In this document: positions 1-64,000 of the stretch, piece by piece | How the letters are laid out: each line of letters begins with the position of its first letter | Position numbering within the stretch: position 1 is the stretch's first letter | Source of the DNA: Synechococcus sp. PROS-9-1 | GTDB taxonomy: Bacteria > Cyanobacteriota > Cyanobacteriia > PCC-6307 > Cyanobiaceae | DNA: 64,000 nucleotides | Reading direction: 5' to 3' | Assembly: GCF_014279775.1 (NCBI RefSeq) | Contig: NZ_CP047961.1 | Span: 806,001 to 870,000 of the forward strand | Made by a program: the position numbers and the translations under genes | Notes under the pieces: generated by a model | What the model was told of the DNA's origin: nothing | What the model saw: the letters and a program-made list of their open reading frames with translations, nothing else | Databases searched by the model: none

Positions 1-806
1 TGGCCTCAGCAGGGCGTTCACCAGGCCTGGCTGTGCTTCGCATTGGCGACGATCCCGCCAGTGCGGTCTACGTGCGCAATAAAGAGAAGGCCTGTGCCCG
101 CATCGGGGTGGAGAGCTTTGGTTCCCATCTCCCGGCCCATGCTTCACAGCAGGAGGTGTTGACAGCCATTCGCGAGCTCAATGCTGATGAGCGGGTGGAT
201 GGAATCCTGCTCCAGCTGCCGCTGCCGAAAGGCTTGGACGAGACCCCGCTGCTGGCTGAAATCGATCCGAATAAAGATGCTGATGGACTGCATACCTTGA
301 ATCTCGGTCGCCTGTTGAAGGGGGAACAGGGTCCAAGAAGTTGCACACCTGCAGGGGTGATGGTGATGCTCCGTGATCAGGGCATCGATCCCGCCGGCAA
401 GCGTGCCGTCGTGGTGGGCCGCAGCATCCTGGTGGGTCAGCCGATGGCCCTCATGCTTCAGGCGGCGAACGCCACCGTCACGGTGGCCCATTCGCGCACG
501 AAACATCTGGAATCGATCACCCGTCAGGCTGAAATTCTTGTAGTGGCTGCAGGTCGCCCCGAAATGATCGGTGCAGATCACATCACACCGGGTTGTGTGG
601 TGGTGGATGTTGGTATTCATCGCCGCCCTGAAGGCGGACTTTGCGGTGATGTGCGTGCTGAGGAACTAGAACCCGTCGCTGCAGCGCTTTCTCCTGTCCC
701 TGGAGGGGTTGGCCCCATGACGGTAACGATGTTGCTGGTCAACACTGTGGTGGCCTGGTGTCGACGCCATCAGGTTGCGATGGAATTGTCCGATTTGGTG
801 GTTTGA
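1..806 (+). CDS. folD: FolD, methylene-THF dehydrogenase/cyclohydrolase (5' partial)
   Basis: Bifunctional enzyme of one-carbon metabolism that oxidises 5,10-methylene-tetrahydrofolate with NADP and then hydrolyses the methenyl form to 10-formyl-THF. The frame is open from base 3 to the TGA at 804-806, so the first roughly 30 residues lie outside the window; the GTG at 33 is an internal valine, not the start. Visible family marks are the substrate stretch YVRNKEKAC, the LPLPKG loop, DADGLH, the nucleotide-binding [11 protein letters not shown] and the C-terminal PGGVGPMT. It lies 41 bases before crtE on the same strand and probably shares a transcript. Assignment is firm; only the N-terminus is missing. 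Confidence 0.97.
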
Positions 807-820
807 ACCCCTCGGCCTGA

Positions 821-1786
<966 letters not shown>

Positions 1787-1788
1787 CC

Positions 1789-2304
1789 ATGGCGATTTCA
1801 ATGATCTCGACGCTATCCATGCCTGTTCAGTTTTTGGATAATGCTGTGCTCGCCTGGGGATTGGCGGCCTGCGGGTTGGCACAGTTCTCCAAGCTGTTCC
1901 TGGAATTGGTGCTGAATCGGCGCTGGAGGCCGGCTGTGCTCTTTGAAACTGGAGGGATGCCCTCGAGTCACTCGGCATTGGTCACTGGCACAGCTGCTGG
2001 AGTGGGCTGGCAGATGGGTTTTGATCAGCCTGCGTTTGCGCTGGCTGCCACGGTGGCTTTTGTGGTGATGTACGACGCCAGTGGGGTGCGCCGGTCGGCA
2101 GGATTCACGGCCGCTCGCCTCAACGAACTTCCTGATTCGCTCTGGCCCAACCCTCCTGAGAAGCCACTAAAAGAAAGGCTTGGTCATACCCGCACGGAGG
2201 TGTTGGTGGGCAGTCTGTTGGGACCTTTAATCGCTCTCCCTGGACTCTTTTTTGTGGGGTCTCCCCTTCATTTGGCCCAAACGTTTGGTTTGTTAATCGG
2301 GTGA
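1789..2304 (+). CDS. DUF212 / divergent PAP2-type membrane protein
   Basis: A 171-residue integral membrane protein of the DUF212 family (divergent PAP2, acid phosphatase/vanadium haloperoxidase-related). Family marks are FETGGMPSSHSA near residue 45, MYDASGVRR near residue 90 and LGHTRTEVL near residue 140; the Pro-Ser-Ser-His segment is the phosphatase-like signature. About four hydrophobic segments are visible. ATG 1789 lies two bases after the crtE stop; in-frame ATGs at 1801 and 1819 are possible alternatives. The substrate is unknown. Next to GGPP synthase a lipid or prenyl phosphate is an attractive guess, but that is inference. Confidence 0.85.
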   Translation: MAISMISTLSMPVQFLDNAVLAWGLAACGLAQFSKLFLELVLNRRWRPAVLFETGGMPSSHSALVTGTAAGVGWQMGFDQPAFALAATVAFVVMYDASGVRRSAGFTAARLNELPDSLWPNPPEKPLKERLGHTRTEVLVGSLLGPLIALPGLFFVGSPLHLAQTFGLLIG

Positions 2305-3773
2305 GCAGGCTGAAGCCCTCTGAGGCCATCCTCACCAATGATCAGCAGACGGCAGCTGCATTGTTTGAGACGTGGCTGTCAAACGAGGACCCTGGCATTC
2401 CGTTTGTGTTGAGCGGTTATGCCGGCAGTGGCAAAACCTTCCTGTCGATGCGTTTGCTGCGCCAAGTCGAAGCCACAGGTCTGTGTTGGACCGTTGTGGC
2501 CCCCACCCATAAAGCGGTTGGTGTGTTGCGCCATGCCCTTGATTTAGAGGGGCTCCGCCCCACTTGGTACCCCTCCACCATCCATCGACTGTTGCGTCTC
2601 AAGTTGCGTCGCCAGGGGGATCGGGAGGTTTGCGAATCCACCGAACAAACGGCGGCATCGTTGGAACATCTCGGCCTGATCCTGGTCGATGAATCCTCCA
2701 TGGTTGATGGCTCGCTGTTGTCGGTCGCACTGCAGTGCGCTCATCCTTTTAAAACTCGGCTTGTGTTCGTTGGCGATCCGGCCCAGCTTCCGCCCGTGGG
2801 AGAAGCGGATAGCCCTGTGTTCTCAATGGACCGTGCGATTACAGCGTCGCTCAAGCAAGTAGTCCGTCATCAAGGCCCTGTGCTGCAGCTGGCGAGCTGC
2901 TTGCGCGATGGACGACTGCCCTGTGAGCTGCCGCCATTAATGCCTCCGCTGCGCAGCGAATTGGGTCAGGTGGGTGTGCTCAATCGCTCGGCTTGGTTGA
3001 TCCAGGCTCAAGATGGCCTGCGCCGTGCTGCGGCCTGTGACAACCCAGATGCAGCTCGCATTCTTTGCTACACCAATCGCACCCTGGATGCGCTTGTGCC
3101 CCATGCACGACGAGCCATTCATGGTGAGATGGCGGATCAGATGGCCGTTCTTCCTGGCGAAGTCCTGATCAGCCGTACGGCGGTGATGGCGCCTGCCTCC
3201 CGCGATGGGGCAGAAACGGGGGAAGAACCCGATCTGGTGCTTGGCTCGAATCGGGAAGTGGTGGTGGAGGATGTCACCCCAGAACGTTGTGACCTCGCTG
3301 AATTTGGGTTTGCGGGGGAGACGCAGATGGCACTCGCTGGATTCGAGGCCCCTGTGATTGACACCGTCACGGCGAAGGTTCGTAGTGGAGAGCTAGAACT
3401 CAGTTTGCGTTTGCAGCCGCCTTCCGGGAGTGCTGCTCGGCAGCGCCTTGATGGGGTCCTTCAGGGCTTACGCACTCAGGCCAGGGATGCGGGAAAGAGA
3501 GGAGGGCGGCCGCTTTGGCGTCGTTATTTTTTAATCCGTGATGCTTTTGCCTCGTTGGGTCCAGCAGCCGTGCTCACTGTTCATCGCAGTCAAGGGAGCA
3601 GTTTCGGAGAGGTGTTTGTCGCCGATGACGTGTTCTGGCCGCAGGACCTTGTCCTTCGACGGCAGTTGGTTTATGTCGCTGTCAGTCGGGCGCAAGAGGC
3701 GGTCTGGATGGCGGGAAGGTCGTCCTCAGTCAAAGCGGTGGAACGCTGGACGCGGGCGCTGAGGAATGAATGA
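2301..3773 (+). CDS. RecD-like superfamily 1 DNA helicase
   Basis: A 490-residue ATP-dependent helicase. Walker A GYAGSGKT lies near residue 40, Walker B VDESSMVD near residue 130, GDPAQLPPVGE near residue 157, and the C-terminal UvrD_C_2-like block TVHRSQGSSF with YVAVSRAQE near residue 455. This is the layout of RecD/Dda-type 5'-3' helicases without the RecD N-terminal domain. The GTG start at 2301 overlaps the previous stop (GTGA), which suggests translational coupling. It is distinct from the recD at 59209-60888. A role in repair or replication-fork processing is inferred from the family; many picocyanobacteria carry such a stand-alone copy. Confidence 0.88.
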   Translation: MSRLKPSEAILTNDQQTAAALFETWLSNEDPGIPFVLSGYAGSGKTFLSMRLLRQVEATGLCWTVVAPTHKAVGVLRHALDLEGLRPTWYPSTIHRLLRLKLRRQGDREVCESTEQTAASLEHLGLILVDESSMVDGSLLSVALQCAHPFKTRLVFVGDPAQLPPVGEADSPVFSMDRAITASLKQVVRHQGPVLQLASCLRDGRLPCELPPLMPPLRSELGQVGVLNRSAWLIQAQDGLRRAAACDNPDAARILCYTNRTLDALVPHARRAIHGEMADQMAVLPGEVLISRTAVMAPASRDGAETGEEPDLVLGSNREVVVEDVTPERCDLAEFGFAGETQMALAGFEAPVIDTVTAKVRSGELELSLRLQPPSGSAARQRLDGVLQGLRTQARDAGKRGGRPLWRRYFLIRDAFASLGPAAVLTVHRSQGSSFGEVFVADDVFWPQDLVLRRQLVYVAVSRAQEAVWMAGRSSSVKAVERWTRALRNE

Positions 3774-4144
3774 CACCAATGAAAATTCTGGTCTTAACCC
3801 GCTGAGCTACCAAAGCAATTGTGGGGATTTCATCCATAGATTTGATCCCACCTCATACAACAAGGCTTAGCCATCAGCCGTCTTGAGTGACAGCAGATCT
3901 AAAGCTCGTGTGCATTTCTTGATGCTCTATATATTGCCTCCTGTCAAGAAATGTCAGATATTTCAAATTGATGAATCGACCAAAAGTGCCTTCCAGACTT
4001 GATTAAGCACACAATTTTTGCTAGCCCAATGCCCTCAGTAGAAGCTATCAGCTTCGGCGATTCACGACAGTATTGTTTTAATGAATTGATTGACTTTGAT
4101 GTTTGCCTATGCTTTAATTGAGCTAGAGAGAAAGGTGAGTAATT
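3774..4144. other. Intergenic, start of AT-rich island
   Basis: 371 bases after the helicase. It holds a tRNA-like 5' half on the - strand (3782-3817) and short frames without a ribosome binding site: 26 codons from an ATG near 3921 and 30 codons from 4030. A 94-codon - strand frame (3944-4228) was not accepted because it overlaps a better small + strand gene and has unconvincing composition. Base composition becomes visibly richer in A and T from about 3820. Confidence 0.5.
3782..3817 (-). other. tRNA-like 5'-half remnant
   Basis: Read on the - strand this stretch contains GGTAGCTCAGCGGGTTAAG, which matches the usual end of an acceptor stem plus D-arm of a tRNA. The downstream - strand sequence does not fold into an anticodon stem and no T-arm follows, so it is at most a fragment. 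Such 5'/3' pieces can be left at integration sites. A chance match is possible. Confidence 0.35.
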
Positions 4145-4264
4145 ATGCTGACAATTAATTGGGTTGGAACTGTAGTTTTGATCGCCATGATCGCAGGAAT
4201 GACATGGGTCTCTTACATAGAAACCCATCCAAAATGTCTACGTGGGATTTGCGATAAGCATTAA
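4145..4264 (+). CDS. Candidate 39-residue single-helix membrane protein
   Basis: ATG at 4145 follows AAAGGTGAG about 5 bases upstream, a credible ribosome binding site. The product starts MLTINW, has one hydrophobic segment at about residues 6-24 and a short tail with two cysteines (CLRGIC) ending at TAA 4262-4264. Size and pattern fit a small membrane protein with an N-terminal helix. It faces the cysteine-rich small gene 4285-4458 convergently, 20 bases away. No function is recognised. Confidence 0.55.
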   Translation: MLTINWVGTVVLIAMIAGMTWVSYIETHPKCLRGICDKH

Positions 4265-4284
4265 TACCTGGGTGTATTGAACGC

Positions 4285-4458
4285 TTATCTCTCCCTACTA
4301 TCTAAAGTTGTCCCAGGTTCAAGATGCTTTGTGATGCACATCGTCACGCATACTCCATCGTTAAGGCCGCAACTTGTGACGCACTCAAGATAAGCGTCAA
4401 CGGCATCCCATCGCTCGCTGATTGACTTACAGGTGTGTTCATTTTTAAATGCTCTCAT
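4285..4458 (-). CDS. Candidate 57-residue twin CX3C protein
   Basis: The start ATG (complement of 4456-4458) is preceded by GGGAGCGAAAA, a good ribosome binding site. The 57-residue product has no signal peptide. Its centre reads WDAVDAYLECVTSC, then six residues, then CVTMC: two CX3C pairs (Cys26/30 and Cys37/41) spaced by six residues, in a predicted helix-turn-helix. A further Cys is at position 10. Twin CX3C hairpins are known from small disulphide-bonded or metal-binding helical proteins, but relation to any of those is not claimed. The regular motif and start signal argue strongly for a real gene. Confidence 0.65.
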   Translation of the reverse strand: MRAFKNEHTCKSISERWDAVDAYLECVTSCGLNDGVCVTMCITKHLEPGTTLDSRER

Positions 4459-4637
4459 TTTTCGCTCCCAAGTGGGAATTGATTACGATGATTTTTATTT
4501 GCTGGCAAGTAAATTATTAAGATATGAATAGTTCCTAAGTTTATTTGCTTACTTGAAGTGAATTAAGTCCAAAAAGATAGGTCCGAAAGCTTTATATTTT
4601 CTTAAAGATTGCTGGTTATTGGCTTTTCGTTCACAGT

Positions 4638-4677
4638 AAAAAACCGCCTGTACTGTGGGGCACAAGCGGCATTTTTT
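4638..4677. terminator. Hairpin terminator, works on both strands
   Basis: CCGCCTGT (4644-4651) pairs with ACAAGCGG (4662-4669), 8 positions with one mismatch and a 10-base loop. Six A precede it and six T follow two bases after it. On the - strand the T-run follows the stem directly, so it would best end - strand transcripts such as that of the microprotein 4705-4788. Confidence 0.7.
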
Positions 4678-4704
4678 GTTGCAGTGGTTTTGAATTTGAA
4701 TTGA

Positions 4705-4788
4705 TTACTGCATAATATGTGAAAAACAAAGATGAAATAATGTGTATGTAATGATACCAATTGAGATTGCGGGAACTGTAAAGTTCAT
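4705..4788 (-). CDS. Candidate 27-residue membrane microprotein
   Basis: On the - strand AGGAG sits 5 bases before the ATG at 4788, an ideal ribosome binding site. The product (MNFTVPAISIG... ending HIMQ) is almost entirely one hydrophobic helix. The TAA at 4705-4707 is followed about 30 bases later by the strong - strand side of the 4638-4677 terminator. An upstream in-frame ATG at 4842 would give 45 residues (MPKTQIPTIK...) but has no binding site. A + strand frame of 43 codons (4751-4882) overlaps it and is less well supported. No function is recognised. Confidence 0.5.
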   Translation of the reverse strand: MNFTVPAISIGIITYTLFHLCFSHIMQ

Positions 4789-4874
4789 TGCTACTCCTGC
4801 GGATTCCATTAACTTAATAGTAGGTATTTGCGTCTTCGGCATCAAGAACTACATAATTCTTCTAAGGAGTGATA

Positions 4875-5045
4875 ATGCCTAGTGCCTCTGTTTGGGGCGC
4901 TATTGATTTCAGCCTCATTCTTAAAGCTGATTCAGTGTTCCCAATGCTTCATGGTGAGGATTGGCTCTGTTGTGATCCAGCCTATAAGGCACATACCGGA
5001 GGCAATGAAATATCGGTATGGTCGTATGTTAGATCTCCACTTTGA
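4875..5045 (+). CDS. Candidate 56-residue small protein
   Basis: AAGGAG lies 6 bases before the ATG at 4875, the strongest start signal on the + strand of the island. The product (MPSASVWGAIDFSL...) has a hydrophobic first third and a CC pair in the middle, and ends at TGA 5043-5045. It overlaps, antisense, a 60-codon - strand frame (4982-5164); probably only one of the two is translated in full. No family is recognised. Confidence 0.4.
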   Translation: MPSASVWGAIDFSLILKADSVFPMLHGEDWLCCDPAYKAHTGGNEISVWSYVRSPL

Positions 5046-5164
5046 TCATTATTCTGGGACGATTCAATCACCTTGCTAACCACTTCTAAAGCCAAATGCA
5101 TCAGTTGTCCATTAGGGATTTCTTCATTTGTTGGGGTTTTTAGATCCACCACAAGTATCAGCAT
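4982..5164 (-). CDS. Candidate 60-residue small acidic protein (antisense overlap)
   Basis: The product begins MLILVVDLKTPTNEE, continues with an amphipathic helix (LMHLALEVVSKVIESS) and ends SLPPVCAL. The composition is protein-like and it points the same way as the 4705-4788 microprotein and its terminator. No clear ribosome binding site precedes the ATG, and the 3' third lies opposite the + strand frame 4875-5045. It is unresolved which of the two is real. Confidence 0.35.
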   Translation of the reverse strand: MLILVVDLKTPTNEEIPNGQLMHLALEVVSKVIESSQNNDQSGDLTYDHTDISLPPVCAL

Positions 5165-5526
5165 TGTGAATTATTTGAGGATTTTATGAGTTTCCTTTGA
5201 GGCGGTTTGTATCTATTAATACTCTCTTTGGTTTAGAACCTGCTGGAAAGTAGTCCTAGGAGAATAAGGCTGGTTGGTCTTTGATGTTGAACGCTTAAAG
5301 ATTTTGCTTAGTCGCTGAAGTTACTCAACGCTGACTCTTGAAGTGTTTGCTCTCAGCATTGGCTTCCCTCAAGACAGATCAGTTGTCTATTCCTGTAGCA
5401 GCGATCGGGATGGAAGGGACGAAGCTGTTTGTACCCCTGCCAGATCTTCCGTTACCCCACTGAACCGCCCCTACCCAGAGAATCTGTTGACGACGTGCCT
5501 GCTTTGGCAAATTTGTGATCGAAGGT
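5165..5526. other. Intergenic with no convincing gene
   Basis: 362 bases. AGGAG near 5265 is followed only by a 14-codon TTG frame. Longer frames on either strand (104 codons + from 5343, 77 codons - from 5612) are rich in Arg, Ser, Pro and Cys, lack start signals and overlap the more convincing small gene 5527-5703. No repeat or terminator was found. Confidence 0.4.
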
Positions 5527-5703
5527 TTAGTTCTTCGTTGGCGTGTGTGTATTCGAATGATTGTGGAGCTCGGCCGCCAATAGATCCTTGGCCAGCATCG
5601 ATAAACCCACACCCATCAGAGCAAGAGCAACGCCTCGATGGTCGTCTGCACTGTTAGATACTTTTCTGGAAAGCTCTAGGTGTTGTTTCCAAGAAAAGTG
5701 CAT
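5527..5703 (-). CDS. Candidate 58-residue small protein
   Basis: From the ATG at 5703 the frame reads MHFSWKQHLELSRKV, then a hydrophobic stretch GVALALMGVGLSMLAKDLL at about residues 24-42 and a polar His/Thr-rich tail to TAA. The alternation of an amphipathic N-terminus, a small-residue helix and a polar tail looks like a genuine protein, possibly membrane-associated. No strong ribosome binding site is seen. Frames on the opposite strand at the same place look like noise. Function unknown. Confidence 0.5.
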   Translation of the reverse strand: MHFSWKQHLELSRKVSNSADDHRGVALALMGVGLSMLAKDLLAAELHNHSNTHTPTKN

Positions 5704-5901
5704 TGAAGCCAGGCGTCACAATGCTTTTTAGACTAATTAGCGGTTTCAATCAAAGGGATAAGAGACATTAGGCAATGATCTGTAATAAGCGAAATGTAGT
5801 GAGTTGAGCATGTAATCGTCAAATCGGTTGCAATCACTACCTGATTGATTTGCGGTGTTATGCCGTACGGGTTAACTTCAGCTCGCCAAGCAAAAAGACC
5901 A

Positions 5902-6078
5902 ATGGATCCAATTGCTTTGACGATCGGGCAAATGTTCGAAGTCGAGAAGTTTTCAAGAGAGATTGATGGCTCTAAAGACGTTGAGGAGCTGCAATCAATT
6001 GCTAAAAACCTGCTGCTTGCTTGGAAGCAGCAACAAGCTGCATCAGCTTGGATCATCCGTCAGCAACAGGGACTTTGA
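5902..6078 (+). CDS. Candidate 58-residue helical protein
   Basis: Starting at ATG 5902 the product is MDPIALTIGQMFEVEKF..., followed by EIDGSKDVEELQSIAKNLL and AWKQQQAASAWIIRQQ. It is a compact two-helix, soluble protein with strongly protein-like composition. The frame stays open upstream to an ATG at 5845 (77 residues), but the N-terminal extension looks non-coding. A hairpin (6111-6129) lies 33 bases after the stop. The overlapping - strand frame (5733-6056) is judged a shadow. No function can be assigned. Confidence 0.6.
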   Translation: MDPIALTIGQMFEVEKFSREIDGSKDVEELQSIAKNLLLAWKQQQAASAWIIRQQQGL

Positions 6079-6110
6079 GTGCATCGAAACAAAACATTGA
6101 ATGGGTTGAG

Positions 6111-6129
6111 AGGAATGGTTGCCATTCCT
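6111..6129 (+). terminator. Short perfect hairpin, possible terminator
   Basis: AGGAATGG and CCATTCCT form an 8-bp stem around TTG, followed by TTCGC. The stem is perfect but the T-run is weak. It lies just after the small gene ending at 6078, so it may end that transcript. Confidence 0.4.
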
Positions 6130-6246
6130 TTCGCTTGAGATTGATAAATTTAGAGCCCTGAATGGAAGGTCCTGAGGTGCCTAATTCCTAACGATAGATT
6201 TGGTTTTCTGTTTTGGTCCTCGGCTTCCAAGTCCTATTCCTCACGC

Positions 6247-6933
6247 TCAGGTGAGGGCAAGACCACTGATTCCTTGCCAGCCGAGATAGCCCCCGATTCC
6301 AAGACTGATGGCGGCTACAACCAGCTCGCCTCGAGCAAACAGCACCTCTTTTCCGCGTTCTAATACAGGCACGACCTTTTCTCGACCAATCGCAACGGCG
6401 ATCAAAGGGGTAAGCATCAACAGGCTTGCCCCGATCGTGAAGGCCAAAAGACCAATCAGTTCTTGCCACGTAGGCAGTTGAGCCGCCAAGACAACGCTTG
6501 CTGATTTCGCAAACAGCACGAGATCATCAGGACTGGCAATTTCTGCGATCGCACCCAATAACAACAACAGAGGAAGGGGCATGTTCACAAAGCGATCCAC
6601 GCTTGCGGTCCATGCCGGTGGTCTGTCTCCCTCGGTCAACGATCGCAGCAATTCCCTACCGCCAACGGCGATTAAGGCTCCACCTGCGAGGAGATCCAAG
6701 CCCGTGCGGTGATGGGAGCCTTGCGTCATGTCCAGCACCAGTGAATGACCCACAGTCACCAATAGAGCTGAAGTCGTCATTGTGGTGACCACCCATCCCG
6801 CCACAAACCAACCTCCGCGGCGCAATGGTTGTGGTCCTAGGAGAAGCAGCAGCAACACGGCAATGTGGATCGGGGATAGGCCAATACCAGTGCCATAGGC
6901 GAGTAGCTCAGCCCAGAGCGTGGTGTCGCTCAT
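6247..6933 (-). CDS. GAP/Sap-family multi-pass membrane protein
   Basis: A 228-residue protein with six or so hydrophobic segments, the N-terminal GIGLSPIHIAVLLLLLLGP and the mid-protein IASPDDLVLFAKSASV that are typical of the GAP (Sap/SfLAP, LysE-like) family of small-molecule or lipid transport proteins. A basic loop (GPQPLRRGG) lies near residue 35. ATG at 6933. It stands alone in the island, with codon use closer to the core genome than its neighbours, and may be an older resident. The substrate is unknown. Confidence 0.75.
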   Translation of the reverse strand: MSDTTLWAELLAYGTGIGLSPIHIAVLLLLLLGPQPLRRGGWFVAGWVVTTMTTSALLVTVGHSLVLDMTQGSHHRTGLDLLAGGALIAVGGRELLRSLTEGDRPPAWTASVDRFVNMPLPLLLLLGAIAEIASPDDLVLFAKSASVVLAAQLPTWQELIGLLAFTIGASLLMLTPLIAVAIGREKVVPVLERGKEVLFARGELVVAAISLGIGGYLGWQGISGLALT

Positions 6934-7001
6934 TGTTAAGTCGAAACACTAAACGCCAGATTGATCGTATTAGGGCTTGGGCTCAAGCAACCGCTTAAAA
7001 G

Positions 7002-7047
7002 AAGAGCTGGCCCAGTGGTTAGCTGTTCAAATCCCATACCGGCACAG
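7002..7047 (+). other. tRNA-like deletion remnant
   Basis: GAGCTGGCCCAGTGGTTAG resembles a D-arm and is followed immediately by TGTTCAAATCCC, which resembles a T-arm and loop, then an acceptor-like GGCAC. The anticodon arm is absent. It looks like a tRNA with its middle deleted, but a chance match cannot be excluded. Confidence 0.3.
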
Positions 7048-7109
7048 GATCTGAGCTCAGATGTCACTTCAACACGCTGAACATTTAGACAACATCTTTG
7101 AACAACAGC

Positions 7110-7133
7110 AGATCAATAAGTAGATCAATAAGC
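7110..7133 (+). repeat. 12-base tandem duplication
   Basis: AGATCAATAAG occurs twice in direct succession, at 7110-7120 and 7122-7132, as two 12-base units that differ only in the last base (T or C). No function is evident. Confidence 0.7.
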
Positions 7134-7284
7134 AGAGCTGAGGGAATGGGGCTGATGGTGTAGAAAACCCAGTCCTCTTCTCTTAACGAGTCAGAATTTT
7201 AAAGACTCAGTGAGGGATGAGAATATGCGCTTTTCACCTACTCATATCTAATGATTAAAGCCTAATGGATTATCGAATGTATCC

Positions 7285-7306
7285 AAGAGAGGTTATTACT
7301 TCTCTT
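7285..7306. terminator. Hairpin at the 3' end of the 7308-7805 gene
   Basis: AAGAGAGGT and ACTTCTCTT form a 9-bp stem (one G-T wobble) around TATT, directly after the stop of the - strand gene. No T-run follows on the - strand, so termination would be weak; it may protect the 3' end. Confidence 0.35.
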
Positions 7307-7307
7307 C

Positions 7308-7805
7308 TTATACTGAATAGAAAACTGACTGAACGATAATCTTAAAATTGTTCAACTGGTCGATAATTGTTTTGATGCCGGCTTCGTCATCGTCAGTAAG
7401 CAAAGGATACTGGCGATGAAAAGATATAGTGAATGATCCATCTGTGCTAATAAGCTTAGTTCTTTCGTGATAGATGAACGAAGAGCATAAGCGCTTTGTT
7501 GCCAGTTGAGCCATAGCCTCTTGCTCCTTTTTAAATACCCTGTCAATCTGGAAGTGGATGTACTTGTCTTTTTCTGCATTCGCTTGTGAATTGAATTCGC
7601 CTTCGTCTGATTTTCTAAAATCAGCTTCTTCAGAATTGCTTTTTCCCACTTCGTCAATCCCCTCAATTGTCCAACTCATTCCATCAAGGTGAACATTTAC
7701 TTTTGCCCACTCTGGTTCCTTCATCCAGATATCTAAGCTGCACTTATATCCCTCTTTCTTTAGTCCTTCGTAAATGTTTCGGCTTGTCAGTTCAAGAGTT
7801 ACCAA
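7308..7805 (-). CDS. Hypothetical 165-residue protein
   Basis: Not recognised. A soluble, Lys/Glu-rich protein beginning MVTLELTSRNIYEGLKKEGY; a middle charged stretch (about residues 48-80) is followed by a helix (KKEQEAMAQLA) and a C-terminal part ending QSVFYSV. No signal peptide or membrane segment. The start is doubtful: the first usable codon is TTG at 7805, there is no ribosome binding site, and the frame stays open only seven codons further up, to a TGA with no ATG. The gene may be 5'-truncated. It is AT-rich like the rest of the island, consistent with acquisition from elsewhere. Confidence 0.6.
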   Translation of the reverse strand: MVTLELTSRNIYEGLKKEGYKCSLDIWMKEPEWAKVNVHLDGMSWTIEGIDEVGKSNSEEADFRKSDEGEFNSQANAEKDKYIHFQIDRVFKKEQEAMAQLATKRLCSSFIYHERTKLISTDGSFTISFHRQYPLLTDDDEAGIKTIIDQLNNFKIIVQSVFYSV

Positions 7806-8195
7806 TAGGTCACAGAATTTATGTCAATGCAACCCTAACCGGGTTGCAGGAGAACCGGATTTGTGTTTGTTCCAACACCTATTTCTTGCTTGGATCGAAT
7901 CAGTCATAGGCCTAATTGATTGATGTGGATGCACTGAAGCAACTCATTGTCGTCGAGCGCGCAATCTGTATGATTTGTTACTAACTAGTCGGTAGCCACG
8001 CTAACGCTCCATCAGCGATGAGATGGAAAAGAACCATTAGCTGTTTTCACTGCTCGTTTTTGACATGAGAATCATTCATGTCTAGCTCGCATTTAGCGGT
8101 AGATTCGTCATTGAATAAAAGCGAGGGTCTTCTACGACGAAACTTTATGGAAATAAATATGAGAAAACCGTTTAAAACCCAATCAACAGTGCCTA
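7806..8195. other. Intergenic with small hairpin and no accepted gene
   Basis: 390 bases. GCAACCC/GGGTTGC (7829-7847) is a 7-bp hairpin just upstream of the - strand gene 7308-7805. AGGAG at 7848 is followed by a 19-codon GTG frame at a spacing of about 10 bases. A 23-codon frame (MRKPFKTQ...) starts near 8159. None is convincing alone. The region is strongly AT-rich towards 8200. Confidence 0.4.
7829..7847 (-). promoter_or_regulatory. Hairpin in the 5' leader of the 7308-7805 gene
   Basis: A 7-bp perfect stem GCAACCC/GGGTTGC with a 5-base loop, 24 bases before the TTG start. It could mark the end of an upstream transcript or influence translation. No T-run is present. Confidence 0.3.
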
Positions 8196-8306
8196 TTAGA
8201 CTATTACTTCGGAAAAAACATACCCAATGATGACGACAAAGGACAGATAGGCTAGGAATAGAATGGTAAACATAGAGTCTATAAATGGTCTCGACTTTTT
8301 AATCAT
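8196..8306 (-). CDS. Candidate 36-residue single-helix membrane protein
   Basis: From the ATG at 8306: MIKKSRPFIDSMF..., then an unbroken hydrophobic helix (TILFLAYLSFVVIIGYVF) and SEVIV before TAA. The basic N-terminus plus one helix predicts a membrane peptide with its N-terminus inside. The start signal is weak. The - strand terminator at 8514-8551 lies upstream, so this gene would need its own promoter in the 200 bases between. No function is recognised. Confidence 0.55.
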   Translation of the reverse strand: MIKKSRPFIDSMFTILFLAYLSFVVIIGYVFSEVIV

Positions 8307-8393
8307 ACATGCAGTCTCTATTTGCGAGGTATGGAAAAATACAATTATAATGGCTCGGTTTTCGAATACAATGTATTAATAAGTACATGTAAA

Positions 8394-8516
8394 ATGGTTT
8401 TGCTGCCAACTTCAAGGCGACTTCTTCCCTTGCTCTTAAAGGTGATTGAACAGAAGAAGGGTGAGCAGGAGTGCCGAAGTAATGGGTCAAGTCTGACCAC
8501 GGCTAATCTGCTTTAA
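8394..8516 (+). CDS. Candidate 40-residue small protein (weak)
   Basis: ATG 8394 opens MVLLPTSRRLLPLLLKVIEQKK..., an amphipathic basic helix followed by a Ser/Thr-rich tail to TAA 8514-8516. The frame continues upstream to ATG 8331 or 8322 (64 residues) with less protein-like sequence. No ribosome binding site. It ends exactly at the A-run of the next hairpin. Real coding status is uncertain. Confidence 0.3.
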   Translation: MVLLPTSRRLLPLLLKVIEQKKGEQECRSNGSSLTTANLL

Positions 8517-8551
8517 ACAAAAAAGTGGGAAGTGTGCTCATGCTTCCCACT
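8514..8551 (-). terminator. Rho-independent terminator, - strand
   Basis: AGTGGGAAG (8524-8532) pairs perfectly with CTTCCCACT (8543-8551). Read on the - strand the stem is followed at once by a run of six T, then GTTT. It ends a - strand transcript that begins above 8551, downstream of a second terminator at 8731-8757. Confidence 0.8.
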
Positions 8552-8632
8552 GGAACTTGCTCTCGCTCAATCATTTTGGGTGCATGAATTTAGAAGACTT
8601 GTTTTGATCAATACCAGCGACAGTCGTGACGC

Positions 8633-8707
8633 TTACTTGATGCCTCTGAGGCCTGATTGCCACTCCCGTTTTCCCGTCTTAGGCCTTTGTTGACTATTTG
8701 TATGCAT
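8633..8707 (-). CDS. Candidate 24-residue basic peptide (weak)
   Basis: Between two - strand terminators the frame from ATG 8707 reads MHTNSQQRPKTGKREWQSG..., a short strongly basic peptide ending GIK. There is no clear ribosome binding site, and a second 30-codon GTG frame overlaps it. The segment may instead be a small non-coding RNA. Reported because the two terminators imply a separate short transcript. Confidence 0.25.
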   Translation of the reverse strand: MHTNSQQRPKTGKREWQSGLRGIK

Positions 8708-8730
8708 TGATACGAACGCTGCTTGAGCAC

Positions 8731-8757
8731 AAAAAAACGAGGCCACAACAGCCTCGT
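8731..8757 (-). terminator. Rho-independent terminator, - strand
   Basis: ACGAGGC (8737-8743) and GCCTCGT (8751-8757) form a 7-bp stem with a 7-base loop. On the - strand it is followed by seven T. It is the natural end of the transcript carrying the phosphatase gene at 8960-9553. Confidence 0.8.
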
Positions 8758-8959
8758 TATATAAAACCTCTTCCCAAAGGATTTACCTGGACGAACCTTA
8801 ACTCGAATATTGCTTATTGTAAAGCCCTTCTCTTTTGTCCTTCCAAGGGTGCTGCAGCGGTTAAGCGTTCAGTGGCAGGCCATCCATCGATTGGCCCTGA
8901 GCACATGCACTCCTGATGGGTAACGGATGGAGGAATGGGGATGACGGGGATGTGACCGC

Positions 8960-9553
8960 TTAAAACAAGCTGTTGGTGGGCGCATTCCAGCGCGCGATTA
9001 TGCGCTGGCCTCGCTCGAAGCCCAGGATGCAGATCGTTCCTGTGCCGAGCTGGAAGTAGCGACCAGCTGTTGCACCGAGTCCCAACCAGGTCCCTGTCAA
9101 GGCGCGCAGCAGGTGCCCATGGGCAAAGAGGGCAACATCTCCCTCGCCCGGTGCCGCTAAGGCGATTTCAATGGTTTGTTCGCAGCGTTGTTGCACGGCT
9201 TGCGCATCTTCTCCATTCGGGCAGCCATGGCTCCAAACGGTCCAGTTCGGAATGCTCTTACGAATCTCGGGGGTTGTGATTCCTTCGTAATCCCCGTAAT
9301 CCCACTCGCGCAAGGTTTCCATGATGCGTCGTTGTTGGCCAAGGCCTCCCAGCTCACACGTGCGTTTTGCTCGTTGCAGTGGTGAACTGAAAACGGCTGC
9401 AAACCGATGGGATGCGAGTGCAGGCGCAAGCTGTTGTGCCTCTTCTTCGCCCTCAGGCAACAAAGGTAAATCGGTGTTGCCTGTGTGCCGTCCGTTTATG
9501 GCCCATTCAGTGGCTCCGTGTCGAAGCAACCAGAGCTGACGTTCGTTGCCCAT
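8960..9553 (-). CDS. Histidine phosphatase family protein (phosphoglycerate-mutase-like)
   Basis: A 197-residue member of the histidine phosphatase superfamily. The catalytic LLRHGATEW is near the N-terminus, SSPLQRAKRTC near residue 60, EWDYGDYEG near residue 84 and FAHGHLLRAL near residue 145. This pattern fits small broad phosphatases rather than true glycolytic mutases. ATG 9553 is preferred over an in-frame GTG at 9565; neither has a clear binding site. It is the last gene of the - strand block that includes acyP, cobB, opcA and zwf, and a terminator lies at 8731-8757. The substrate cannot be told from sequence. Confidence 0.88.
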   Translation of the reverse strand: MGNERQLWLLRHGATEWAINGRHTGNTDLPLLPEGEEEAQQLAPALASHRFAAVFSSPLQRAKRTCELGGLGQQRRIMETLREWDYGDYEGITTPEIRKSIPNWTVWSHGCPNGEDAQAVQQRCEQTIEIALAAPGEGDVALFAHGHLLRALTGTWLGLGATAGRYFQLGTGTICILGFERGQRIIARWNAPTNSLF

Positions 9554-9586
9554 GATTTGGATCACTACGTTGTTGTCTTGTCCCTC

Positions 9587-9943
9587 TTAACTGCGAACGT
9601 CAAACCAGTCATGTCCAGTGACGGGCATTTTTGAGAACAGCACCCTTGTCACGCCTGCTGTGCTTGGGCCGCGCTCACACCACAGACGCATGGCATTCAA
9701 GGCTATTTCGCCTCCCTCCGCCTGAACCTCCACTCTCCCGTCTTTGAGGTTGCGAACCCAGCCGCTAAGACCAAGATCGACGGCGCGTTGTCGGCAACTC
9801 TGTCTGAATCCCACCCCTTGCACGTTGCCTTCGATGAGAAAGCGCCAGCGTTCTTTTAATGGCTGCTGTTGCTGACGCGTGGTCTTTATGAATCCGTCGC
9901 GATCTGTGTCGCCAGAGTTTCGAGAGCGGCGCGCCATCGGCAT
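9587..9943 (-). CDS. acyP: Acylphosphatase
   Basis: Small enzyme that hydrolyses acyl phosphates. The core begins around RWRFLIEGNVQGVGFRQ, where GNVQGVGFR is the phosphate-binding loop with the catalytic Arg, and continues GLSGWVRNLKDGRVEV with the catalytic Asn. The domain ends at MPVTGHDWFDVRS. No start codon lies just before the core. The nearest are ATGs at 9943 and 9937, which overlap the 3' end of cobB by about 55 bases and add about 28 non-conserved residues, so the true start is uncertain. An unusual start inside the cobB overlap is possible. Confidence 0.88.
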   Translation of the reverse strand: MPMARRSRNSGDTDRDGFIKTTRQQQQPLKERWRFLIEGNVQGVGFRQSCRQRAVDLGLSGWVRNLKDGRVEVQAEGGEIALNAMRLWCERGPSTAGVTRVLFSKMPVTGHDWFDVRS

Positions 9944-11274
9944 GAGATCGTCGAAGAGCTGGCCCAGTGAAGATGCACCCAGCTTGCGTGAACGGTCGGA
10001 AGTGCCCATCCTTCTTCTCTGCGATCAACATGCCAGCCATCAACCTGCCACAGCGGTTGCCATCTGCCCACAGGTTCCTCACTGAGCTGCCAGCGGTGAA
10101 ATTCATGGCCCATCCACTGATCACCCGCCTTCAGCAGCAAGCTGTCGCGGGTTGCCGTTAGGCGGCGATACCCCACCTGTAACCTCCCGCGTTGGGCGTG
10201 GAACGGTAAAACCCCCGCCATTGCATGGGTTTGTCCCTCCCCGTCCATCAAACTGGTTCCCAGCATCAACATGCCGCCGCATTCGGCGTACAGCGGTTTG
10301 CGTTGCACCCAGTCGCGGAGGCTTAAAAGGCTTTGTTGGCAACGGCTGAGTTGTTCGGCATGCAGTTCTGGGAACCCTCCAGGGATCACGAGTCCATAGG
10401 CCGCTTGCGGCAACGGCTCATCCTCTAAGGGGTGCCAAGGGATCACCGGCATCCCCAATGCCTCGAGGCAATCCTGCATCTCGGGATAACGGAAATGAAA
10501 GGCGTTGTCTTGGGCGACGGCCACTGGCAGTGGTTCTCGCTGGGTGTCCTGTGCCAAAGCCTCCGCTAGCACGGTTTGAATCGGCTCTGGACCCGGAGTT
10601 GGCGCTGCCATCAACCTCTCAAAGACCCCCATCTCAAGATGTTGATCAGCGATCGCTGCCCATTGCCCCAGACGAACATTCAGTTGATCGAGTTCATGGG
10701 CTGGAGCTAGGCCCAAATGCCGACTGGGTAGTTCGAGGCTTGAATCCCGCGGGAGACATCCCAGGCAGGGCACCTCAATGGCCGCCAAGACATCTTCGAG
10801 AAGCAAGCGATGGCGCTCAGTGCTGACTCGATTGAGCACCACACCAGCAAACTTCACGTCGGGGTCAAGATCACGAAATCCGCTCACAAGGGCGGCGAGT
10901 GATCGCGCCTGTCCGCCAGCATCCACCACCAACACCACCGGCAAATGCAGGTGTTTGGCTACGGCTGCGCTGCTGCCTTCGCCCGTTGAGCCGATCCCAT
11001 CGAACAGGCCCATCACCCCCTCCACGAGGGCTAAGTCGCAGCGACCTCCATAGCCATGGAAACTGGTTTTCACCCAGTCGGGTCCGCATAAGGGCAGGTC
11101 GAGGTTGCGGCAAGGGCGCCCTGCACTGGCCCCAAGCATTTGGGGGTCGAGATAATCAGGCCCCACCTTGAAGGGTTGAATGCTCAATCCCTTCTGTTGC
11201 GCCCAGGCGATCAGGCTGAGGCTGAGCAGGGTTTTGCCGCTGCTGCTCGATGGAGCAGCGATCACACAGGCCAT
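9886..11274 (-). CDS. cobB: Cobyrinic acid a,c-diamide synthase
   Basis: Amidates the a and c carboxyls of cobyrinic acid with glutamine and ATP during cobalamin synthesis (CobB/CbiA). The 462-residue protein has an N-terminal P-loop domain with SSSSGKT near residue 9, GPDYLDP near residue 39 and EGVMGLFDG near residue 85. A C-terminal class I glutamine amidotransferase domain carries the nucleophile in YAECGGMLMLG near residue 330 and HEFHRW near residue 395. The ATG start is 16 bases downstream of the opcA stop, so it is probably cotranscribed. Marine Synechococcus make pseudocobalamin, which fits. Confidence 0.93.
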   Translation of the reverse strand: MACVIAAPSSSSGKTLLSLSLIAWAQQKGLSIQPFKVGPDYLDPQMLGASAGRPCRNLDLPLCGPDWVKTSFHGYGGRCDLALVEGVMGLFDGIGSTGEGSSAAVAKHLHLPVVLVVDAGGQARSLAALVSGFRDLDPDVKFAGVVLNRVSTERHRLLLEDVLAAIEVPCLGCLPRDSSLELPSRHLGLAPAHELDQLNVRLGQWAAIADQHLEMGVFERLMAAPTPGPEPIQTVLAEALAQDTQREPLPVAVAQDNAFHFRYPEMQDCLEALGMPVIPWHPLEDEPLPQAAYGLVIPGGFPELHAEQLSRCQQSLLSLRDWVQRKPLYAECGGMLMLGTSLMDGEGQTHAMAGVLPFHAQRGRLQVGYRRLTATRDSLLLKAGDQWMGHEFHRWQLSEEPVGRWQPLWQVDGWHVDRREEGWALPTVHASWVHLHWASSSTISCRWRAALETLATQIATDS

Positions 11275-11290
11275 GCTGCTCAGCTGGGAA

Positions 11291-12586
11291 TTAAGTCAGA
11301 AGCTTGGCAGCCAGAGGGGCAGCCGCAGCCAAGAGTGGGTTTGAGGAATCGTGCCCACCCTCGAGGAGGCGAGCCATGTCGGCTTCCACGTGTGTATGGA
11401 GCAAGGGCACCACTTCTTCCACGAGTTCCATGCTGGCCATGCCCCCAGCTTCAAGGCGCATGCAACCACCAGATTCCGCGCAGAGGATCACACACATCGC
11501 CCCGCCATGCTCGGGTTTGGAAATCATCCGTAGCCCCACGATTTGTCCTGGATGAATACTGGGTTGCCCCATGGGTACGGGAGACACCCGCAGCGGCACC
11601 TCGGTTCCATCAGGACGTTGGAACATTGCGCTGATGCTGGAATCGCCGGTTTTGGCATCATGCCCATGGGTCTCTTTGAGAGTCCAGCCCAGTCGATCGG
11701 CAATCCAAGAGGCCAACAGGAGGCCTTGGACCGGGTGATCTCCCTCGACATCGATGTCGAGTTGCACCACATGGCTCAGGGCATCGCGACGGTGCGGAGG
11801 ATCAAACACCATCGCCAGCGTTTGATGCCAGCTGCCCAGCCTTAGCCAGTTGAGATCATTCACGGCCTGGCCGCTTGCGAGCCTGGTGGCGAGAAGGTTC
11901 AGGCAGTAAGAGGGATTCCCAAGAGCAGAATCCAAAATGAGCCTGCGAGGAGCGATCGAGAGCTTCTCCAATAACTCAGGCGATTCATCGAGGGGCCCGT
12001 TCCACCACACCCAAGAGGGCAGGTCGTCGGGGAGTAGGGGCTGCAATGTGTTGAGTCCTTCCTGCAAGGCCTCTGTTCCGCCGCGGAGCACCACCACATC
12101 TCCGCAGGCAACAGTGCCCCCCCCCTCTTCCGGTAAGGGGCAATAGGCGGCCACCAAGGTTTCCAAGGGGCGGCTGGAATCCAAGCTTGGTGCCAGGGTG
12201 ATCAAGCGCCGTGGTCTGAGCGTGCTTAAGGCCTCATCAACATGTTGACCACGAAGGTCGTCACTGGTTTTGCTGCCATCAACTTTGGCCAGACTGTTTG
12301 ACACCGAGCTCCCAAGGGGCGGGGTGCTGAGGGGGAGATCAAGCTCGAGGACTGCTTTCCGCCCAGCCTCTTCCACCTCGTCGCGTTGCACGCCCATGAT
12401 TGGGCCTTCGATTCTGCCCGTGCGCACCAGCTGCTGTTCCACCCAGGCTGGCTGCCAGATCAACAGACAGAAGGTGTGGGCCCCAATGCTGTTGGCTTGA
12501 TCGCGGGACCACAACTGATTGAGGTAATTGGGAACTTCCGATGGAGGGAGCTCGAGGGGAGTTTGAAGCGTGAGCTGAGGGGACAT
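11291..12586 (-). CDS. opcA: OpcA, glucose-6-phosphate dehydrogenase assembly/activator protein
   Basis: A 431-residue protein matching OpcA, the redox-linked allosteric partner that activates Zwf in cyanobacteria. The conserved core includes LRPRRLITLAPS near residue 130, DVVVLRGG near residue 165, PSWVWWNGPL near residue 192 and the LNWLRLGSWHQ block near residue 245. Several cysteines (for example in GGAMCVILCAESGGCMR near residue 365) could be thioredoxin targets, as known for OpcA, though which ones is not decided here. It follows zwf on the same strand by 57 bases, the usual cyanobacterial order. Confidence 0.93.
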   Translation of the reverse strand: MSPQLTLQTPLELPPSEVPNYLNQLWSRDQANSIGAHTFCLLIWQPAWVEQQLVRTGRIEGPIMGVQRDEVEEAGRKAVLELDLPLSTPPLGSSVSNSLAKVDGSKTSDDLRGQHVDEALSTLRPRRLITLAPSLDSSRPLETLVAAYCPLPEEGGGTVACGDVVVLRGGTEALQEGLNTLQPLLPDDLPSWVWWNGPLDESPELLEKLSIAPRRLILDSALGNPSYCLNLLATRLASGQAVNDLNWLRLGSWHQTLAMVFDPPHRRDALSHVVQLDIDVEGDHPVQGLLLASWIADRLGWTLKETHGHDAKTGDSSISAMFQRPDGTEVPLRVSPVPMGQPSIHPGQIVGLRMISKPEHGGAMCVILCAESGGCMRLEAGGMASMELVEEVVPLLHTHVEADMARLLEGGHDSSNPLLAAAAPLAAKLLT

Positions 12587-12643
12587 GCTGCGGCCTGAGG
12601 AAGGGCGGTATCGAGGTGAGCTTGGATGAGGTTCTGGCTGCTT

Positions 12644-14167
12644 TTAGGGGCGACGCCAGAGCAGGCCGTCTCGTGCCAGCAGGGCATCTGCAGCGGCAGG
12701 TCCCCAGGTGCGTGACTCATAGGGGTGGATGGGCAGCTTCCAGGGGCTGTCTTCGATGAGTTCCAACAAAGGGGTGTAGAGCCTCCAAGCTGCCTCGACC
12801 TCATCGCTACGCGTGAACAGCGTTGGATCGCTCAGCATTGCGTCCGCCAGCAGGCGCACATAGCCCTCGTCTGATGGTTCGCCAAAGGATTCGTCGTAAG
12901 AGAATTCCATCTCAACAGGGCGGCTGCGCATGCCGGAGCCTGGAGACTTCACTTCAAATTTGAACTCAGCACCCTCATCGGGCTGAATGCGCAGGATGAG
13001 CTGGTTGGCGGTTGGACTACCACCAGCAGCATCGAAGAGGTGAACGGGTGCTTCACGGAAGGTCAGCACCACTTCGCTCAAACGCTTGGCGAGGCGCTTG
13101 CCAGTGCGCACATAGAAAGGCACGCCCTGCCAGCGCCAGTTATCGATGAACAGCTTCATCGCCACGTACGTTTCCGTGGTGCTGTGTGGGTCGACGCCTG
13201 GTTCTTGCCTGTAGCCGCTGAGAGGTGCGCCATCGCTTCCTCCGGGCCCGTATTGACCGCGGATGCAGCAGTTCCAGGGTTCAAGTTCATCGGCCAGGCG
13301 TGCCGCTTGAAGCACCTTGGCCTTTTCACTGCGGATGGCCTCTGGATCAAAACGTCCAGGGGTTTCCATGGCTGTGATCGCCAACATTTGGGTTAGGTGG
13401 TTTTGCACCATGTCGCGCAGGGCGCCCGAGGTTTCGTAGTAACCGGCCCGTTCTTCCACTCCAACGGTTTCAGAGGCCGTGATCTGAACGCTGGAGATGT
13501 AGTTCCGATTCCAGATTGGCTCGAAAATCGCGTTGGCGAACCGCATCACCATGATGTTTTGGACCGTTTCCTTTCCGAGGTAGTGGTCGATGCGAAAGAT
13601 CTGGTTCTCTTGGCCGCAGCCTTGAACCACCCTGTTCAGGGATTGGGCGCTGCCGTAGTCCCGTCCGAATGGTTTTTCAATCACAACGCGACTGCGTTGG
13701 GGATCCTTCAGCAGGCCTGCATCAGCCAGGGCTCGGCAGCCACCCGCATAAAACTTCGGCGACACCGACAAGTAAAAGGTGCGGTTGCTTCGTGTGGCTC
13801 TTTGACGGTCGATCTCCTGAAGTCGACCCCCGAGCTTCACGACGTCTTCAGGTTTCTGAAGGTCCACCGGTTCGTAAAACATTCCGGCGGCAAATTGCTC
13901 CCACGCTTCGGGATGGTCGCGAACCTTGTCACCCATCGCCTCCGCCATTTTGCTGCGGAATTCTTCGTCGCTCCAAGGTCTTCTGGCGCAGCCCAGGAGG
14001 GCAAATTCGCTAGGAAGACGTCGTTGCTGAAACAACTCGAAGAGGGCTGGTACCAGCTTGCGATGGGTGAGGTCGCCGCTCGCCCCAAAAATCACCAGGC
14101 ACTGTGGAGCGATGACCCGTTCCTGTCGCAGCCCAACCCTGAGTGGGTTCGTGATCGTTGCGGTCAT
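12644..14167 (-). CDS. zwf: Glucose-6-phosphate 1-dehydrogenase
   Basis: First enzyme of the oxidative pentose phosphate pathway, producing NADPH in the dark. The 507-residue protein has the nucleotide-binding IFGASGDLTHRK near residue 27, the catalytic RIDHYLGKE near residue 195 and the conserved VRTGKRLAKR near residue 355. Length is typical. It heads the zwf-opcA-cobB block; petH lies upstream, separated by a terminator. Start ATG at 14167. Dark- and clock-dependent expression is known for the family but no site is visible here. Confidence 0.97.
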   Translation of the reverse strand: MTATITNPLRVGLRQERVIAPQCLVIFGASGDLTHRKLVPALFELFQQRRLPSEFALLGCARRPWSDEEFRSKMAEAMGDKVRDHPEAWEQFAAGMFYEPVDLQKPEDVVKLGGRLQEIDRQRATRSNRTFYLSVSPKFYAGGCRALADAGLLKDPQRSRVVIEKPFGRDYGSAQSLNRVVQGCGQENQIFRIDHYLGKETVQNIMVMRFANAIFEPIWNRNYISSVQITASETVGVEERAGYYETSGALRDMVQNHLTQMLAITAMETPGRFDPEAIRSEKAKVLQAARLADELEPWNCCIRGQYGPGGSDGAPLSGYRQEPGVDPHSTTETYVAMKLFIDNWRWQGVPFYVRTGKRLAKRLSEVVLTFREAPVHLFDAAGGSPTANQLILRIQPDEGAEFKFEVKSPGSGMRSRPVEMEFSYDESFGEPSDEGYVRLLADAMLSDPTLFTRSDEVEAAWRLYTPLLELIEDSPWKLPIHPYESRTWGPAAADALLARDGLLWRRP

Positions 14168-14280
14168 GGCTACAGCAGCTCTTAGGCAGGTTTAACCAGG
14201 ATTTCTCGATCGGACAGCGCAATTGTTCCTGCAGGCCGTGTTTTGTGGCTGTCTCCTGAAAAACAACAGGATTAGACATT

Positions 14281-14305
14281 AAAAAAGCCCGCTTTTGGCG
14301 GGCTT
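14281..14305 (-). terminator. petH terminator
   Basis: AAGCCCGC (14285-14292) pairs perfectly with GCGGGCTT (14298-14305) around a 5-base loop. On the - strand six T follow the stem. It lies 20 bases after the petH stop codon. Confidence 0.9.
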
Positions 14306-14325
14306 GATTCACTCATCTCTGAGTT

Positions 14326-15531
<1,206 letters not shown>

Positions 15532-15666
15532 TCAGTTTTCGCTGAATTGAAGTTTCTTCCTTAGTATCAGTAGTGACAATCTCTCAGGATTAGAAGCGGA
15601 AAAGGTTTGGCATCTTTCAGTGGTCTTACACAACTGAAGCTCGGCGAAATGCCCACAGGAGAGGCG

Positions 15667-16164
15667 ATGTCATCACATCACCAGCCTATTGAGCAAACTG
15701 TAGAGAGGATGGCTGATGGCGTACGCCGCCTAGCTGCTCAGCTGCTAACACCGGTTTCTGCAGATCAGATCTGGACTGTTCTGACCGATTACGACCAACT
15801 CAGTGCCTTCATTCCCAACCTCGCAAGCAGTCGGTTGTTGCTTCGAGAAGGCAACAAGGTGCATTTGCAGCAAGAGGGATGTCAGCAATTCCTGGGAATG
15901 AAATTCTCGGCCTCCGTCGAGCTAGAGCTCGAGGAATTTGCTCCTGAGGGGACGCTGAAATTCAAGATGAAAAAGGGTGATTTCCGGCGCTTTGAGGGAA
16001 CCTGGCGGCTGAGATCCATGCCAGAAGCAACCGCCCTTTTCTACGAACTGACGGTTCAAGGTTGTTTAGGCATGCCGATAGGGCTGATCGAACAACGGCT
16101 GCGTGATGATCTCACCACCAACCTCAAAGCTGTTGAAGCTGAGGCGCGCCGCAGATCTCGTTAA
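15667..16164 (+). CDS. SRPBCC/START-type cyclase/dehydrase family protein
   Basis: A 165-residue protein of the polyketide cyclase/START-like superfamily, with a helix-grip fold that binds hydrophobic ligands. Family features are an N-terminal LLTPVSADQIWTVLTDYDQL near residue 27, a central FKMKKGDFRRFEGTWRL and the C-terminal long helix LIEQRLRDDLTTNLKAVEAEA. ATG 15667 is chosen because AGGAG lies 5 bases upstream; the frame is open to a TTG at 15607. It diverges from petH. Cyanobacterial relatives are often near photosynthesis genes, but the ligand is unknown. Confidence 0.85.
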   Translation: MSSHHQPIEQTVERMADGVRRLAAQLLTPVSADQIWTVLTDYDQLSAFIPNLASSRLLLREGNKVHLQQEGCQQFLGMKFSASVELELEEFAPEGTLKFKMKKGDFRRFEGTWRLRSMPEATALFYELTVQGCLGMPIGLIEQRLRDDLTTNLKAVEAEARRRSR

Positions 16165-16371
16165 CGGTTTGCAGATCTCTCTAGAGAGCCTGTCGACAAC
16201 ACATTGGCTTGGAATGTGTGCTGCTGTGATTTGTCTTCTTGATCTATAGATCTTGCTTCTATATGCATTGGCGTTCATTTCGAATCTCAGCTCTAGGACG
16301 TCCTTGTTGGGAGAGGGTTAGCTGCCCACTTGTGAGCCATCTCTATGGCGTAGTTATTGACGGTGTTGCAT

Positions 16372-16400
16372 AAAAAAACTCCCCCCGAGAGGAGAGTGTT
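16372..16400 (-). terminator. Terminator after tRNA-Glu
   Basis: On the - strand ACTCTCC is followed by a short loop and a G-rich arm ending GGGGAGT, then seven T. The stem is imperfect but GC-rich. It lies about 40 bases after the tRNA 3' end. Confidence 0.7.
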
Positions 16401-16433
16401 TGATGGAACTCGATGAAGTTTCATCCAGTTCTT

Positions 16434-16509
<76 letters not shown>

Positions 16510-16555
16510 AAGAACGTGATCGAAAAGTCTTCTGAACTTCCGGCACCTTGTGAAA

Positions 16556-17707
16556 TTACGGTTCAGCCTGACCCTCCGTCAAGACAACGTTCTCCTTCTC
16601 TTGACCTTGGCCTTGCCAGACGGGCACGTTGAGGGTGAAGCAGGCTCCTTTGCCTGGTTCCGAGATCACCCAGATCTTGCCGCCATGGACTTCAACAATG
16701 CGCCGGCAAACCGAGAGTCCAACCCCAAAGCCTGAGGCTCCTGCTGATGTTTGAGGGAGCCGGACGCGATCTAGAAAAATGCGTTGCTGCTCTTCTTCCG
16801 GGATACCTGGTCCGCTGTCGCAGATGCTCACCTGCACCCACTGGCTGGTGCGATGAAGCATGGTCAAAGAAATCAAGCCTCCGTTGGGTGTGTATTTGAG
16901 GGCATTTTCCAGCAAATTCAGAAGCACCTGGCGCATCCTGCGCTGATCGGCAAACACCTTGGGAAGATCTGCAGGGATGTCGGTGTGGATGGTCACATCT
17001 CTGCCGAGCCAGAGTTTCTCCAGTTCCAGAATCGCTTCAGCGGCAACACTGGCTAAATCGAGTCGCTGAGGGTTGAACAAGGCCTCCCAGCTTGTGCTTC
17101 CCACCTCCAACAGATCCATTGAAAGCAGTTCGATTTCCTCCAGGCGTCTTTTGAGGACATCCCTGAATCGATGGATATCGATTTGACCTAGCTCTTGACT
17201 TTGCATGGCAAGCGTGGCCGCGGTGAGTGGCGTACGCACTTCATGGGCCACCATGCGCAGCAAGCGCTCTTGGGCTTGCAGGCGGTCAATCAAGGTTTCG
17301 TTTTCTTGACGCAGCACCAGCAACTGATCTTCGAGCTGGAGCTCCCGTTGGGTGCGGCTGCCATCGAGTTCTGTTGGCTTGAGACTCAAGCCAAGGCCAC
17401 TCACTACCTCGTCTTGCTGCCAGCGCGGCAACCAGCCACGCAATTGCTGAAAGATGCTGCTGCCCGCAAACACCTGCTTTGGCTGCGGTTGTAATTTCAC
17501 CAACGAGGGGGTGACAACCAAGCGGTGCAGTTCCAGCAACTCAGGTTGTTGGGTTGGATCTGAGATTTGAAGACTGACCTCAAACCCGCAATCTTCGTTC
17601 TGCAAAAATTCGACCAACTCGCGAAGGTCGCGGCTGGACAGATGGTGGCGACTGGCAACGAGTAACAAACTCAGTTGCTGGCGCGGATTGCGATCAATCC
17701 CATCCAC
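16556..17707 (-). CDS. sasA: SasA, clock-output sensor histidine kinase
   Basis: Receives time information from KaiC and phosphorylates RpaA. Residues 1 to about 95 form the KaiB/thioredoxin-like sensory domain ([20 protein letters not shown]), followed by a coiled-coil linker. The HisKA box is AHEVRTPLT with the phospho-accepting His near residue 154. The ATPase part has [13 protein letters not shown] (N box), DSGPGIP (G1) and [14 protein letters not shown] (G2). The 383-residue length is typical. The start is GTG 17707, without a strong binding site. It diverges from the gene at 17810, sharing about 100 bases of upstream DNA. Confidence 0.95.
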
Positions 17708-17809
17708 CGACGGAGCTTCGCAATGTTGAGGCTTACCTTATGGGTTTTTGACCTGACCCGCAGATCCGCTAAGAAGAAGGAGAACACTCTGTTGTTACTA
17801 GGAGACGGC

Positions 17810-18382
17810 ATGTCCCTTCTGCCGCTTGAACAACGGGGCTCAAAGCCACCTAACGGAGAGCCTCCAGTCTCTGAAAGGATGTACCTAGACAGCAATCTGA
17901 GGCGGTGGTTTGCACGGAACCTTGGGCTTTGGAGGTCTAGGCGTCAATATCTTTTCGATAATGAGGAAGTCTTTTTCCTGGACATGATGATCCGGGTTGA
18001 GATCTTTGCAGAATTTCAATTCGGCGAGCCTCGCTACCGATTTAGTTGGTGGCCTGAACGCGACACCGACTTTTTTGATCGGAAACCCCGTTACGAGAAG
18101 GCCGGCGTGATGGAAGCCACTTTGATGGGCCACCAACTCAAGCGGAATCGCGCATACCTAGAGCCAACGTCTCACCGTACGCAGATCAGGCAGGTGGATG
18201 AACACGAGATGATCTTCGAATCTCATTACGGAGACTGGGATGTGCAGGAATACACCCGCATGATTTACGACGACCGCTATCGCTCTCGGGCCATTTACAG
18301 CTGGCAAAACAACGTGCTCGAGATCGTTGAACATCACCACGAAACACGCATGGAAGATGCTTCAGCTCCGATTCCAGTTTGA
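17810..18382 (+). CDS. Conserved hypothetical, possible lipocalin-like (CpcS/CpeS-type) protein
   Basis: A 190-residue soluble protein. AGGAG 5 bases before ATG 17810 decides the start, although the frame is open further upstream. After residue 30 the segment LGLWRSRRQYLFDNEEV resembles the first strand of the CpcS/CpeS lipocalin-fold lyases, and repeated aromatic strands follow (RFSWWPERDTDFF, IRQVDEHEMIFESHYGDWD, RSRAIYSWQNNVLEI). This could be a bilin lyase relative or another small beta-barrel binder; the match is weak and by eye. It stands divergent from sasA. Confidence 0.6.
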   Translation: MSLLPLEQRGSKPPNGEPPVSERMYLDSNLRRWFARNLGLWRSRRQYLFDNEEVFFLDMMIRVEIFAEFQFGEPRYRFSWWPERDTDFFDRKPRYEKAGVMEATLMGHQLKRNRAYLEPTSHRTQIRQVDEHEMIFESHYGDWDVQEYTRMIYDDRYRSRAIYSWQNNVLEIVEHHHETRMEDASAPIPV

Positions 18383-18440
18383 AAAAGATCCGATTTGGTT
18401 CAGATTGGTTCAAATTTGGACATCTCGCTACTAGCACGAA

Positions 18441-18911
18441 ATGGTGAAGATGAGGCACCATGGCTGCATCTTCCGGTTTGATCCTTTGCGTCCCTTTAAC
18501 CGACTTCGTTCTGCTCTGTCGGCACCGTTGCTTTTGCTGCCTCTCTTCATCGCAGCTCCTTCTGCAATGGCTCAGTCGGCCGGCAAGGCGCCATCGGCGC
18601 CTGCCAGCAATGAAGACGTCTTTCTCTATCGCGGCATGGGGTCGTCCTATGTGTGCAACGCCCGCACGGCAGGGATTGAGTTTCCGAAAGCTGTTGGCGT
18701 TGCGGCGGCAACCTACGTCCAACTCTTGAATGGACGGCACGGTGGCAAGGTTGCATCCACAGGCAACAAGAAGCTGACCAATGAGCAGCTGTTTGCCGGT
18801 GCTGAATTTCAAATCATTACCGGTGCTATTCAGTTTTGTCCCGACAAGGTGCCTGATGACGTCAAGACCAAGGTGAAAGAAGCGTTGAAGAAAGCGAAGG
18901 CTGCAAAATAA
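18441..18911 (+). CDS. Exported hypothetical protein
   Basis: A 156-residue protein with an N-terminal basic region and a hydrophobic signal segment (SAPLLLLPLFIAAPSAMA), with likely cleavage after AMA near residue 45. The mature part has two cysteines (SSYVCNAR and AIQFCPDK), which could form a disulphide in the periplasm, and ends in a Lys/Ala-rich helix. No catalytic motif is visible. It stands about 60 bases after the previous gene on the same strand. Function unknown. Confidence 0.75.
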   Translation: MVKMRHHGCIFRFDPLRPFNRLRSALSAPLLLLPLFIAAPSAMAQSAGKAPSAPASNEDVFLYRGMGSSYVCNARTAGIEFPKAVGVAAATYVQLLNGRHGGKVASTGNKKLTNEQLFAGAEFQIITGAIQFCPDKVPDDVKTKVKEALKKAKAAK

Positions 18912-19011
18912 TCCGACCATCTCGGAGTGAGTGTGGAGTCACCTAGTCCAGGCTTGGTGTCTCCACGGAGGTAACGTCTGCACGCCAAGATCGGTGAAGA
19001 CACGTCTGCCC

Positions 19012-21639
19012 ATGGCTTCCGCCTCCACCACTCCAACGATCCGGCTGAAGGATTACAAGCCATTCCCCTGTCGTATTCCATCCATTGCTTTGGATGTGGT
19101 GATCGGGTCCGATTCCGTTGCGGTCACCTGCCGCATGGAGCTGACTCCGGTGTTGGGATCGGAGCTCCAAGCCCTTGAGCTTCAAGGGGTGGATTTGCTG
19201 TTGCAATCGATTTCCATCGATCACAACGAGCTCAAGCCTTCGGACTACAGCATTACCTCGGAAAAACTGGTCATTCACCAGCCCCCGCAGGTGCCTTTTC
19301 AGCTCACAACGGTGTGCAGGATTGATCCGCAGGCCAACACCTCACTTGAGGGCCTTTATGCCAGTGGGGGGATGTTGACCACCCAGTGCGAAGCCGAGGG
19401 ATTTAGGCGTATTACGTACCACCCGGATCGCCCCGATGTGCTCAGTCGGTTCACCGTTCGCATCGAGGCCGATCGCGAGCGTTATCCGGTGTTGCTCTCC
19501 AATGGCAATGCCTTAAGCGCTGGGCCACTCGCTGGTGATCCCGCCCGCCATGAGGTGACTTGGGAGGACCCATCCCTAAAGCCTTCCTATCTGTTTGCGC
19601 TAGTGGCCGGCGATCTTCACGAGGTTCGGGATCGGTTTGTCACCCGTTCGGGACGCAACGTGAGCCTGAGGCTTCATGTGGAGCCAGGCGATGAGCCTTT
19701 CACTGCTCATGCCATGGAGTCGTTAAAACGATCGATGGCGTGGGATGAGCAGGTGTATGGCTTGGAATATGACCTTGACGAGTTCAACACCGTTGCGGTG
19801 CGCCACTTCAACATGGGCGCGATGGAGAATAAGAGCCTCAATATTTTTAACTCCAAGTTGGTTTTGGCTGATGCGGAAACAGCATCAGATGCCGAACTTG
19901 AGCGGATTGAAAGTGTTGTTGCCCACGAGTATTTCCATAATTGGTCAGGAAATCGCATCACCTGCCGTGATTGGTTCCAGCTGTCCTTAAAAGAAGGACT
20001 CACTGTCTTTAGGGATCAATGTTTTACCGCTGATCTTCATTCAGAGGCCTTAAAGCGGATTGAAGATGCGGCCATGCTTCGCAATACGCAGTTTCGAGAA
20101 GATGCAGGGCCCACAGCCCATCCTGTGAAGCCCGATGCGTATCAAGCAATCGATAATTTTTATACCACCACGATTTATGAGAAGGGCGCTGAGTTGATTC
20201 GCATGCTCAGAACACTTCTGGGCGAGACACGATTCATGCGTGGCATGGAACTGTATTTCAAACGCCATGACGGTGAAGCTGCCACGACGGACGATTTTGT
20301 ATCGGCGATTGCTGAGGGGGCGTGCATTGATGGTGAACGGCTTGGTTTCGATCTAGAGCAGTTCAAACGTTGGTATGACCAAGCCGGTACTCCCAAAGTG
20401 ACCGTGACGCGCACCTGGGACTCCACTCGCGGAGTGTTGCGCCTGAACTTGCGTCAAAGCACGCCGCCAACACCAGGGCAGCCGCTTAAGCAGCCTCTTG
20501 TCATTCCTGTGTTGTGGGCGGTGATACCAGCCAATGGTGAACCTGGAGAAGAACAGCTTCTTGTGCTGGATCAGGAGCAAAACACTGTTGAACTCGGTGG
20601 CTTCCCCTGCTCTGAACAGCCACCGGCGCTCTCTTTATTCAGGCAGTTTTCTGCTCCAGTGCACTGGGAAGCCAGTCAAGAGCCCGCTGAGCTGTTCACC
20701 CTTTTGGCCTGCGACAACGATCCATTCGCCCGTTGGGATGCGGGACAGCAACTCTGGCGAAGGCTATTGCTGGCTCGGGCCTCTGGAACCCCCAACGCTG
20801 ATCTAGAAGGCCAGATGTTGGAGGCTTTGACCGTGCTCCTGGCCCCAGATGGAGAACAGGATCCTGCGGTGCTCTCCACGTTGATGGCCTTCCCCGGTGG
20901 CCCTGAGTTGGAAGCACTCCAGCAGGAGGCTGATCCGCCAGCTTTATACCGAGCGGCGTGCGAGCTGCGCGAGCAATTTGGTCAGTCTTTGGCCCCATTG
21001 CTGCGAGAGCGGCTAAATCTTGTTGAGGCCGCTCTTGTACTGGCTTGGCCCGAGGGGCAGGGGCAGCGACAACTCACCGGTTTGATCTGGGCCTGGCTTG
21101 CTGCAGCTGGTGATTCAGCGGTGCGCGCCGCTGCGTTGGCTGCTGTAGGTGGTCCGTCGATGACCTTGGCGCGTGCTGCTCTGCGGGCACTACAGCCTTT
21201 GGATTGCCCAGAACGAGAGCAAGCATTGCGCCAATTCCACGATCGTTGGCAAGAAAAACCTGTGATCTTTGACAGCTGGTTTGCCTTAGAAGCATCCACG
21301 CCTCGGGCGGACGGCTTGCAACGGGTGGCCTCTCTTTTGCAGCATCCACGCTTTGATCCGATGGCGCCCAATGCGGTTCGTGCGGTGTTGGGTGGATTCG
21401 CTGGCAACCTTTTGGTGTTCCACGCTGAAGATGGCAGTGGCTATCGCTTCATGGCGGAACAAATCATTGCCTTGGATCAGCGCAACGCAATTACCGCGTC
21501 GCGCTTGGCCAAGGTCTTTAGCCGTTGGGGCACCTACAGCCGCAAGCGCCAAGTGCTTGTAAAGGCAGCTCTGGACCAGCTCTCCGCAGCCCAGCTTTCC
21601 TCCAACACACGGGAAGTTGTGCAGATGATGCTGGGATGA
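19012..21639 (+). CDS. pepN: Aminopeptidase N (M1 family)
   Basis: Zinc metallopeptidase that removes N-terminal residues from peptides in the cytoplasm. The 875-residue protein carries the exopeptidase motif GAMEN near residue 268, the zinc site HEYFHNWSGNR near residue 305 and the third zinc ligand in KEGLTVFRD about 22 residues later. Spacing and length match E. coli PepN rather than eukaryotic M1 enzymes. ATG 19012 (MASASTTP) is preferred; the frame is open upstream to a GTG at 18931 that would add 27 unlikely residues. It converges with the hydrolase gene at 21715. Confidence 0.95.
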   Translation: MASASTTPTIRLKDYKPFPCRIPSIALDVVIGSDSVAVTCRMELTPVLGSELQALELQGVDLLLQSISIDHNELKPSDYSITSEKLVIHQPPQVPFQLTTVCRIDPQANTSLEGLYASGGMLTTQCEAEGFRRITYHPDRPDVLSRFTVRIEADRERYPVLLSNGNALSAGPLAGDPARHEVTWEDPSLKPSYLFALVAGDLHEVRDRFVTRSGRNVSLRLHVEPGDEPFTAHAMESLKRSMAWDEQVYGLEYDLDEFNTVAVRHFNMGAMENKSLNIFNSKLVLADAETASDAELERIESVVAHEYFHNWSGNRITCRDWFQLSLKEGLTVFRDQCFTADLHSEALKRIEDAAMLRNTQFREDAGPTAHPVKPDAYQAIDNFYTTTIYEKGAELIRMLRTLLGETRFMRGMELYFKRHDGEAATTDDFVSAIAEGACIDGERLGFDLEQFKRWYDQAGTPKVTVTRTWDSTRGVLRLNLRQSTPPTPGQPLKQPLVIPVLWAVIPANGEPGEEQLLVLDQEQNTVELGGFPCSEQPPALSLFRQFSAPVHWEASQEPAELFTLLACDNDPFARWDAGQQLWRRLLLARASGTPNADLEGQMLEALTVLLAPDGEQDPAVLSTLMAFPGGPELEALQQEADPPALYRAACELREQFGQSLAPLLRERLNLVEAALVLAWPEGQGQRQLTGLIWAWLAAAGDSAVRAAALAAVGGPSMTLARAALRALQPLDCPEREQALRQFHDRWQEKPVIFDSWFALEASTPRADGLQRVASLLQHPRFDPMAPNAVRAVLGGFAGNLLVFHAEDGSGYRFMAEQIIALDQRNAITASRLAKVFSRWGTYSRKRQVLVKAALDQLSAAQLSSNTREVVQMMLG

Positions 21640-21714
21640 AGGCCTCTCTCTGAACCTTCAAACTTTCAAGAGATTGAGATCCATCTAGGTTGTTTCGCTT
21701 TTAGGGCGTAATTA

Positions 21715-22881
21715 TTATTTGGTTCCCATCTGTTTGAATACTTGTTTGCGGTATTGAGCCCCTTCTGATCCTGAATGTTTCCCCCATAATCCTTCCCAGT
21801 AAAAGTAAATCACGCCGTAACCACGATCATTCGCTAGCCGCACCTTTTCTTTCAAGACAGGCATGGAAGTTGTGCGTTTGCCAAAGCCGGCTAAAACACC
21901 AATTTGGATAGGGATGCCCCATTCGTGGGCTTTGCGTAAGGCGGGCTGGTCGAGATCTTTGGCATACCCCCTGAGGGAATAGGCATAGTTTTGAACCACG
22001 AGATCATCAATCAGCTGTCCTACGGCCCAGAGCTCCCAATCTTGAAGCCAATTGTTGTAGGCAAACCGAAATGGTCCTGGCGACAAGCTAATTTTTACTG
22101 GTAGTGACTCTTGTTCCAAGCGAATACGAAGTTCGCGAAGTAAGCCGGTGAGTTTGCGGCGACGCCAGGTCATCCAATAACGATTGGTGTAGTCGCGGGG
22201 TGGAGCAATGCCGAATTCAGCTTTATAAAGCCCTGAGTTGTAAGGGTCGTAGCCCAATTCCACAGGCCATGCGAAGTGGTCATCGAGTTGCAGCCCGTCC
22301 ATCCGGCACCGTTTCATGACTTCAACCACGAGACCGATAAATCGCTCGCGCACTTGTGGGTGTGCAGGATTGAGCCACACCATCTTCTTACCGTGCATCT
22401 TCATCACCGGGTCTCCATTGGCCCGTGACAACACCCAGTCCGGATTGTCTTGAACCACCTCTGCAGAGGCGGGCTCCATTAATCCGTATTCAAACCAGGG
22501 GACCACTTTCATCCCGCGTTTGTGAGCTTCTTTGCTCAGGGTGCAAATGGGGTCAACCGTGACACCAGCGGTCTTTAAGGCTGGCTCAAGCGGTGCAAAT
22601 TCACTGGAGTGAAAGGTTGTTCCACGACTCCAAACATTGGGATACAACACGGAGAATCCTGATTGCTCGAGCTCATCGACGGCTTGCTTGATGTTCCGCT
22701 GGTGGTAGTACAGCGGGCTAGGACTATTGGTGAGCCAGACCCCAAGCGCCTGTTTTCGTTCAACACTCGGTAACCGACTTTTGCTCAGTAGGACGTCTGT
22801 GCCCTGGCTAAACGTGGCTGGCGGGGCCATGAACAGGCTGAATGGCAGGCAGAGGGCCAAAAAAAAGTGACGCAACAGCAC
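21715..22881 (-). CDS. GHL10-type glycoside hydrolase-like protein, exported
   Basis: A 388-residue protein with an N-terminal signal peptide (FFLALCLPFSLFMAPPATFS). The mature part is a TIM-barrel of the GHL10/PF02638 family: GVWLTNSPSPLYY near residue 47, LYPNVWSRG near residue 78, VVPWFEYGL near residue 125, WLNPAHPQVR near residue 169, DGLQLDDHF near residue 194 and VQNYAYSLRG near residue 300. The acidic pair in LQLDDHF and the Glu in WFEYG are candidate catalytic residues. Such proteins occur in cyanobacterial envelopes; a role in polysaccharide or peptidoglycan processing is inferred. A short gap of 19 bases separates it from prs upstream. Confidence 0.85.
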   Translation of the reverse strand: MLLRHFFLALCLPFSLFMAPPATFSQGTDVLLSKSRLPSVERKQALGVWLTNSPSPLYYHQRNIKQAVDELEQSGFSVLYPNVWSRGTTFHSSEFAPLEPALKTAGVTVDPICTLSKEAHKRGMKVVPWFEYGLMEPASAEVVQDNPDWVLSRANGDPVMKMHGKKMVWLNPAHPQVRERFIGLVVEVMKRCRMDGLQLDDHFAWPVELGYDPYNSGLYKAEFGIAPPRDYTNRYWMTWRRRKLTGLLRELRIRLEQESLPVKISLSPGPFRFAYNNWLQDWELWAVGQLIDDLVVQNYAYSLRGYAKDLDQPALRKAHEWGIPIQIGVLAGFGKRTTSMPVLKEKVRLANDRGYGVIYFYWEGLWGKHSGSEGAQYRKQVFKQMGTK

Positions 22882-22900
22882 AGATCAAGCTTGGGTTGAG

Positions 22901-23896
22901 TTAGCGGAACATCGAGCTGACAGAACTTTCCTCATGGATGCGCCAGATCGCTTCGCCGAGCATGTTGGCGACAGACAGCACATGCAGCTGGGGAAAGGCG
23001 TGATTGGATGCGATTGGAATGCTGTTGGTGACCACCACCTGCTCGAACAGCCCTTCCGTCGACAAGCGTTCAATGGCTGGTGGAGAGAAGACGGGATGGG
23101 TTGCACAAGCGATGACGCCAGTGGCACCTTGCTCTCTCAGCAACTTGGCACCAGAGCAGATTGTGCCTCCGGTATCGATCATGTCGTCGATCAGGATCGC
23201 CGTGCGTCCGCTCACATCGCCAATCACGGTGAGGCTTTCAGCCATGTTGTGACCGGTTCGGCGCTTATCGATGATGGCCAGAGGAGCACCGTTCATTTGT
23301 TTTGCAAAGGCCCTGGCTCGGGCCACGCCACCCACGTCTGGAGACACCACCACCACTTCTCCAAGGTCTTGAGCGGCGAGGTGATCCACAAGCACGGGGG
23401 AACCGTAAATGTGATCACAGGGAATGTCGAAATACCCCTGGGTCTGAGCTGAATGCAGATCCATCGCCAGCACCCGATCGACTCCCGACTTGACGAGCAG
23501 ATTGGCGGTGAGCTTGGCCGCAATCGATTCCCGACCGGCTGTTTTCCGATCCGCGCGTGCATAGCCGTAATAGGGAACCACCGCGGTGATCTGTCGCGCC
23601 GATGCCCGTCTGCAGGCATCCACCATGATCAGCAGCTCCATCAGGTTGTCGTTCACCGGAGCGCATGTGGGTTGGATCAGGAAGACATCGCAACCGCGAA
23701 TCGATTCCTGAATTTGCACATACAACTCACCGTCGGCGAAGCGTTTGCAGACCTTCGGGCCATCGGGGACTCCGAGGTAGGCCGCAATTTCGCGGGCGAG
23801 TGAGGGATTTGAGGTGCCGCTAAACAGGCGAAGACGTCTGGTGTCGTGCTGCAGCTTTTCTTGCTCGGCTCGGGCAGCGGTGAGAAAACTTGTCAC
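22901..23896 (-). CDS. prs: Ribose-phosphate pyrophosphokinase
   Basis: Makes PRPP from ribose 5-phosphate and ATP for nucleotides, histidine and tryptophan. Family marks are RFADGELYVQ near residue 55, QPTCAPVNDNLMELL near residue 80, the ATP/metal loop YYGYARADRK near residue 115, DLHSAQTQGYFDIP near residue 150 and the PRPP loop LIDDMIDTGGTI near residue 240. GTG at 23896 gives MTSFLTAARAEQ and 331 residues, the normal length. The frame is open to 24211, but that extension overlaps the divergent gene and is non-coding. Confidence 0.95.
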   Translation of the reverse strand: MTSFLTAARAEQEKLQHDTRRLRLFSGTSNPSLAREIAAYLGVPDGPKVCKRFADGELYVQIQESIRGCDVFLIQPTCAPVNDNLMELLIMVDACRRASARQITAVVPYYGYARADRKTAGRESIAAKLTANLLVKSGVDRVLAMDLHSAQTQGYFDIPCDHIYGSPVLVDHLAAQDLGEVVVVSPDVGGVARARAFAKQMNGAPLAIIDKRRTGHNMAESLTVIGDVSGRTAILIDDMIDTGGTICSGAKLLREQGATGVIACATHPVFSPPAIERLSTEGLFEQVVVTNSIPIASNHAFPQLHVLSVANMLGEAIWRIHEESSVSSMFR

Positions 23897-23992
23897 GATG
23901 CCCGCGCTTGAGAACGGAGATGAACCGATCGTAGTGCTGCATCGCCTTCCTATCCATAAACGGTGTGGATCGGATCTCCCTAAGGTCTCGTC

Positions 23993-24544
23993 ATGCTCGA
24001 TTTCACGATGGCTCTTGTTGGAGCTGGCCCCCTTCCTGAGCTCTCGATGCGCGAGGGGGCACAACTGCTTGCGCAGCGCTTGTCGGCTGAGTTGGTGCCA
24101 TTGGCTTGTGGGTCGGAACCTCACAGCGGCTTGCAGGCACTGGCATCGCCTCAGCGCGAACGAAACCGTCCCGCACTGCTGCGTTTGAGCGGTGATGCGG
24201 CGATGGCGCAAGGCTCCTCTGGAAGCTGGCTTGATGCTCTTGCCGCTTGGCGATGTCCTGTGTTGTTGTTGGCCCAGCCCAATGCTGCTGGTTTGATCTC
24301 TGGCATGGCACCTGCCTCAGTCGCCTTGTGTCACTCGCTCAGCATTCCTTTGGTTGGTTTGGCACAACTTGGGGGCCGCTGGGATCTGTCGGCCCGCCGA
24401 ATGGATGGCTTGCCCTGGTGTGGCCTCTTGGACACAACAGATGATGGTGGGGCTGCCTCTGATGCGCTGGTCCGTTCCATCCAGCAGCGCTGGAAACGCA
24501 TGAACCCAGCGATCAGTTCTGATCTGGCCAGATTGGCAGGCTGA
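23993..24544 (+). CDS. Hypothetical 183-residue protein
   Basis: Not recognised with confidence. A soluble Ala/Leu/Gly-rich protein; the part CPVLLLAQPNAAGLISGMAP near residue 90 followed by SIPLVGLAQLGGRWD resembles the strand-loop-strand pattern of a Rossmann or P-loop-like fold without a P-loop. It could be a remote relative of CobB/BioD-type amidating or nucleotide-binding domains, which is only a guess. ATG 23993 diverges from prs with a 96-base gap. The 3' end overlaps the LCP gene on the opposite strand by 32 bases (24513-24544). Confidence 0.7.
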   Translation: MLDFTMALVGAGPLPELSMREGAQLLAQRLSAELVPLACGSEPHSGLQALASPQRERNRPALLRLSGDAAMAQGSSGSWLDALAAWRCPVLLLAQPNAAGLISGMAPASVALCHSLSIPLVGLAQLGGRWDLSARRMDGLPWCGLLDTTDDGGAASDALVRSIQQRWKRMNPAISSDLARLAG

Positions 24545-25490
24545 GATTCGGCTTCAACTCGCGCAGCCTCTGTTGACCGGCCCGAGCTGCAAGAGGAAGC
24601 TCCGTAATCACCGGTGGCGAGGGCGCACTGATCGCTGCTGCCATCAGGCTCAGCATCTCTGTGCTGCTGATATCTGTTCTGACCTGATTGGAAAACACGT
24701 TCAGCAGCTCAGGCAAAACGGTGACCGTATCGATTTCCGCTAACTGCTGATGCACGCCTTGGAGCAGCAGCTGTTGCCTCACTCTTCGCTGATGGTCTTG
24801 ATTGGCCTTGGGTTTGTGGCGTGCGAGTTGTTCTGCCTGAGCACCGTTGAGTGTTTGCAGTCCGGCCTGCAGATTCACGCTGTAGCCCTGGGATTTGTCC
24901 TCGTACTTATAGGTCTGGTCCAGGGTGACTTCGATGTCTCCAAGTCCTTCCACAAATCTGCGCAAGCCTTGTCTGGAGAGGACTAAGTAGCGATCCGGCT
25001 TGTTCAAAGGCAGATCGATGAGCTCGCCAACGACGTCAGAGGTGAGTGCGATTCCACCGTGTTGCCACGTTGTGGAAAGAGCTTTCATCTCCTCGATCCC
25101 TGGCAGTTGAACGGCCAGTTCTGTCGGCAACTGCAAAATCTGAACGGGTTGTTTCGTGCTGATATTGACCAGCATCAAGCTGTCGGCGTTGGCAGGTCCT
25201 TGAGGTGCTGCGTTGTTGGAGGGGGCATTGATGGTGTCTGCATCGAGGCCGACGACCAACACCATCACGGCTTGTTCTGGGAGCGGAGCGAGGCTTAATG
25301 ACACGTCGGATGACTGCACATCGGCGCCGACAGGGTCTGGTTTGGGCCAGATCGTTGCAAGTGCTGTGCCCGCTAGGGCTGTGCCCAGTAAGGCAGCACT
25401 GATTCTCAGAAGACTGCGTCCGGGGCGGTCGCCCAACCAGCCCTTGCTTGGCTTTTGCTGCGAGTCCTCACTCAACGCTGGATCCCCCAT
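24513..25490 (-). CDS. LCP (LytR-CpsA-Psr) family protein
   Basis: A 325-residue envelope protein with an N-terminal charged region and one membrane segment near residues 29-48, followed by an extracytoplasmic LCP domain. LCP enzymes move polyprenyl-linked glycans onto the cell wall. Family features are VLVVGLDAD near residue 77, ADSLMLVNIS near residue 101, VGELIDLPLNKPDRYLVLS and the LNGAQAEQLARHKPKANQDHQRRVRQ block near residue 213. The substrate-contacting Arg/Asp pattern is weaker than in the second LCP gene (50703-51611). ATG 25490 overlaps the ATG of a small divergent frame. Confidence 0.85.
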   Translation of the reverse strand: MGDPALSEDSQQKPSKGWLGDRPGRSLLRISAALLGTALAGTALATIWPKPDPVGADVQSSDVSLSLAPLPEQAVMVLVVGLDADTINAPSNNAAPQGPANADSLMLVNISTKQPVQILQLPTELAVQLPGIEEMKALSTTWQHGGIALTSDVVGELIDLPLNKPDRYLVLSRQGLRRFVEGLGDIEVTLDQTYKYEDKSQGYSVNLQAGLQTLNGAQAEQLARHKPKANQDHQRRVRQQLLLQGVHQQLAEIDTVTVLPELLNVFSNQVRTDISSTEMLSLMAAAISAPSPPVITELPLAARAGQQRLRELKPNLSLPIWPDQN

Positions 25491-25605
25491 GCGTGATGGT
25501 TTGATGATTGGTCAAACAGTCTTGCTCAGCCACGCTGAATTGGGAATCGAAGTCCTAGGCGCAAACGGCAACTGGACCTTGATCAAGGGTTGGCGACTCG
25601 ATTAA
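25489..25605 (+). CDS. Candidate 38-residue small protein
   Basis: MRDGLMIGQTVLLSHAEL... with GIEVLGANGNWTLIKGWRLD-type strands to TAA 25603-25605. The run of short beta-strand-like segments suggests a tiny SH3-like barrel. The first ATG (25489) shares two bases with the start codon of the divergent LCP gene (CATG); ATG 25504 (MIGQTVLL) would avoid the overlap. The frame is open upstream but antisense to the LCP gene there. Function unknown. Confidence 0.5.
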   Translation: MRDGLMIGQTVLLSHAELGIEVLGANGNWTLIKGWRLD

Positions 25606-25779
25606 CATCAGTTGATGTCAGTGTTGTGAATTGATTTGAGGGCGATGAATTACTTTATTCAGGATTAAGTCTAGGGAAATGATTGCTTTTCCAGTGAGGA
25701 TAGAAGGGCTAGTTGGTATTTGTCTATTCTGATTATATTTCATTGTTAATGTTTGCTTGGGTTGCTTTAGGGAATGTTT

Positions 25780-26820
25780 TTAAAATAGAGCAGCATCCCC
25801 TAATTCTTGTCCGGCCATTCCTTCTTTGTAGACCCTTGCAAAAAACTGTTCGAGGGTGTCCTCTCCAAAAGAAGGGGTTGCGTCGGGGTCGTAGCAATCA
25901 CGCTTCTCGTCCCAAACCAACATGGATTCACTGGCGTAATAGCAACCGATACGGGCGAATTCAGCCGTGTCTTCCACCGCTGGTAGGAGCGTTGCCACTT
26001 TTTCTAAAAGTGCAGTTGGGGCATTCATTACTGCCATCGGTAACGAAAGCATTCTGGGCGAGCGGCCTAGCGTTTTAAAAAGCATTTCCCCTTGCGTGCG
26101 GGCGCTGAGAGCTGGACCAGGCCCTCCGATGGGCAAAACTTGATTCACTTTATCGGTTTGGCTTACACAATTAGCCAAGAAGCATGCAAGATCTTTTTCA
26201 CTGATTGGCTTGCAACTTGTGAGCTCTCCATTGCCAAACATGACATATGGTGCGCCTTTCCTGCAGCTCTCAAATTGTCCGGCAATGCTTTTGAAAAAGG
26301 CTGTGGGACGAACAATTGTATGGGTGATTTCTGTGTCTTCCTTAAGCCGAGTTTCGAATGCAAGCTTTGCTTTCTGAAATTCTAGAATTGGCTTTTGTAC
26401 GCAGATAGCTGAAAGCATCACGAAATGCGCTACCCCAGCCTTGCGACCCTCGTTGTAAGTGTTGAGATTGGCTTGATAATCAATCGCCCATGAATCCTTC
26501 TTGCCGCCCGTTCTTGATGCAAGGCAAGAAATCACCACATCGGTGGGTGCGTTGAAGGCGTGGGTTGCGAGTGACGCCGGATTGGTGACATCACCAAATC
26601 TCACTTCTGCGCCAGGGAAATCGGCCATCACATCGGTTTGACCCTTGCGCCCTCCGATTCCACTGGATTCGCGGGCGAATGCCATCACCTGATATCCACG
26701 CTCGACCAGCTCTTTCACGACAAATCGTCCGATGTACCCAGTGGCCCCGAACACGGCCACTCTCACTTGCTCTGGAGAACGTTCTCGAAAATCATGGCTA
26801 GGTGAGAGGGGGGGGAGCAC
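25780..26820 (-). CDS. bciA: Divinyl (proto)chlorophyllide 8-vinyl reductase, BciA/DVR type
   Basis: NADPH-dependent reductase that converts the 8-vinyl group to ethyl in chlorophyll synthesis. The N-terminal Rossmann motif VAVFGATGYIGRFVVKEL begins near residue 21. The rest matches the plant DVR/BciA pattern: VISCLASRTGGKKDSW near residue 95, LSAICVQKPILEFQKAKL near residue 135, TIVRPTAFFKS near residue 168, KPISEKDLA, VLPIGGPG and the C-terminal FFARVYKEGMAGQELG. The start is GTG 26820, followed by a run of eight C; later GTGs in VRVAV are alternatives. Presence indicates monovinyl chlorophyll, as in Synechococcus and unlike Prochlorococcus. Confidence 0.93.
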   Translation of the reverse strand: MLPPLSPSHDFRERSPEQVRVAVFGATGYIGRFVVKELVERGYQVMAFARESSGIGGRKGQTDVMADFPGAEVRFGDVTNPASLATHAFNAPTDVVISCLASRTGGKKDSWAIDYQANLNTYNEGRKAGVAHFVMLSAICVQKPILEFQKAKLAFETRLKEDTEITHTIVRPTAFFKSIAGQFESCRKGAPYVMFGNGELTSCKPISEKDLACFLANCVSQTDKVNQVLPIGGPGPALSARTQGEMLFKTLGRSPRMLSLPMAVMNAPTALLEKVATLLPAVEDTAEFARIGCYYASESMLVWDEKRDCYDPDATPSFGEDTLEQFFARVYKEGMAGQELGDAALF

Positions 26821-26929
26821 GTCGTGACCAGATCGATCTGAACCAACGCTAAGGCGTGAATCTTCCGTTTACAAACGAAGCCAGCTAGGAGATCTCAGTC
26901 ATTGCGAAGAGCCTGAGGAACCAGCTTCG

Positions 26930-26980
26930 AGCGTTGTGAAGACGATCCGTAAGATCACAAAGGTCGGATCATTTTTTATT
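26930..26980 (+). ncRNA. Multi-hairpin element with terminator, possible small RNA 3' end
   Basis: GATCCG (26944-26949) pairs with CGGATC (26965-26970), followed by ATTTTTTATT, a terminator-like end on the + strand. TTGTGA (near 26934) can alternatively pair with TCACAA (near 26954), giving two mutually exclusive folds. No coding gene ends here: bciA is transcribed away and malQ starts at 27018. It could be the end of a short RNA transcribed from about 26830 or an attenuator in the malQ leader. Confidence 0.35.
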
Positions 26981-27017
26981 CCCTTCGACCGTCTGGCACC
27001 CCGAATGATTTGCTTCG

Positions 27018-28544
27018 ATGGTTAGTGACTCCAGAAGCGAAAGGGATCGGCGGGTTGGTGTACTCCTTCATCCCACGGCTCTGCCTGATTCACCTGTGTG
27101 TGGAAGCTTTGGACGGTCAGCCCGCGAATGGTTGAAGACTTTGGCGAGCCATGGAGTAGCGGTTTGGCAGATTTTGCCCCTTGCTCCGCCTGATGGCACA
27201 GGTTCGCCGTACAGCTCACCCTCCAGCTTTGCATTGAATCCTTGGCTCTTGGATGCCGAAGATTTGGCAGAGGAGAGCTTTTTGGCGTCCAGTGATCTTG
27301 GGAGTCTTCCTGGAGCTGAACCCAAGGCGGAAGCCTTGTCTGTGCTGGATTTTCAGCTGGCCGATGCGCGTGCTTCGGCACTGGCCCGCGCCCTTGCAGC
27401 CCATTGGCCTCAGCAATCCTCTGCGCGCAAACAACAATTTGCACGCTGGAGGGTTGACCAAACGCATTGGCTGACAGATCACGTCAATTTCGTGGTGCTG
27501 CGAGATCAACACAACGGTTTGCCTTGGTGGTCTTGGCCCCATCCGCTCGCTGTGCAACAACCTGATGCCTTGGCTCAGTGGCGGCTTCAGCATGGTGAGG
27601 CTTTGCTGGAGCAGGAACTTCTCCAGTGGCATCTCGATCGACAGTGGCAACGCCTGCGCGAGCAAGCACGGGAGTTGAACATCGAGATTCTTGGTGATCT
27701 GCCCTTTTATGTGGCTCGCGATAGCGCCGATGTTTGGAGCCATCGATCCTTGTTTTCGATTGCGGCTGATGGACGCTTACGGCTTCAGAGCGGCGTGCCA
27801 CCCGATTACTTTTCGGAGACCGGTCAGCTCTGGGGGACGCCGGTTTACAGCTGGGCGCGCCATCGGCGCACTGGATTTCGTTGGTGGCGCAATCGCTTGA
27901 AGCGGCAGTGGATGCTTGCCGATCGCTTGCGCTTGGATCATTTCCGCGCTCTCGCTGGTTTTTGGGCGGTCCCTGGCGACGACGACACGGCTCAAAATGG
28001 GGTGTGGCAGCGCTCACCCGGCCATGAGTTATTGCGGCTCCTACGTCGCGATGCGGGAGGGAAGCTTCCCATCGTTGCCGAAGATCTTGGCGTGATCACG
28101 CCAGATGTGGAACGGCTCCGTGATCGCTTTCGTTTACCAGGAATGAAGGTGTTGCAGTTCGCCTTTGATGGCAACCACCGCAATCCCTATTTGCCAAGCA
28201 ATATCAAAGGCCGCCGATGGGTGGTCTACACCGGTACCCATGACAACCCCACAACGATGGGGTGGTGGCAGCGACTGGATGAATCGTCTAGGCGCCAGCT
28301 TGGTGAGGTGCTGGGCTGTCATGTGGAAGCACCCGGATGGCAATTGATGGAGCTCGCGATGGCAACGTCTGCTGAGCTCGTGGTGTCTCCTTTGCAGGAT
28401 TTGCTGCATTTGGATGATCAAGCACGATTCAATACTCCAGGCACCGTTGGCGGCAATTGGTGCTGGAGGATGGGCACTTTTGATGAGGCCTTGCAAGGGG
28501 CCCTCAAGGGTTACGGCGAGAGGGCTGCGGTCTGGGGCAGGTGA
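27018..28544 (+). CDS. malQ: 4-alpha-glucanotransferase (amylomaltase, GH77)
   Basis: Disproportionates maltodextrins during glycogen turnover. The 508-residue GH77 protein has GVLLHPTALPDSPVCG near residue 14, the catalytic aspartate in RLRLDHFRALAGFW near residue 307, the acid/base Glu in VAEDLGVITPDV near residue 355 and the transition-state Asp in TGTHDNPTTMGWW near residue 405. Length is typical. A terminator-like hairpin lies about 45 bases before the ATG. The 3' end overlaps the convergent RodZ-like gene by 34 bases. Confidence 0.95.
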   Translation: MVSDSRSERDRRVGVLLHPTALPDSPVCGSFGRSAREWLKTLASHGVAVWQILPLAPPDGTGSPYSSPSSFALNPWLLDAEDLAEESFLASSDLGSLPGAEPKAEALSVLDFQLADARASALARALAAHWPQQSSARKQQFARWRVDQTHWLTDHVNFVVLRDQHNGLPWWSWPHPLAVQQPDALAQWRLQHGEALLEQELLQWHLDRQWQRLREQARELNIEILGDLPFYVARDSADVWSHRSLFSIAADGRLRLQSGVPPDYFSETGQLWGTPVYSWARHRRTGFRWWRNRLKRQWMLADRLRLDHFRALAGFWAVPGDDDTAQNGVWQRSPGHELLRLLRRDAGGKLPIVAEDLGVITPDVERLRDRFRLPGMKVLQFAFDGNHRNPYLPSNIKGRRWVVYTGTHDNPTTMGWWQRLDESSRRQLGEVLGCHVEAPGWQLMELAMATSAELVVSPLQDLLHLDDQARFNTPGTVGGNWCWRMGTFDEALQGALKGYGERAAVWGR

Positions 28545-29359
28545 TAAATACCAGGTTGATTGGTCCTAGGAGCGAGGACCTGTCCGTTCCAGCTCACGGA
28601 GTCGGCCTCGCCTGGTGGAGGCTTGATGCTGAGGTCAACTGGGGGTAGCAGCTGCAAGGTCACTGTTCCGGTGGCGCCCTGAAGGTTGGTTCGATCTCCT
28701 CCTTCACTGCTCAGGCTGATCTGCCGTGGTTGGTTGAGGTTGATCTCGAGAACGCCAGGTCTTGTGAGTTGATCGAGAGGGAGAGCCCCCTGACCGAGAC
28801 TGGCAGTGATCTCCTCCTCCAGCGGGCGCAAGCCCTTCAAAATTTGATCAGAGTCCAGCGGTGTATTGATCGGGATTGGCTTTGGCGAGAAGGCATTGAT
28901 GTTGATCAGATGACGTTGTTGATGGTTCAGAGCCAGAATCGATCCGATCATCACAGCGCCATACACCACGCTCCCTTGCCACGTGGTGAAGATATCGATG
29001 CTGCCGAGAGTGAAGCGCGAGCCTCGACCATTGGTCGCCAATCGATTCGATCCAGGGCTGTTAGGTAGGGCTGCACTAAGGCTGTTGCTGGGGAGGTCTA
29101 AATAGGTTTCCAAGCGCTGCAACATCGCCACGAGATAGGCGGTTTCTGGTAAGCGGTCTTGCCAGCCGCGTTCGAGGGCCTCTAGCACAGGCGTTGTGAT
29201 TCTTACCTCGTTCGAAAGGTCTCGGATGCTGAGCCCCTTTCGTTCCCTTTGTTCGCGCAAAAGTTCTCCCGCCTCCTCCAGGGAGTTGTTGCTGCTCTCA
29301 ATCGATGGGGGAGCGAGTTGCTTGTTGTTGTGACGTCGCCAAGGGAGGGGAAACTTCAT
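28511..29359 (-). CDS. RodZ-like helix-turn-helix membrane protein (DUF4115)
   Basis: A 282-residue protein with the RodZ plan: an Xre-type helix-turn-helix at about residues 30-95 (LREQRERKGLSIRDLSNEVRI), a linker, one membrane segment near residues 128-145 (GSVVYGAVMIGSILAL), then an extracytoplasmic region ending in a DUF4115-like beta domain. RodZ links MreB to cell-wall synthesis. The C-terminal domain is divergent, so function is inferred from architecture. It is followed upstream by the pseudouridine synthase gene 13 bases away on the same strand. Confidence 0.8.
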   Translation of the reverse strand: MKFPLPWRRHNNKQLAPPSIESSNNSLEEAGELLREQRERKGLSIRDLSNEVRITTPVLEALERGWQDRLPETAYLVAMLQRLETYLDLPSNSLSAALPNSPGSNRLATNGRGSRFTLGSIDIFTTWQGSVVYGAVMIGSILALNHQQRHLININAFSPKPIPINTPLDSDQILKGLRPLEEEITASLGQGALPLDQLTRPGVLEINLNQPRQISLSSEGGDRTNLQGATGTVTLQLLPPVDLSIKPPPGEADSVSWNGQVLAPRTNQPGIYHLPQTAALSP

Positions 29360-29372
29360 CTCGGCGATGCCG

Positions 29373-30125
29373 TTATGAGGGGCACTCGTTCCGTTCTAAA
29401 CGGATGGAGGTCCATTCTGAACGTGTTAACTCACGCCAGTGGCCCTCGGGCAAAGAACCAAGATCAATAGACGCGATTGCTGTTCGTTGAAGATCCAGCA
29501 CCGGGTGACCAAGGGCATCCGCCACCCTGCGGATTTGGCGATTCCTGCCCTCCCTAAGGATCACTTTTAAAAGGGTTTGGTTTGCTCCTTGTTTCAGCAG
29601 AGAGACCTCTGCCGGCTGTGTGGGGATGCGATCCAGTTCCACACCGTTGCACCAGCGGTTCAGCGTTGTGGTGGTGGGTTTCCCTCTGACCTGAACCTTG
29701 TAGGTCTTGCGGTGCGAGTAGCGGGGGTGGGTGAGCTGCAAGGTGATTTCACCTTGATTGGTTAGGAGGAGAGCTCCGCGGCTGTCTCCATCCAGCCGAC
29801 CAACGGGGTGGAGACCTCGCCTGAGCGACTTTGGAATGAGATCGAGAACCGTTTGGCGTCCTTGAGGATCACTGCAACTGCTGATCACACCTGGGGGTTT
29901 GTTGAGCAGGATCAGCCTTGGGCTCGATGGCTGATCTAGGGGACGGCCATCCACTTCGATGCGGTCTATGTTCGGATCGGCTTGGTCGCCAAGTCCAGCG
30001 GTGATCTGATTCACCTTGACCCTGCCTTCGCGCAAAAGCTCCTCAGCGTGTCGTCGTGAACAGATTCCTGCAGCTGCGATTAGTTTTTGCAACCGTTGGC
30101 GGGTCACCGGTTCACTCCTTGGCAT
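29373..30125 (-). CDS. Pseudouridine synthase, RsuA/RluB family
   Basis: A 250-residue enzyme that isomerises uridine in rRNA. An N-terminal S4 RNA-binding domain (RLQKLIAAAGICSRRHAEELLREGRVKVNQ) leads into the catalytic domain with LNKPPGVIS near residue 76, the catalytic Asp in HPVGRLDGDSRGALLLTN near residue 115 and the C-terminal EGRNRQIRRVADALGHPVL. Length fits RluB/RluE-type proteins acting on 23S rRNA rather than RsuA, but the precise target cannot be fixed from sequence. ATG 30125. It is cotranscribed with the RodZ-like gene. Confidence 0.92.
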   Translation of the reverse strand: MPRSEPVTRQRLQKLIAAAGICSRRHAEELLREGRVKVNQITAGLGDQADPNIDRIEVDGRPLDQPSSPRLILLNKPPGVISSCSDPQGRQTVLDLIPKSLRRGLHPVGRLDGDSRGALLLTNQGEITLQLTHPRYSHRKTYKVQVRGKPTTTTLNRWCNGVELDRIPTQPAEVSLLKQGANQTLLKVILREGRNRQIRRVADALGHPVLDLQRTAIASIDLGSLPEGHWRELTRSEWTSIRLERNECPS

Positions 30126-30212
30126 CGATCAGGGATCAGGGTTGTACCAGACAAGAGCCAAGGCCTTCGCTGCCGTTTTGATGCAGTCATGGCTCATTCT
30201 GTCAAGCGGTAA

Positions 30213-30222
30213 GGGGGGGGGG
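30213..30222 (+). repeat. Run of ten G upstream of the sigma factor gene
   Basis: An uninterrupted G10 tract lies 64 bases before the sigma factor ATG, in the intergenic space. Such runs are prone to slippage and could change promoter spacing. It could also be a sequencing-length artefact. Confidence 0.7.
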
Positions 30223-30286
30223 CGCCAATATGAAGAAAATCCTAAAAAGTGGTAGATTAGGAAACGAAAGTGTTTCGTAATTGTCG

Positions 30287-31252
30287 ATGGCGCCCTTGGC
30301 TGTGCTCCCCGATGCGGACCTCGTTCGTTCGTACTTGCGAGACATCGGCCGCGTGCCGTTGTTGAGCCATCAACAGGAGATCACGCTGGGCCGTCAGGTT
30401 CAAGAGCTGATGGATCTCGAGGCGCTAGAAGCTGAGATCAAGGACCAACGCGGCGGGGAAGAAGTCGCAAGAGAAGAGGTCGCTAAAGCGGCTGGTGTGA
30501 GTGCCGCGCAACTAAAGCGCAAGCTGCAGGCAGGCCGCCGCGCCAAGGAGCGGATGGTGGCTGCCAACTTGAGGTTGGTGGTGAGCGTCGCCAAGAAATA
30601 CACCAAGCGGAATATGGAGCTGCTGGACTTGATCCAGGAGGGAACGATTGGTTTGGTGCGTGGTGTGGAGAAATTTGATCCCACCCGGGGCTACAAGTTC
30701 AGCACCTATGCGTATTGGTGGATTCGTCAGGGCATCACGCGTGCGATTGCGGAGAAGAGCCGCACGATTCGCTTGCCGATTCACATCACCGAGATGTTGA
30801 ACAAGCTCAAGAAAGGCCAACGGGAATTAAGCCAAGAACTGGGCCGCACCCCATCGGTATCGGAATTGGCCTCGTTTGTGGAACTTCCAGAAGAGGAGGT
30901 AAAGGATCTGATGTGCCGGGCGCGCCAGCCTGTGAGTTTGGAGATGAAGGTGGGCGACGGTGATGACACCGAACTACTGGAATTGTTGGCCGGCGATGGT
31001 GAGCTGCCGTCAGAACAGGTGGAAGGCGAATGCTTGAAAGGAGATCTGCGCGATCTGCTGAGCCAGCTGCCTGAATTGCAGGGAAGAGTGTTGCGAATGC
31101 GCTATGGGATGGATGGTGAAGAGCCGATGAGCCTCACTGGTATTGCCAAATTGATGAAGATGAGTCGTGATCGGACGCGAAGACTTGAACGCGAAGGCTT
31201 AGATCTGTTGCGCCGAGGTGATGCACAACTCCAGGCTTATGTTCTTGTTTAG
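30287..31252 (+). CDS. Group 2 RNA polymerase sigma factor (RpoD-like)
   Basis: A 321-residue sigma-70 family protein lacking the long region 1.1 of the primary factor. Region 1.2 is VRSYLRDIGRVPLLSHQQEI; region 2 holds NLRLVVSVAKKYTKRNMELLDLIQEGTIGLVRGVEKFDP and the -10-melting FSTYAYWWIRQGITRAI; region 4 has the helix-turn-helix around SLTGIAKLMKMSRDRTRRLE. This fits the alternative SigB/C/D-type factors of cyanobacteria that respond to stress, light or nutrients. ATG 30287 is preferred over a TTG two codons upstream. Which paralogue it is cannot be decided here. Confidence 0.93.
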   Translation: MAPLAVLPDADLVRSYLRDIGRVPLLSHQQEITLGRQVQELMDLEALEAEIKDQRGGEEVAREEVAKAAGVSAAQLKRKLQAGRRAKERMVAANLRLVVSVAKKYTKRNMELLDLIQEGTIGLVRGVEKFDPTRGYKFSTYAYWWIRQGITRAIAEKSRTIRLPIHITEMLNKLKKGQRELSQELGRTPSVSELASFVELPEEEVKDLMCRARQPVSLEMKVGDGDDTELLELLAGDGELPSEQVEGECLKGDLRDLLSQLPELQGRVLRMRYGMDGEEPMSLTGIAKLMKMSRDRTRRLEREGLDLLRRGDAQLQAYVLV

Positions 31253-31260
31253 AACTTGAT

Positions 31261-31740
31261 TTAGAAGAATTCGTCGAAGTTATCGAAGTCAACAGCTTTG
31301 AAATTCCCTGACTCCACTTGAGTCATTAACCGTTCCAGTTGCACCCATAAAGCCCCACCTGTGAGAAGCGAAAGCAGCATGGAAACTAAGTATCCAGCTC
31401 CAGAAGCGAATCCGAAGACCTGAAGCGACCCTCCGATGAACAAGGTGATGCCGAGGAGAGTGCCGGCATAACTCATCGTGACTTCTGCCGTACCAAGGGG
31501 CAAAAGAGCGAGGCGATCTTGCTTCCAACCGTCTAAGCGAATCTGGATCAGCTTCGCAAACGTGAGCCCGCACAACACACCGATCGCTAGCCCCAGGCCC
31601 GCTACCAGATAGGGCGGCTGGCTAATGGGCGCGTATTCCAGAAAAATTTCACTTGGATCGAGATCACCAAAGAAATCACTGAGTGCATCGAGGTCGGCTT
31701 GCTCTAACTCGATGGGCATGAGGTCTGGGGCTAATCCCAT
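31261..31740 (-). CDS. Hypothetical membrane protein
   Basis: A 159-residue protein with an acidic N-terminus (about residues 10-35) and three hydrophobic segments near residues 45-65, 85-105 and 112-130, followed by an acidic tail ending VDFDNFDEFF. No family is recognised. It sits downstream of the AarF/UbiB kinase gene on the same strand, 43 bases away, and converges with the sigma factor gene. A quinone- or membrane-related accessory role is possible only by context. Confidence 0.75.
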   Translation of the reverse strand: MGLAPDLMPIELEQADLDALSDFFGDLDPSEIFLEYAPISQPPYLVAGLGLAIGVLCGLTFAKLIQIRLDGWKQDRLALLPLGTAEVTMSYAGTLLGITLFIGGSLQVFGFASGAGYLVSMLLSLLTGGALWVQLERLMTQVESGNFKAVDFDNFDEFF

Positions 31741-31783
31741 AACAGTGAGGGTGTGAGTGTGAGGTGAAAGCGTTGGAGGGACC

Positions 31784-33493
31784 CTAAGCGGCAGCTAGTG
31801 GGTTCAGTTGTTGCAGCATGCGCCCTGCAATCCGGCGAGGATTAAAGGTTCTTCCGAGCAAGGAAGTGAGCGACCTGAGGTCTTCTGTGCTGAGGCGATC
31901 GTCACGCACAAGCGTGAGCAGCATGCGTCTGCGTAGGTCGGCGCCATCCTTACTCAGCAATAAGCGCAATCCTGCTCCCGCAACTGGGATCAGCTCAGCG
32001 CCAGGTGTGGGCGCATCGCTACCCACGACTTGAAGGAGGCTTTCCAGTCGTTCGAGGCGAAGGTGACCCTCGGAATCAAACAAGACCTCCAGAAGCTTTT
32101 CGCGCATCTCTTTGGTGTCTCCAGCCAGGAGTCGTTTGGCCACGTAGGGGTAGGCCACAGCAATGATTTTGAACTCTGGATCAAGACGAAGGGCCAAACC
32201 TTCCTGGCTCACAACGGCGCGGATGATCAGGGCGAAGCGAGCTGGCACTCGGAAGGGATACTCGTACATCAATTCTGAAAAGCGATCGGTAATCGCTTTG
32301 AAATTGAAGGTGCCAACAGAGTCACCCAGGCTTCCTCCCAACACTTCCCTCAGAGGAGGAATGATCGACTCCAGGTCCGCATTGGGTGCCAAAAATCCCA
32401 ACTCTTGAAAATCGTTAGCCAGCGCTGAAAAGTCCTTATTGATCAGGTGAACGACCGCACCAGTGAGCGTTAAACGGTCAGAGTCACTGATCGAGTCCAT
32501 CATTCCGAAGTCCACATAGGCCACATGACCGAGGTCTCCCGTTTGACCGCTCAGGGCAAATAAATTTCCTGGATGAGGATCTGCATGGAAGTATCCATAT
32601 TCGAGAAGTTGTTGGAGGCCGCTAATCACACCCGTGCGGATGAGGGCTGGGGGGTTGAGACGTTGAGATTTCAACTCCTGCCGGTCTCGCATCTTGGTGC
32701 CATGAATCCAGGAGGTGGTGAGCACGCGCCTGGCGGACAACAGTCGTTCAACCTTTGGAATCGTGACGGCTGGATTATCAGCAAACAGGGCTGAAAAACG
32801 TTCGGCATTGTCGGCTTCGCAGTAGTAATCAATTTCTTCAAACAGGCTGCGACCAAACTCATCGATGATTTCTCCCAATCCGAAGCCCAAGTTGAGAGGG
32901 AGGAACGGTGCTCCCAACACTCCCAAGGTGCGAATCAGCACCATGTCGCGGCGCAAAATAAAGGCGAGATTGGGCCTTTGCACCTTCACAGCTACCCAGT
33001 GCTGACCATGCAAACGCGCCTTATAGACCTGACCCAGGCTGGCTGCTGCAACAGGGACGCCTGGAAACTCGTCGAAAAGTTGCTCCACCGGAGCGCCTAG
33101 CTCTGCTTCCACGGTTTGGAGAGCGATCGCGTGGTCGAAGGAGGGGAGATCGTCCTGAAGCTTGGTGAGTTCATCGAGCCAATCGCGTCGAATCAGATCA
33201 GGCCGAGTGGATAAGGCTTGCCCCACTTTGATGAAACAGGGCCCCAAATTGGTAAGGGTGCGGAGCAGGGTTCTGGCCAGTTTGCGCTGGACCTCGGAAT
33301 CTTTGCTTCTGCCTCGCAGGAGCAAGCTGATCAATAAACCAGTGAGCGCCCAGATGATTTGAACCACCCGCGGCAAATAAATCCAGGGTCTCAGTAAGAG
33401 CCATCGCGCATCTTTTCCAGGTGCATAGCGCATGCGTGCTTCAGAAGCTTCTTTCGATTGGCTGTTGTTGGCCAAACTGGTTCGCACTGCCAT
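31784..33493 (-). CDS. AarF/UbiB (ABC1) family atypical kinase
   Basis: A 569-residue protein of the ABC1/ADCK/UbiB family, atypical kinases tied to quinone biosynthesis and membrane lipid homeostasis. Family marks are the KxGQ motif in CFIKVGQALSTRPDLI near residue 90, the Ala-rich loop VPVAAASLGQVYKARL near residue 150, the catalytic LLEYGYFHADPHPGNLF near residue 295 and the metal-binding YVDFGMMDSI near residue 325. ATG 33493 (MAVRTS) is preferred over a TTG two codons upstream. Cyanobacteria carry several paralogues of this family; the specific role is unresolved. Confidence 0.92.
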   Translation of the reverse strand: MAVRTSLANNSQSKEASEARMRYAPGKDARWLLLRPWIYLPRVVQIIWALTGLLISLLLRGRSKDSEVQRKLARTLLRTLTNLGPCFIKVGQALSTRPDLIRRDWLDELTKLQDDLPSFDHAIALQTVEAELGAPVEQLFDEFPGVPVAAASLGQVYKARLHGQHWVAVKVQRPNLAFILRRDMVLIRTLGVLGAPFLPLNLGFGLGEIIDEFGRSLFEEIDYYCEADNAERFSALFADNPAVTIPKVERLLSARRVLTTSWIHGTKMRDRQELKSQRLNPPALIRTGVISGLQQLLEYGYFHADPHPGNLFALSGQTGDLGHVAYVDFGMMDSISDSDRLTLTGAVVHLINKDFSALANDFQELGFLAPNADLESIIPPLREVLGGSLGDSVGTFNFKAITDRFSELMYEYPFRVPARFALIIRAVVSQEGLALRLDPEFKIIAVAYPYVAKRLLAGDTKEMREKLLEVLFDSEGHLRLERLESLLQVVGSDAPTPGAELIPVAGAGLRLLLSKDGADLRRRMLLTLVRDDRLSTEDLRSLTSLLGRTFNPRRIAGRMLQQLNPLAAA

Positions 33494-33564
33494 ATCCAAC
33501 GCGTCTCGAATCTTCAGATCGTGAATCTTAGGCAGATCGTTCCTTCAAATCGTTTCATTGGTCA

Positions 33565-33594
33565 TTGCATTGCCATCGTTTGCATTGCCATCGT
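33565..33594 (+). repeat. 15-base perfect tandem duplication
   Basis: TTGCATTGCCATCGT occurs twice head to tail (33565-33579 and 33580-33594) in the short spacer between the UbiB-type gene and the decarboxylase. The duplication is exact, which suggests recent origin or selection as a binding site. Confidence 0.8.
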
Positions 33595-33602
33595 TGTTCT
33601 GA

Positions 33603-33686
33603 ATGATGATCACTCCTCGCGATCAAGTCTTTAAGGCGATCGATTTGGCTGGACTGAAGAAGCGCAGGTCCTTATGCACTCCTTAA
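33603..33686 (+). CDS. Possible 27-codon upstream frame overlapping the decarboxylase start
   Basis: ATG 33603 opens MMITPRDQVFKAIDLAGL... and ends at TAA 33684-33686, 13 bases into the decarboxylase gene in another frame. The composition looks protein-like. It could be a leader peptide that couples translation, or the residue of a longer N-terminus. No binding site precedes it. Coding status is uncertain. Confidence 0.3.
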   Translation: MMITPRDQVFKAIDLAGLKKRRSLCTP

Positions 33687-35098
33687 TTCCCTTGCTCCGG
33701 CCTGATTGGCGGTTGCCTCTTCACTTGCCGGCGCATGGTCGGGGCAGAGCCTTGCCTCCCGCTCTAAAGCACTTGCTGCGGCAGCCACCCGGTAGTTGGG
33801 ATCTCCCAGAACTTCCAGAGATTGGTGGTCCCCTTGAGGGGGAAGGTGCTGTTGCTGATGCGCAAGCACGACTGGCTTCTCTTTTGGGTGTTGATGGTTG
33901 TTGGTTCGGTGTGAACGGGGCAACCGGTTTGCTCCAAGCAGCACTATCGGCTCTGGCTGGACCTGGGCAGGCGGTGTTGTTGCCGCGCAATGCCCATCGC
34001 AGCTTGATTGCTGCCTGTGTGTTGGGAGGGATCCGCCCTGTGTTTTTACCCGTTCCTTTCCTGTCTGATCGTGGACATCCCGGTGCGATGTCTGCGCAGT
34101 GCTTGGAGAGAGCGCTCAAGGCCCTGCCTTCCATCCCCGAGGTAATTGTGGGCGCCGTGTTGGTGCATCCCACTTATCACGGTTATGGCTCCGATCCCAC
34201 GCCCTTAATCGCAGCCCTGCATCGGCGCGGCTTGCCCGTGCTTGTGGATGAAGCGCATGGCACCCACTTTGCTTTCTCCGCTGGTGAGGCCTTACCTCGC
34301 TCCTCCTTGCATGCGGGCGCTGACCTCGTGGTGCATTCGTTGCATAAATCAGCGCCTGGTCTCGGGCAGACAGCCGTGCTTTGGCTTCAAGGCATGCGTG
34401 TGAGTGCTGAAGCCGTGAAAGCGTCGTTGCTCAGATTTCAGACCAGCAGCCCTAGTGCTCTGTTGTTGGCCTCTTGTGAGGCAACGTTGAATTGGATGCT
34501 GAGCCCGGCGTGGGAGCGCCTGCTGCAGCGAAGACTGAAGGAGGCGCATCAGCTTGCAGATCGCCTTCGTGCTGCAGGACTGCCGTTGAGCCGAAGTGAT
34601 GACCCCTTGCGTTTGATTTTGGTAACTGCTGAAAAGGGAATCAGCGGTCTGGATGCCGATGCCTGGTTCATGCAACGGGGATTGATCGCTGAACTCCCGG
34701 AACCCTTTTGTTTGACCTTTTGCTTGGGCTTGGCATCCCAGCGTGGCTTGGCTGCACGGATGCAACGGCTTTGGCGAAGACTCCAGATGTCTCAACCGAG
34801 TTCTGGGCCTTTGGAAACGCTTCTCTTGCCGCCTTTGGAGACCAGCTCAACTCCTGAACTGCTTCCAGCGCTTGCCGTTAGGGCTCCAGCCTGTGAGCTG
34901 TCTCTTCAGGACAGTGGTGGCCGAATTGCCGCCGAAATGATTTGTCCTTATCCCCCAGGGATTCCCTTGCTCATCCCTGGAGAAAGAATTGGATTGGATC
35001 GTTTGGAGTGGTTGTTGGATCAGCACCGGAGATGGCCGGAACTCGTGCCCGGTAAGGTGAAAGTTCTGGCTGAAGGGCCGCAGGTGCAACTGGGGTGA
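33674..35098 (+). CDS. Orn/Lys/Arg decarboxylase-type PLP enzyme
   Basis: A 474-residue fold-type I pyridoxal-phosphate enzyme of the ornithine/lysine/arginine decarboxylase family. HLPAHGRG near residue 18 is the N-terminal family mark, VDEAHGTHF near residue 195 holds the PLP-binding Asp, and HSLHKSAPGLGQTAVL near residue 222 contains the Schiff-base Lys. The protein is shorter than the large inducible decarboxylases and lacks their N-terminal wing domain, as is normal for cyanobacterial forms. The amino-acid substrate (arginine or lysine) is not determined. The stop overlaps the cdsA GTG start. Confidence 0.92.
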   Translation: MHSLIPLLRPDWRLPLHLPAHGRGRALPPALKHLLRQPPGSWDLPELPEIGGPLEGEGAVADAQARLASLLGVDGCWFGVNGATGLLQAALSALAGPGQAVLLPRNAHRSLIAACVLGGIRPVFLPVPFLSDRGHPGAMSAQCLERALKALPSIPEVIVGAVLVHPTYHGYGSDPTPLIAALHRRGLPVLVDEAHGTHFAFSAGEALPRSSLHAGADLVVHSLHKSAPGLGQTAVLWLQGMRVSAEAVKASLLRFQTSSPSALLLASCEATLNWMLSPAWERLLQRRLKEAHQLADRLRAAGLPLSRSDDPLRLILVTAEKGISGLDADAWFMQRGLIAELPEPFCLTFCLGLASQRGLAARMQRLWRRLQMSQPSSGPLETLLLPPLETSSTPELLPALAVRAPACELSLQDSGGRIAAEMICPYPPGIPLLIPGERIGLDRLEWLLDQHRRWPELVPGKVKVLAEGPQVQLG

Positions 35099-36015
35099 TT
35101 TCAGACGTAGCAAGCAGCAGCCAAGGCAAAACCAGTAAGGGTTTTGATCGCAAGCGCTTGCTCAGTGGCTTGCTGGCCGGTGCTTTTGGGTTACTGGTCG
35201 TGGGCCTTGGCGGCTGGTGGTTCACGCTCGCGTTGGGGGTGATTGTGCATTTGGGTTTGTTGGAATTTTTCCGAATGGCCCAGTTCAAAGGCATGAGACC
35301 TGCCACGAAAACAACGCTTGTGGCGTGCCAGCTCTTGCTGTTCAGCACCCAGTGGGCCAATTCAGGAGGTCTGCCTGCTCTTTTGCCTGATGCCGTGCTG
35401 CCTTTATCGGGTGCAGCAATTTGTGGTTGGTTGCTCTTGCAGCCCAAAACCGGATCTATTGCTGATATTGCAGCATCAATTTTTGGCTTGTTTTATCTCG
35501 GCTTCCTCCCAAGCCATTGGTTAAGGCTTCGCAATCTCACAGATTTTGATGTTGCTCCAATTTTGCAACGTTTAAGTATTGATAATTCCTGGCTTTCATC
35601 GGGCTTATTAATCACTCTTGCTGCCTGTTTAATGGTTGTTGCTAGTGATATTGGCTCTTACATGATTGGTCGTCAGATCGGACGTCATCCCTTGTCCCCA
35701 ATCTCTCCGTCGAAGACAATTGAAGGGGCGATCGGAGGTGCACTCTGCTCTGTGATTGTAGGAGCTTTGATGGCAAGCCTTATGGGATGGACCTTGGCTT
35801 GGCTAAGTGGGGGTTTGCTTGGAGCGCTGGTGGCGTTTTTTGCTCTTGTGGGTGACCTAACTGAATCGATGATGAAACGCGATGCAGGTATTAAAGACTC
35901 TGGCGATGCCCTCCCCGGTCATGGAGGGATTCTTGATCGGATCGACAGCTATTTGTTTACCCCTGCGGTGGTGTATTACGCCTTGATTTTGATGATTCCT
36001 TTGATCGCAAACTAG
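35095..36015 (+). CDS. cdsA: Phosphatidate cytidylyltransferase
   Basis: Makes CDP-diacylglycerol from phosphatidic acid and CTP at the membrane, the precursor of phosphatidylglycerol. The 306-residue protein has about eight hydrophobic segments, the ASDIGSYMIGRQIGRHPLSPISPSKT-type region near residue 185 and the family signature KRDAGIKDSGDALPGHGGILDRID near residue 262. The GTG start at 35095 overlaps the decarboxylase stop by four bases (GTGA), so the two are translationally coupled. Confidence 0.95.
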   Translation: MISDVASSSQGKTSKGFDRKRLLSGLLAGAFGLLVVGLGGWWFTLALGVIVHLGLLEFFRMAQFKGMRPATKTTLVACQLLLFSTQWANSGGLPALLPDAVLPLSGAAICGWLLLQPKTGSIADIAASIFGLFYLGFLPSHWLRLRNLTDFDVAPILQRLSIDNSWLSSGLLITLAACLMVVASDIGSYMIGRQIGRHPLSPISPSKTIEGAIGGALCSVIVGALMASLMGWTLAWLSGGLLGALVAFFALVGDLTESMMKRDAGIKDSGDALPGHGGILDRIDSYLFTPAVVYYALILMIPLIAN

Positions 36016-36032
36016 CGCTTAGAAACTGAAGG

Positions 36033-36662
36033 TCAGGGACTGATCGTTGCCTTCCCTTCAAGAATGAGTTGGCCTGCTTTGAGATGCGCATTTTGTATGT
36101 GAATGCCAGGATCCATCGGCAATAAAAATGATTTTCCTGTTTCGAGATGGGTGATCTCGATGGTGCCCTCTGCGGCCTGAAGACGAAACCGAGCGCGAAC
36201 AGGATCTTGCGTTGCAATCACGGCAGCCTGCAATTCCAATAAGTCGTCGTCGATGCTCAATGAACGGAGAGGCGTCAGCCCCATCAATTGCTCACTGAGG
36301 AGATCTCCCAGCCACCTCCAACGATCATTGGCGAGAGTGCGATTGAGATCGATTCCGCTTAAGACAACTTCCCCATCAATGTTGAAGGGATGGGAGAGCT
36401 GAATCGGCTGGCCAGGATGGGAGGGATTGATGTGTGCTCGAAGGGCACCCGTTTTGAGCTCAGCACGCAGAAGGGGGAGTTTCTGAAAACTCACTTTGCG
36501 GGCCGTCAAGGACACACCATCCAGCTTGCCCCGTAGCAGTTGTAAAGCTGAACCTTGCAGGTTCAGCTTTAACTCACCTACGTCATCGCATTGACTGCGT
36601 ATCCAAATCTGCAATCCATTGGAGAGCAGTTGAAGCAGCGGGCCAGAGCTAGTTGCATTCAT
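36033..36662 (-). CDS. DUF2993 (LmeA-like) protein
   Basis: A 209-residue protein resembling the DUF2993/LmeA family, whose mycobacterial member acts on lipid glycans and whose members are common in cyanobacteria. Beta-rich segments such as ELKLNLQGSALQLLRGKLDGVSLTARKVSF and LRAHINPS are typical. No obvious signal peptide is present, which is also usual in cyanobacterial members. ATG 36662 is chosen because it overlaps the stop of the preceding hydrolase gene (ATGA). The gene ends a four-gene - strand run starting at clpC. Confidence 0.75.
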   Translation of the reverse strand: MNATSSGPLLQLLSNGLQIWIRSQCDDVGELKLNLQGSALQLLRGKLDGVSLTARKVSFQKLPLLRAELKTGALRAHINPSHPGQPIQLSHPFNIDGEVVLSGIDLNRTLANDRWRWLGDLLSEQLMGLTPLRSLSIDDDLLELQAAVIATQDPVRARFRLQAAEGTIEITHLETGKSFLLPMDPGIHIQNAHLKAGQLILEGKATISP

Positions 36663-37534
36663 GGAGGGCATTCTGATCCCAGCCAGCGTTTTGCCACCAA
36701 CTCCGGCTGATCGATATGGGGAAGATGCCCGCAATTGGCAACCGCTTCCAGCTTGTCTCCCAATAAGTCCTGAGCAGCCCGTTTTTGAGGCGCGCGCAGA
36801 ATCCGATCTTGTTCACCCCAGAGCACATGCAGAGGCTGGTAGGGAAGTGGGGTACCACAACCGGCAAAGCCTCCGCTGCGGGCGAAGGACGCCAGGGAAC
36901 GCGCCCACCCAGGCACCTGGAGATGCAGGGATGCAATCTCAATTTCAGGGTCTCCAACGTTGCTGTCTGGATCGGCGAAGGCTTGTCTGCATAACCCTCG
37001 TCTGACGCCGGGTCTGCCTAGAAACCACACCCCAAGTTGGTCGAGCACCGGAGGCAGTGGCATCGGTTTGCCGTCCAGTCCTGCTGGAGCTAGAAGCAGC
37101 AAGCGGTTGATGCGCTGGGGATGCCGCCGCGCGAGTTCCATGGCAACAGATCCCCCCATTGATGCCCCGATCACACCGATGCCTTCGTCTGTTGGCAAGG
37201 TGTCGAGCAGGGCATCGAGATGGTTCAGCACCAGCTCAGGTCCATAGCTGGTTTGTTCTGGTCTAGGGCAGAACCCGAATCCGAATAGATCGGGAATGAT
37301 CAGCGTGTTGTTGGTTTTGAGCAGGGGCACCAAGCGTCGGAACTCCAGATGGGAGCTATCAAATCCATGCAGCAACAGCACCGGTGGCCCACTGCCCACT
37401 GTCACTACTGGGTAGTGGTCTGGCCCGATATCGGTGAAGGAGAGTTCCAACCAGTCCAAGCCTTGGAGCTGCTCACGGGCTAGAGGATCGAGAAGTGTGG
37501 AGGATGCGTTCTCGAGAATGCGCTTGCTGGTCAA
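36659..37534 (-). CDS. Alpha/beta hydrolase
   Basis: A 291-residue alpha/beta-fold hydrolase. The oxyanion-hole motif is LLLHGFDSSHLEF near residue 53, the nucleophile elbow GASMGGS near residue 123 (catalytic Ser), the acid is probably Asp in LWGEQDRIL near residue 238, and the catalytic His in NCGHLPHIDQPE near residue 270. Substrate unknown. The start is a TTG at 37534 overlapping the TGA of the alcohol dehydrogenase gene (TTGA), so translation is probably coupled; no other start precedes the conserved part. Confidence 0.9.
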   Translation of the reverse strand: MTSKRILENASSTLLDPLAREQLQGLDWLELSFTDIGPDHYPVVTVGSGPPVLLLHGFDSSHLEFRRLVPLLKTNNTLIIPDLFGFGFCPRPEQTSYGPELVLNHLDALLDTLPTDEGIGVIGASMGGSVAMELARRHPQRINRLLLLAPAGLDGKPMPLPPVLDQLGVWFLGRPGVRRGLCRQAFADPDSNVGDPEIEIASLHLQVPGWARSLASFARSGGFAGCGTPLPYQPLHVLWGEQDRILRAPQKRAAQDLLGDKLEAVANCGHLPHIDQPELVAKRWLGSECPP

Positions 37535-38664
37535 GCTTCAGTCTCCAGTGAAGGGCTCATGGAGCGACTGTCAGCGTCGGTACTCACGAGAGCTTCAAGC
37601 AGATCGGTCTCTGTGACTTCGAAGGGGAGATGGTGTAAGTCGGATCCTGGCCGGCAGGCGAAACTGCAAATGGCGCGCAAGTCATGCAACCCGGTTTCTC
37701 CAAGGCCAAGGTCTTGGAGCGTGACTGGGACTCCAAGCTGCTTGAGCAAGGGCAGAAGTTGACGACGGGATTGAGCAGCCAATTGATTCCCACCAAGGCG
37801 TTCTTCAAGTCGGAGCTGCACAAGGATGCCGAAGCCCACTTTTTCACCATGCAACCTGCCGTGACATGCCGGCAATTGCGTTAAGCCGTTATGAACCGCA
37901 TGGGCTGCCACCGTTCTGCACTGCGCGCCTCCAAGCCCACCGATCACACCGGCGGTAAGGCCACAAGCTTCAGCAACCCGTACCCAGGCCTCACTATCAG
38001 GATGCGAGATGGCATCAACGGCATCAATCAAGAGTTGATCGCGAAGCACCCTGGCCATTTGAACGGCCTGTTGGATGATTCCGTCTGTGCTGGATCCACT
38101 ACCTACGGAGGCTTCATACCACTTAGCGAGGGCGTCAGCGATGCCACTGGCCAGGGTTTGCGTTGGGGCTTGACGAATGAGCCCATGATCAAAAATCAAG
38201 AGATCTGGACAAGCATCGAGTGCCTCGTCGGAAACAAAGGCTCCATCTTGGGAATAAATGTTGGCAAGAGCTGTCCACCCTGCGCAGGTTGCGGCACTAA
38301 GAGGCACCGTGATGCAAGGAAGTTTGAGGCGACATGCCAAGAGTTTTCCTGCATCTAAAACCTTTCCTCCACCGGCTGCAATCACGCAATCGCAGGCCGC
38401 TTCCTTCAGAACAGCTTCAAGACGAATGAGGTCTTCCTCGCAGCAGTCGAAGTTGAGTTGGGCCTCCACAACTGTGAGATCTCTTGCAGTGAGATCGGCC
38501 TTTAGTCCAGCACGAATGGCTTGGGTTGCAGGGCTACGTCCAAGCAGTAAAGGTCTCTTACAGAGATCAGCAATGACAGGAAGGCTTTGTTGCCACGCAT
38601 GCCCTCCCCGGATGACCCGAGAAGGAGCGATGGCATGGGTATGACAAACCAACGACGTGGTCAT
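37531..38664 (-). CDS. Iron-containing alcohol dehydrogenase / glycerol dehydrogenase-like
   Basis: A 377-residue member of the group III metal-dependent dehydrogenases. The NAD-binding AAGGGKVLDAGK lies near residue 97, the metal ligands are Asp in GIADALAKWYE near residue 170 and His in HAVHNGLTQL and HGRLHGEKVG near residues 254 and 270. It is most like glycerol dehydrogenase (GldA/YbdH-type), but the substrate may be another small polyol or phosphate. It starts 7 bases after the clpC stop and overlaps the next gene, so it belongs to the clpC run. Confidence 0.85.
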   Translation of the reverse strand: MTTSLVCHTHAIAPSRVIRGGHAWQQSLPVIADLCKRPLLLGRSPATQAIRAGLKADLTARDLTVVEAQLNFDCCEEDLIRLEAVLKEAACDCVIAAGGGKVLDAGKLLACRLKLPCITVPLSAATCAGWTALANIYSQDGAFVSDEALDACPDLLIFDHGLIRQAPTQTLASGIADALAKWYEASVGSGSSTDGIIQQAVQMARVLRDQLLIDAVDAISHPDSEAWVRVAEACGLTAGVIGGLGGAQCRTVAAHAVHNGLTQLPACHGRLHGEKVGFGILVQLRLEERLGGNQLAAQSRRQLLPLLKQLGVPVTLQDLGLGETGLHDLRAICSFACRPGSDLHHLPFEVTETDLLEALVSTDADSRSMSPSLETEA

Positions 38665-38671
38665 GCTTGCC

Positions 38672-41254
38672 TCAAACCCCAGCGTTGGCCAGTTGGGGTG
38701 TTACTGGGGTGGAGGTGTTGAGGTGGCGAACAACCACTTTTTTGTCGTGGTCGATGTCCACTTCAGCAGAATCACCTTCCTTAATGCGGCCGGTGAGGAC
38801 TTCCTCCGCCAGGCTGTCTTCGAGAAGACGCATCACCGCACGACGTAAGGGCCTTGCTCCGTAAGCAGGGTTGTATCCCTCCTCGACAAGACGCTCTTTG
38901 AAGGCATTGGAGACCGTCAAGGTGATTCCCTTGTCGCCGATTCGAGCAAAGACCTCTTTGAGCATGATCTCCGCGATGTCTTTCACTTCCTCGCGATTGA
39001 GTTGACGGAACACAATGATTTCATCGAGACGATTAAGGAATTCAGGCCGGAAGTACTGCTTCAGTTCCTCATTTACAAGGGATTTAATCCTGTTGTACTG
39101 ATTCTCCTCGGCATTCTCACCAGAGAATTCGAAGCCCAGGCCGCCGCCTCCTTTTTCAATCACTTTCGAACCAATGTTCGAGGTCATGATGATCAAAGTA
39201 TTTTTGAAATCAACAGTCCTTCCTTTGGAATCGGTCAGGCGACCGTCTTCTAGAAGTTGCAGAAGCAAGTTGAAAACATCGGGATGGGCCTTCTCGATTT
39301 CATCAAAGAGCACAACGGTGTAAGGACGACGACGAACTGCTTCTGTGAGCTGTCCTCCTTCGTTAAATCCCACGTATCCCGGAGGAGAACCGATCAATTT
39401 GCTGACCGTATGTCTCTCCATAAATTCCGACATATCCAGACGGATCATCGCTTCTTCGCTACCGAAGAAGTACGCGGCTAGGGCTTTGGTGAGCTCTGTT
39501 TTGCCGACGCCTGTAGGGCCCGAGAAAATGAAGCTGGCAATAGGTCGATTGGGGTTTTTCAGGCCAACCCGCGCACGACGAATCGCCTTGGACACTGCCT
39601 TGACGGCTTCATCTTGTCCGATCAATCGCTGATGAAGAGTGTCCTCCATGTTCAACAATTTGAAGGACTCACTTTCTGTGAGCTTCTGAACTGGAACTCC
39701 AGTCCATGAGGCCACGATGTGTGCGATATCTTCCTCATCCACAACAGGAGTGGTGAGGAGTTGAGGTTGTGCTGTTGATCCTTCAGGTGCATCAGAGACC
39801 ACGGCTTCTCCCACTGCTGCCTCAGTGGTTTGAGCCTCATCACCAGTTTTGACGGGGGTTTCTTCTCTGCTGCTTTGCAGCAATGTTCGGATCTTTTCGC
39901 GCAACTCAACTTCTTTATCGCGTAGTTCTCCTGCGCGACTGAAATCTTGTTCGCGAACAGCGTCCTCCTTTTCCTTCTGGACGGCGCGGAGCTCTTTGTC
40001 GACTTCCTTGGCTGCAGGAGGCAGCTTGGAATTCAGCAAACGAACTCTGCTTCCAGCTTCATCAATCAGATCAATGGCTTTGTCTGGAAGGAAACGATCG
40101 GAGATGTAGCGATCCCCCAAGGTTGCAGCTGCGTCAAGGGCCGCGTCGGTGATTTTGAGGCGATGGTGCTGCTCGTAGCGCTCACGCAGTCCCCTCAGAA
40201 TTTCGATGGTTTCCGGAATGGAAGGTTCGCCCACCGTGACGGGTTGGAAACGACGTTCCAGAGCTGCATCGCGCTCAATGTGTTTGCGGTATTCATCGAG
40301 TGTGGTTGCTCCAATGCATTGGAGTTCACCTCGAGCCAACGCTGGCTTAAGAATATTTGCTGCGTCAATTGCACCTTCAGCTGCGCCAGCACCGATCAAG
40401 GTGTGAACTTCGTCGATCACCAAGATCACATTGCCGGCTGATTTGATCTCTTCCATGATCTTTTTAAGCCGTTCCTCAAACTCCCCGCGGTATTTGGTGC
40501 CGGCAACAAGCAAGCCGATGTCGAGGGTGAGAACTCGCTTCTCTTCAAGAATGTCTGGGATATCGCCTTGCTGAATCCGTTGGGCCAAGCCCTCGGCAAT
40601 AGCCGTTTTGCCAACGCCAGGTTCACCGATGAGAACAGGGTTGTTTTTTGTGCGACGGCCGAGGATTTGAATCACTCGGTCGATCTCTTTGTGGCGTCCC
40701 ACAACCGGGTCCAACTTGGCTTCAGTTGCCAATTGGGTGAGGTTCGTACCGAATTCGTCCAATGTTGGAGTTTTGGTGGACCCTTTGGCTCCACCGCCAC
40801 CACCAGCACCCACCTCAGCTGTTTCGCCGAGCATGCGAATCACTTGTGTACGCACCTTCGCCAGGTCGACTCCAAGATTTTCGAGCACTCGTGCTGCAAC
40901 CCCTTCACCCTCGCGAATGAGTCCTAAGAGGAGATGCTCAGTGCCGATGTAGTTGTGACCGAGTTGCCTTGCTTCTTCTAGAGAGAGTTCAAGGACACGC
41001 TTGGCACGGGGCGTGAAAGGGATTTCGACGGCAACGAAGCCGGATCCCCTGCCGATAATTTTTTCAACTTCAACACGAGCATCCTTGAGGTTGACCCCCA
41101 TCGACTTGAGCACTTTGGCGGCGACGCCAGTGCCCTCACCGATCAAACCCAACAAAATTTGCTCAGTTCCAACAAAGTTGTGGCCGAGGCGACGGGCCTC
41201 TTCTTGGGCCAACATGATCACCTTGATGGCCTTCTCGGTAAACCGCTCGAACAT
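38672..41254 (-). CDS. clpC: ClpC, HSP100 AAA+ unfoldase
   Basis: Hexameric ATPase that feeds substrates to ClpP and is essential in cyanobacteria. The 860 residues comprise two N-terminal Clp repeats (1-150), AAA-1 with [12 protein letters not shown] near residue 212, a UVR-containing middle region near residue 435 ([19 protein letters not shown]), and AAA-2 with [14 protein letters not shown] near residue 585 and [10 protein letters not shown]. The C-terminus has the [15 protein letters not shown] sensor-2 region. Both Walker motifs are intact. ATG 41254. The alcohol dehydrogenase gene follows after 7 bases. Confidence 0.97.
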
Positions 41255-41444
41255 CTTGAGGGCCGTTAATGGTTAAACCAAGCTATCAGGGATAAAGGGT
41301 TGTTGTGATCACTCTCGATACCAACCCAGATCCCAGTAGTGATTTGGGGTGAGACCCTGAAAAAGTGTTAATCAATGCAGAAATGTAGTGCGGGTTTCTG
41401 TTCGATCAGGGCGGGTATCCCTACCAGCTGAGTGCTGAATTGAT

Positions 41445-41918
41445 TTAATTCAGTTTCATGTCTGTTTGCATCTCTAGCGACTGAATCAAGGCGTCCTTGC
41501 CGTCGCGGTAGTAGCGGTCCCGGCGACCAATGGTTTGGAAGCCAAATGCGCCGTAAAGAGCTTGTGCTCCCAGGTTGTCTTCGGCCACATCAAGAATGGC
41601 GTGTCGCGCCCCAGCGTTGGTGGCATCCAGCAGCAGCTGTTTCAAAACAGTGCGGCCGAGTCCGCGGCGCCGTTGCTCTGGTTCAACAGCAAGCAGAGTG
41701 ATTTGGAGTTCATCCAAAACAAGCCAGCCGCAGGCCACTGCCAACAATGTGTCTGCGCTAGCAGCAATCCCGATACAAAGTCGCTGAGGATCGCAGAGTT
41801 CTCGCACCCAATGGTCTGAAGTCCAAAGGCCATTGAGAGCTCGGGCATCGAGTTTCAGGCATGCCAAAGCATGCATTCGATTGAGCCGGATCGTTTGGGG
41901 GGAAGGGTTGAGAAGCAT
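41445..41918 (-). CDS. rimI: GNAT acetyltransferase, RimI-like
   Basis: A 157-residue GNAT-fold protein likely to acetylate the N-terminal alanine of a ribosomal protein. The acetyl-CoA loop is EPEQRRRGLGRTVLKQLL near residue 80, preceded by LLAVACGWLVLDELQITLLAV and followed by HAILDVAEDNLGAQALYGAFGFQTIGRRDRYYRDG, the RimI-like C-terminal pattern. The ATG at 41918 diverges from lysA by 11 bases. A 7-bp hairpin (CTGAATT/AATTCAG) spans the stop codon. Substrate specificity is not certain, since several GNATs share this pattern. Confidence 0.82.
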   Translation of the reverse strand: MLLNPSPQTIRLNRMHALACLKLDARALNGLWTSDHWVRELCDPQRLCIGIAASADTLLAVACGWLVLDELQITLLAVEPEQRRRGLGRTVLKQLLLDATNAGARHAILDVAEDNLGAQALYGAFGFQTIGRRDRYYRDGKDALIQSLEMQTDMKLN

Positions 41919-41929
41919 CGCTTCCTAGA

Positions 41930-43321
41930 TTGCCCCTATCGCCTATTCCTGACGACGCCTTGGCCACACCTTATGAATCCGGCTGTGATCCCGTCAGCCC
42001 CAATCGAAATCTGGCTCCCGTGTCGGCTGAGCTCGATGATCAGGGCCGTCTGATGGTGGGCGGCTGCCGCTTGAGCGAACTCGCAGAGCGATACGGCACG
42101 CCGCTTTACGTTCTTGATGAGCTCAGCATTCGCGCCTCGGCTCAGGAGTATCGCGAAGCCCTCAGGCGTCATTACCCCGGTGATTCCCTTGCCGTGTATG
42201 CATCTAAAGCCCATAGCTCACTCGCATTAACCGGCCTCGTGGCCTCAGAAGGGCTTGGCCTTGATGCCGTTTCAGCTGGAGAGCTGCTCACAGCGCTCGA
42301 TGGAGGCATGCCACCAGAACGCATGGTGCTGCATGGGAACAACAAATCTGTTGAGGAGCTCGCCCTCGCCTACAGCCATGGCGTGATGGTGGTCGCTGAT
42401 AACCAACACGATCTGGATTGCCTGGCTGAGCTCGTGCCTAAGGGCGGAGCACCAGTTCGCTTGATGTTGCGGTTCACGCCGGGGATCGAATGCCATACCC
42501 ACGAGTACATCCGTACCGGACATCTAGACAGCAAATTCGGGTTTGATCCCGATCAATTGCAGCCCGTGCTCACAGCGTTGGCAGGGTGTGCCTGGGCTCG
42601 TGTTGAAGGTCTACACGCGCACATCGGGTCGCAGATTTTTGAACTGGATCCGCATCGGGATTTGGCGGCTGTGATGGCTGATGCCCTCAAGTTGGCCCGT
42701 GAGCTCGGTCACCCAGTGCGTGATCTCAATGTCGGCGGCGGACTCGGAATTCGCTACGTCGAATCCGATGATCCTCCGTCGATCGATGCTTGGGTCAAGG
42801 TCGTGGCAGAAGCCGTGACCGTGGCCTGCCGGGAGCGCGGTCTTGAATTGCCGCGTTTGATGTGCGAGCCGGGTCGTTCACTGGTGGCTTCCAGTGGCGT
42901 GACGGTTTACACCGTGGGCGCGCGCAAGGTGGTTCCCGGCATTCGCACCTATGTCTCTGTTGACGGTGGGATGAGCGACAACCCGCGTCCGATCACTTAC
43001 CAGTCGCTTTACACGGCATGTCTTGCTGACCGCCCCCTGGCGCCGGCAGACGAAACCATCACCTTGGCTGGGAAGCACTGTGAATCCGGCGACGTGTTGC
43101 TCAAGGATTTGTCGTTTCCGTCTTGCTCCAGCGGTGAGGTGCTGGTGGTTTTGGCCACGGGTGCTTACAACCTCTCGATGAGCTCGAACTACAACCGGAT
43201 TCCGAGACCCGCTGCTGTGTTGGTGCATCAAGGAGAGGCTGAACTGATTCAGCGGCGTGAGCAGCCAGAGGATTTACTGCGTTATGACCTGATGCCAGAT
43301 CGCCTGCGCTCGTTACACTGA
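41930..43321 (+). CDS. lysA: Diaminopimelate decarboxylase
   Basis: PLP enzyme producing lysine from meso-diaminopimelate. The 463-residue fold-type III protein has the PLP-Lys in VYASKAHSS near residue 93, the HIGSQIFELDP loop near residue 226, the phosphate-binding GGGLGI near residue 268, and EPGRSLVASSG and CESGDVLLKD of the C-terminal barrel. No ATG lies before the conserved region; the first usable start is TTG 41930. It begins a long + strand run with cdaA, uppS, bioB and trhO. Confidence 0.94.
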   Translation: MPLSPIPDDALATPYESGCDPVSPNRNLAPVSAELDDQGRLMVGGCRLSELAERYGTPLYVLDELSIRASAQEYREALRRHYPGDSLAVYASKAHSSLALTGLVASEGLGLDAVSAGELLTALDGGMPPERMVLHGNNKSVEELALAYSHGVMVVADNQHDLDCLAELVPKGGAPVRLMLRFTPGIECHTHEYIRTGHLDSKFGFDPDQLQPVLTALAGCAWARVEGLHAHIGSQIFELDPHRDLAAVMADALKLARELGHPVRDLNVGGGLGIRYVESDDPPSIDAWVKVVAEAVTVACRERGLELPRLMCEPGRSLVASSGVTVYTVGARKVVPGIRTYVSVDGGMSDNPRPITYQSLYTACLADRPLAPADETITLAGKHCESGDVLLKDLSFPSCSSGEVLVVLATGAYNLSMSSNYNRIPRPAAVLVHQGEAELIQRREQPEDLLRYDLMPDRLRSLH

Positions 43322-43351
43322 GTTTGAAATTATGAGAGGTGCATAAACGGA

Positions 43352-44185
43352 ATGGCGGTGTTGCAACTTCGCCTGCTGATCGACGTTTTATGCGCCTCTG
43401 CTCTCGGTTTTCTTCTCTTCACGAGAGTCAACGAGCAGCGAACCCTTTGGCTGTTGAGGGGGTACCTGTTTCTCGTTGCTCTTGCGTGGTTCGTCAAGCG
43501 GTTCTTCAATCTCCCGCTTACATCGACGTTGGTCGATGCCTTGGTTCTTGCTTGTTCACTTTCTCTGGCCATTCTTTGGCAGGGCGAATTGCGCCGGTTG
43601 ATGGAGTTGCTCGGTACAGGGCGGCTCGCCGTCCTGTTGGGCAATCCGCAAAGCAAGCTCAGAGCTACCGCCAGCACCGTCGCTCAACTCACCGATGCTG
43701 CAGGTCGCCTGTCTAAGTCGCGCCGCGGTGCCTTGATGGTGGTGGATTTGGGGAGTGATTTGCGCCCGGAGGATTTCCTGAATCCTGGGGTCACCGTTGA
43801 CGCTCAGTTGAGCAGTGAATTACTTCTCAATTTGTTTGCCTCCGACACACCTCTCCATGACGGTGCCGTTGTGCTGAAGGGAAATCGCATTCTTTCTGCT
43901 GGCGTGATCTTGCCGCTGTCGCGTCAAGGCTTTAGTCGCTATGGCACAAGACACCTCGCGGCCTTAGGCATTACCGAACGCTTCGACCGCTGCATCTGTG
44001 TCGTGGTGTCTGAGGAAACAGGCACGTTGTCGCTCGCGAATCAGGGCAAGCTCGAACGTCCGATCACCAGTTCGCGTCTTCAGGATTTATTGACCGAGTT
44101 GATGGCGGCTCCGGTGGCATCAACCACAGCGAAAACAGGGTCTTCACGTAGCGTGAAAAATGCTTCCCAGGACTCATCGCTTTGA
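43352..44185 (+). CDS. cdaA: Diadenylate cyclase (CdaA/DisA_N)
   Basis: Synthesises the second messenger c-di-AMP from two ATP; in cyanobacteria it is linked to osmotic and night-time responses. The N-terminus has three hydrophobic helices (residues 8-75), then the DAC domain with [13 protein letters not shown] near residue 150, the metal-binding DGAVVL near residue 170 and [24 protein letters not shown] near residue 185. The canonical RHR triad reads RHL here. A polar Ser/Thr tail ends the protein. The gene overlaps uppS by four bases. ATG 43352. Confidence 0.9.
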
Positions 44186-44955
44186 GTCAACGCTTGGTCA
44201 CTAGTTCAGATGACGCTCGGATTGAGGCTTGTCCTGCCGAGATCAATCCTCAGCGTTTGCCAGCCCATGTGGCAGTGATCATGGATGGCAATGGACGCTG
44301 GGCCCAATCGAGGGGATTACCGCGTGTGATGGGGCATCGGGCAGGTGTTGAGGCCCTGAAAACCACCTTGCGTCGGTGCAGCGATTGGGGTGTGAAGGCT
44401 CTGACCGCCTACGCCTTCTCTACGGAAAACTGGTCTCGCCCAGGCGACGAAGTCAATTTTCTGATGACGCTGTTTGAGCGGGTGCTCGAACGCGAGCTTC
44501 AGGCCTTGGAGTCGGAGAGGGTGCGGATCCGTTTTCTTGGCGATCTGGAGCCCCTGCCGTCCCGTCTTCAGTCCTTGATCGAGGAAGCGACGAACCGCAC
44601 CGCGTTGAACGATGGAATTCATTTCAATGTCTGCACCAACTACGGAGGACGGCACGAGCTTGTTCTTGCAGCCAGGCGGCTTGCTGAACGGGCCGCAAGT
44701 GGGGAGCTTGAACCCTCCGCGATTGACGAGCACACCCTCGCTGCCGAACTGTTCACTGCCGGTGAAATCGATCCCGATCTCTTGATTCGCACCAGTGGTG
44801 AACATCGAATCAGCAATTTTTTGCTGTGGCAGCTTGCTTACGCTGAAATCCACGTCACCGATGTTCTCTGGCCCGATTTCGATCGTGAGGCCTTAGTGGG
44901 CGCGTTCTTGGATTACCAAAGCCGAACCCGTCGCTTTGGGGGGTTAGTGGTCTAA
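44182..44955 (+). CDS. uppS: Undecaprenyl diphosphate synthase (cis-prenyltransferase)
   Basis: Makes the C55 lipid carrier for peptidoglycan and other glycans. The 257-residue protein has the substrate motif [19 protein letters not shown] with the catalytic Asp near residue 35, GHRAGVEAL, the [12 protein letters not shown] block near residue 75 and the C-terminal [20 protein letters not shown] with DVLWPDF. The TTG start at 44182 overlaps the cdaA TGA (TTGA). Coupling with cdaA suits envelope growth control, but that link is inference. Confidence 0.96.
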
Positions 44956-44961
44956 TCGCCG

Positions 44962-45981
44962 ATGCTCTGGGATCCTGAGGGTTCGAGGTTCTTCTCAGGG
45001 TTGATGACGGAAGCGGTTGAAGTGCGCCATGACTGGACGCGAAGCGAGATCGAAGCGCTTCTGGATCTTCCCCTGATGGATTTGCTTTGGCGTGCTCAGG
45101 GGGTGCATCGTGCGTCCAACCCTGGATATCACGTCCAGTTGGCCTCGCTGTTGAGTGTGAAAACCGGTGGTTGCGAAGAAGACTGCGCTTACTGCCCTCA
45201 ATCGATGCATCACAGCAGTGATGTCACTGGCCAGCCCGAATTGCAGGTTGCTCCTGTTTTAGAACGTGCCAAAGCGGCCAAGCAGGCAGGTGCGGACAGG
45301 TTTTGCATGGGCTGGGCTTGGCGTGAAATCCGCGAAGGTGCCCCATTCGACGCCATGTTGCAGATGGTGAGTGGCGTGCGTGCCTTGGGGATGGAAGCCT
45401 GCGTCACTGCCGGCATGCTCACCGATGACCAGGCGAAACGTCTCGCTGAAGCCGGTCTAACGGCCTACAACCACAACCTCGACACCAGTCCTGAGCACTA
45501 CGACAAAATCATCACCACACGGACCTTTCAAGAACGTCTGGAGACGCTTGAGCGGGTGCGTCAAGCGGGTGTGACCCTCTGCTGCGGCGGCATCATTGGC
45601 ATGGGGGAAACCGTGAAGGACCGGGCCTCGATGCTGCAGGTGCTGGCGTCGATCAACCCCCATCCGGAGAGCGTTCCGATCAACGCTTTGGTGGCGGTAG
45701 AGGGCACTCCGCTCGAGGAACTCCCCCCCATCGATCCCATCGAGTTGGTTCGCATGATTGCCGTCACGAGGATCCTGATGCCTGGCAGTCGGGTTCGCCT
45801 GAGTGCGGGTCGGGAACAGCTCAGCCAGGAGGCACAGATTTTGTGTTTGCAGGCTGGTGCGGATTCGATCTTTTATGGCGAAACGCTTCTCACGACTGGA
45901 AACCCGGCGGTGGAGGCTGATCGTGAGCTGCTTCGTACGGCCGGTGTAAAGGCCAACTGGCACTCCCCTGCGGCTGCCTAA
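44962..45981 (+). CDS. bioB: Biotin synthase
   Basis: Radical SAM enzyme inserting sulphur into dethiobiotin. The CX3CX2C cluster motif CEEDCAYC is at residues 71-78, and the second cluster ligands lie in [16 protein letters not shown] and [10 protein letters not shown] near residue 275. The 339-residue length is normal. It starts 6 bases after uppS, and its TAA shares its last base with the ATG of trhO, so the whole run is tightly packed. Confidence 0.96.
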
Positions 45982-46928
45982 TGGGAGCTGCGATGGGAGC
46001 AAATGGGATCCAGGATGATCTGCTTGTTGCAGCGTTTTATGCCTTCACCCCGTTGGCTGAGACCGATCAACAGGAGCTGCTAACCGCTCTGCCTCCCCTG
46101 GCGCAGGCTGAAACCGTTCTCGGTTCGGTGTTGATCGCTGCTGAGGGTGTGAACGGCACGGTCTGTGGTCCTTCCTCGGGAGTGGAGCGATTGCTCGCGC
46201 TCCTACGCAGCCAACTTGCACTGGGTGATGCCCATTACGAATGCCTTGAGGTAAAGCGCAGCTGGAATCCCGATCAAGTGTTTCGTCGCTTTAAGGCCAG
46301 GAGCAAGCGAGAGATCGTGACGCTTGGACAAGCTCAAGTGGATCCTCGAATCAGTGTTGGCACCTATGTGGATCCTCAAGACTGGAATGCCTTGATTGAT
46401 GATCCCGACACGCTGGTGATCGATGCGCGCAACACCTATGAGGTGGCGATCGGCAGTTTTGCAGGGGCCTTGAATCCGCAAACGGAAAGTTTCCGGGACT
46501 TTCCTGACTGGGTGGATCAGGAGCTTCGCCCTCGCATTGAGCGAGAGGGACCTCAGCGGATTGCGATGTTTTGTACCGGAGGCATCCGCTGTGAAAAGGC
46601 CAGCAGTTTTCTGCAACAGCAGGGCTTTGGCGAAGTCCATCATTTGCGTGGAGGCATTCTTCGCTATCTCGAAGAGGTTCCAGAGCAGAACAGCCGTTGG
46701 CGAGGGGAGTGTTTCGTGTTTGATCAACGCGTTGCGCTCAACCATCAGTTGGAACGAGGTGACTACTGCCTATGCCATGCCTGCGGTTTGCCGGTTTCCT
46801 CGGAGCAGCAGACCTTGCCGAGCTACATCAAGGGCGTGCAGTGTTTGCATTGCATCGATCAATTCACAGATGCAGATCGCCGCAGATTTGCCATGCGCCA
46901 ACAGCAGATCGACCAGCTTCAGGCCTAG
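45981..46928 (+). CDS. trhO: tRNA uridine(34) hydroxylase, rhodanese family
   Basis: A 315-residue TrhO (YceA/UPF0176) protein, which hydroxylates wobble uridine in some tRNAs. An N-terminal acylphosphatase-like domain (LLIAAEGVNGTVCG near residue 55) precedes a rhodanese domain with DARNTYEVAIGSF near residue 153 and the active-site Cys in MFCTGGIRCEKASSF near residue 198. A Cys-rich tail (CLCHACG... CLHC) could bind zinc. ATG 45981 shares one base with the bioB stop. Confidence 0.93.
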   Translation: MGAAMGANGIQDDLLVAAFYAFTPLAETDQQELLTALPPLAQAETVLGSVLIAAEGVNGTVCGPSSGVERLLALLRSQLALGDAHYECLEVKRSWNPDQVFRRFKARSKREIVTLGQAQVDPRISVGTYVDPQDWNALIDDPDTLVIDARNTYEVAIGSFAGALNPQTESFRDFPDWVDQELRPRIEREGPQRIAMFCTGGIRCEKASSFLQQQGFGEVHHLRGGILRYLEEVPEQNSRWRGECFVFDQRVALNHQLERGDYCLCHACGLPVSSEQQTLPSYIKGVQCLHCIDQFTDADRRRFAMRQQQIDQLQA

Positions 46929-46963
46929 TGCTTCAGTGGCCATGACTTGCTTTCAGGCTTCGT

Positions 46964-47941
46964 TTGCTGCCCATCCTTTACAGCTTTCGCCGTTGTCCCT
47001 ATGCGATGCGTGCTCGCTGGGCCCTGCTGCAGGCAGGGCTCATGGTGCATTGGAGAGAAATTGAACTCAAAGCCAAGCCTGCAGCGATGCTGGAGGCCTC
47101 TCCTAAAGGCACGGTTCCGGTTCTGGTCTTAGCTGACGGCAGCGTGATCGATGAGAGTTTGGAGATCATGCTCTGGGCTTTGCAGCAGGCAGACCCCCGA
47201 GGCGTGTTGGAGGCTGAAGACTCGGCTGTTTTGATTGAACAAAATGATGGGTCGTTGAAGCATCATCTCGATCGTTTCAAGTACACCGATCGCTATCCCG
47301 GAGCCTCAAAGGAGGACCATCGCCTGGCTGGTCTTGTGATCCTGCGCAGCTGGAGCGAACGCATCAGTAGGAACGGTTGGTTGCTGACTGATCGGATGGC
47401 GTTGGCGGATGCGGCCCTATGGCCCTTTGTACGGCAGTGGCGCCTGGCCGATGCGGGTGGATTTGATGCTGATCCTCACTTGACCCCGTTGCGGGAGTGG
47501 CTCATGCGCTTTCTCGATGACCCGATGATGCAACGGTTGATGCAACGTGCTGATCCCTGGTGGCCAGGTGGAATCGAACCGATCTTTCCCGCTGATGCCA
47601 TTGCGATTCCCATGGATCAACCGCTGTTTCATCTCGCCTTGGAATCCGATTGGCAGGATGCTGTAAAGCGAGGCGACTATCGCGTTTCAACGCGCGGCTT
47701 GTCCCTCGAGCAGGTGGGATTCATTCATCTGTCTTGGCAAGAGCAGGTGCAAGCCACGTTTGACCGGTTTTATGCAGACGCTGGTGCCGTCCTAACGCTC
47801 AGAATCGATCCAAAGCTGGTGTCTGCCCCCCTACGAGCAGATGCCATTCATACAGGCGTGCTTTTCCCCCATCTGTATGGCCCACTTCCCATTGCCTCGG
47901 TGGTCGAGGTGAGCCCTTTCTCTTCTCTGCCCGCGTGCTGA
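46964..47941 (+). CDS. Fusion of glutathione S-transferase-like and DUF952 domains
   Basis: A 325-residue protein. The N-terminal thioredoxin-fold GST domain begins LYSFRRCPYAMRARWAL with a CPYA motif, has KGTVPVLVL and DESLEIMLW (the glutathione gamma-Glu site), and is followed by a helical domain to about residue 200. The rest (about 215-320) looks like DUF952: YRVSTRGLSLEQVGFIHLSW, then ID near 285 and FPHLYGPLPIASV. DUF952 resembles ADP-ribosyl-transferase-like folds, but no function is established. The start is TTG 46964, the only usable one. The fusion is tightly coupled to trhO and the next gene. Confidence 0.85.
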   Translation: MLPILYSFRRCPYAMRARWALLQAGLMVHWREIELKAKPAAMLEASPKGTVPVLVLADGSVIDESLEIMLWALQQADPRGVLEAEDSAVLIEQNDGSLKHHLDRFKYTDRYPGASKEDHRLAGLVILRSWSERISRNGWLLTDRMALADAALWPFVRQWRLADAGGFDADPHLTPLREWLMRFLDDPMMQRLMQRADPWWPGGIEPIFPADAIAIPMDQPLFHLALESDWQDAVKRGDYRVSTRGLSLEQVGFIHLSWQEQVQATFDRFYADAGAVLTLRIDPKLVSAPLRADAIHTGVLFPHLYGPLPIASVVEVSPFSSLPAC

Positions 47942-48444
47942 TGCTCAATGATTTAGAAGCTCAAGCACGAGAACGTGGCTTGTTGCTGCGCCTCAAAGTT
48001 GGACGCCCCCTAGGGCTGTGGAGTTTGCGCTTGGTGGTGGCTGAACAGCTTGCTGCTGATCGCTTGCAACTCCAGGGCGAGATGAAAGCCTGGGCCTATG
48101 GCGCCACGACTGGATTGCAGCTCGACACGATGCGAGTTCGGCCCCAAGCTCCTGCTGGGACGGGAGATCTGATCTGGGCTGCCACCATGGCTTGGGCGCT
48201 TGAGTCCACCCCTTGCCTGAGGGCCAGGTTGTTGGCGATCCGCGATGCAGAGGGTCAGCATCGGCGTTTGGTGCGCTATTTCCAGCAACGTGGCTTCAGC
48301 ACGGTGCATGAGGTGGAGGCCGCTGTTTGGGACTTGCCTCTGAGGATGGTTTGGGGTGGTGCTGGTGCGCTGATGACGGCGGATTGTGCCGAGGTGCAGC
48401 AGCGAGCTGATCAGCGCTGGTCGGCTCAGTCGCCCGCCGCGTGA
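47941..48444 (+). CDS. Small GNAT-like hypothetical protein
   Basis: A 167-residue soluble protein with a pattern reminiscent of acetyltransferases: [27 protein letters not shown], a [25 protein letters not shown] region that could be the acetyl-CoA loop, and [25 protein letters not shown] near the end. The canonical QxxGxG/A loop is not clear, so the family is tentative. ATG 47941 overlaps the previous TGA by one base; GTG 47935 is an alternative. It overlaps the convergent lipA gene by 19 bases. Confidence 0.65.
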
Positions 48445-49340
48445 TAGCTGCTGCGGACCAATGGCCCACTGCGCACTTGCGTAAAACCCAGGTCGGTGGC
48501 AATGGCGCCAAGCTCTGCAAATTCCGTGGGATGCCAGTAACGCGCTACGGGGATATGGGCCAAGGATGGTCTGAGGTACTGGCCGAGTGTGATTCGCTGA
48601 CAATCCACACTGCGTAGGTCTTTCAAGGTGTCGACAACTTCATCCTTGCTCTCGCCCAAGCCAAGCATCAGGCCGCTTTTGGTGGGTATTGATGGGGCAA
48701 GTTCTCTGGCCGCGGCAAGCAGCCCAAGCGAGCGGGTGTAAGTCGCTCCACGGCGGACTTCTGCTTGAAGTCGCTTCACCGTTTCAAGATTGTGGTTGAA
48801 ACAAATGGGCTGTGCCTTCAGAACAGTGGCTAGGCGTTGCTGTTGAGCTTGGAGGGCTTTGGCTTGATCGGCCACACCGCCCCAGAAGTCTGGGGTGAGC
48901 ACCTCGATGGCGATCAAGGGATTGCGGGCACGGATCGCCGCCATCGCGTTCGTAAACAAGCTGGCCCCATGGTCTTCAAGGTCATCGCGGGCTACGGCCG
49001 TGAGGACCACGTAGCGGAGTCCCATGCGAAGCACGGCTTCTGCCACCCGTTCCCCTTCCTCAGGGTTTACGGCTTCGGGCGCACGGCCTTTATCGACTTG
49101 GCAGAACGCACAACTACGGGTGCAGATGGAGCCACCAAGCAAAAAGGTTGCGGTACCGGCTGCATAACACTCCCCCCGATTAGGGCAGCGGCCCTCCTCG
49201 CAAATCGTGTTGAGCCCATTTTGTTTGACCAGGGTTTGTACCTGTTCAATCGCCGAGGCATTGCCGATGGGCCGTCTCAACCATTCGGGTAAGCGCTCGC
49301 TGGGGCGGATTCCGCTGTAACGGCTCATGCTCGTTTTCAT
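48426..49340 (-). CDS. lipA: Lipoyl synthase
   Basis: Radical SAM enzyme that adds two sulphurs to octanoylated protein to form lipoate. The auxiliary cluster motif [12 protein letters not shown] and the radical [11 protein letters not shown] are intact, spaced as usual, followed by VDKGRAP. The Ser near the C-terminus lies in RSSYHA. ATG 49340 ([10 protein letters not shown]) gives 304 residues, close to the family length; a TTG nine codons upstream overlaps recR. Probably transcribed with recR. Confidence 0.95.
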
Positions 49341-49359
49341 GACCGCGTCTCTGGGAGTT

Positions 49360-49929
49360 TCATTCAACTGCTCGACGTCCTTCCAGAGCCCGACTCAAGG
49401 TGACGTCGTCGGCATATTCCAGTTCGCTTCCAACTGGAAGGCCGTAAGCGATTCGACTGACTTGCGTAAACGGTTTGAGTAGGCGAGCCAGGTAAAGGCT
49501 GGTGGTATCCCCCTCCACGCTGGGGGTGAGCGCAAGGATCACCTCTTTGATTTCGTCTGCTGCGACCCTTTTTACGAGGCTGCTGATCTGCAGCATTTCT
49601 GGACCGATGCCGTCCATCGGAGAGATCAGGCCACCCAAAACGTGGTATCTGCCTGCATATTCTCTGGTGCGTTCGAGGGCGAGCAGATCCCTTGAATCAG
49701 CCACCACGCAAAGCAAGCCGTTGGAACGCTCTGGATTTCTGCAGATCTCACAGATGGGTTCTGCACTGAGATGGAAACAGGTTTGGCATTCCCCCACCTG
49801 ACTCCTTGCCGCCAAGAGAGCATCAGCAAAACTATGGATCTGCTCTTCTGGTTGGCGCAGCAAATGGAGAGCCAGCCGTTGTGCGGTCCGTGGACCAATG
49901 CCGGGGAGACGTTCGAACTGGTCGATCAA
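49360..49929 (-). CDS. recR: Recombination protein RecR
   Basis: Partner of RecO/RecF in loading RecA onto gapped DNA. The helix-hairpin-helix is [20 protein letters not shown], the four-Cys zinc finger [16 protein letters not shown] near residue 49 and the Toprim domain [17 protein letters not shown] near residue 75. The first standard start is TTG 49929, which removes about 10 residues usually present before the hairpin. The frame upstream reads FTRPLARL in good agreement with the family but has no ATG, GTG or TTG, so an unusual start is possible. Confidence 0.93.
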
Positions 49930-50021
49930 CCGTGCTAATGGTCGGGTGAAGCCGCTCAGAACTCTTCTGCAAGTCTCTGAAATCTAGGCAGGGAGATCTC
50001 CGGGCAGAATGGGATGGATTC

Positions 50022-50588
50022 ATGAACGATTCGATGCGCTTTCCGTTGCAAGTTCCGCTGCGATCGCTTCTCAGCGTTGTCTGTGTTGTGTTGCTCACCG
50101 CCTGCAGCGGTGCTGGAGCTGGCCTTAATTCGTTCCAGAGCCCTGACGGCAGATATGCCTTCCTCTATCCAACGGGTTGGACGCGAGTAGCTGTAACGGG
50201 AGGCCCCACCGTTGTTTTTCACGATCTGATCAACAGCGACGAAACCGTGAGCCTTGTGGTCTCTGATGTGGATGCTGATAACGACTTACAGACACTTGGC
50301 AGTGCTGTTGCCGTTGGCGAACGTTTGCGCCGTGACGTGATCGCCCCAGATGGCAGCGGCCGCAATGCCGAGTTGATCGAGGCAAGAGAACGGGAGGCCT
50401 CAGGTCATACGTTCTATGACCTGGAGTACGCCGTGCATCTTCAGGATCGCGATCGCCATGAGCTGGCCACCGTCGTTGTCGATCGGGGCCGCTTGTACAC
50501 CCTTGCCACAAGCACGAATGAAAGCCGCTGGCCTCGCGTTAAAGACTTATTTGAATCTGTGATTACATCGTTTACATTGTTGATCTGA
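50022..50588 (+). CDS. psbP: PsbP-like lumenal lipoprotein (CyanoP)
   Basis: A 188-residue protein with a lipoprotein signal (LLSVVCVVLLTAC, lipobox LTAC near residue 27) and a mature PsbP fold: FQSPDGRYAFLYPTGW, TVVFHDLINSDETVSLVVSD and FYDLEYAVHLQDRDRHELATVVVDRGRLYTL. CyanoP is a membrane-anchored photosystem II assembly factor. ATG 50022 or 50034 may be the start. It is divergent from recR, with a 92-base gap, and a long inverted repeat follows the stop. Confidence 0.92.
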   Translation: MNDSMRFPLQVPLRSLLSVVCVVLLTACSGAGAGLNSFQSPDGRYAFLYPTGWTRVAVTGGPTVVFHDLINSDETVSLVVSDVDADNDLQTLGSAVAVGERLRRDVIAPDGSGRNAELIEAREREASGHTFYDLEYAVHLQDRDRHELATVVVDRGRLYTLATSTNESRWPRVKDLFESVITSFTLLI

Positions 50589-50618
50589 CAAGTCTCTTCA
50601 ACTGTGGAAAGGACTTAG

Positions 50619-50658
50619 CCTTTGAACATTGACGATAACCTCTTGATGTTCAAAGGCA
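50619..50658. repeat. 12-bp perfect inverted repeat after psbP
   Basis: GCCTTTGAACAT (50619-50630) pairs perfectly with ATGTTCAAAGGC (50647-50658) around a 16-base loop. It lies between the converging psbP and LCP genes, 30 and 45 bases from their stops. No T-run follows on either strand, so it may be a bidirectional 3'-end stabiliser rather than a typical terminator. Confidence 0.75.
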
Positions 50659-50702
50659 AGATTGTTGTTATTCATTCTGGAAACATTTACTTGTAGGCCT
50701 AT

Positions 50703-51611
50703 TCAAAACAATATTTTGAAGCGCTTGCTGCTGGATTCGCTCGCATCAACTCCCTTTGTTGTCTTCTGCGCAGGCCATTGTGTATCGAGATAACTCACTC
50801 CATTTTTATAAAAAGGACGGGCTTTGAGTCGATCTGTTTGGAGATCTGTTGTTCCCATGGTGGTGATTAATTTACCCAACTCCATAGGGCCAAGATCTGT
50901 TTCAAGATTACGTCCAGCTGCTGTGAGCAGGGCTGGTAGACGGATGAGATGCTGAGGTTGGATGAGTTTATTGAACAGACTTTTGAGCACGAGTTGTTGT
51001 CTATCAAGTCGTCCTAAATCACCCTTTCCATCGTGGCGCCAGCGCAGAAACCCTTCGAGCTCACGGCCTTTGAGGACCTGGCGCCCTGGTTGAAGATCGA
51101 TCAGTAATCCTTGGCTTTTGTCTTGGTAGTAGAGGCGTTTTGGTACATCAACCTCTAGACCTCCAAGTAAATCACTAATAGTACGAATTCCTTTTAGATT
51201 AACCAATATATGATGATTGATCGGACGCCCCATGAGCCGTGTTAGTTCTGTTTTAACAGCATCTGGACCGCCTCTGGCATGGAGTGCATTGGCCTTCATG
51301 GGCCCAAAGCTGCGCGAATCGATATAGCTGTCTCTTGGGACTTGAATGATAGAAGTTTCGCCGTTTTCAATGCTCAGGATGAAAATAGTGTCTGTATTAC
51401 CGCCTCCAGCATCCATTCCGAGAACCACGATATTCTCATCATCAAAGATCGACCAGCCTTTAAATGGGTTGCTGATTGAGGTCAGCGTGGGGAGCTCTGT
51501 TGATGGAATGAGAGATCGGCTGAGAGGTATCGACAGCAGCAATCCACCAAAGAGTCCAAGCACTGCTGCTGTGAGCAGGGATTTTTTATTTGGATTCCTT
51601 TGGACGTTCAT
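50703..51611 (-). CDS. LCP (LytR-CpsA-Psr) family protein, second copy
   Basis: A 302-residue LCP protein with one N-terminal membrane segment (LLTAAVLGLFGGLLLSIPLS) and a full catalytic domain: VVLGMDAGGGNTDTIFILSI near residue 63, IIQVPRDSYID near residue 88, GGPDAVKTELTRLMG near residue 113 and LEGFLRWRHDGKGDLGRLDRQQ near residue 185. The conserved Arg and Asp residues of active LCP glycan ligases (QVPRDS, RHD..D.GR..RQ) are all present. Substrate in cyanobacteria is undefined. ATG 51611. Confidence 0.92.
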   Translation of the reverse strand: MNVQRNPNKKSLLTAAVLGLFGGLLLSIPLSRSLIPSTELPTLTSISNPFKGWSIFDDENIVVLGMDAGGGNTDTIFILSIENGETSIIQVPRDSYIDSRSFGPMKANALHARGGPDAVKTELTRLMGRPINHHILVNLKGIRTISDLLGGLEVDVPKRLYYQDKSQGLLIDLQPGRQVLKGRELEGFLRWRHDGKGDLGRLDRQQLVLKSLFNKLIQPQHLIRLPALLTAAGRNLETDLGPMELGKLITTMGTTDLQTDRLKARPFYKNGVSYLDTQWPAQKTTKGVDASESSSKRFKILF

Positions 51612-51678
51612 CTACAAATCTTAGTTCTGTTCCTGCAACTGTTGGATTGTGTTGATGTTTGTGTGGTGAGAACCATGA

Positions 51679-53769
51679 TTAGGTGAGTGGATCGCTGATC
51701 ATTAGTGCCGGACAGGCCAACTGATGCACCAAATTGCTCGTGCGATCACTGGCTGGAATGGGGAGTCCGGCGACCCGCCGCCGTTGTGATCGCAAGATCA
51801 CGAGATCTTGGTTTTTGCTGAACCAGTGGATTTTCGAATCGATGCCAGGTCCCTGCAGCAGTTTGATTTGAACTTGATGGCTGGCGATGTTACGTGGACA
51901 CCAACTCATTAGTTGTTGCTCCATCCAGGATCGTTCGTGTCGGTTAAAGCGTGGATCATGGATGTGCAGAAGACTGATGATGGTAGATGTTGGGTCTGGT
52001 GCGGTGGATAGGAGCCGTAGGGCGAGTTCAAATTGTTCGCGTGCACTCGCCGATAGATCTTTAATTGGAACCAGGATTTGGTTGAGATCATTGAGTTCTC
52101 GCCGCCCAAGATTGGCCACCACCACGGGGCAATGCGCGGTTCGGCAGACTCCGTCGACCAGGTCTCCAAGGAGCCATTTGCGTAGAGGGTCAGGGCGTCC
52201 TGCTCCGATCAACAGCAGATCGGCTCCCTCCTCTAAAGCGCTTCGGCTCATGCCCGCAGCGATGTCGTCATCCACGCGCAATAGACAACGGGTGGTTGCA
52301 GTAAGGCCCTCTGCGTTGGTTGCCGCCTGATTCAGCCTGGTTCTCGCTGCCGATAGGGCTCGATTTAAGCCACCGCGCGCCTCCTCGAGGCTTGGACTCA
52401 CCAGTGCGAGGGGCAGGAGTTGTCCGTTGTGTTCGCCCTCTCCCTGGGAGAGTCGGGCAGCCAGCTTCAGCAGGCTCAACTCGGTGTCTGGATTGGCAAC
52501 TGGTACCAACACTTTCAGGGGGCGGCGTACCACCTCTCCGGGGACCTCCTGATCTTCATCGAGTCCTGTTGTGCCGTATGGGGAGCGCTCATTCGGTTCC
52601 ATGAGGGCCACGACGGAGCGTGTGGTGAGGGTTGGACCGAGCGTTGCCGTCACAACCATCACGGCAAGAACGGCGTTCAGAACTGTGCTGTCGAGTAAGC
52701 CGGCCTGAAATCCAATGAACGCGGTTGCAAGCGTGGCCGCCACCTTGGGCATGGCGAGTGACCACATCAGCAGGATTTGATTGGGGCTGTAGCGGAACCA
52801 GCGCCCAGCAATCACTGCAGCAAGTGCCTTGCATCCCAAAGCTCCAGTGAGCATTAGGGCTGTGAACTCAATGTTGCTGATGCTGTCGGCGAGGCTGCCG
52901 AGATCGAGCAGCAGTCCCAAATGAATGAAGAAAATGGGGATGAATAAGGCTCCCCCTACAAAGATCACTTGCTCCTTGACCTTGCCTTCTGGAAGGACAG
53001 AATTCACTGCGAGCCCAGCCAGAAAAGCGCCCACGATTTTTTCCACCCCTGCAAGTTCAGCGCCGAGGGAGGCCACAAACAAGGTGAGTAACACCGCCAG
53101 AAACACCCGGTTTTCATCGATGACGTTGCGCATCCATAGATGCCGCCCAATCATTCGAATGCCCAAGACGACGAGACAAGCAAACACGCTGATGCTGATG
53201 AGCAGCGCCGTAAAGCTGCTCGGTGTCAGGTTTCCCTTGCCCAGCCCTAGGGCTACAGCGAGCAATAACAGCGCTGCAATGTCGGTGAAGATCGTGCTTC
53301 CAACGCTCACGATCACGGATTCGTCACGCTGAGCTCCGTAACTCCTCACGATCGGATACCCGAGCGGGGTGTGCGTTGCCATCAGGGCTCCTAATAGGAG
53401 ACTGGGCACTAAGGGGAAGCCAAAGATCTGGCCGATCCCGAACCCTGTTCCAACTCCGAGCACAAAGATCAGGGCCCCAAATGTCACGGAGCGTCTTTTG
53501 ACCCTGTTGAACTCTTCGAGGTCGATTTCCAGCCCAACTGTGAACAGTAAATAGATGGCTCCGATATCGGAGAGAAGGGTGATCGTTTCACTTTTGGCAT
53601 CGATCCAATGCAACACATGGGGACCAACCAGGACGCCAGCGGCTAAGAGTCCGACAAGATCAGGAAGCCTTAACCGTCTTGTTAAGGGCGGAATTAAGAC
53701 GCTGATCGCAACAAGCTGGGCAAAAATGCCCAGTGGATGATGCATCAGGTGGGACAGCGAAGCAGCCAT
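51679..53769 (-). CDS. CPA2 cation/proton antiporter with C-terminal universal-stress domains
   Basis: A 696-residue protein. Residues 1 to about 390 form a KefB/NapA-type antiporter with roughly 12 membrane segments, including GVLVGPHVLHWI near residue 46 and LGAELAGVEKIVGAFLAGLAVNSVLPEG near residue 228. The conserved Asp of the transport site is probably in STIFTDIAALLLL near residue 160. The C-terminal 290 residues contain two universal-stress-like domains (GADLLLIGAGRPDPLRKWLLGD and the ILVPIKD repeat). It may exchange Na+ or K+ for protons under regulation by nucleotide. The ABC exporter gene lies 30 bases upstream on the same strand. Confidence 0.9.
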   Translation of the reverse strand: MAASLSHLMHHPLGIFAQLVAISVLIPPLTRRLRLPDLVGLLAAGVLVGPHVLHWIDAKSETITLLSDIGAIYLLFTVGLEIDLEEFNRVKRRSVTFGALIFVLGVGTGFGIGQIFGFPLVPSLLLGALMATHTPLGYPIVRSYGAQRDESVIVSVGSTIFTDIAALLLLAVALGLGKGNLTPSSFTALLISISVFACLVVLGIRMIGRHLWMRNVIDENRVFLAVLLTLFVASLGAELAGVEKIVGAFLAGLAVNSVLPEGKVKEQVIFVGGALFIPIFFIHLGLLLDLGSLADSISNIEFTALMLTGALGCKALAAVIAGRWFRYSPNQILLMWSLAMPKVAATLATAFIGFQAGLLDSTVLNAVLAVMVVTATLGPTLTTRSVVALMEPNERSPYGTTGLDEDQEVPGEVVRRPLKVLVPVANPDTELSLLKLAARLSQGEGEHNGQLLPLALVSPSLEEARGGLNRALSAARTRLNQAATNAEGLTATTRCLLRVDDDIAAGMSRSALEEGADLLLIGAGRPDPLRKWLLGDLVDGVCRTAHCPVVVANLGRRELNDLNQILVPIKDLSASAREQFELALRLLSTAPDPTSTIISLLHIHDPRFNRHERSWMEQQLMSWCPRNIASHQVQIKLLQGPGIDSKIHWFSKNQDLVILRSQRRRVAGLPIPASDRTSNLVHQLACPALMISDPLT

Positions 53770-53799
53770 CGGTGAACTCTTGGATGAAACGTTTTGGCG

Positions 53800-55611
53800 T
53801 TAAAGGCTCAGCGCTTCGCCACTGCGTAAGCCAGCTTGAACCCGCCAGAGGTCGGCGTAAGCGCCTGGTTTGTGCAGAAGTTGATCATGGGTGCCCTGTT
53901 CCACAATGCGTCCAGCATCCATCACAATGATTTGATCAGCATGTCGCACGGTGCTGAGTCGATGCGCAATAACCAGTGTGGTCCGATTCGCGGTGATGCG
54001 CATGAGCGAACGCTGAATCGCGGCCTCTGTTTCATTGTCAACAGCCGCCGTTGCTTCATCGAGGATCAATACGGGTACGTTTTTTAAAATGGCTCTTGCC
54101 AGGGCGATTCGTTGGCGTTGACCACCAGACAAACGCTGACCACGTTCCCCTACAACCGTGTCAAATTCTTGAGGTAGGGCTTGAATAAAGGCTAGGGCTT
54201 CAGCTTGTTCTGCTGCCCAAATAACGGACGAACTGGATGCTTGTGAAGATCCGTAGGTAATATTTTCGGCGACGCTTCCATGGAAGAGGTACACGTCTTG
54301 ACTCACGAGGGCAATGCAGCGACGAAGATCTTGCAGATGAAGCGACGCAATCGGGTGGTCGTCAAGAACAATCCTGCCGCTACTAAGCGGATAGAGCCTC
54401 AGTAGTAATTTGACCAGTGAACTTTTACCTGAACCTGTAGCACCCACAATGCCAATTGTTTGTCCTGCCTTAACCCTTAGGTTGAACTTGTTGAGCAGTG
54501 GTTCGCGATCTTTATAGGAAAAGCAAACGTCTTCATACCTTATTTCTCCTTTGATATCACTTGGGCTGAGGCGAGTGTTACCGCTGGCGATCTGAATCGG
54601 TGTGTCGATGAGATCGAGAACGCGTTGTGTGGAGGCCATCGATCGTTGGTAATCATCCAAGGTTCGTCCCAACGTGGTGAGTGGCCAGAGCAGTCGCTGC
54701 GTAATGAAAACCAAAAAGCTGTAGGTTCCTACGGCGATGACTCCTTTCCAGGCTTGAATGCCTCCGATCAGAAGAATCGCTAAAAAGGCAAATAAGATCG
54801 CAAAGCGAATCAGGGGGATGAAGGCGGCAGAGATTCGAATTGCCTGGCGATTGCATTGTCGGTAGGCATCACTCGCTGTACGAAGTTGTTCGAGTTCCCA
54901 GGCTTCAGTTGCAAAGCTTTTGATGGTGAGCATCCCACCAAGATTGTTAGACAGTCGGGAGGCGAGATCTCCAGCTCTTTGGCGGACATCGCGATATCGC
55001 GGAGCGAGGCGACGTTGAAAATTGAGTGATCCCATAAGGATGATTGGGATCGGTAGAAATGCGAAGAGTGCCACTCCTGGCGCCAGGAGTGCCATTGCGC
55101 CACCGACAAGTAGAACGGTGGTCACCAATTGCAGGATTTCGTTGGCGCCACGTTCAAGAAAGCGTTCGAGCTGATGGATGTCATCACCAAGAACGGTGAG
55201 TAGGCGCCCAGTGCTATCTCGCTCAAAGAAATCCATCTCAAGCTTTTGGAGATGGTCATAGGCTTCCAATCTCAGACTGTGTTGCGTGGTTTGTGCAAGA
55301 TTGCGCCACAAAACGCCGTAGAGATATTCAAAGAGTGATTCTGCTGTCCAGACCAGGAAGGACAGCACCGCAAGCACGATGAGTTGGCTTGGCACTGTTG
55401 TGGCACCCAAGGCTGCAAGCCACGATGAATCCTGTCGCACCACAACATCAACGGCCAGGCCGATCAGAACAGGAGGAAGTAAATCAAAGACTTTGTTGAT
55501 GATCGAGCAGCTCACCGCCATCCATACCCGTCTTTTGTAGGGCTGGAGATGGTTCAGAAGCCTCGGCAGGCCAGGCTTTATGCGTCTATGTGGGATTGGA
55601 TCGGCCATCAT
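53800..55611 (-). CDS. MsbA-like ABC exporter (TMD-NBD half transporter)
   Basis: A 603-residue half transporter working as a homodimer or heterodimer. Six membrane helices occupy residues 25-320, with the typical MEMDFFERDSTGRLLTVLGDD coupling region. The nucleotide-binding domain has Walker A GATGSGKSSLVK near residue 392, Q-loop in LVSQDVYLFHGSVAENI, signature LSGGQRQRIALARAIL near residue 500, Walker B VLILDEATAAVD and the H-loop IAHRLST. It could export lipids, peptides or drugs; the substrate is not inferable. ATG 55611. Cotranscribed with the antiporter. Confidence 0.93.
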   Translation of the reverse strand: MMADPIPHRRIKPGLPRLLNHLQPYKRRVWMAVSCSIINKVFDLLPPVLIGLAVDVVVRQDSSWLAALGATTVPSQLIVLAVLSFLVWTAESLFEYLYGVLWRNLAQTTQHSLRLEAYDHLQKLEMDFFERDSTGRLLTVLGDDIHQLERFLERGANEILQLVTTVLLVGGAMALLAPGVALFAFLPIPIILMGSLNFQRRLAPRYRDVRQRAGDLASRLSNNLGGMLTIKSFATEAWELEQLRTASDAYRQCNRQAIRISAAFIPLIRFAILFAFLAILLIGGIQAWKGVIAVGTYSFLVFITQRLLWPLTTLGRTLDDYQRSMASTQRVLDLIDTPIQIASGNTRLSPSDIKGEIRYEDVCFSYKDREPLLNKFNLRVKAGQTIGIVGATGSGKSSLVKLLLRLYPLSSGRIVLDDHPIASLHLQDLRRCIALVSQDVYLFHGSVAENITYGSSQASSSSVIWAAEQAEALAFIQALPQEFDTVVGERGQRLSGGQRQRIALARAILKNVPVLILDEATAAVDNETEAAIQRSLMRITANRTTLVIAHRLSTVRHADQIIVMDAGRIVEQGTHDQLLHKPGAYADLWRVQAGLRSGEALSL

Positions 55612-55704
55612 CTATGGCAAGACGCTCTATTCAAGCGTTGTGTTGCCCAACAGCGTCAAATCTCTTGAAACGGTGTAGACCAGAAATAGAGATCGAGGAA
55701 CTGT

Positions 55705-55890
55705 ATGACTCGTTCAAGAGCGTTCAATCGTTTTCATCGCTTCTTAGCGCGGAAGCATCGTGATGAAGTACGGAATTCAGCTTCTGTTTTGCCTGCTGAC
55801 GAAACAAGACCTATCGATCACATTCAAAAATTGATTGAGCGCCGTTTCGCCTTGGATGACAGGCTTGAAATGGAGGAGACGGCTCGATGA
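55705..55890 (+). CDS. Small basic hypothetical protein (61 residues)
   Basis: GAGGAA lies 4 bases before ATG 55705, a good ribosome binding site. The product MTRSRAFNRFHRFLARKHRDEV... is strongly basic at the N-terminus and acidic/amphipathic in its second half (PIDHIQKLIERRFALDDRLEMEETAR). No domain is recognised; an RNA- or ribosome-associated role is possible from charge alone. It converges with the RRM gene 19 bases away. Confidence 0.6.
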   Translation: MTRSRAFNRFHRFLARKHRDEVRNSASVLPADETRPIDHIQKLIERRFALDDRLEMEETAR

Positions 55891-55909
55891 ACTGTCTCCT
55901 CCGCTGGGA

Positions 55910-56257
55910 TCACCAGCGGTTGCCGCCGCCGTAACCGCCGCCGCCGCCGTCGTTGCCGCCGCCGCCGTAACCGCCGCGGCCACCACCGCCGCCACCGCCA
56001 CCGCCGCCAGTGCGCTCACGTGGGGTTGCTTTGTTGACGCGGATCATGCGACCCATCCACTCCACGTTCTGGAGGTCGTCGATGGCTTTTTGCTCATCTT
56101 CGTCTGTCGCCATTTCAACGAAGCCAAAGCCGCGTTTGCGACCTGTTTCGCGATCGAGAGGAAGACTTGCGCTCTTAACCTCTCCGTATTGACCGAATAG
56201 ATCGAGAAGATCTTCCTGTTCTGCCTGAAAAGACAGATTGCCGATGTAGATGGTCAT
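55910..56257 (-). CDS. Glycine-rich RRM RNA-binding protein
   Basis: A 115-residue cyanobacterial RNA-binding protein of the Rbp type. One RRM spans residues 1-80 with RNP2 IYIGNLS and RNP1 KRGFGFVEM; the rest is a Gly-rich tail with repeated GGYGGGG and GGGGGG blocks encoded by GCC-repeat DNA on the + strand. Family members are often cold-inducible and act in mRNA localisation or stability. The start ATG at 56257 follows a long leader region without genes, in line with 5'-leader control, which is inference. Confidence 0.94.
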   Translation of the reverse strand: MTIYIGNLSFQAEQEDLLDLFGQYGEVKSASLPLDRETGRKRGFGFVEMATDEDEQKAIDDLQNVEWMGRMIRVNKATPRERTGGGGGGGGGGRGGYGGGGNDGGGGGYGGGNRW

Positions 56258-56642
56258 TTCCTGAGGGGACCGTTGGACATTTGATCAGAGAAGTTTTGGT
56301 CCGAAAAGGAAAGTCCTTGATGCTGAAGCCGGAGAGCTGAAGCTTGGGGGAGCGAGCCGATCAGAGCCGAACATGAAGCTGATGCCTCACCACGCTACAG
56401 GCTTGCCTGGTTCAATATCTCAACATTCGAAGAGAAAATCGAAAAGTTTCATTTTTCTCGATCTTCTTTTCGATCATCAGGAGATCCTGACGATGCGCAG
56501 CATGTTTTTTCCCTAATCAAAGGTTTGCTGATCGAATCAGACCTGGCCAGAGGTGAACGAGTTCTTAGCTAGCTCGTCAACGACTCGTCAGCGACTCGTC
56601 AGCGACACTGTCGTGGTCAGAGCAGCTCGACTATGCTCGACT
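56258..56642. other. Long leader/intergenic region with tandem repeat
   Basis: 385 bases upstream of the RRM gene and downstream of the exported cysteine protein gene. It contains a small inverted repeat TCAGG/CCTGA near 56480, an AT-rich stretch near 56430-56470, and the 11-base triple repeat at 56573-56605. A 47-codon + strand frame starting near 56371 lacks a binding site. A long 5' leader for the RRM gene is the likely content. Confidence 0.5.
56573..56605 (+). repeat. Triple 11-base tandem repeat
   Basis: CTCGTCAACGA is followed by two copies of CTCGTCAGCGA, three head-to-tail units, 38 bases past the stop of the exported cysteine protein gene on the opposite strand. Function unknown; possibly a protein-binding site or a slippage product. 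Confidence 0.8.
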
Positions 56643-56942
56643 TCACTGTGTTTTTAGGAGAGGCTCGTACTTCTCGGCAGCACGTTCTTTGCAGATTTTT
56701 TGGGCTTGAATAATGAAAGCAATGCCTTTCCCATTCATCTCTTTGGAGAAGCATGAACAGGTGAAATCACCCATGCCTTCGGGAAGAGTTAGTCCAGCTT
56801 GAGACATTGCTCCCGTGACACTTGCCATGCAGAACTTTTTGATTTCTGCCGAATCATCCGCAGCTTGCGCCAGCGATCCAGCGGTTGTGATCAGCATGGG
56901 TGTTAAGCAGAGGCTGATCACAAACCGGAGACGATGACTCAA
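56643..56942 (-). CDS. Exported small cysteine-containing protein
   Basis: A 99-residue protein with a signal peptide (FVISLCLTPMLITTAGSLAQA, cleavage near residue 27). The mature part has four cysteines, including the close pair FTCSCF and the outer KFC and KIC, which could form two disulphides in the periplasm. The TTG start at 56942 is three bases after the deaD stop, and AAGGA in the end of deaD provides the binding site, so the two are one transcript. No family is recognised. Confidence 0.65.
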   Translation of the reverse strand: MSHRLRFVISLCLTPMLITTAGSLAQAADDSAEIKKFCMASVTGAMSQAGLTLPEGMGDFTCSCFSKEMNGKGIAFIIQAQKICKERAAEKYEPLLKTQ

Positions 56943-56945
56943 GAA

Positions 56946-58751
56946 TTAGGAATCCTTGCGGATTTGAAGCTCCTGGTTCATCACTTTGAGCTGGCGAAGA
57001 GAATTAAAGACATTCTCTGGCATGCCTTTGGGAAGGTCTACAAGGCTGTGCGTTTCAAAGATCTGAATCCGACCAATCATGCGTCCTTCCAGTCCTGATT
57101 CATTGGCAATCGCCCCAACCAGGTTGCCCGGTTTCACGCGATCGCGATGACCGACTTCAACCCTGAACCGCTCCATGTCCTCTTCTGGCTGGCGTGAGGC
57201 ACGCTCCGGTCTCCTGCCGCGGTCGTTGCCTCGATCTCCGCGTCGGTCATCGCGTCGGTCGTTGCGCAAGGGAGCTTTCAGCCAGTTTTCATCGCCTTGG
57301 ACCAACAGCGGGCCTTCACCAATGGCCAACCTCATCGCGGCCAGAGTGAGTTGTCCGGGCTCTACCTCGAGCTCTTGGGCCACTCTTTGGATGAGTTCCT
57401 GAAGCAGTGCGGTCTCTTCCTCTGGTTTGTTTTCGCTGGTGGCTTCAGCGCTGAGGCGGGTGCGAAGACGGTCAAGACGACTCTGGTTGATTTCGGCATT
57501 GCTAGGGATGTCCATCGGCTCAATGGCCTGTCCCACGGCGCGTTCGAGATTGCCGACGAACCTCCGCTCCCTAGGTGTGATGAACAGGATGGCTTCCCCG
57601 CTGCGTCCAGCTCGGCCAGTACGACCGATGCGGTGCACGTAAGCCTCGCTATCGAATGGCATGTCGTAGTTGATCACAAGACCAATGCGGTCAACGTCGA
57701 GACCACGAGCTGCGACATCGGTGGCAACCAGAATGTTGACGGTCCCTTTGCGCAGACGTTCCACGGTGCGCTCCCTTTGATTTTGGGGCACGTCTCCATT
57801 GAGCACAGCCACGTCGTGACCGGCGGCTTCCAGGGATTCCGCAACCGTGAGTGTGATGGCTTTGGTTCGCGCAAAAATAATTACCCCTTCGCCCGTCACC
57901 GCTTCAAGGACACGGTTAAGTGCTTCGATCTTGTGAGAGTTCTGCATGGTGATGCAGCGATGACGGATCCGGCGTGCCTCTTTGTCCTTCGTCTTGATCG
58001 TGATTTCTGCAGGTTCACGCAAGTAGCGCTTGGAAAGCCTGCGGATTTCGTTCGGCATCGTCGCTGAAAACAGCACGACCTGACGTTCTTCCGGTAATTG
58101 CTCGAGGATCCATTCGACGTCGTCGATGAAACCCATACGCAGCATTTCATCGGCTTCATCTAATACCAGGCTGCGCAATCCGCTTGTATTCAGCGTTCCT
58201 TGGCGCATGTGATCCATTACGCGTCCTGGAGTACCAACCACCACGTCAACGCCACGCCTTAACGCGTTGATTTGGGATCGGAAATCGGACCCTCCATAGA
58301 TCGCCAGCACGTTGAGGTGGGGATGCCCAGCGGAATACGCCTTGAATGCTTCCGCCACTTGCATCGCCAGTTCACGGGTTGGTGCCAGTACAAGCACGCT
58401 TGGGAGCGGGCTATCGCCTTGCAATCTCTCCAGCAAAGGCAGAGCGAAGGCGGCGGTTTTCCCCGTGCCTGTTTGCGCTTGGCCCACGAGATCGCGTCCC
58501 AGCATCAACTCTGGGATGGCCGCCTTTTGGATCGGTGAAGGTTCCTTGTATCCCTTGTCAGCAAGGGTTTTGAGGAGTGCGTCACTGAAGCCGAATTCCG
58601 AGAATCCCGAGGGGGGTTCTGGCTCTTCGACGGTTTCAATCACTGTTGTATAGACCTCTTCGGTGGTCTCCGCTGCGGTGCTCTCGGAAATCTCAGACAT
58701 GCTGAGATCCACGGAACAGGACCCTGAGTCCTGAGCTGGTGTATTGGTCAT
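56946..58751 (-). CDS. deaD: DEAD-box RNA helicase (DeaD/CsdA-type)
   Basis: A 601-residue cold-shock-type RNA helicase. Acidic N-terminus, then motif Q (SPIQKAAIPELMLGRDLVGQ), Walker A AQTGTGKTAAF near residue 96, DEAD box VLDEADEML near residue 200, SAT and the HRIGRTGRAGR motif VI near residue 368. The C-terminus has a basic RGDRGNDRGRR stretch and a DbpA-like RNA-binding domain (VKPGNLVGAIANESGLEGRMIGRIQIFE). ATG 58751. A stem-loop at 58767-58791 sits in the leader. Ribosome or mRNA remodelling at low temperature is the family role. Confidence 0.95.
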   Translation of the reverse strand: MTNTPAQDSGSCSVDLSMSEISESTAAETTEEVYTTVIETVEEPEPPSGFSEFGFSDALLKTLADKGYKEPSPIQKAAIPELMLGRDLVGQAQTGTGKTAAFALPLLERLQGDSPLPSVLVLAPTRELAMQVAEAFKAYSAGHPHLNVLAIYGGSDFRSQINALRRGVDVVVGTPGRVMDHMRQGTLNTSGLRSLVLDEADEMLRMGFIDDVEWILEQLPEERQVVLFSATMPNEIRRLSKRYLREPAEITIKTKDKEARRIRHRCITMQNSHKIEALNRVLEAVTGEGVIIFARTKAITLTVAESLEAAGHDVAVLNGDVPQNQRERTVERLRKGTVNILVATDVAARGLDVDRIGLVINYDMPFDSEAYVHRIGRTGRAGRSGEAILFITPRERRFVGNLERAVGQAIEPMDIPSNAEINQSRLDRLRTRLSAEATSENKPEEETALLQELIQRVAQELEVEPGQLTLAAMRLAIGEGPLLVQGDENWLKAPLRNDRRDDRRGDRGNDRGRRPERASRQPEEDMERFRVEVGHRDRVKPGNLVGAIANESGLEGRMIGRIQIFETHSLVDLPKGMPENVFNSLRQLKVMNQELQIRKDS

Positions 58752-58766
58752 TCTTGAAAGGCAATT

Positions 58767-58791
58767 GCCTGATTAATCCTTTAAATCAGGC
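58767..58791 (-). promoter_or_regulatory. Leader hairpin before deaD
   Basis: GCCTGATT and AATCAGGC form a perfect 8-bp stem around a 9-base loop, 15 bases before the deaD ATG. In this position it may influence translation in response to temperature, or act as the cupin gene's 3' end. No T-run is present. Confidence 0.4.
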
Positions 58792-58857
58792 TTGCAACGT
58801 CCAATCGGCCTGAACCGCGCTGTATTGCTTGCCTTTCGATTAAAGGTTGAAGATCTA

Positions 58858-59208
58858 TCATAACACTCTGCCGTAGTCATCCTCTAAGCGTTCGATATCG
58901 CTTTCTTCGAGGATCGAGCCATGCTGGACCTCAATGATCATTAGGTCGCCATCTCCACCGAAAGCACGGTGGACGGCTCCCTTGGGAATATGCAGCGTGT
59001 CTCCGGCTGAGACCTTCGACCATTGACCTTGGCAAAACAGCTCCCCGCTTCCTTGGGCCACCGTCCAGTTTTCGCTGCGATGTTGATGGCGTTGAAGGCT
59101 CAAACGTTGCCCTTGCTGAATCAGCAATCGCTTCAGCTTGTAACCCGGGCCACTGCCTAAATCCTCGTACCAACCCCAAGGACGGATCACTCTCTCGGTC
59201 TCCCTCAC
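58858..59208 (-). CDS. Cupin, mannose-6-phosphate isomerase-like
   Basis: A 116-residue single cupin domain equivalent to the C-terminal isomerase part of mannose-1-phosphate guanylyltransferase/phosphomannose isomerase type II. It has RPWGWYEDLG near the N-terminus, the metal-binding LSLQRHQHRSENWTVAQGSGEL and HIPKGAVHRAF, and ends IEVQHGSILEESDIERLEDDYGR, a strong match. The GTG start is adjacent to the recD stop codon with no gap, so it is probably translated from the same mRNA. Role in mannose/GDP-sugar supply is inferred. Confidence 0.88.
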   Translation of the reverse strand: MRETERVIRPWGWYEDLGSGPGYKLKRLLIQQGQRLSLQRHQHRSENWTVAQGSGELFCQGQWSKVSAGDTLHIPKGAVHRAFGGDGDLMIIEVQHGSILEESDIERLEDDYGRVL

Positions 59209-60888
59209 CTACTCATCCACGATTTTGCCTTGATCCTCAGGATGCCGAGATCCTGTTGAGCGGCCTAGATCCAACGCCGTTGGATCTGCAAATAAAAGCA
59301 GTTGCTTTTTGGCGCGTGTCATAGCTGTGTAAAGAAGCGAGCTGCTTTGGCGATCGTCGAGGGCAGGCCAGAGCAGTAGCACTTTGTCCATTTCACAGCC
59401 CTGAGCTTTGTGAATGGTGAGTGCCAGAGCTGGCTCTAGGTGGCGAAGACGGGCTGGATGCAAAAGCGCATGCCGGCTCTCGCCAGAGGGCTCGCTGCTG
59501 AGAAACAGGGCCCGTTGATGAGCCCCCTCTCCGACCATGATCCCAAGATCTCCATTGGCGAGTCCGAGTTCCGGCTGATTTTCACTGCAAAGCACTGGCA
59601 AACCAGAGGGCCAGCGTTGCGGTTCAGAGCCATCAAGCAACCGTTGATGGACGGCATCAACACCCCATGGCCCGCGTCGACGCGGGCAAAGCACCATCAA
59701 GGCGTCAAGCATGCGCAGAAGGTCCTGGGCTTGTTGTTGATGGGGTTGCCCATGGGCGTCGATCTCTAAAGCGCTTGCTCTCGCCTTGAGATGGTCAAGA
59801 TGCTGGATGAGTGCGGCATGCACAGCCTCAGGAAGCTGTTTTGTTTTGAGGTAATCAACGCTGATGTTTGAGGTTTTAGGCAGCGAGCTGAGTTGGGACC
59901 AGAACGGCTTCAGGCCTTGATCACGGAGCAGTGCACTCATCTGAGCGAGGGCACCTCGATTGCGATACACCTTCGTGAGGGTGATGGCCCCATCGTTGAA
60001 GCGCCTGTTTTGAGCCGGTTCCTGGAGATGCTGCCAGACGGCTCCTGCACCAATCGGTGGCAGCTGAGCGCTGTCTCCAACCAGGACCAGTTGGCAATGG
60101 CTTGGCAGAGCACTCAACAGGGCACGGCCTAGCTCCAAGTCCACCATCGACATTTCATCGACGATGAGCAGGTCCAAAGGCAGCGGGTTGCGTCGGTGAC
60201 GGCCAAAGCCTCCAGGGCGGGCCTCCAGCAAGCGATGAAGAGTGGTGCAGGGCAAGGATGCGGTTTTTGGGTGGCTGCGAATGGCGTCCTGGAGGCGACG
60301 TGCGGCCTTGCCTGTGGGAGCGGCTAGCCGAGCCCGAAGCTTGGGTTGATTCTCAAAAGCGCGGAGCAGCATGTGCAGCACCGTGCTGGTTTTACCGGTT
60401 CCGGGTCCGCCGCTGAGCAGAACCACGCCGTAGTGATCGATGGCATGGACAGCCGATTGCTGCTCCGGACTGAGATCGTTGGTCTTGGTTCGGCGGCTGG
60501 ACGTGGAGCCGTGGGGTGTGGCATGGATTGGAGCCTGGAAACAGCGGCGCTGAAGTTCGAGTTCGAGCTCTTGCATGGCTCCATGCCAGCGCCGCCAGGA
60601 CAGGGTGTTGTTGCTCAGAACCAAAACGGATTGGTCACCCTCCAGCCATCCACTGGCCACTAAGGCTTCACGGTGAACCCTGGGCCAGCCATCACTTTCA
60701 ATCCCCTCTGGAACCTCGGCTTCATCGTGGAGTTGAAGGGAGATGTCACCTCGGCTAAGGGCAAGGGTGAGTGCACGCACGATCTCGAGGAGCGGTGCAC
60801 TGCTTTGCTCCGGCGGCATGCGCCGCTGAAGCGTGGCGAGCAATCCACGCTCAAGGGCAAAGAGAGCATCCGTCGCTGCAGATTTCAT
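59209..60888 (-). CDS. recD: Exodeoxyribonuclease V alpha subunit, RecD
   Basis: A 559-residue 5'-3' helicase of the RecBCD repair complex. Walker A is LLSGGPGTGKTSTV near residue 156, the DEMSMVDLELGRALL block near residue 245, VLVGDSAQLPPIGAGAV near residue 266 and the C-terminal LTIHKAQGCEMDKVLLLWP with YTAMTRAKKQLLLF near residue 525. The N-terminal region is present, unlike the stand-alone helicase at 2301. ATG 60888 overlaps the recB stop by four bases (ATGA). Confidence 0.95.
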   Translation of the reverse strand: MKSAATDALFALERGLLATLQRRMPPEQSSAPLLEIVRALTLALSRGDISLQLHDEAEVPEGIESDGWPRVHREALVASGWLEGDQSVLVLSNNTLSWRRWHGAMQELELELQRRCFQAPIHATPHGSTSSRRTKTNDLSPEQQSAVHAIDHYGVVLLSGGPGTGKTSTVLHMLLRAFENQPKLRARLAAPTGKAARRLQDAIRSHPKTASLPCTTLHRLLEARPGGFGRHRRNPLPLDLLIVDEMSMVDLELGRALLSALPSHCQLVLVGDSAQLPPIGAGAVWQHLQEPAQNRRFNDGAITLTKVYRNRGALAQMSALLRDQGLKPFWSQLSSLPKTSNISVDYLKTKQLPEAVHAALIQHLDHLKARASALEIDAHGQPHQQQAQDLLRMLDALMVLCPRRRGPWGVDAVHQRLLDGSEPQRWPSGLPVLCSENQPELGLANGDLGIMVGEGAHQRALFLSSEPSGESRHALLHPARLRHLEPALALTIHKAQGCEMDKVLLLWPALDDRQSSSLLYTAMTRAKKQLLLFADPTALDLGRSTGSRHPEDQGKIVDE

Positions 60889-63800
60889 GACGACAGCCCC
60901 TCAAGCCATTGGTCCAGACGGCGGATTCGCGTCAAAGGTGCAGGCTCGATCACCACCCCAGAGCCTCCTTCGGGGCTGATGCCCCTCAGAAACACATAGG
61001 CGTAACCACCGAGGTGGCGGTCTGGGTTGTAACCATCGAGCCTCCAGCGCAGGTAGCGATCCAGGGCCAAAAGGTAGAGATGGGCTTGGAGTGGATAGTG
61101 ATGGGAGAGCATTTGCTCCTCCATCGCGGCTTGGCTGTAGTGCCGAGGGCCACAGGCGATGCCACGGCCAGAGTCGTCCCGTTCACCAATCCAATTGCTT
61201 TTCCAATCCGCTACCCACCACCGGGCTGTGGCGGGATCATCCCCATCGGTGAACACCAGATCGATCGATCCCGTCAGAAACCCCCGACTGCAAATGTCCA
61301 ATTGGCGCAGGCTTTGCGCGTAGTTCTTCCCAAAGCGGTGGTCGTTGTCTGCTTCGAAGGCATGGGCTAAACCAGCGGAGCGCACTGGATCGCCTTGCTG
61401 GGCAACGGGCAGATCAAAGCTGAGTTCATGAAGACGCCGTCCTACGTCCAAATCGGACAGCTTCAAGTCTTTGAGAGGGCCGCCAAGGGGTGCGGTCAGC
61501 ACAGTATTGAGCGCTGAGATCACGGCATCGCCATGCTCGAGGTCGATTCCGGCTCGGCCGAGCTCTTCAGCCACCACCACCTGATTGGGAGCTTGGTCTG
61601 CAGGGCCTTGAAAGCTCACCTGTTCAAGGATTCTGTGCAGACAATCGCCAGCTCCCGGACCTTTCGGGAACTCTGCAAGAGGACCATTCTGGTTGGCTGA
61701 ATCCAGCTGGCTTCCTGGAGCTTCGCTGTTGGCTACGGCATCGGTGTCGACTACAGCATCGATGTCGCGCCCCTCTTCGAGATTGCGTGGATCAGCAGGA
61801 GCCGGTTTGTGATGTCCATTTTGAGAGGAGATCCAGGCGGAGTAGCTGCTCCGACCCCAGCTGCGGTCGAGGCTGCGTTGAGGAACGTCCGACAGCTGCA
61901 AGGTCTCGAGCCTCGGAGCTGGACGCCAGAAATGTAGGCGTGTGTTTTCTGGTGGTAAGTGGAGACTCGCGAGGGGGGCGTCGAGCCTGGAGAGCTCCGT
62001 CATCCAGCTGGCCAAAGGATTGGCGTCCTGTCCAGCAGCGGCGACCCAAAACACCACGAGATGGCGCTGCGCGCGCGATAAGGCCACGTAGGCCAGCCGC
62101 TCTGCTTCTGCAGCACTGTCGAGTTGATCTCGTTCAGCGGCCTTGTATCCATGGCCCCAATGGGGGTTGAGAGCCACTTGCCAGGTCCCTTCTGGATCGT
62201 TGGGAGGGTTTCGCCAAAGAGGGCCTTTGCGATCAGCTGGTGCTTGCCACAAATAGGGGCAGATCACTACGGGGTATTGCAGGCCTTTGCTTCGGTGCAC
62301 GGTGACAACGGCCACCGCGCTTTCCGCTAAATCGCTGTGGGGCTGCCTGATGTCAGGGGTGGGTTCGATGGGTTGTAGGCGTTGTCGCCTCAGCCAATCT
62401 GCGGCGCTGCTCAGGTCCAGGCCTTGTCGATGCATGGCGTCTTGCACCAGTCGCGCACATTGCTGAATGTCGCCTAATAAGCGCCCGCGGCTGGAGAGAT
62501 CAGCGAGCATTCGGCCCTCGAGGAGTTGGGACAAGCAACCGAGCAAACCCAGGGAAGGGAGGACGTCCTGCAGGTTGCGGAGTTGCCCTGCGAGTCGGTC
62601 GAGATCACTGTTGGTTTCCGCCTCCTGCAACTGACGGCTTGTCCATTGCATCAAGGCAGAACAGGCGAGTCGCCGCAGTCGTCCGCCATCTGCGGGGGTG
62701 GTCAGGGCATCGAGAAAATGTTGCAGCTCCGTCGCGCCGGTGGTGCTGAGGACATCTCCAGGACTCACGAGTCGGCTGGGTAGGCCTCGTTGCGCGAGCT
62801 GTTCTCGCACCGCCTCGGCTTGTCGATGACGACTGACAAGAACGCAAAGATCCGATGGGGTTAGGGACGGATCGTTGTCCAGCAGGTGGAGGGCATGGCA
62901 AGCGACCAGGGTCGGAATGGTCGATTCGAGTGCTGTGCGGGTGGGGGGGTGATCGGGGTCATCGACCTGTAGATCAATGAGTTGGAGAGGTTGCTCACCT
63001 TCCGGGAGGTCCAAGGGAAGGGCGCTGGCACAGGGTGTAACAGGCGGCACTTCGAGGTTTGAGAGGGTGAGGCCTGGAGCCATCCATTGGTTCATCGCCT
63101 CCATCAAGGTCGGGGTTGTACGCCTGTTGTCGAGCAGATTGTCGATTCGATCCGCTGTTTGTCGGGCTTGTTTGTAGGTGTTGAGATCTCCTCCTCGAAA
63201 GCGGTAGATCGCTTGCTTGGGATCACCCACCATCAGCAATAGATGGTTTGGGGTTGCGAAGCAGGCCTGGAGCAGACGCCACTGCAGTGGATCCGTGTCT
63301 TGAAATTCGTCGATCAGAGCCACGCGATATCGCTGCTGAATCGGGGCCAGCCAGCGTTGCGGTTCAGCATCTGTCGCATCTGGATCGAGGGCATCGAGTA
63401 AGCCAGAAAAGCTGATCACGCCCTGTTGAGCGCGGCGGGCGGCCAGGGTGTGGAGTCCCTGGGTGAGCGCATGGCGCCACACCTGCTCAGCTGGTCCATC
63501 CCACAGCGTTGCAATGGCTTTTTGCAGGGTTGGTTGGGGAAGGTTTGGATTGATTTCGCTGCAACGGCGGGCTGTTTTGCTGAAACATCCGGGATGGAAG
63601 TAGTCGCCGAGCAGACTCTGTTTTCGCACGTCTGCGTAACTAATACGTGACGGCTGCGTGCCAGTTAGCTCTGAGATCCAATCGCTGAGTTCGCTAGCGC
63701 GATCTTTTTTGGGTTTTGGTGAGTAGGGCTTGGTGTCGGTTTGGCCTTGGCTTCGCCAATCCGTTGCGCAGTCGCGAAAGGCCGTTTCTAAGCCGTGACC

Positions 63801-64000
63801 GTTGGTCTTCCATTGCGCTTCGAATTCTGTCCAGCTCGATTGGAGCCAGTGCTCAAAGCACTCGATCAGGGGACGCTCTTGATCTTGAGCCCCCTCAGTA
63901 CCGGCGATCCGAACAGCGCAATCGCTGTCCAAGCGGCTGAGGGCATGGCTCAACTGATCAGCTGAGAGGCCAGCATGCAACAACCCTGAGACGTTGTCGG
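60885..64000 (-). CDS. recB: Exodeoxyribonuclease V beta subunit, RecB (5' partial)
   Basis: The frame is open to the edge of the window, so the N-terminal Walker A region is outside and about 1038 residues remain. Visible are the UvrD-type motifs: RVALIDEFQDTDPLQWRLLQ, LMVGDPKQAIYRFRGGD, VVTVHRSKGLQYPVVICP and RLAYVALSRAQRHLVVFW. The C-terminal nuclease has the metal site in DLVFTDGDD and the catalytic WWVADWKSNWIG. This is the chi-regulated 3'-5' helicase/nuclease of RecBCD, the type used by marine picocyanobacteria instead of AddAB. recC is expected just outside. Confidence 0.95.
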   Translation of the reverse strand, partial: DNVSGLLHAGLSADQLSHALSRLDSDCAVRIAGTEGAQDQERPLIECFEHWLQSSWTEFEAQWKTNGHGLETAFRDCATDWRSQGQTDTKPYSPKPKKDRASELSDWISELTGTQPSRISYADVRKQSLLGDYFHPGCFSKTARRCSEINPNLPQPTLQKAIATLWDGPAEQVWRHALTQGLHTLAARRAQQGVISFSGLLDALDPDATDAEPQRWLAPIQQRYRVALIDEFQDTDPLQWRLLQACFATPNHLLLMVGDPKQAIYRFRGGDLNTYKQARQTADRIDNLLDNRRTTPTLMEAMNQWMAPGLTLSNLEVPPVTPCASALPLDLPEGEQPLQLIDLQVDDPDHPPTRTALESTIPTLVACHALHLLDNDPSLTPSDLCVLVSRHRQAEAVREQLAQRGLPSRLVSPGDVLSTTGATELQHFLDALTTPADGGRLRRLACSALMQWTSRQLQEAETNSDLDRLAGQLRNLQDVLPSLGLLGCLSQLLEGRMLADLSSRGRLLGDIQQCARLVQDAMHRQGLDLSSAADWLRRQRLQPIEPTPDIRQPHSDLAESAVAVVTVHRSKGLQYPVVICPYLWQAPADRKGPLWRNPPNDPEGTWQVALNPHWGHGYKAAERDQLDSAAEAERLAYVALSRAQRHLVVFWVAAAGQDANPLASWMTELSRLDAPLASLHLPPENTRLHFWRPAPRLETLQLSDVPQRSLDRSWGRSSYSAWISSQNGHHKPAPADPRNLEEGRDIDAVVDTDAVANSEAPGSQLDSANQNGPLAEFPKGPGAGDCLHRILEQVSFQGPADQAPNQVVVAEELGRAGIDLEHGDAVISALNTVLTAPLGGPLKDLKLSDLDVGRRLHELSFDLPVAQQGDPVRSAGLAHAFEADNDHRFGKNYAQSLRQLDICSRGFLTGSIDLVFTDGDDPATARWWVADWKSNWIGERDDSGRGIACGPRHYSQAAMEEQMLSHHYPLQAHLYLLALDRYLRWRLDGYNPDRHLGGYAYVFLRGISPEGGSGVVIEPAPLTRIRRLDQWLEGLSS

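Follow-up and report, generated by a model that had tools for sequence, protein, structure and literature searches.

NblA is the adaptor that causes cyanobacteria to digest their light-harvesting antennae. Helical hairpins with twin CX3C motifs include the small Tim chaperones and the plant alpha-hairpinins. How marine Synechococcus dismantles its phycobilisomes is poorly known; these store nitrogen on a large scale and can make up as much as half of the soluble protein (as cited in the accessible part of PMC9602691). Divergent nblA-like genes of picocyanobacteria are already published, and the same part of PMC9602691 groups the nblA of phage S-SCSM1 with them. For one picocyanobacterium lacking nblA, the accessible text of PMC6337551 suggests that breakdown may not occur or that other genes may control it.

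We analysed a window of 64,000 nucleotides (the whole stretch of DNA under study) from Synechococcus sp. PROS-9-1, in which positions 3774-8959 had been singled out by an initial annotation, made from the letters alone, as an AT-rich island packed with candidate microproteins. In our preferred reading, to which we assign a probability of about one half, this stretch is a clade-specific insertion with an NblA-type antenna-turnover module and other microproteins, the function of the module being what we infer. The stretch offers concrete candidate genes for phycobilisome dismantling.

Composition and coding content of the stretch

A helicase gene borders the stretch to the left and a gene of the histidine-phosphatase superfamily to the right, and the GC content is low, as was claimed (0.440, and 0.422 flanking the SfLAP gene on both sides, against 0.556 in the rest of the window). 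The supposed packing with short frames disappeared on counting: 57 ORFs of 24-60 codons are present, while 70.9 (sd 6.8) are expected by chance in order-1 random sequence. With 4 promoter-like sites observed for 9.1 (sd 3.5) expected and 6 terminator-like sites for 4.8 (sd 2.3), we rejected the idea that ORFs, promoters or terminators are more frequent than chance predicts; of the frames said to end near hairpin terminators, 4788- (frames are named by start and strand) does have one, in 9/9 genomes. The Rfam search for known RNAs gave just two matches, a threonine leader (E 1.7) and a fluoride riboswitch (E 2.8), both of them sub-threshold.

Real and spurious frames in the stretch are sorted by conservation from strain to strain. 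Each dN/dS value given here combines the comparisons between the window and the several homologs, which share ancestry; supported frames are under purifying selection, with spurious overlapping frames as controls. Coding status is supported for 4145+, 4458- and 4788-, which the initial annotation had named, as well as for 5164-, 5703-, 5902+ and 7805-, which it had not. Missing from its list were 5902+ (dN/dS 0.05, the best conserved of the microproteins), 5703- (0.19) and 5164- (0.29). The features are as follows.

4145-4264, + strand, 39-codon frame, predicted membrane microprotein (dN/dS 0.21, 2 homologs)
4285-4458, - strand, 57-aa twin-CX3C protein (CX3C-X6-CX3C), predicted helical hairpin (start kept 8/8, dN/dS 0.13)
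4643-4670, - strand, intrinsic terminator for 4788- (stem of 11 pairs, T run)
4705-4788, - strand, 27-aa hydrophobic microprotein MNFTVPAISIGIITYTLFHLCFSHIMQ (AGGAG in 9/9 genomes; start, stop and frame kept 8/8; dN/dS 0.16)
4982-5164, - strand, 55-60-aa protein ending PPVCAL (no stops or frameshifts, 8 homologs)
5527-5703, - strand, 58-aa protein (MHFSW..HLELSR..), divergent neighbour of the NblA-like gene (start and stop kept 8/8)
5704-5901, no strand, conserved intergenic DNA of 5703-/5902+ (core GTTGCAATCACTAC at 5827-5840)
5902-6078, + strand, 58-aa protein assigned by profile match to a divergent branch of the NblA superfamily (start and stop kept 8/8)
6247-6933, - strand, SfLAP (PF11139) membrane gene (Pfam E 1.1e-49)
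7308-7805, - strand, 165-aa gene, second insertion, between the SfLAP and phosphatase genes (dN/dS 0.06, 3 homologs)

The tBLASTn and dN/dS comparison with related strains, proposed earlier as a check, thus left 4145+, 4458- and 4788- constrained, while 4875+ failed and 8306- found no support. The frame 4875+ had been praised for a near-ideal ribosome binding site; its dN/dS is 0.71, in-frame stops occur in 5/7 homologs, the ATG is kept in 5/9, and it overlaps the conserved 5164- frame in antisense. For 8306- (listed at 8196) there is no homologous DNA in 8 loci. We also rejected 8078+, with no tblastn match, and 4742+ (4742-4882), whose dN/dS of 1.00 compares with 0.16 for the overlapping 4788-. 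Ribosome binding sites and frame counts alone mislead, as in the case of 4875+, and strain comparison finds the real microproteins. The initial picture, in which small conserved proteins cluster and a cysteine-rich one is among them, was right in kind, although two of its members are unsupported and the most informative ones, 5703- and 5902+, were not listed. Single-helix membrane peptides do not dominate: a clear hydrophobic stretch is seen in 4145+ (Kyte-Doolittle 1.92 over 19 residues), and 4788- is borderline (1.59).

The best supported of the frames named earlier is 4788-, whose AGGAG ribosome binding site is conserved; strong matches of its family are limited to the window clade (4/151 genomes). 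Its terminator hairpin is kept in 9/9 genomes with changed sequence (-11.6 to -20.9 kcal/mol), the U run being weak in G007 and L066. In 4145+ the first 32 codons are supported and the rest are not, both island homologs stopping after codon 32 (shared part to about 4240); tblastn matched it in 5 further places, and strong matches occur in 3/151 genomes of the family sample. For 5164- a GTG around 5149-5152 is the likely start: the homologs do not share the ATG at 5164, and all eight have ATG or GTG in frame close to the site proposed here; this family is confined to the window clade (4/151 genomes). No Pfam or NCBIfam model was found for any of the small families, and annotation probably leaves these genes blank or 'hypothetical'. 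As for mid-sized genes, the single membrane protein admitted earlier is the SfLAP gene, but it is not the only such gene, because the 165-aa gene is a second one; the latter has two diverged copies in G015, and its protein gave a sub-threshold Pfam match only.

The NblA-like gene 5902+ and its divergent neighbour

Compared by hhalign with canonical NblA, the 5902+ family gave P 2.3e-7 and probability 93.5 over 60 columns, co-linear and full-length. Controls gave P 0.22 for the reversed profile and 0.14-0.58 for four other island families, and the score was 36.5 against 18.5 for the best of 50 column shuffles. Both families have the N-terminal pattern PI.L[ST]..Q.F. Of 67 members from picocyanobacteria and phages the NblA profile matches 64 (E <=1; the best, within this small set, at 2.9e-7); in the reverse direction the picocyanobacterial profile matches 32 of 50 NblA loci. 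On this profile evidence the 5902+ protein belongs to the NblA superfamily by homology. It is not classed as canonical NblA, because PF04485 matched none of 23 family members even at E up to 10. Canonical NblA (PF04485) occurs in 87/106 genomes outside the taxonomic family and in 0/10 inside it, the window's genome among the ten. The profile phrog_27081, a picocyanobacterial/cyanophage NblA-like group, matches 23/23 members, with E 2.2e-8 at best and 1e-6 for the protein of the window. Direct signals from sequence are weak: tblastn to S-SCSM1 gave E 0.02, and NblA 1ojh came at E 0.82, below unrelated chains.

The protein is predicted to be a two-helix hairpin (one helix at 8-23 with a break at 12, the other at 27-55; pLDDT 88), which is weak evidence for NblA because the shape is common. 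Foldseek and VIA-align with this model returned many helical hairpins, encapsulated-ferritin chains first in Foldseek, with NblA absent among the matches listed.

A family of NblA descent could still be a Clp adaptor and yet serve a substrate other than the phycobilisome, a reading that we hold to be unlikely. It would fit the paralogs in the genome of the window, where up to four family matches have E below 1e-6, and the matches in genomes of ~1.7 Mb, which by their size are probably Prochlorococcus. As Prochlorococcus has no phycobilisomes, not every family member can act on them; it speaks against this reading that Synechococcus, the genus of the window, carries phycobilisomes. The reading would fit also the long branch that separates the family from canonical NblA in a tree of few columns and many unresolved forks (98/94 support). 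The second half of the NblA hairpin contacts the antenna (PMC7760959, accessible part), and in the hhalign alignment this half is, by eye, where the 5902+ family is least similar. On the other side, what is accessible of PMC7439483 and PMC9602691 treats such genes as nblA-like.

The divergent neighbour 5703- belongs to a family found in 27/151 genomes; 28 of its 33 matches are divergent from an NblA-like match at a spacing of 168-201 nt (a count over all 33 matches of this family and 34 of the 5902+ family). Between the two genes the core GTTG[CT]AA..ACTAC is kept in 18/18 aligned loci, and in the window GTTGCAATCACTAC is a candidate NtcA-type GT-N10-AC site, judging from its pattern. RNA structure in 5704-5901 was rejected, as paired changes are absent: no base pair has changed on both sides.

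The twin-CX3C protein, its linkage and the history of the insertion

Of the 4458- frame the start is firm and the C-terminal end drifts, with the stop in the same place in 2/8 homologs and one earlier stop. The CX3C-X6-CX3C spacing is present in 38/38 aligned members, and the family was found in 144/151 genomes of the taxonomic family and 150/150 of the order sample, against 0/106 from the rest of the class. The fold search with its model (pLDDT 76.7) gave no match below E 1.6; single members match phrog_665 (26/38 reach E 1 or better, the best 1.8e-5). CagY matches to the CX3C profile were rejected as sums of many insignificant repeats. Identity with PSHCP, a hyper-conserved picocyanobacterial protein, was also rejected, PSHCP being without such cysteines (PMC4215834, accessible part).

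In at least 44 of the 66 genomes with both, the distance from the twin-CX3C gene to an NblA-like gene downstream of it is 94-270 nt. All 44 pairs closer than 500 nt are on the same strand with CX3C upstream, while about 0.07 would be expected by chance; the other 22 genomes have no tight pair among the matches listed (the count used 106 NblA-like and 150 twin-CX3C entries among these and took no weaker NblA-like ones). Literature searches found no report of this linkage in the accessible texts. The tight arrangement is that of other genomes; in the window other genes separate the CX3C gene from 5902+, which is 1.4 kb away on the opposite strand.

The stretch is a clade-specific insertion, because the helicase directly adjoins the SfLAP gene in 7/12 named loci, where the helicase-side site is empty; the SfLAP gene predates the insertion. 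In L073 other DNA, of ~5 kb, occupies the same site, and the right-hand insert (SfLAP to phosphatase gene) is present in 4/9 island genomes. In G015 a pair of the 5703-/5902+ type is on a different contig from the CX3C and 27-aa genes, so that parts of the cluster are separable, and the flanks of the 5703/5902 pair vary between genomes (10 loci compared). All this, with the near clade-specificity of 4145+, 4788- and 5164-, would suit a variable insertion site collecting unrelated microproteins with no functional unity. We regard such a site as somewhat improbable: the tight CX3C/NblA-like linkage elsewhere and the fixed 5703-/5902+ pair show that at least three families belong together.

Phage homologs of 5902+ occur in S-SCSM1, S-TIM5, S-TIM54, PSS2, S-CRM01, Bellamy and S-SM2; the S-SCSM1 gene matched by profile and tblastn is annotated nblA. 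Of the 75 phage records matched with the 5902+ query, most come from E. coli phages (E about 4), which we take as chance. With the phrog_27081 matches in all members, and with host origin or exchange proposed in the accessible part of PMC9602691, one could think of a gene derived from or exchanged with cyanophages and of a cluster taking part in a phage-host contest. We find this highly improbable: the tree places the phage members far from the island copy, the CX3C protein has no phage match at E 0.1 nor 5703- at E 1, no integrase was seen among the island proteins scanned, and there is no tRNA in the stretch (the window's only one is at 16.4 kb). The repeats seen are short and imperfect only, and the stretch is not classed as a mobile genomic island, for which an integrase, a tRNA site or flanking repeats would speak.

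Proposed function and comparison with known systems

For the antenna-turnover module the analysis establishes coding status, homology, linkage, conserved regulatory DNA and one terminator, and from these we infer each biochemical step as follows. The 5902+ protein would be a helical-hairpin adaptor of the NblA superfamily, most likely NblA-like in action; as a dimer it would link phycobiliproteins to the ClpC/ClpP protease and start antenna breakdown or remodelling upon a change in nutrients or light. The 5703- protein, whose gene shares a regulatory region with 5902+, is probably its partner; the twin-CX3C protein of 4458- is probably a gate or helper of the adaptor that operates by the redox state of its cysteines or by binding metal, and the 27-aa and 32-39-aa hydrophobic peptides may anchor the machinery at the membrane. 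The 'stress-response' island suggested at first thus takes a sharper form, with a divergent NblA-superfamily gene and a 4458- family linked to such genes elsewhere, though its functional unity is still conjectural.

A diversified NblA-like family is widespread in picocyanobacteria, and a near-universal twin-CX3C family is tied to NblA-like genes by genome position. It is conceivable, if unlikely in full, that picocyanobacteria, lacking canonical NblA, run antenna turnover by this diversified family with a family-wide twin-CX3C protein as its redox or metal switch, the window clade having an extra, separately regulated copy of the module with membrane peptides in one cluster. The named candidates make the question of antenna turnover directly testable.

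Like small Tim chaperones and plant alpha-hairpinins, the 4458- protein combines a pair of CX3C motifs with a hairpin of two helices (predicted), but it differs in its inter-motif loop of 6 residues, the lack of a significant fold match and other biology. NblD/NsiR6 (66 aa), also small and cyanobacterial, likewise carries two pairs of cysteines and is associated with turnover of the NblA type (PMC5126843, PMC7760959, accessible parts); its first pair, however, is CPVC (CX2C; PMC5126843), whereas all 38 aligned 4458- members have CX3C-X6-CX3C, and identity of the two was rejected. In the same accessible texts NblD homologs are reported throughout the phylum, while the 4458- family was found only inside its taxonomic family. 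To NblA (PF04485) the 5902+ protein is alike in length, in co-linear full-length profile match, in predicted helix-turn-helix and in the N-terminal pattern; unlike it, 5902+ is below Pfam detection and strongly diverged in the second helix. Closest are the nblA-like genes of picocyanobacteria and cyanomyoviruses (S-SCSM1, S-TIM5; PMC9602691, PMC7439483), which by profile are the same family. Linkage to 5703- and CX3C genes is not described in the accessible parts of these papers, and it is the fixed divergent 5703- and the cluster with the CX3C protein that set the island copy apart.

Conservation of small frames in the low-GC island

The genome holding the window (G000:C1:806001-870000) is a single contig of 2,273,940 bases. 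The GC content of the stretch 3774-8959 is 0.440 versus 0.556 for the remainder of the window, bearing out the lower GC reported in the initial annotation. That annotation also described an island packed with candidate microproteins, several ending near hairpin terminators, a picture not sustained by counts: ORFs of 24-60 codons number 57, where order-1 random sequence gives 70.9 (sd 6.8), and both terminator-like and promoter-like sites across the island are within or below expectation. Coding frames are told apart from spurious ones here by conservation, not by frame count.

Features of the island; dN/dS is pooled for window frames against eight homologous loci (fewer where stated), and frames are named by start and strand
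3774-8959, low-GC stretch; left flank, helicase gene (PF13604 and UvrD_C_2); right flank, histidine-phosphatase-superfamily gene
4145+, predicted membrane peptide, 0.21 (2 homologs)
4458-, 57-aa twin-CX3C protein, 0.13
4742+, spurious frame, 1.00
4788-, 27-aa gene, 0.16
4875+, spurious frame, 0.71 with in-frame stops
5164-, small gene, 0.29
5703-, 58-aa protein, 0.19
5902+, 58-aa NblA-like protein, 0.05
6247-6933, - strand, SfLAP membrane gene (PF11139), control, 0.10
7308-7805, - strand (7805-), 165-aa gene, 0.06 (3 homologs)

Among the frames initially credited with near-ideal ribosome binding sites, 4145+, 4458- and 4788- have low ratios (0.13-0.21); 4875+ has 0.71 with in-frame stops, and the ATG of its site is gone in 4/9 genomes. 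For 4788-, AGGAG is present in 9/9 genomes and a hairpin terminator, altered in sequence, lies downstream in all nine. Most remaining overlapping frames gave 0.54-7. Low ratios also appeared in 4277+ (0.23), 5561+ (0.19) and 5733- (0.35), which lie antisense to real genes, or upstream and across them; stops occur in 8/8 homologs for 5561+ and 5733-, and the start is retained in 2/8 for 4277+.

Separable parts of the insertion

The island is an insertion with separable parts. The helicase gene adjoins the SfLAP gene in 7 of 12 named loci, with the phosphatase gene directly next in 6 of those 7; the insertion is present in four (L066, L067, L068 and L077), and in a Synechococcus MAG (L073) the helicase/SfLAP junction holds ∼5 kb of different DNA (8671-13748). 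Island blocks lie beside SfLAP in 9/31 genomes of the genus sample; G015 is partial only, its 5703/5902-type pair sitting on a separate contig. A second insertion, carrying the 165-aa gene, follows SfLAP in the window's genome and in G024, G027 and G014. The family of this gene is unassigned (a sub-threshold MinC_N_1 match alone); two diverged copies occur in G015 (L046, L047).

Genes 4145+, 4788- and 5164- are almost restricted to the window's clade. At second loci (L038, L039 and L041, in G021, G006 and G015) genes of the 4145+ and 4458- types are adjacent and convergent, as in the window. Such a variable insertion site could lack functional unity, as the different DNA at one junction might suggest; with the linkage among some of the genes set against it, we regard this rival as possible, at well under even odds.

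The NblA-like gene and its divergent neighbour

The product of 5902+ has no match in Pfam or NCBIfam; phrog_27081 is matched by 23/23 aligned family members. Aligned with canonical NblA (50 sequences), a family profile of 67 sequences, paralogs and cyanophage members added, gave P 2.3e-7 across 60 columns, against 0.22 for the reversed profile and 0.14-0.58 for four other island families. The best of 50 column shuffles scored 18.5 versus 36.5 for the real match, and cross-searches with single-family profiles agreed. Direct sequence signals are weak (S-SCSM1, E 0.02; solved NblA 1ojh, E 0.82, ranked beneath unrelated chains); structure prediction gives a helical hairpin (pLDDT 88), for which fold comparison was non-discriminating. 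Canonical NblA (PF04485) was found in 87/106 genomes of the class outside Cyanobiaceae and in 0/10 inside, and NblA-like profile matches in 106/151 genomes of the family; the genome that holds the window has four such matches under 1e-6. Divergent nblA-like genes in picocyanobacteria are already in print (PMC7439483, PMC9602691); a third paper states that nblA is absent from a related strain (PMC6337551).

The 5703- family occurs in 27/151 genomes. It is divergent from NblA-like matches at 168-201 nt in 28 of 33 cases; two others have the NblA-like match next to them in the same orientation, and three are non-adjacent. The intergenic DNA keeps GTTG[CT]AA..ACTAC at 18/18 loci and showed no covarying RNA pairs. 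A relaxed NtcA site is GT-N10-AC; the conserved core fits this pattern and is only a candidate site, because patterns this short turn up often and the DNA keeps no -10 element.

Homology, selection and linkage are established for these genes, and we give about an even chance (0.5) to the island being an NblA-type antenna-turnover cluster. In that cluster 5902+ would be the adaptor, 5703- a partner co-regulated with it, 4458- a cysteine-gated helper, and 4788- and 4145+ possible membrane docking peptides; substrate, redox gating and docking we infer. A Clp adaptor acting on other substrates, the main rival for 5902+, seems less likely.

The twin-CX3C protein

The product of 4458- carries CX3C-X6-CX3C, invariant across 38 aligned members. 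Its family occurs in 144/151 genomes of Cyanobiaceae (95/95 of the better ones), in 150/150 genomes of an order sample that contained this family alone, and in 0/106 genomes of the class outside it. Among the matches listed, CX3C and NblA-like genes are both found in 66 genomes and within 500 nt in 44; all 44 of these listed tight pairs are on the same strand, CX3C first, with 94-270 nt between, where about 0.07 pairs are expected by chance. An ABC-F-type gene lies upstream in all five tight-pair loci inspected. In the window clade this operon is not retained, since 1.3-1.7 kb separates the two genes, which are on opposite strands.

Four of the five loci (L090, L093, L095, L096) have, downstream and on the opposite strand, a gene for a trypsin-like (Deg/HtrA-type) protease; visual inspection identified it in L090 and L095, and the Pfam-tested L093 protein has PDZ domains. 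An ancestral-type twin-CX3C protein, YFECITTCSLDDGECITRCVE, encoded at G000:C1:1965459-1965593 (L189, L043 and others elsewhere), is nearly invariant over the sampled family and is without a Pfam or NCBIfam model. With E values up to 1, 26/38 twin-CX3C members match the phage family phrog_665, function unassigned; the best value is 1.8e-5 (member alignment A11 against PHROGs).

PMC5126843 describes NblD, a known partner in NblA-type turnover, as having two cysteine pairs, with CPVC. Two cysteine pairs are likewise present in 4458-, but as CX3C-X6-CX3C; because the NblD pairs include CPVC, we do not class 4458- as NblD, and by analogy it may work like NblD.
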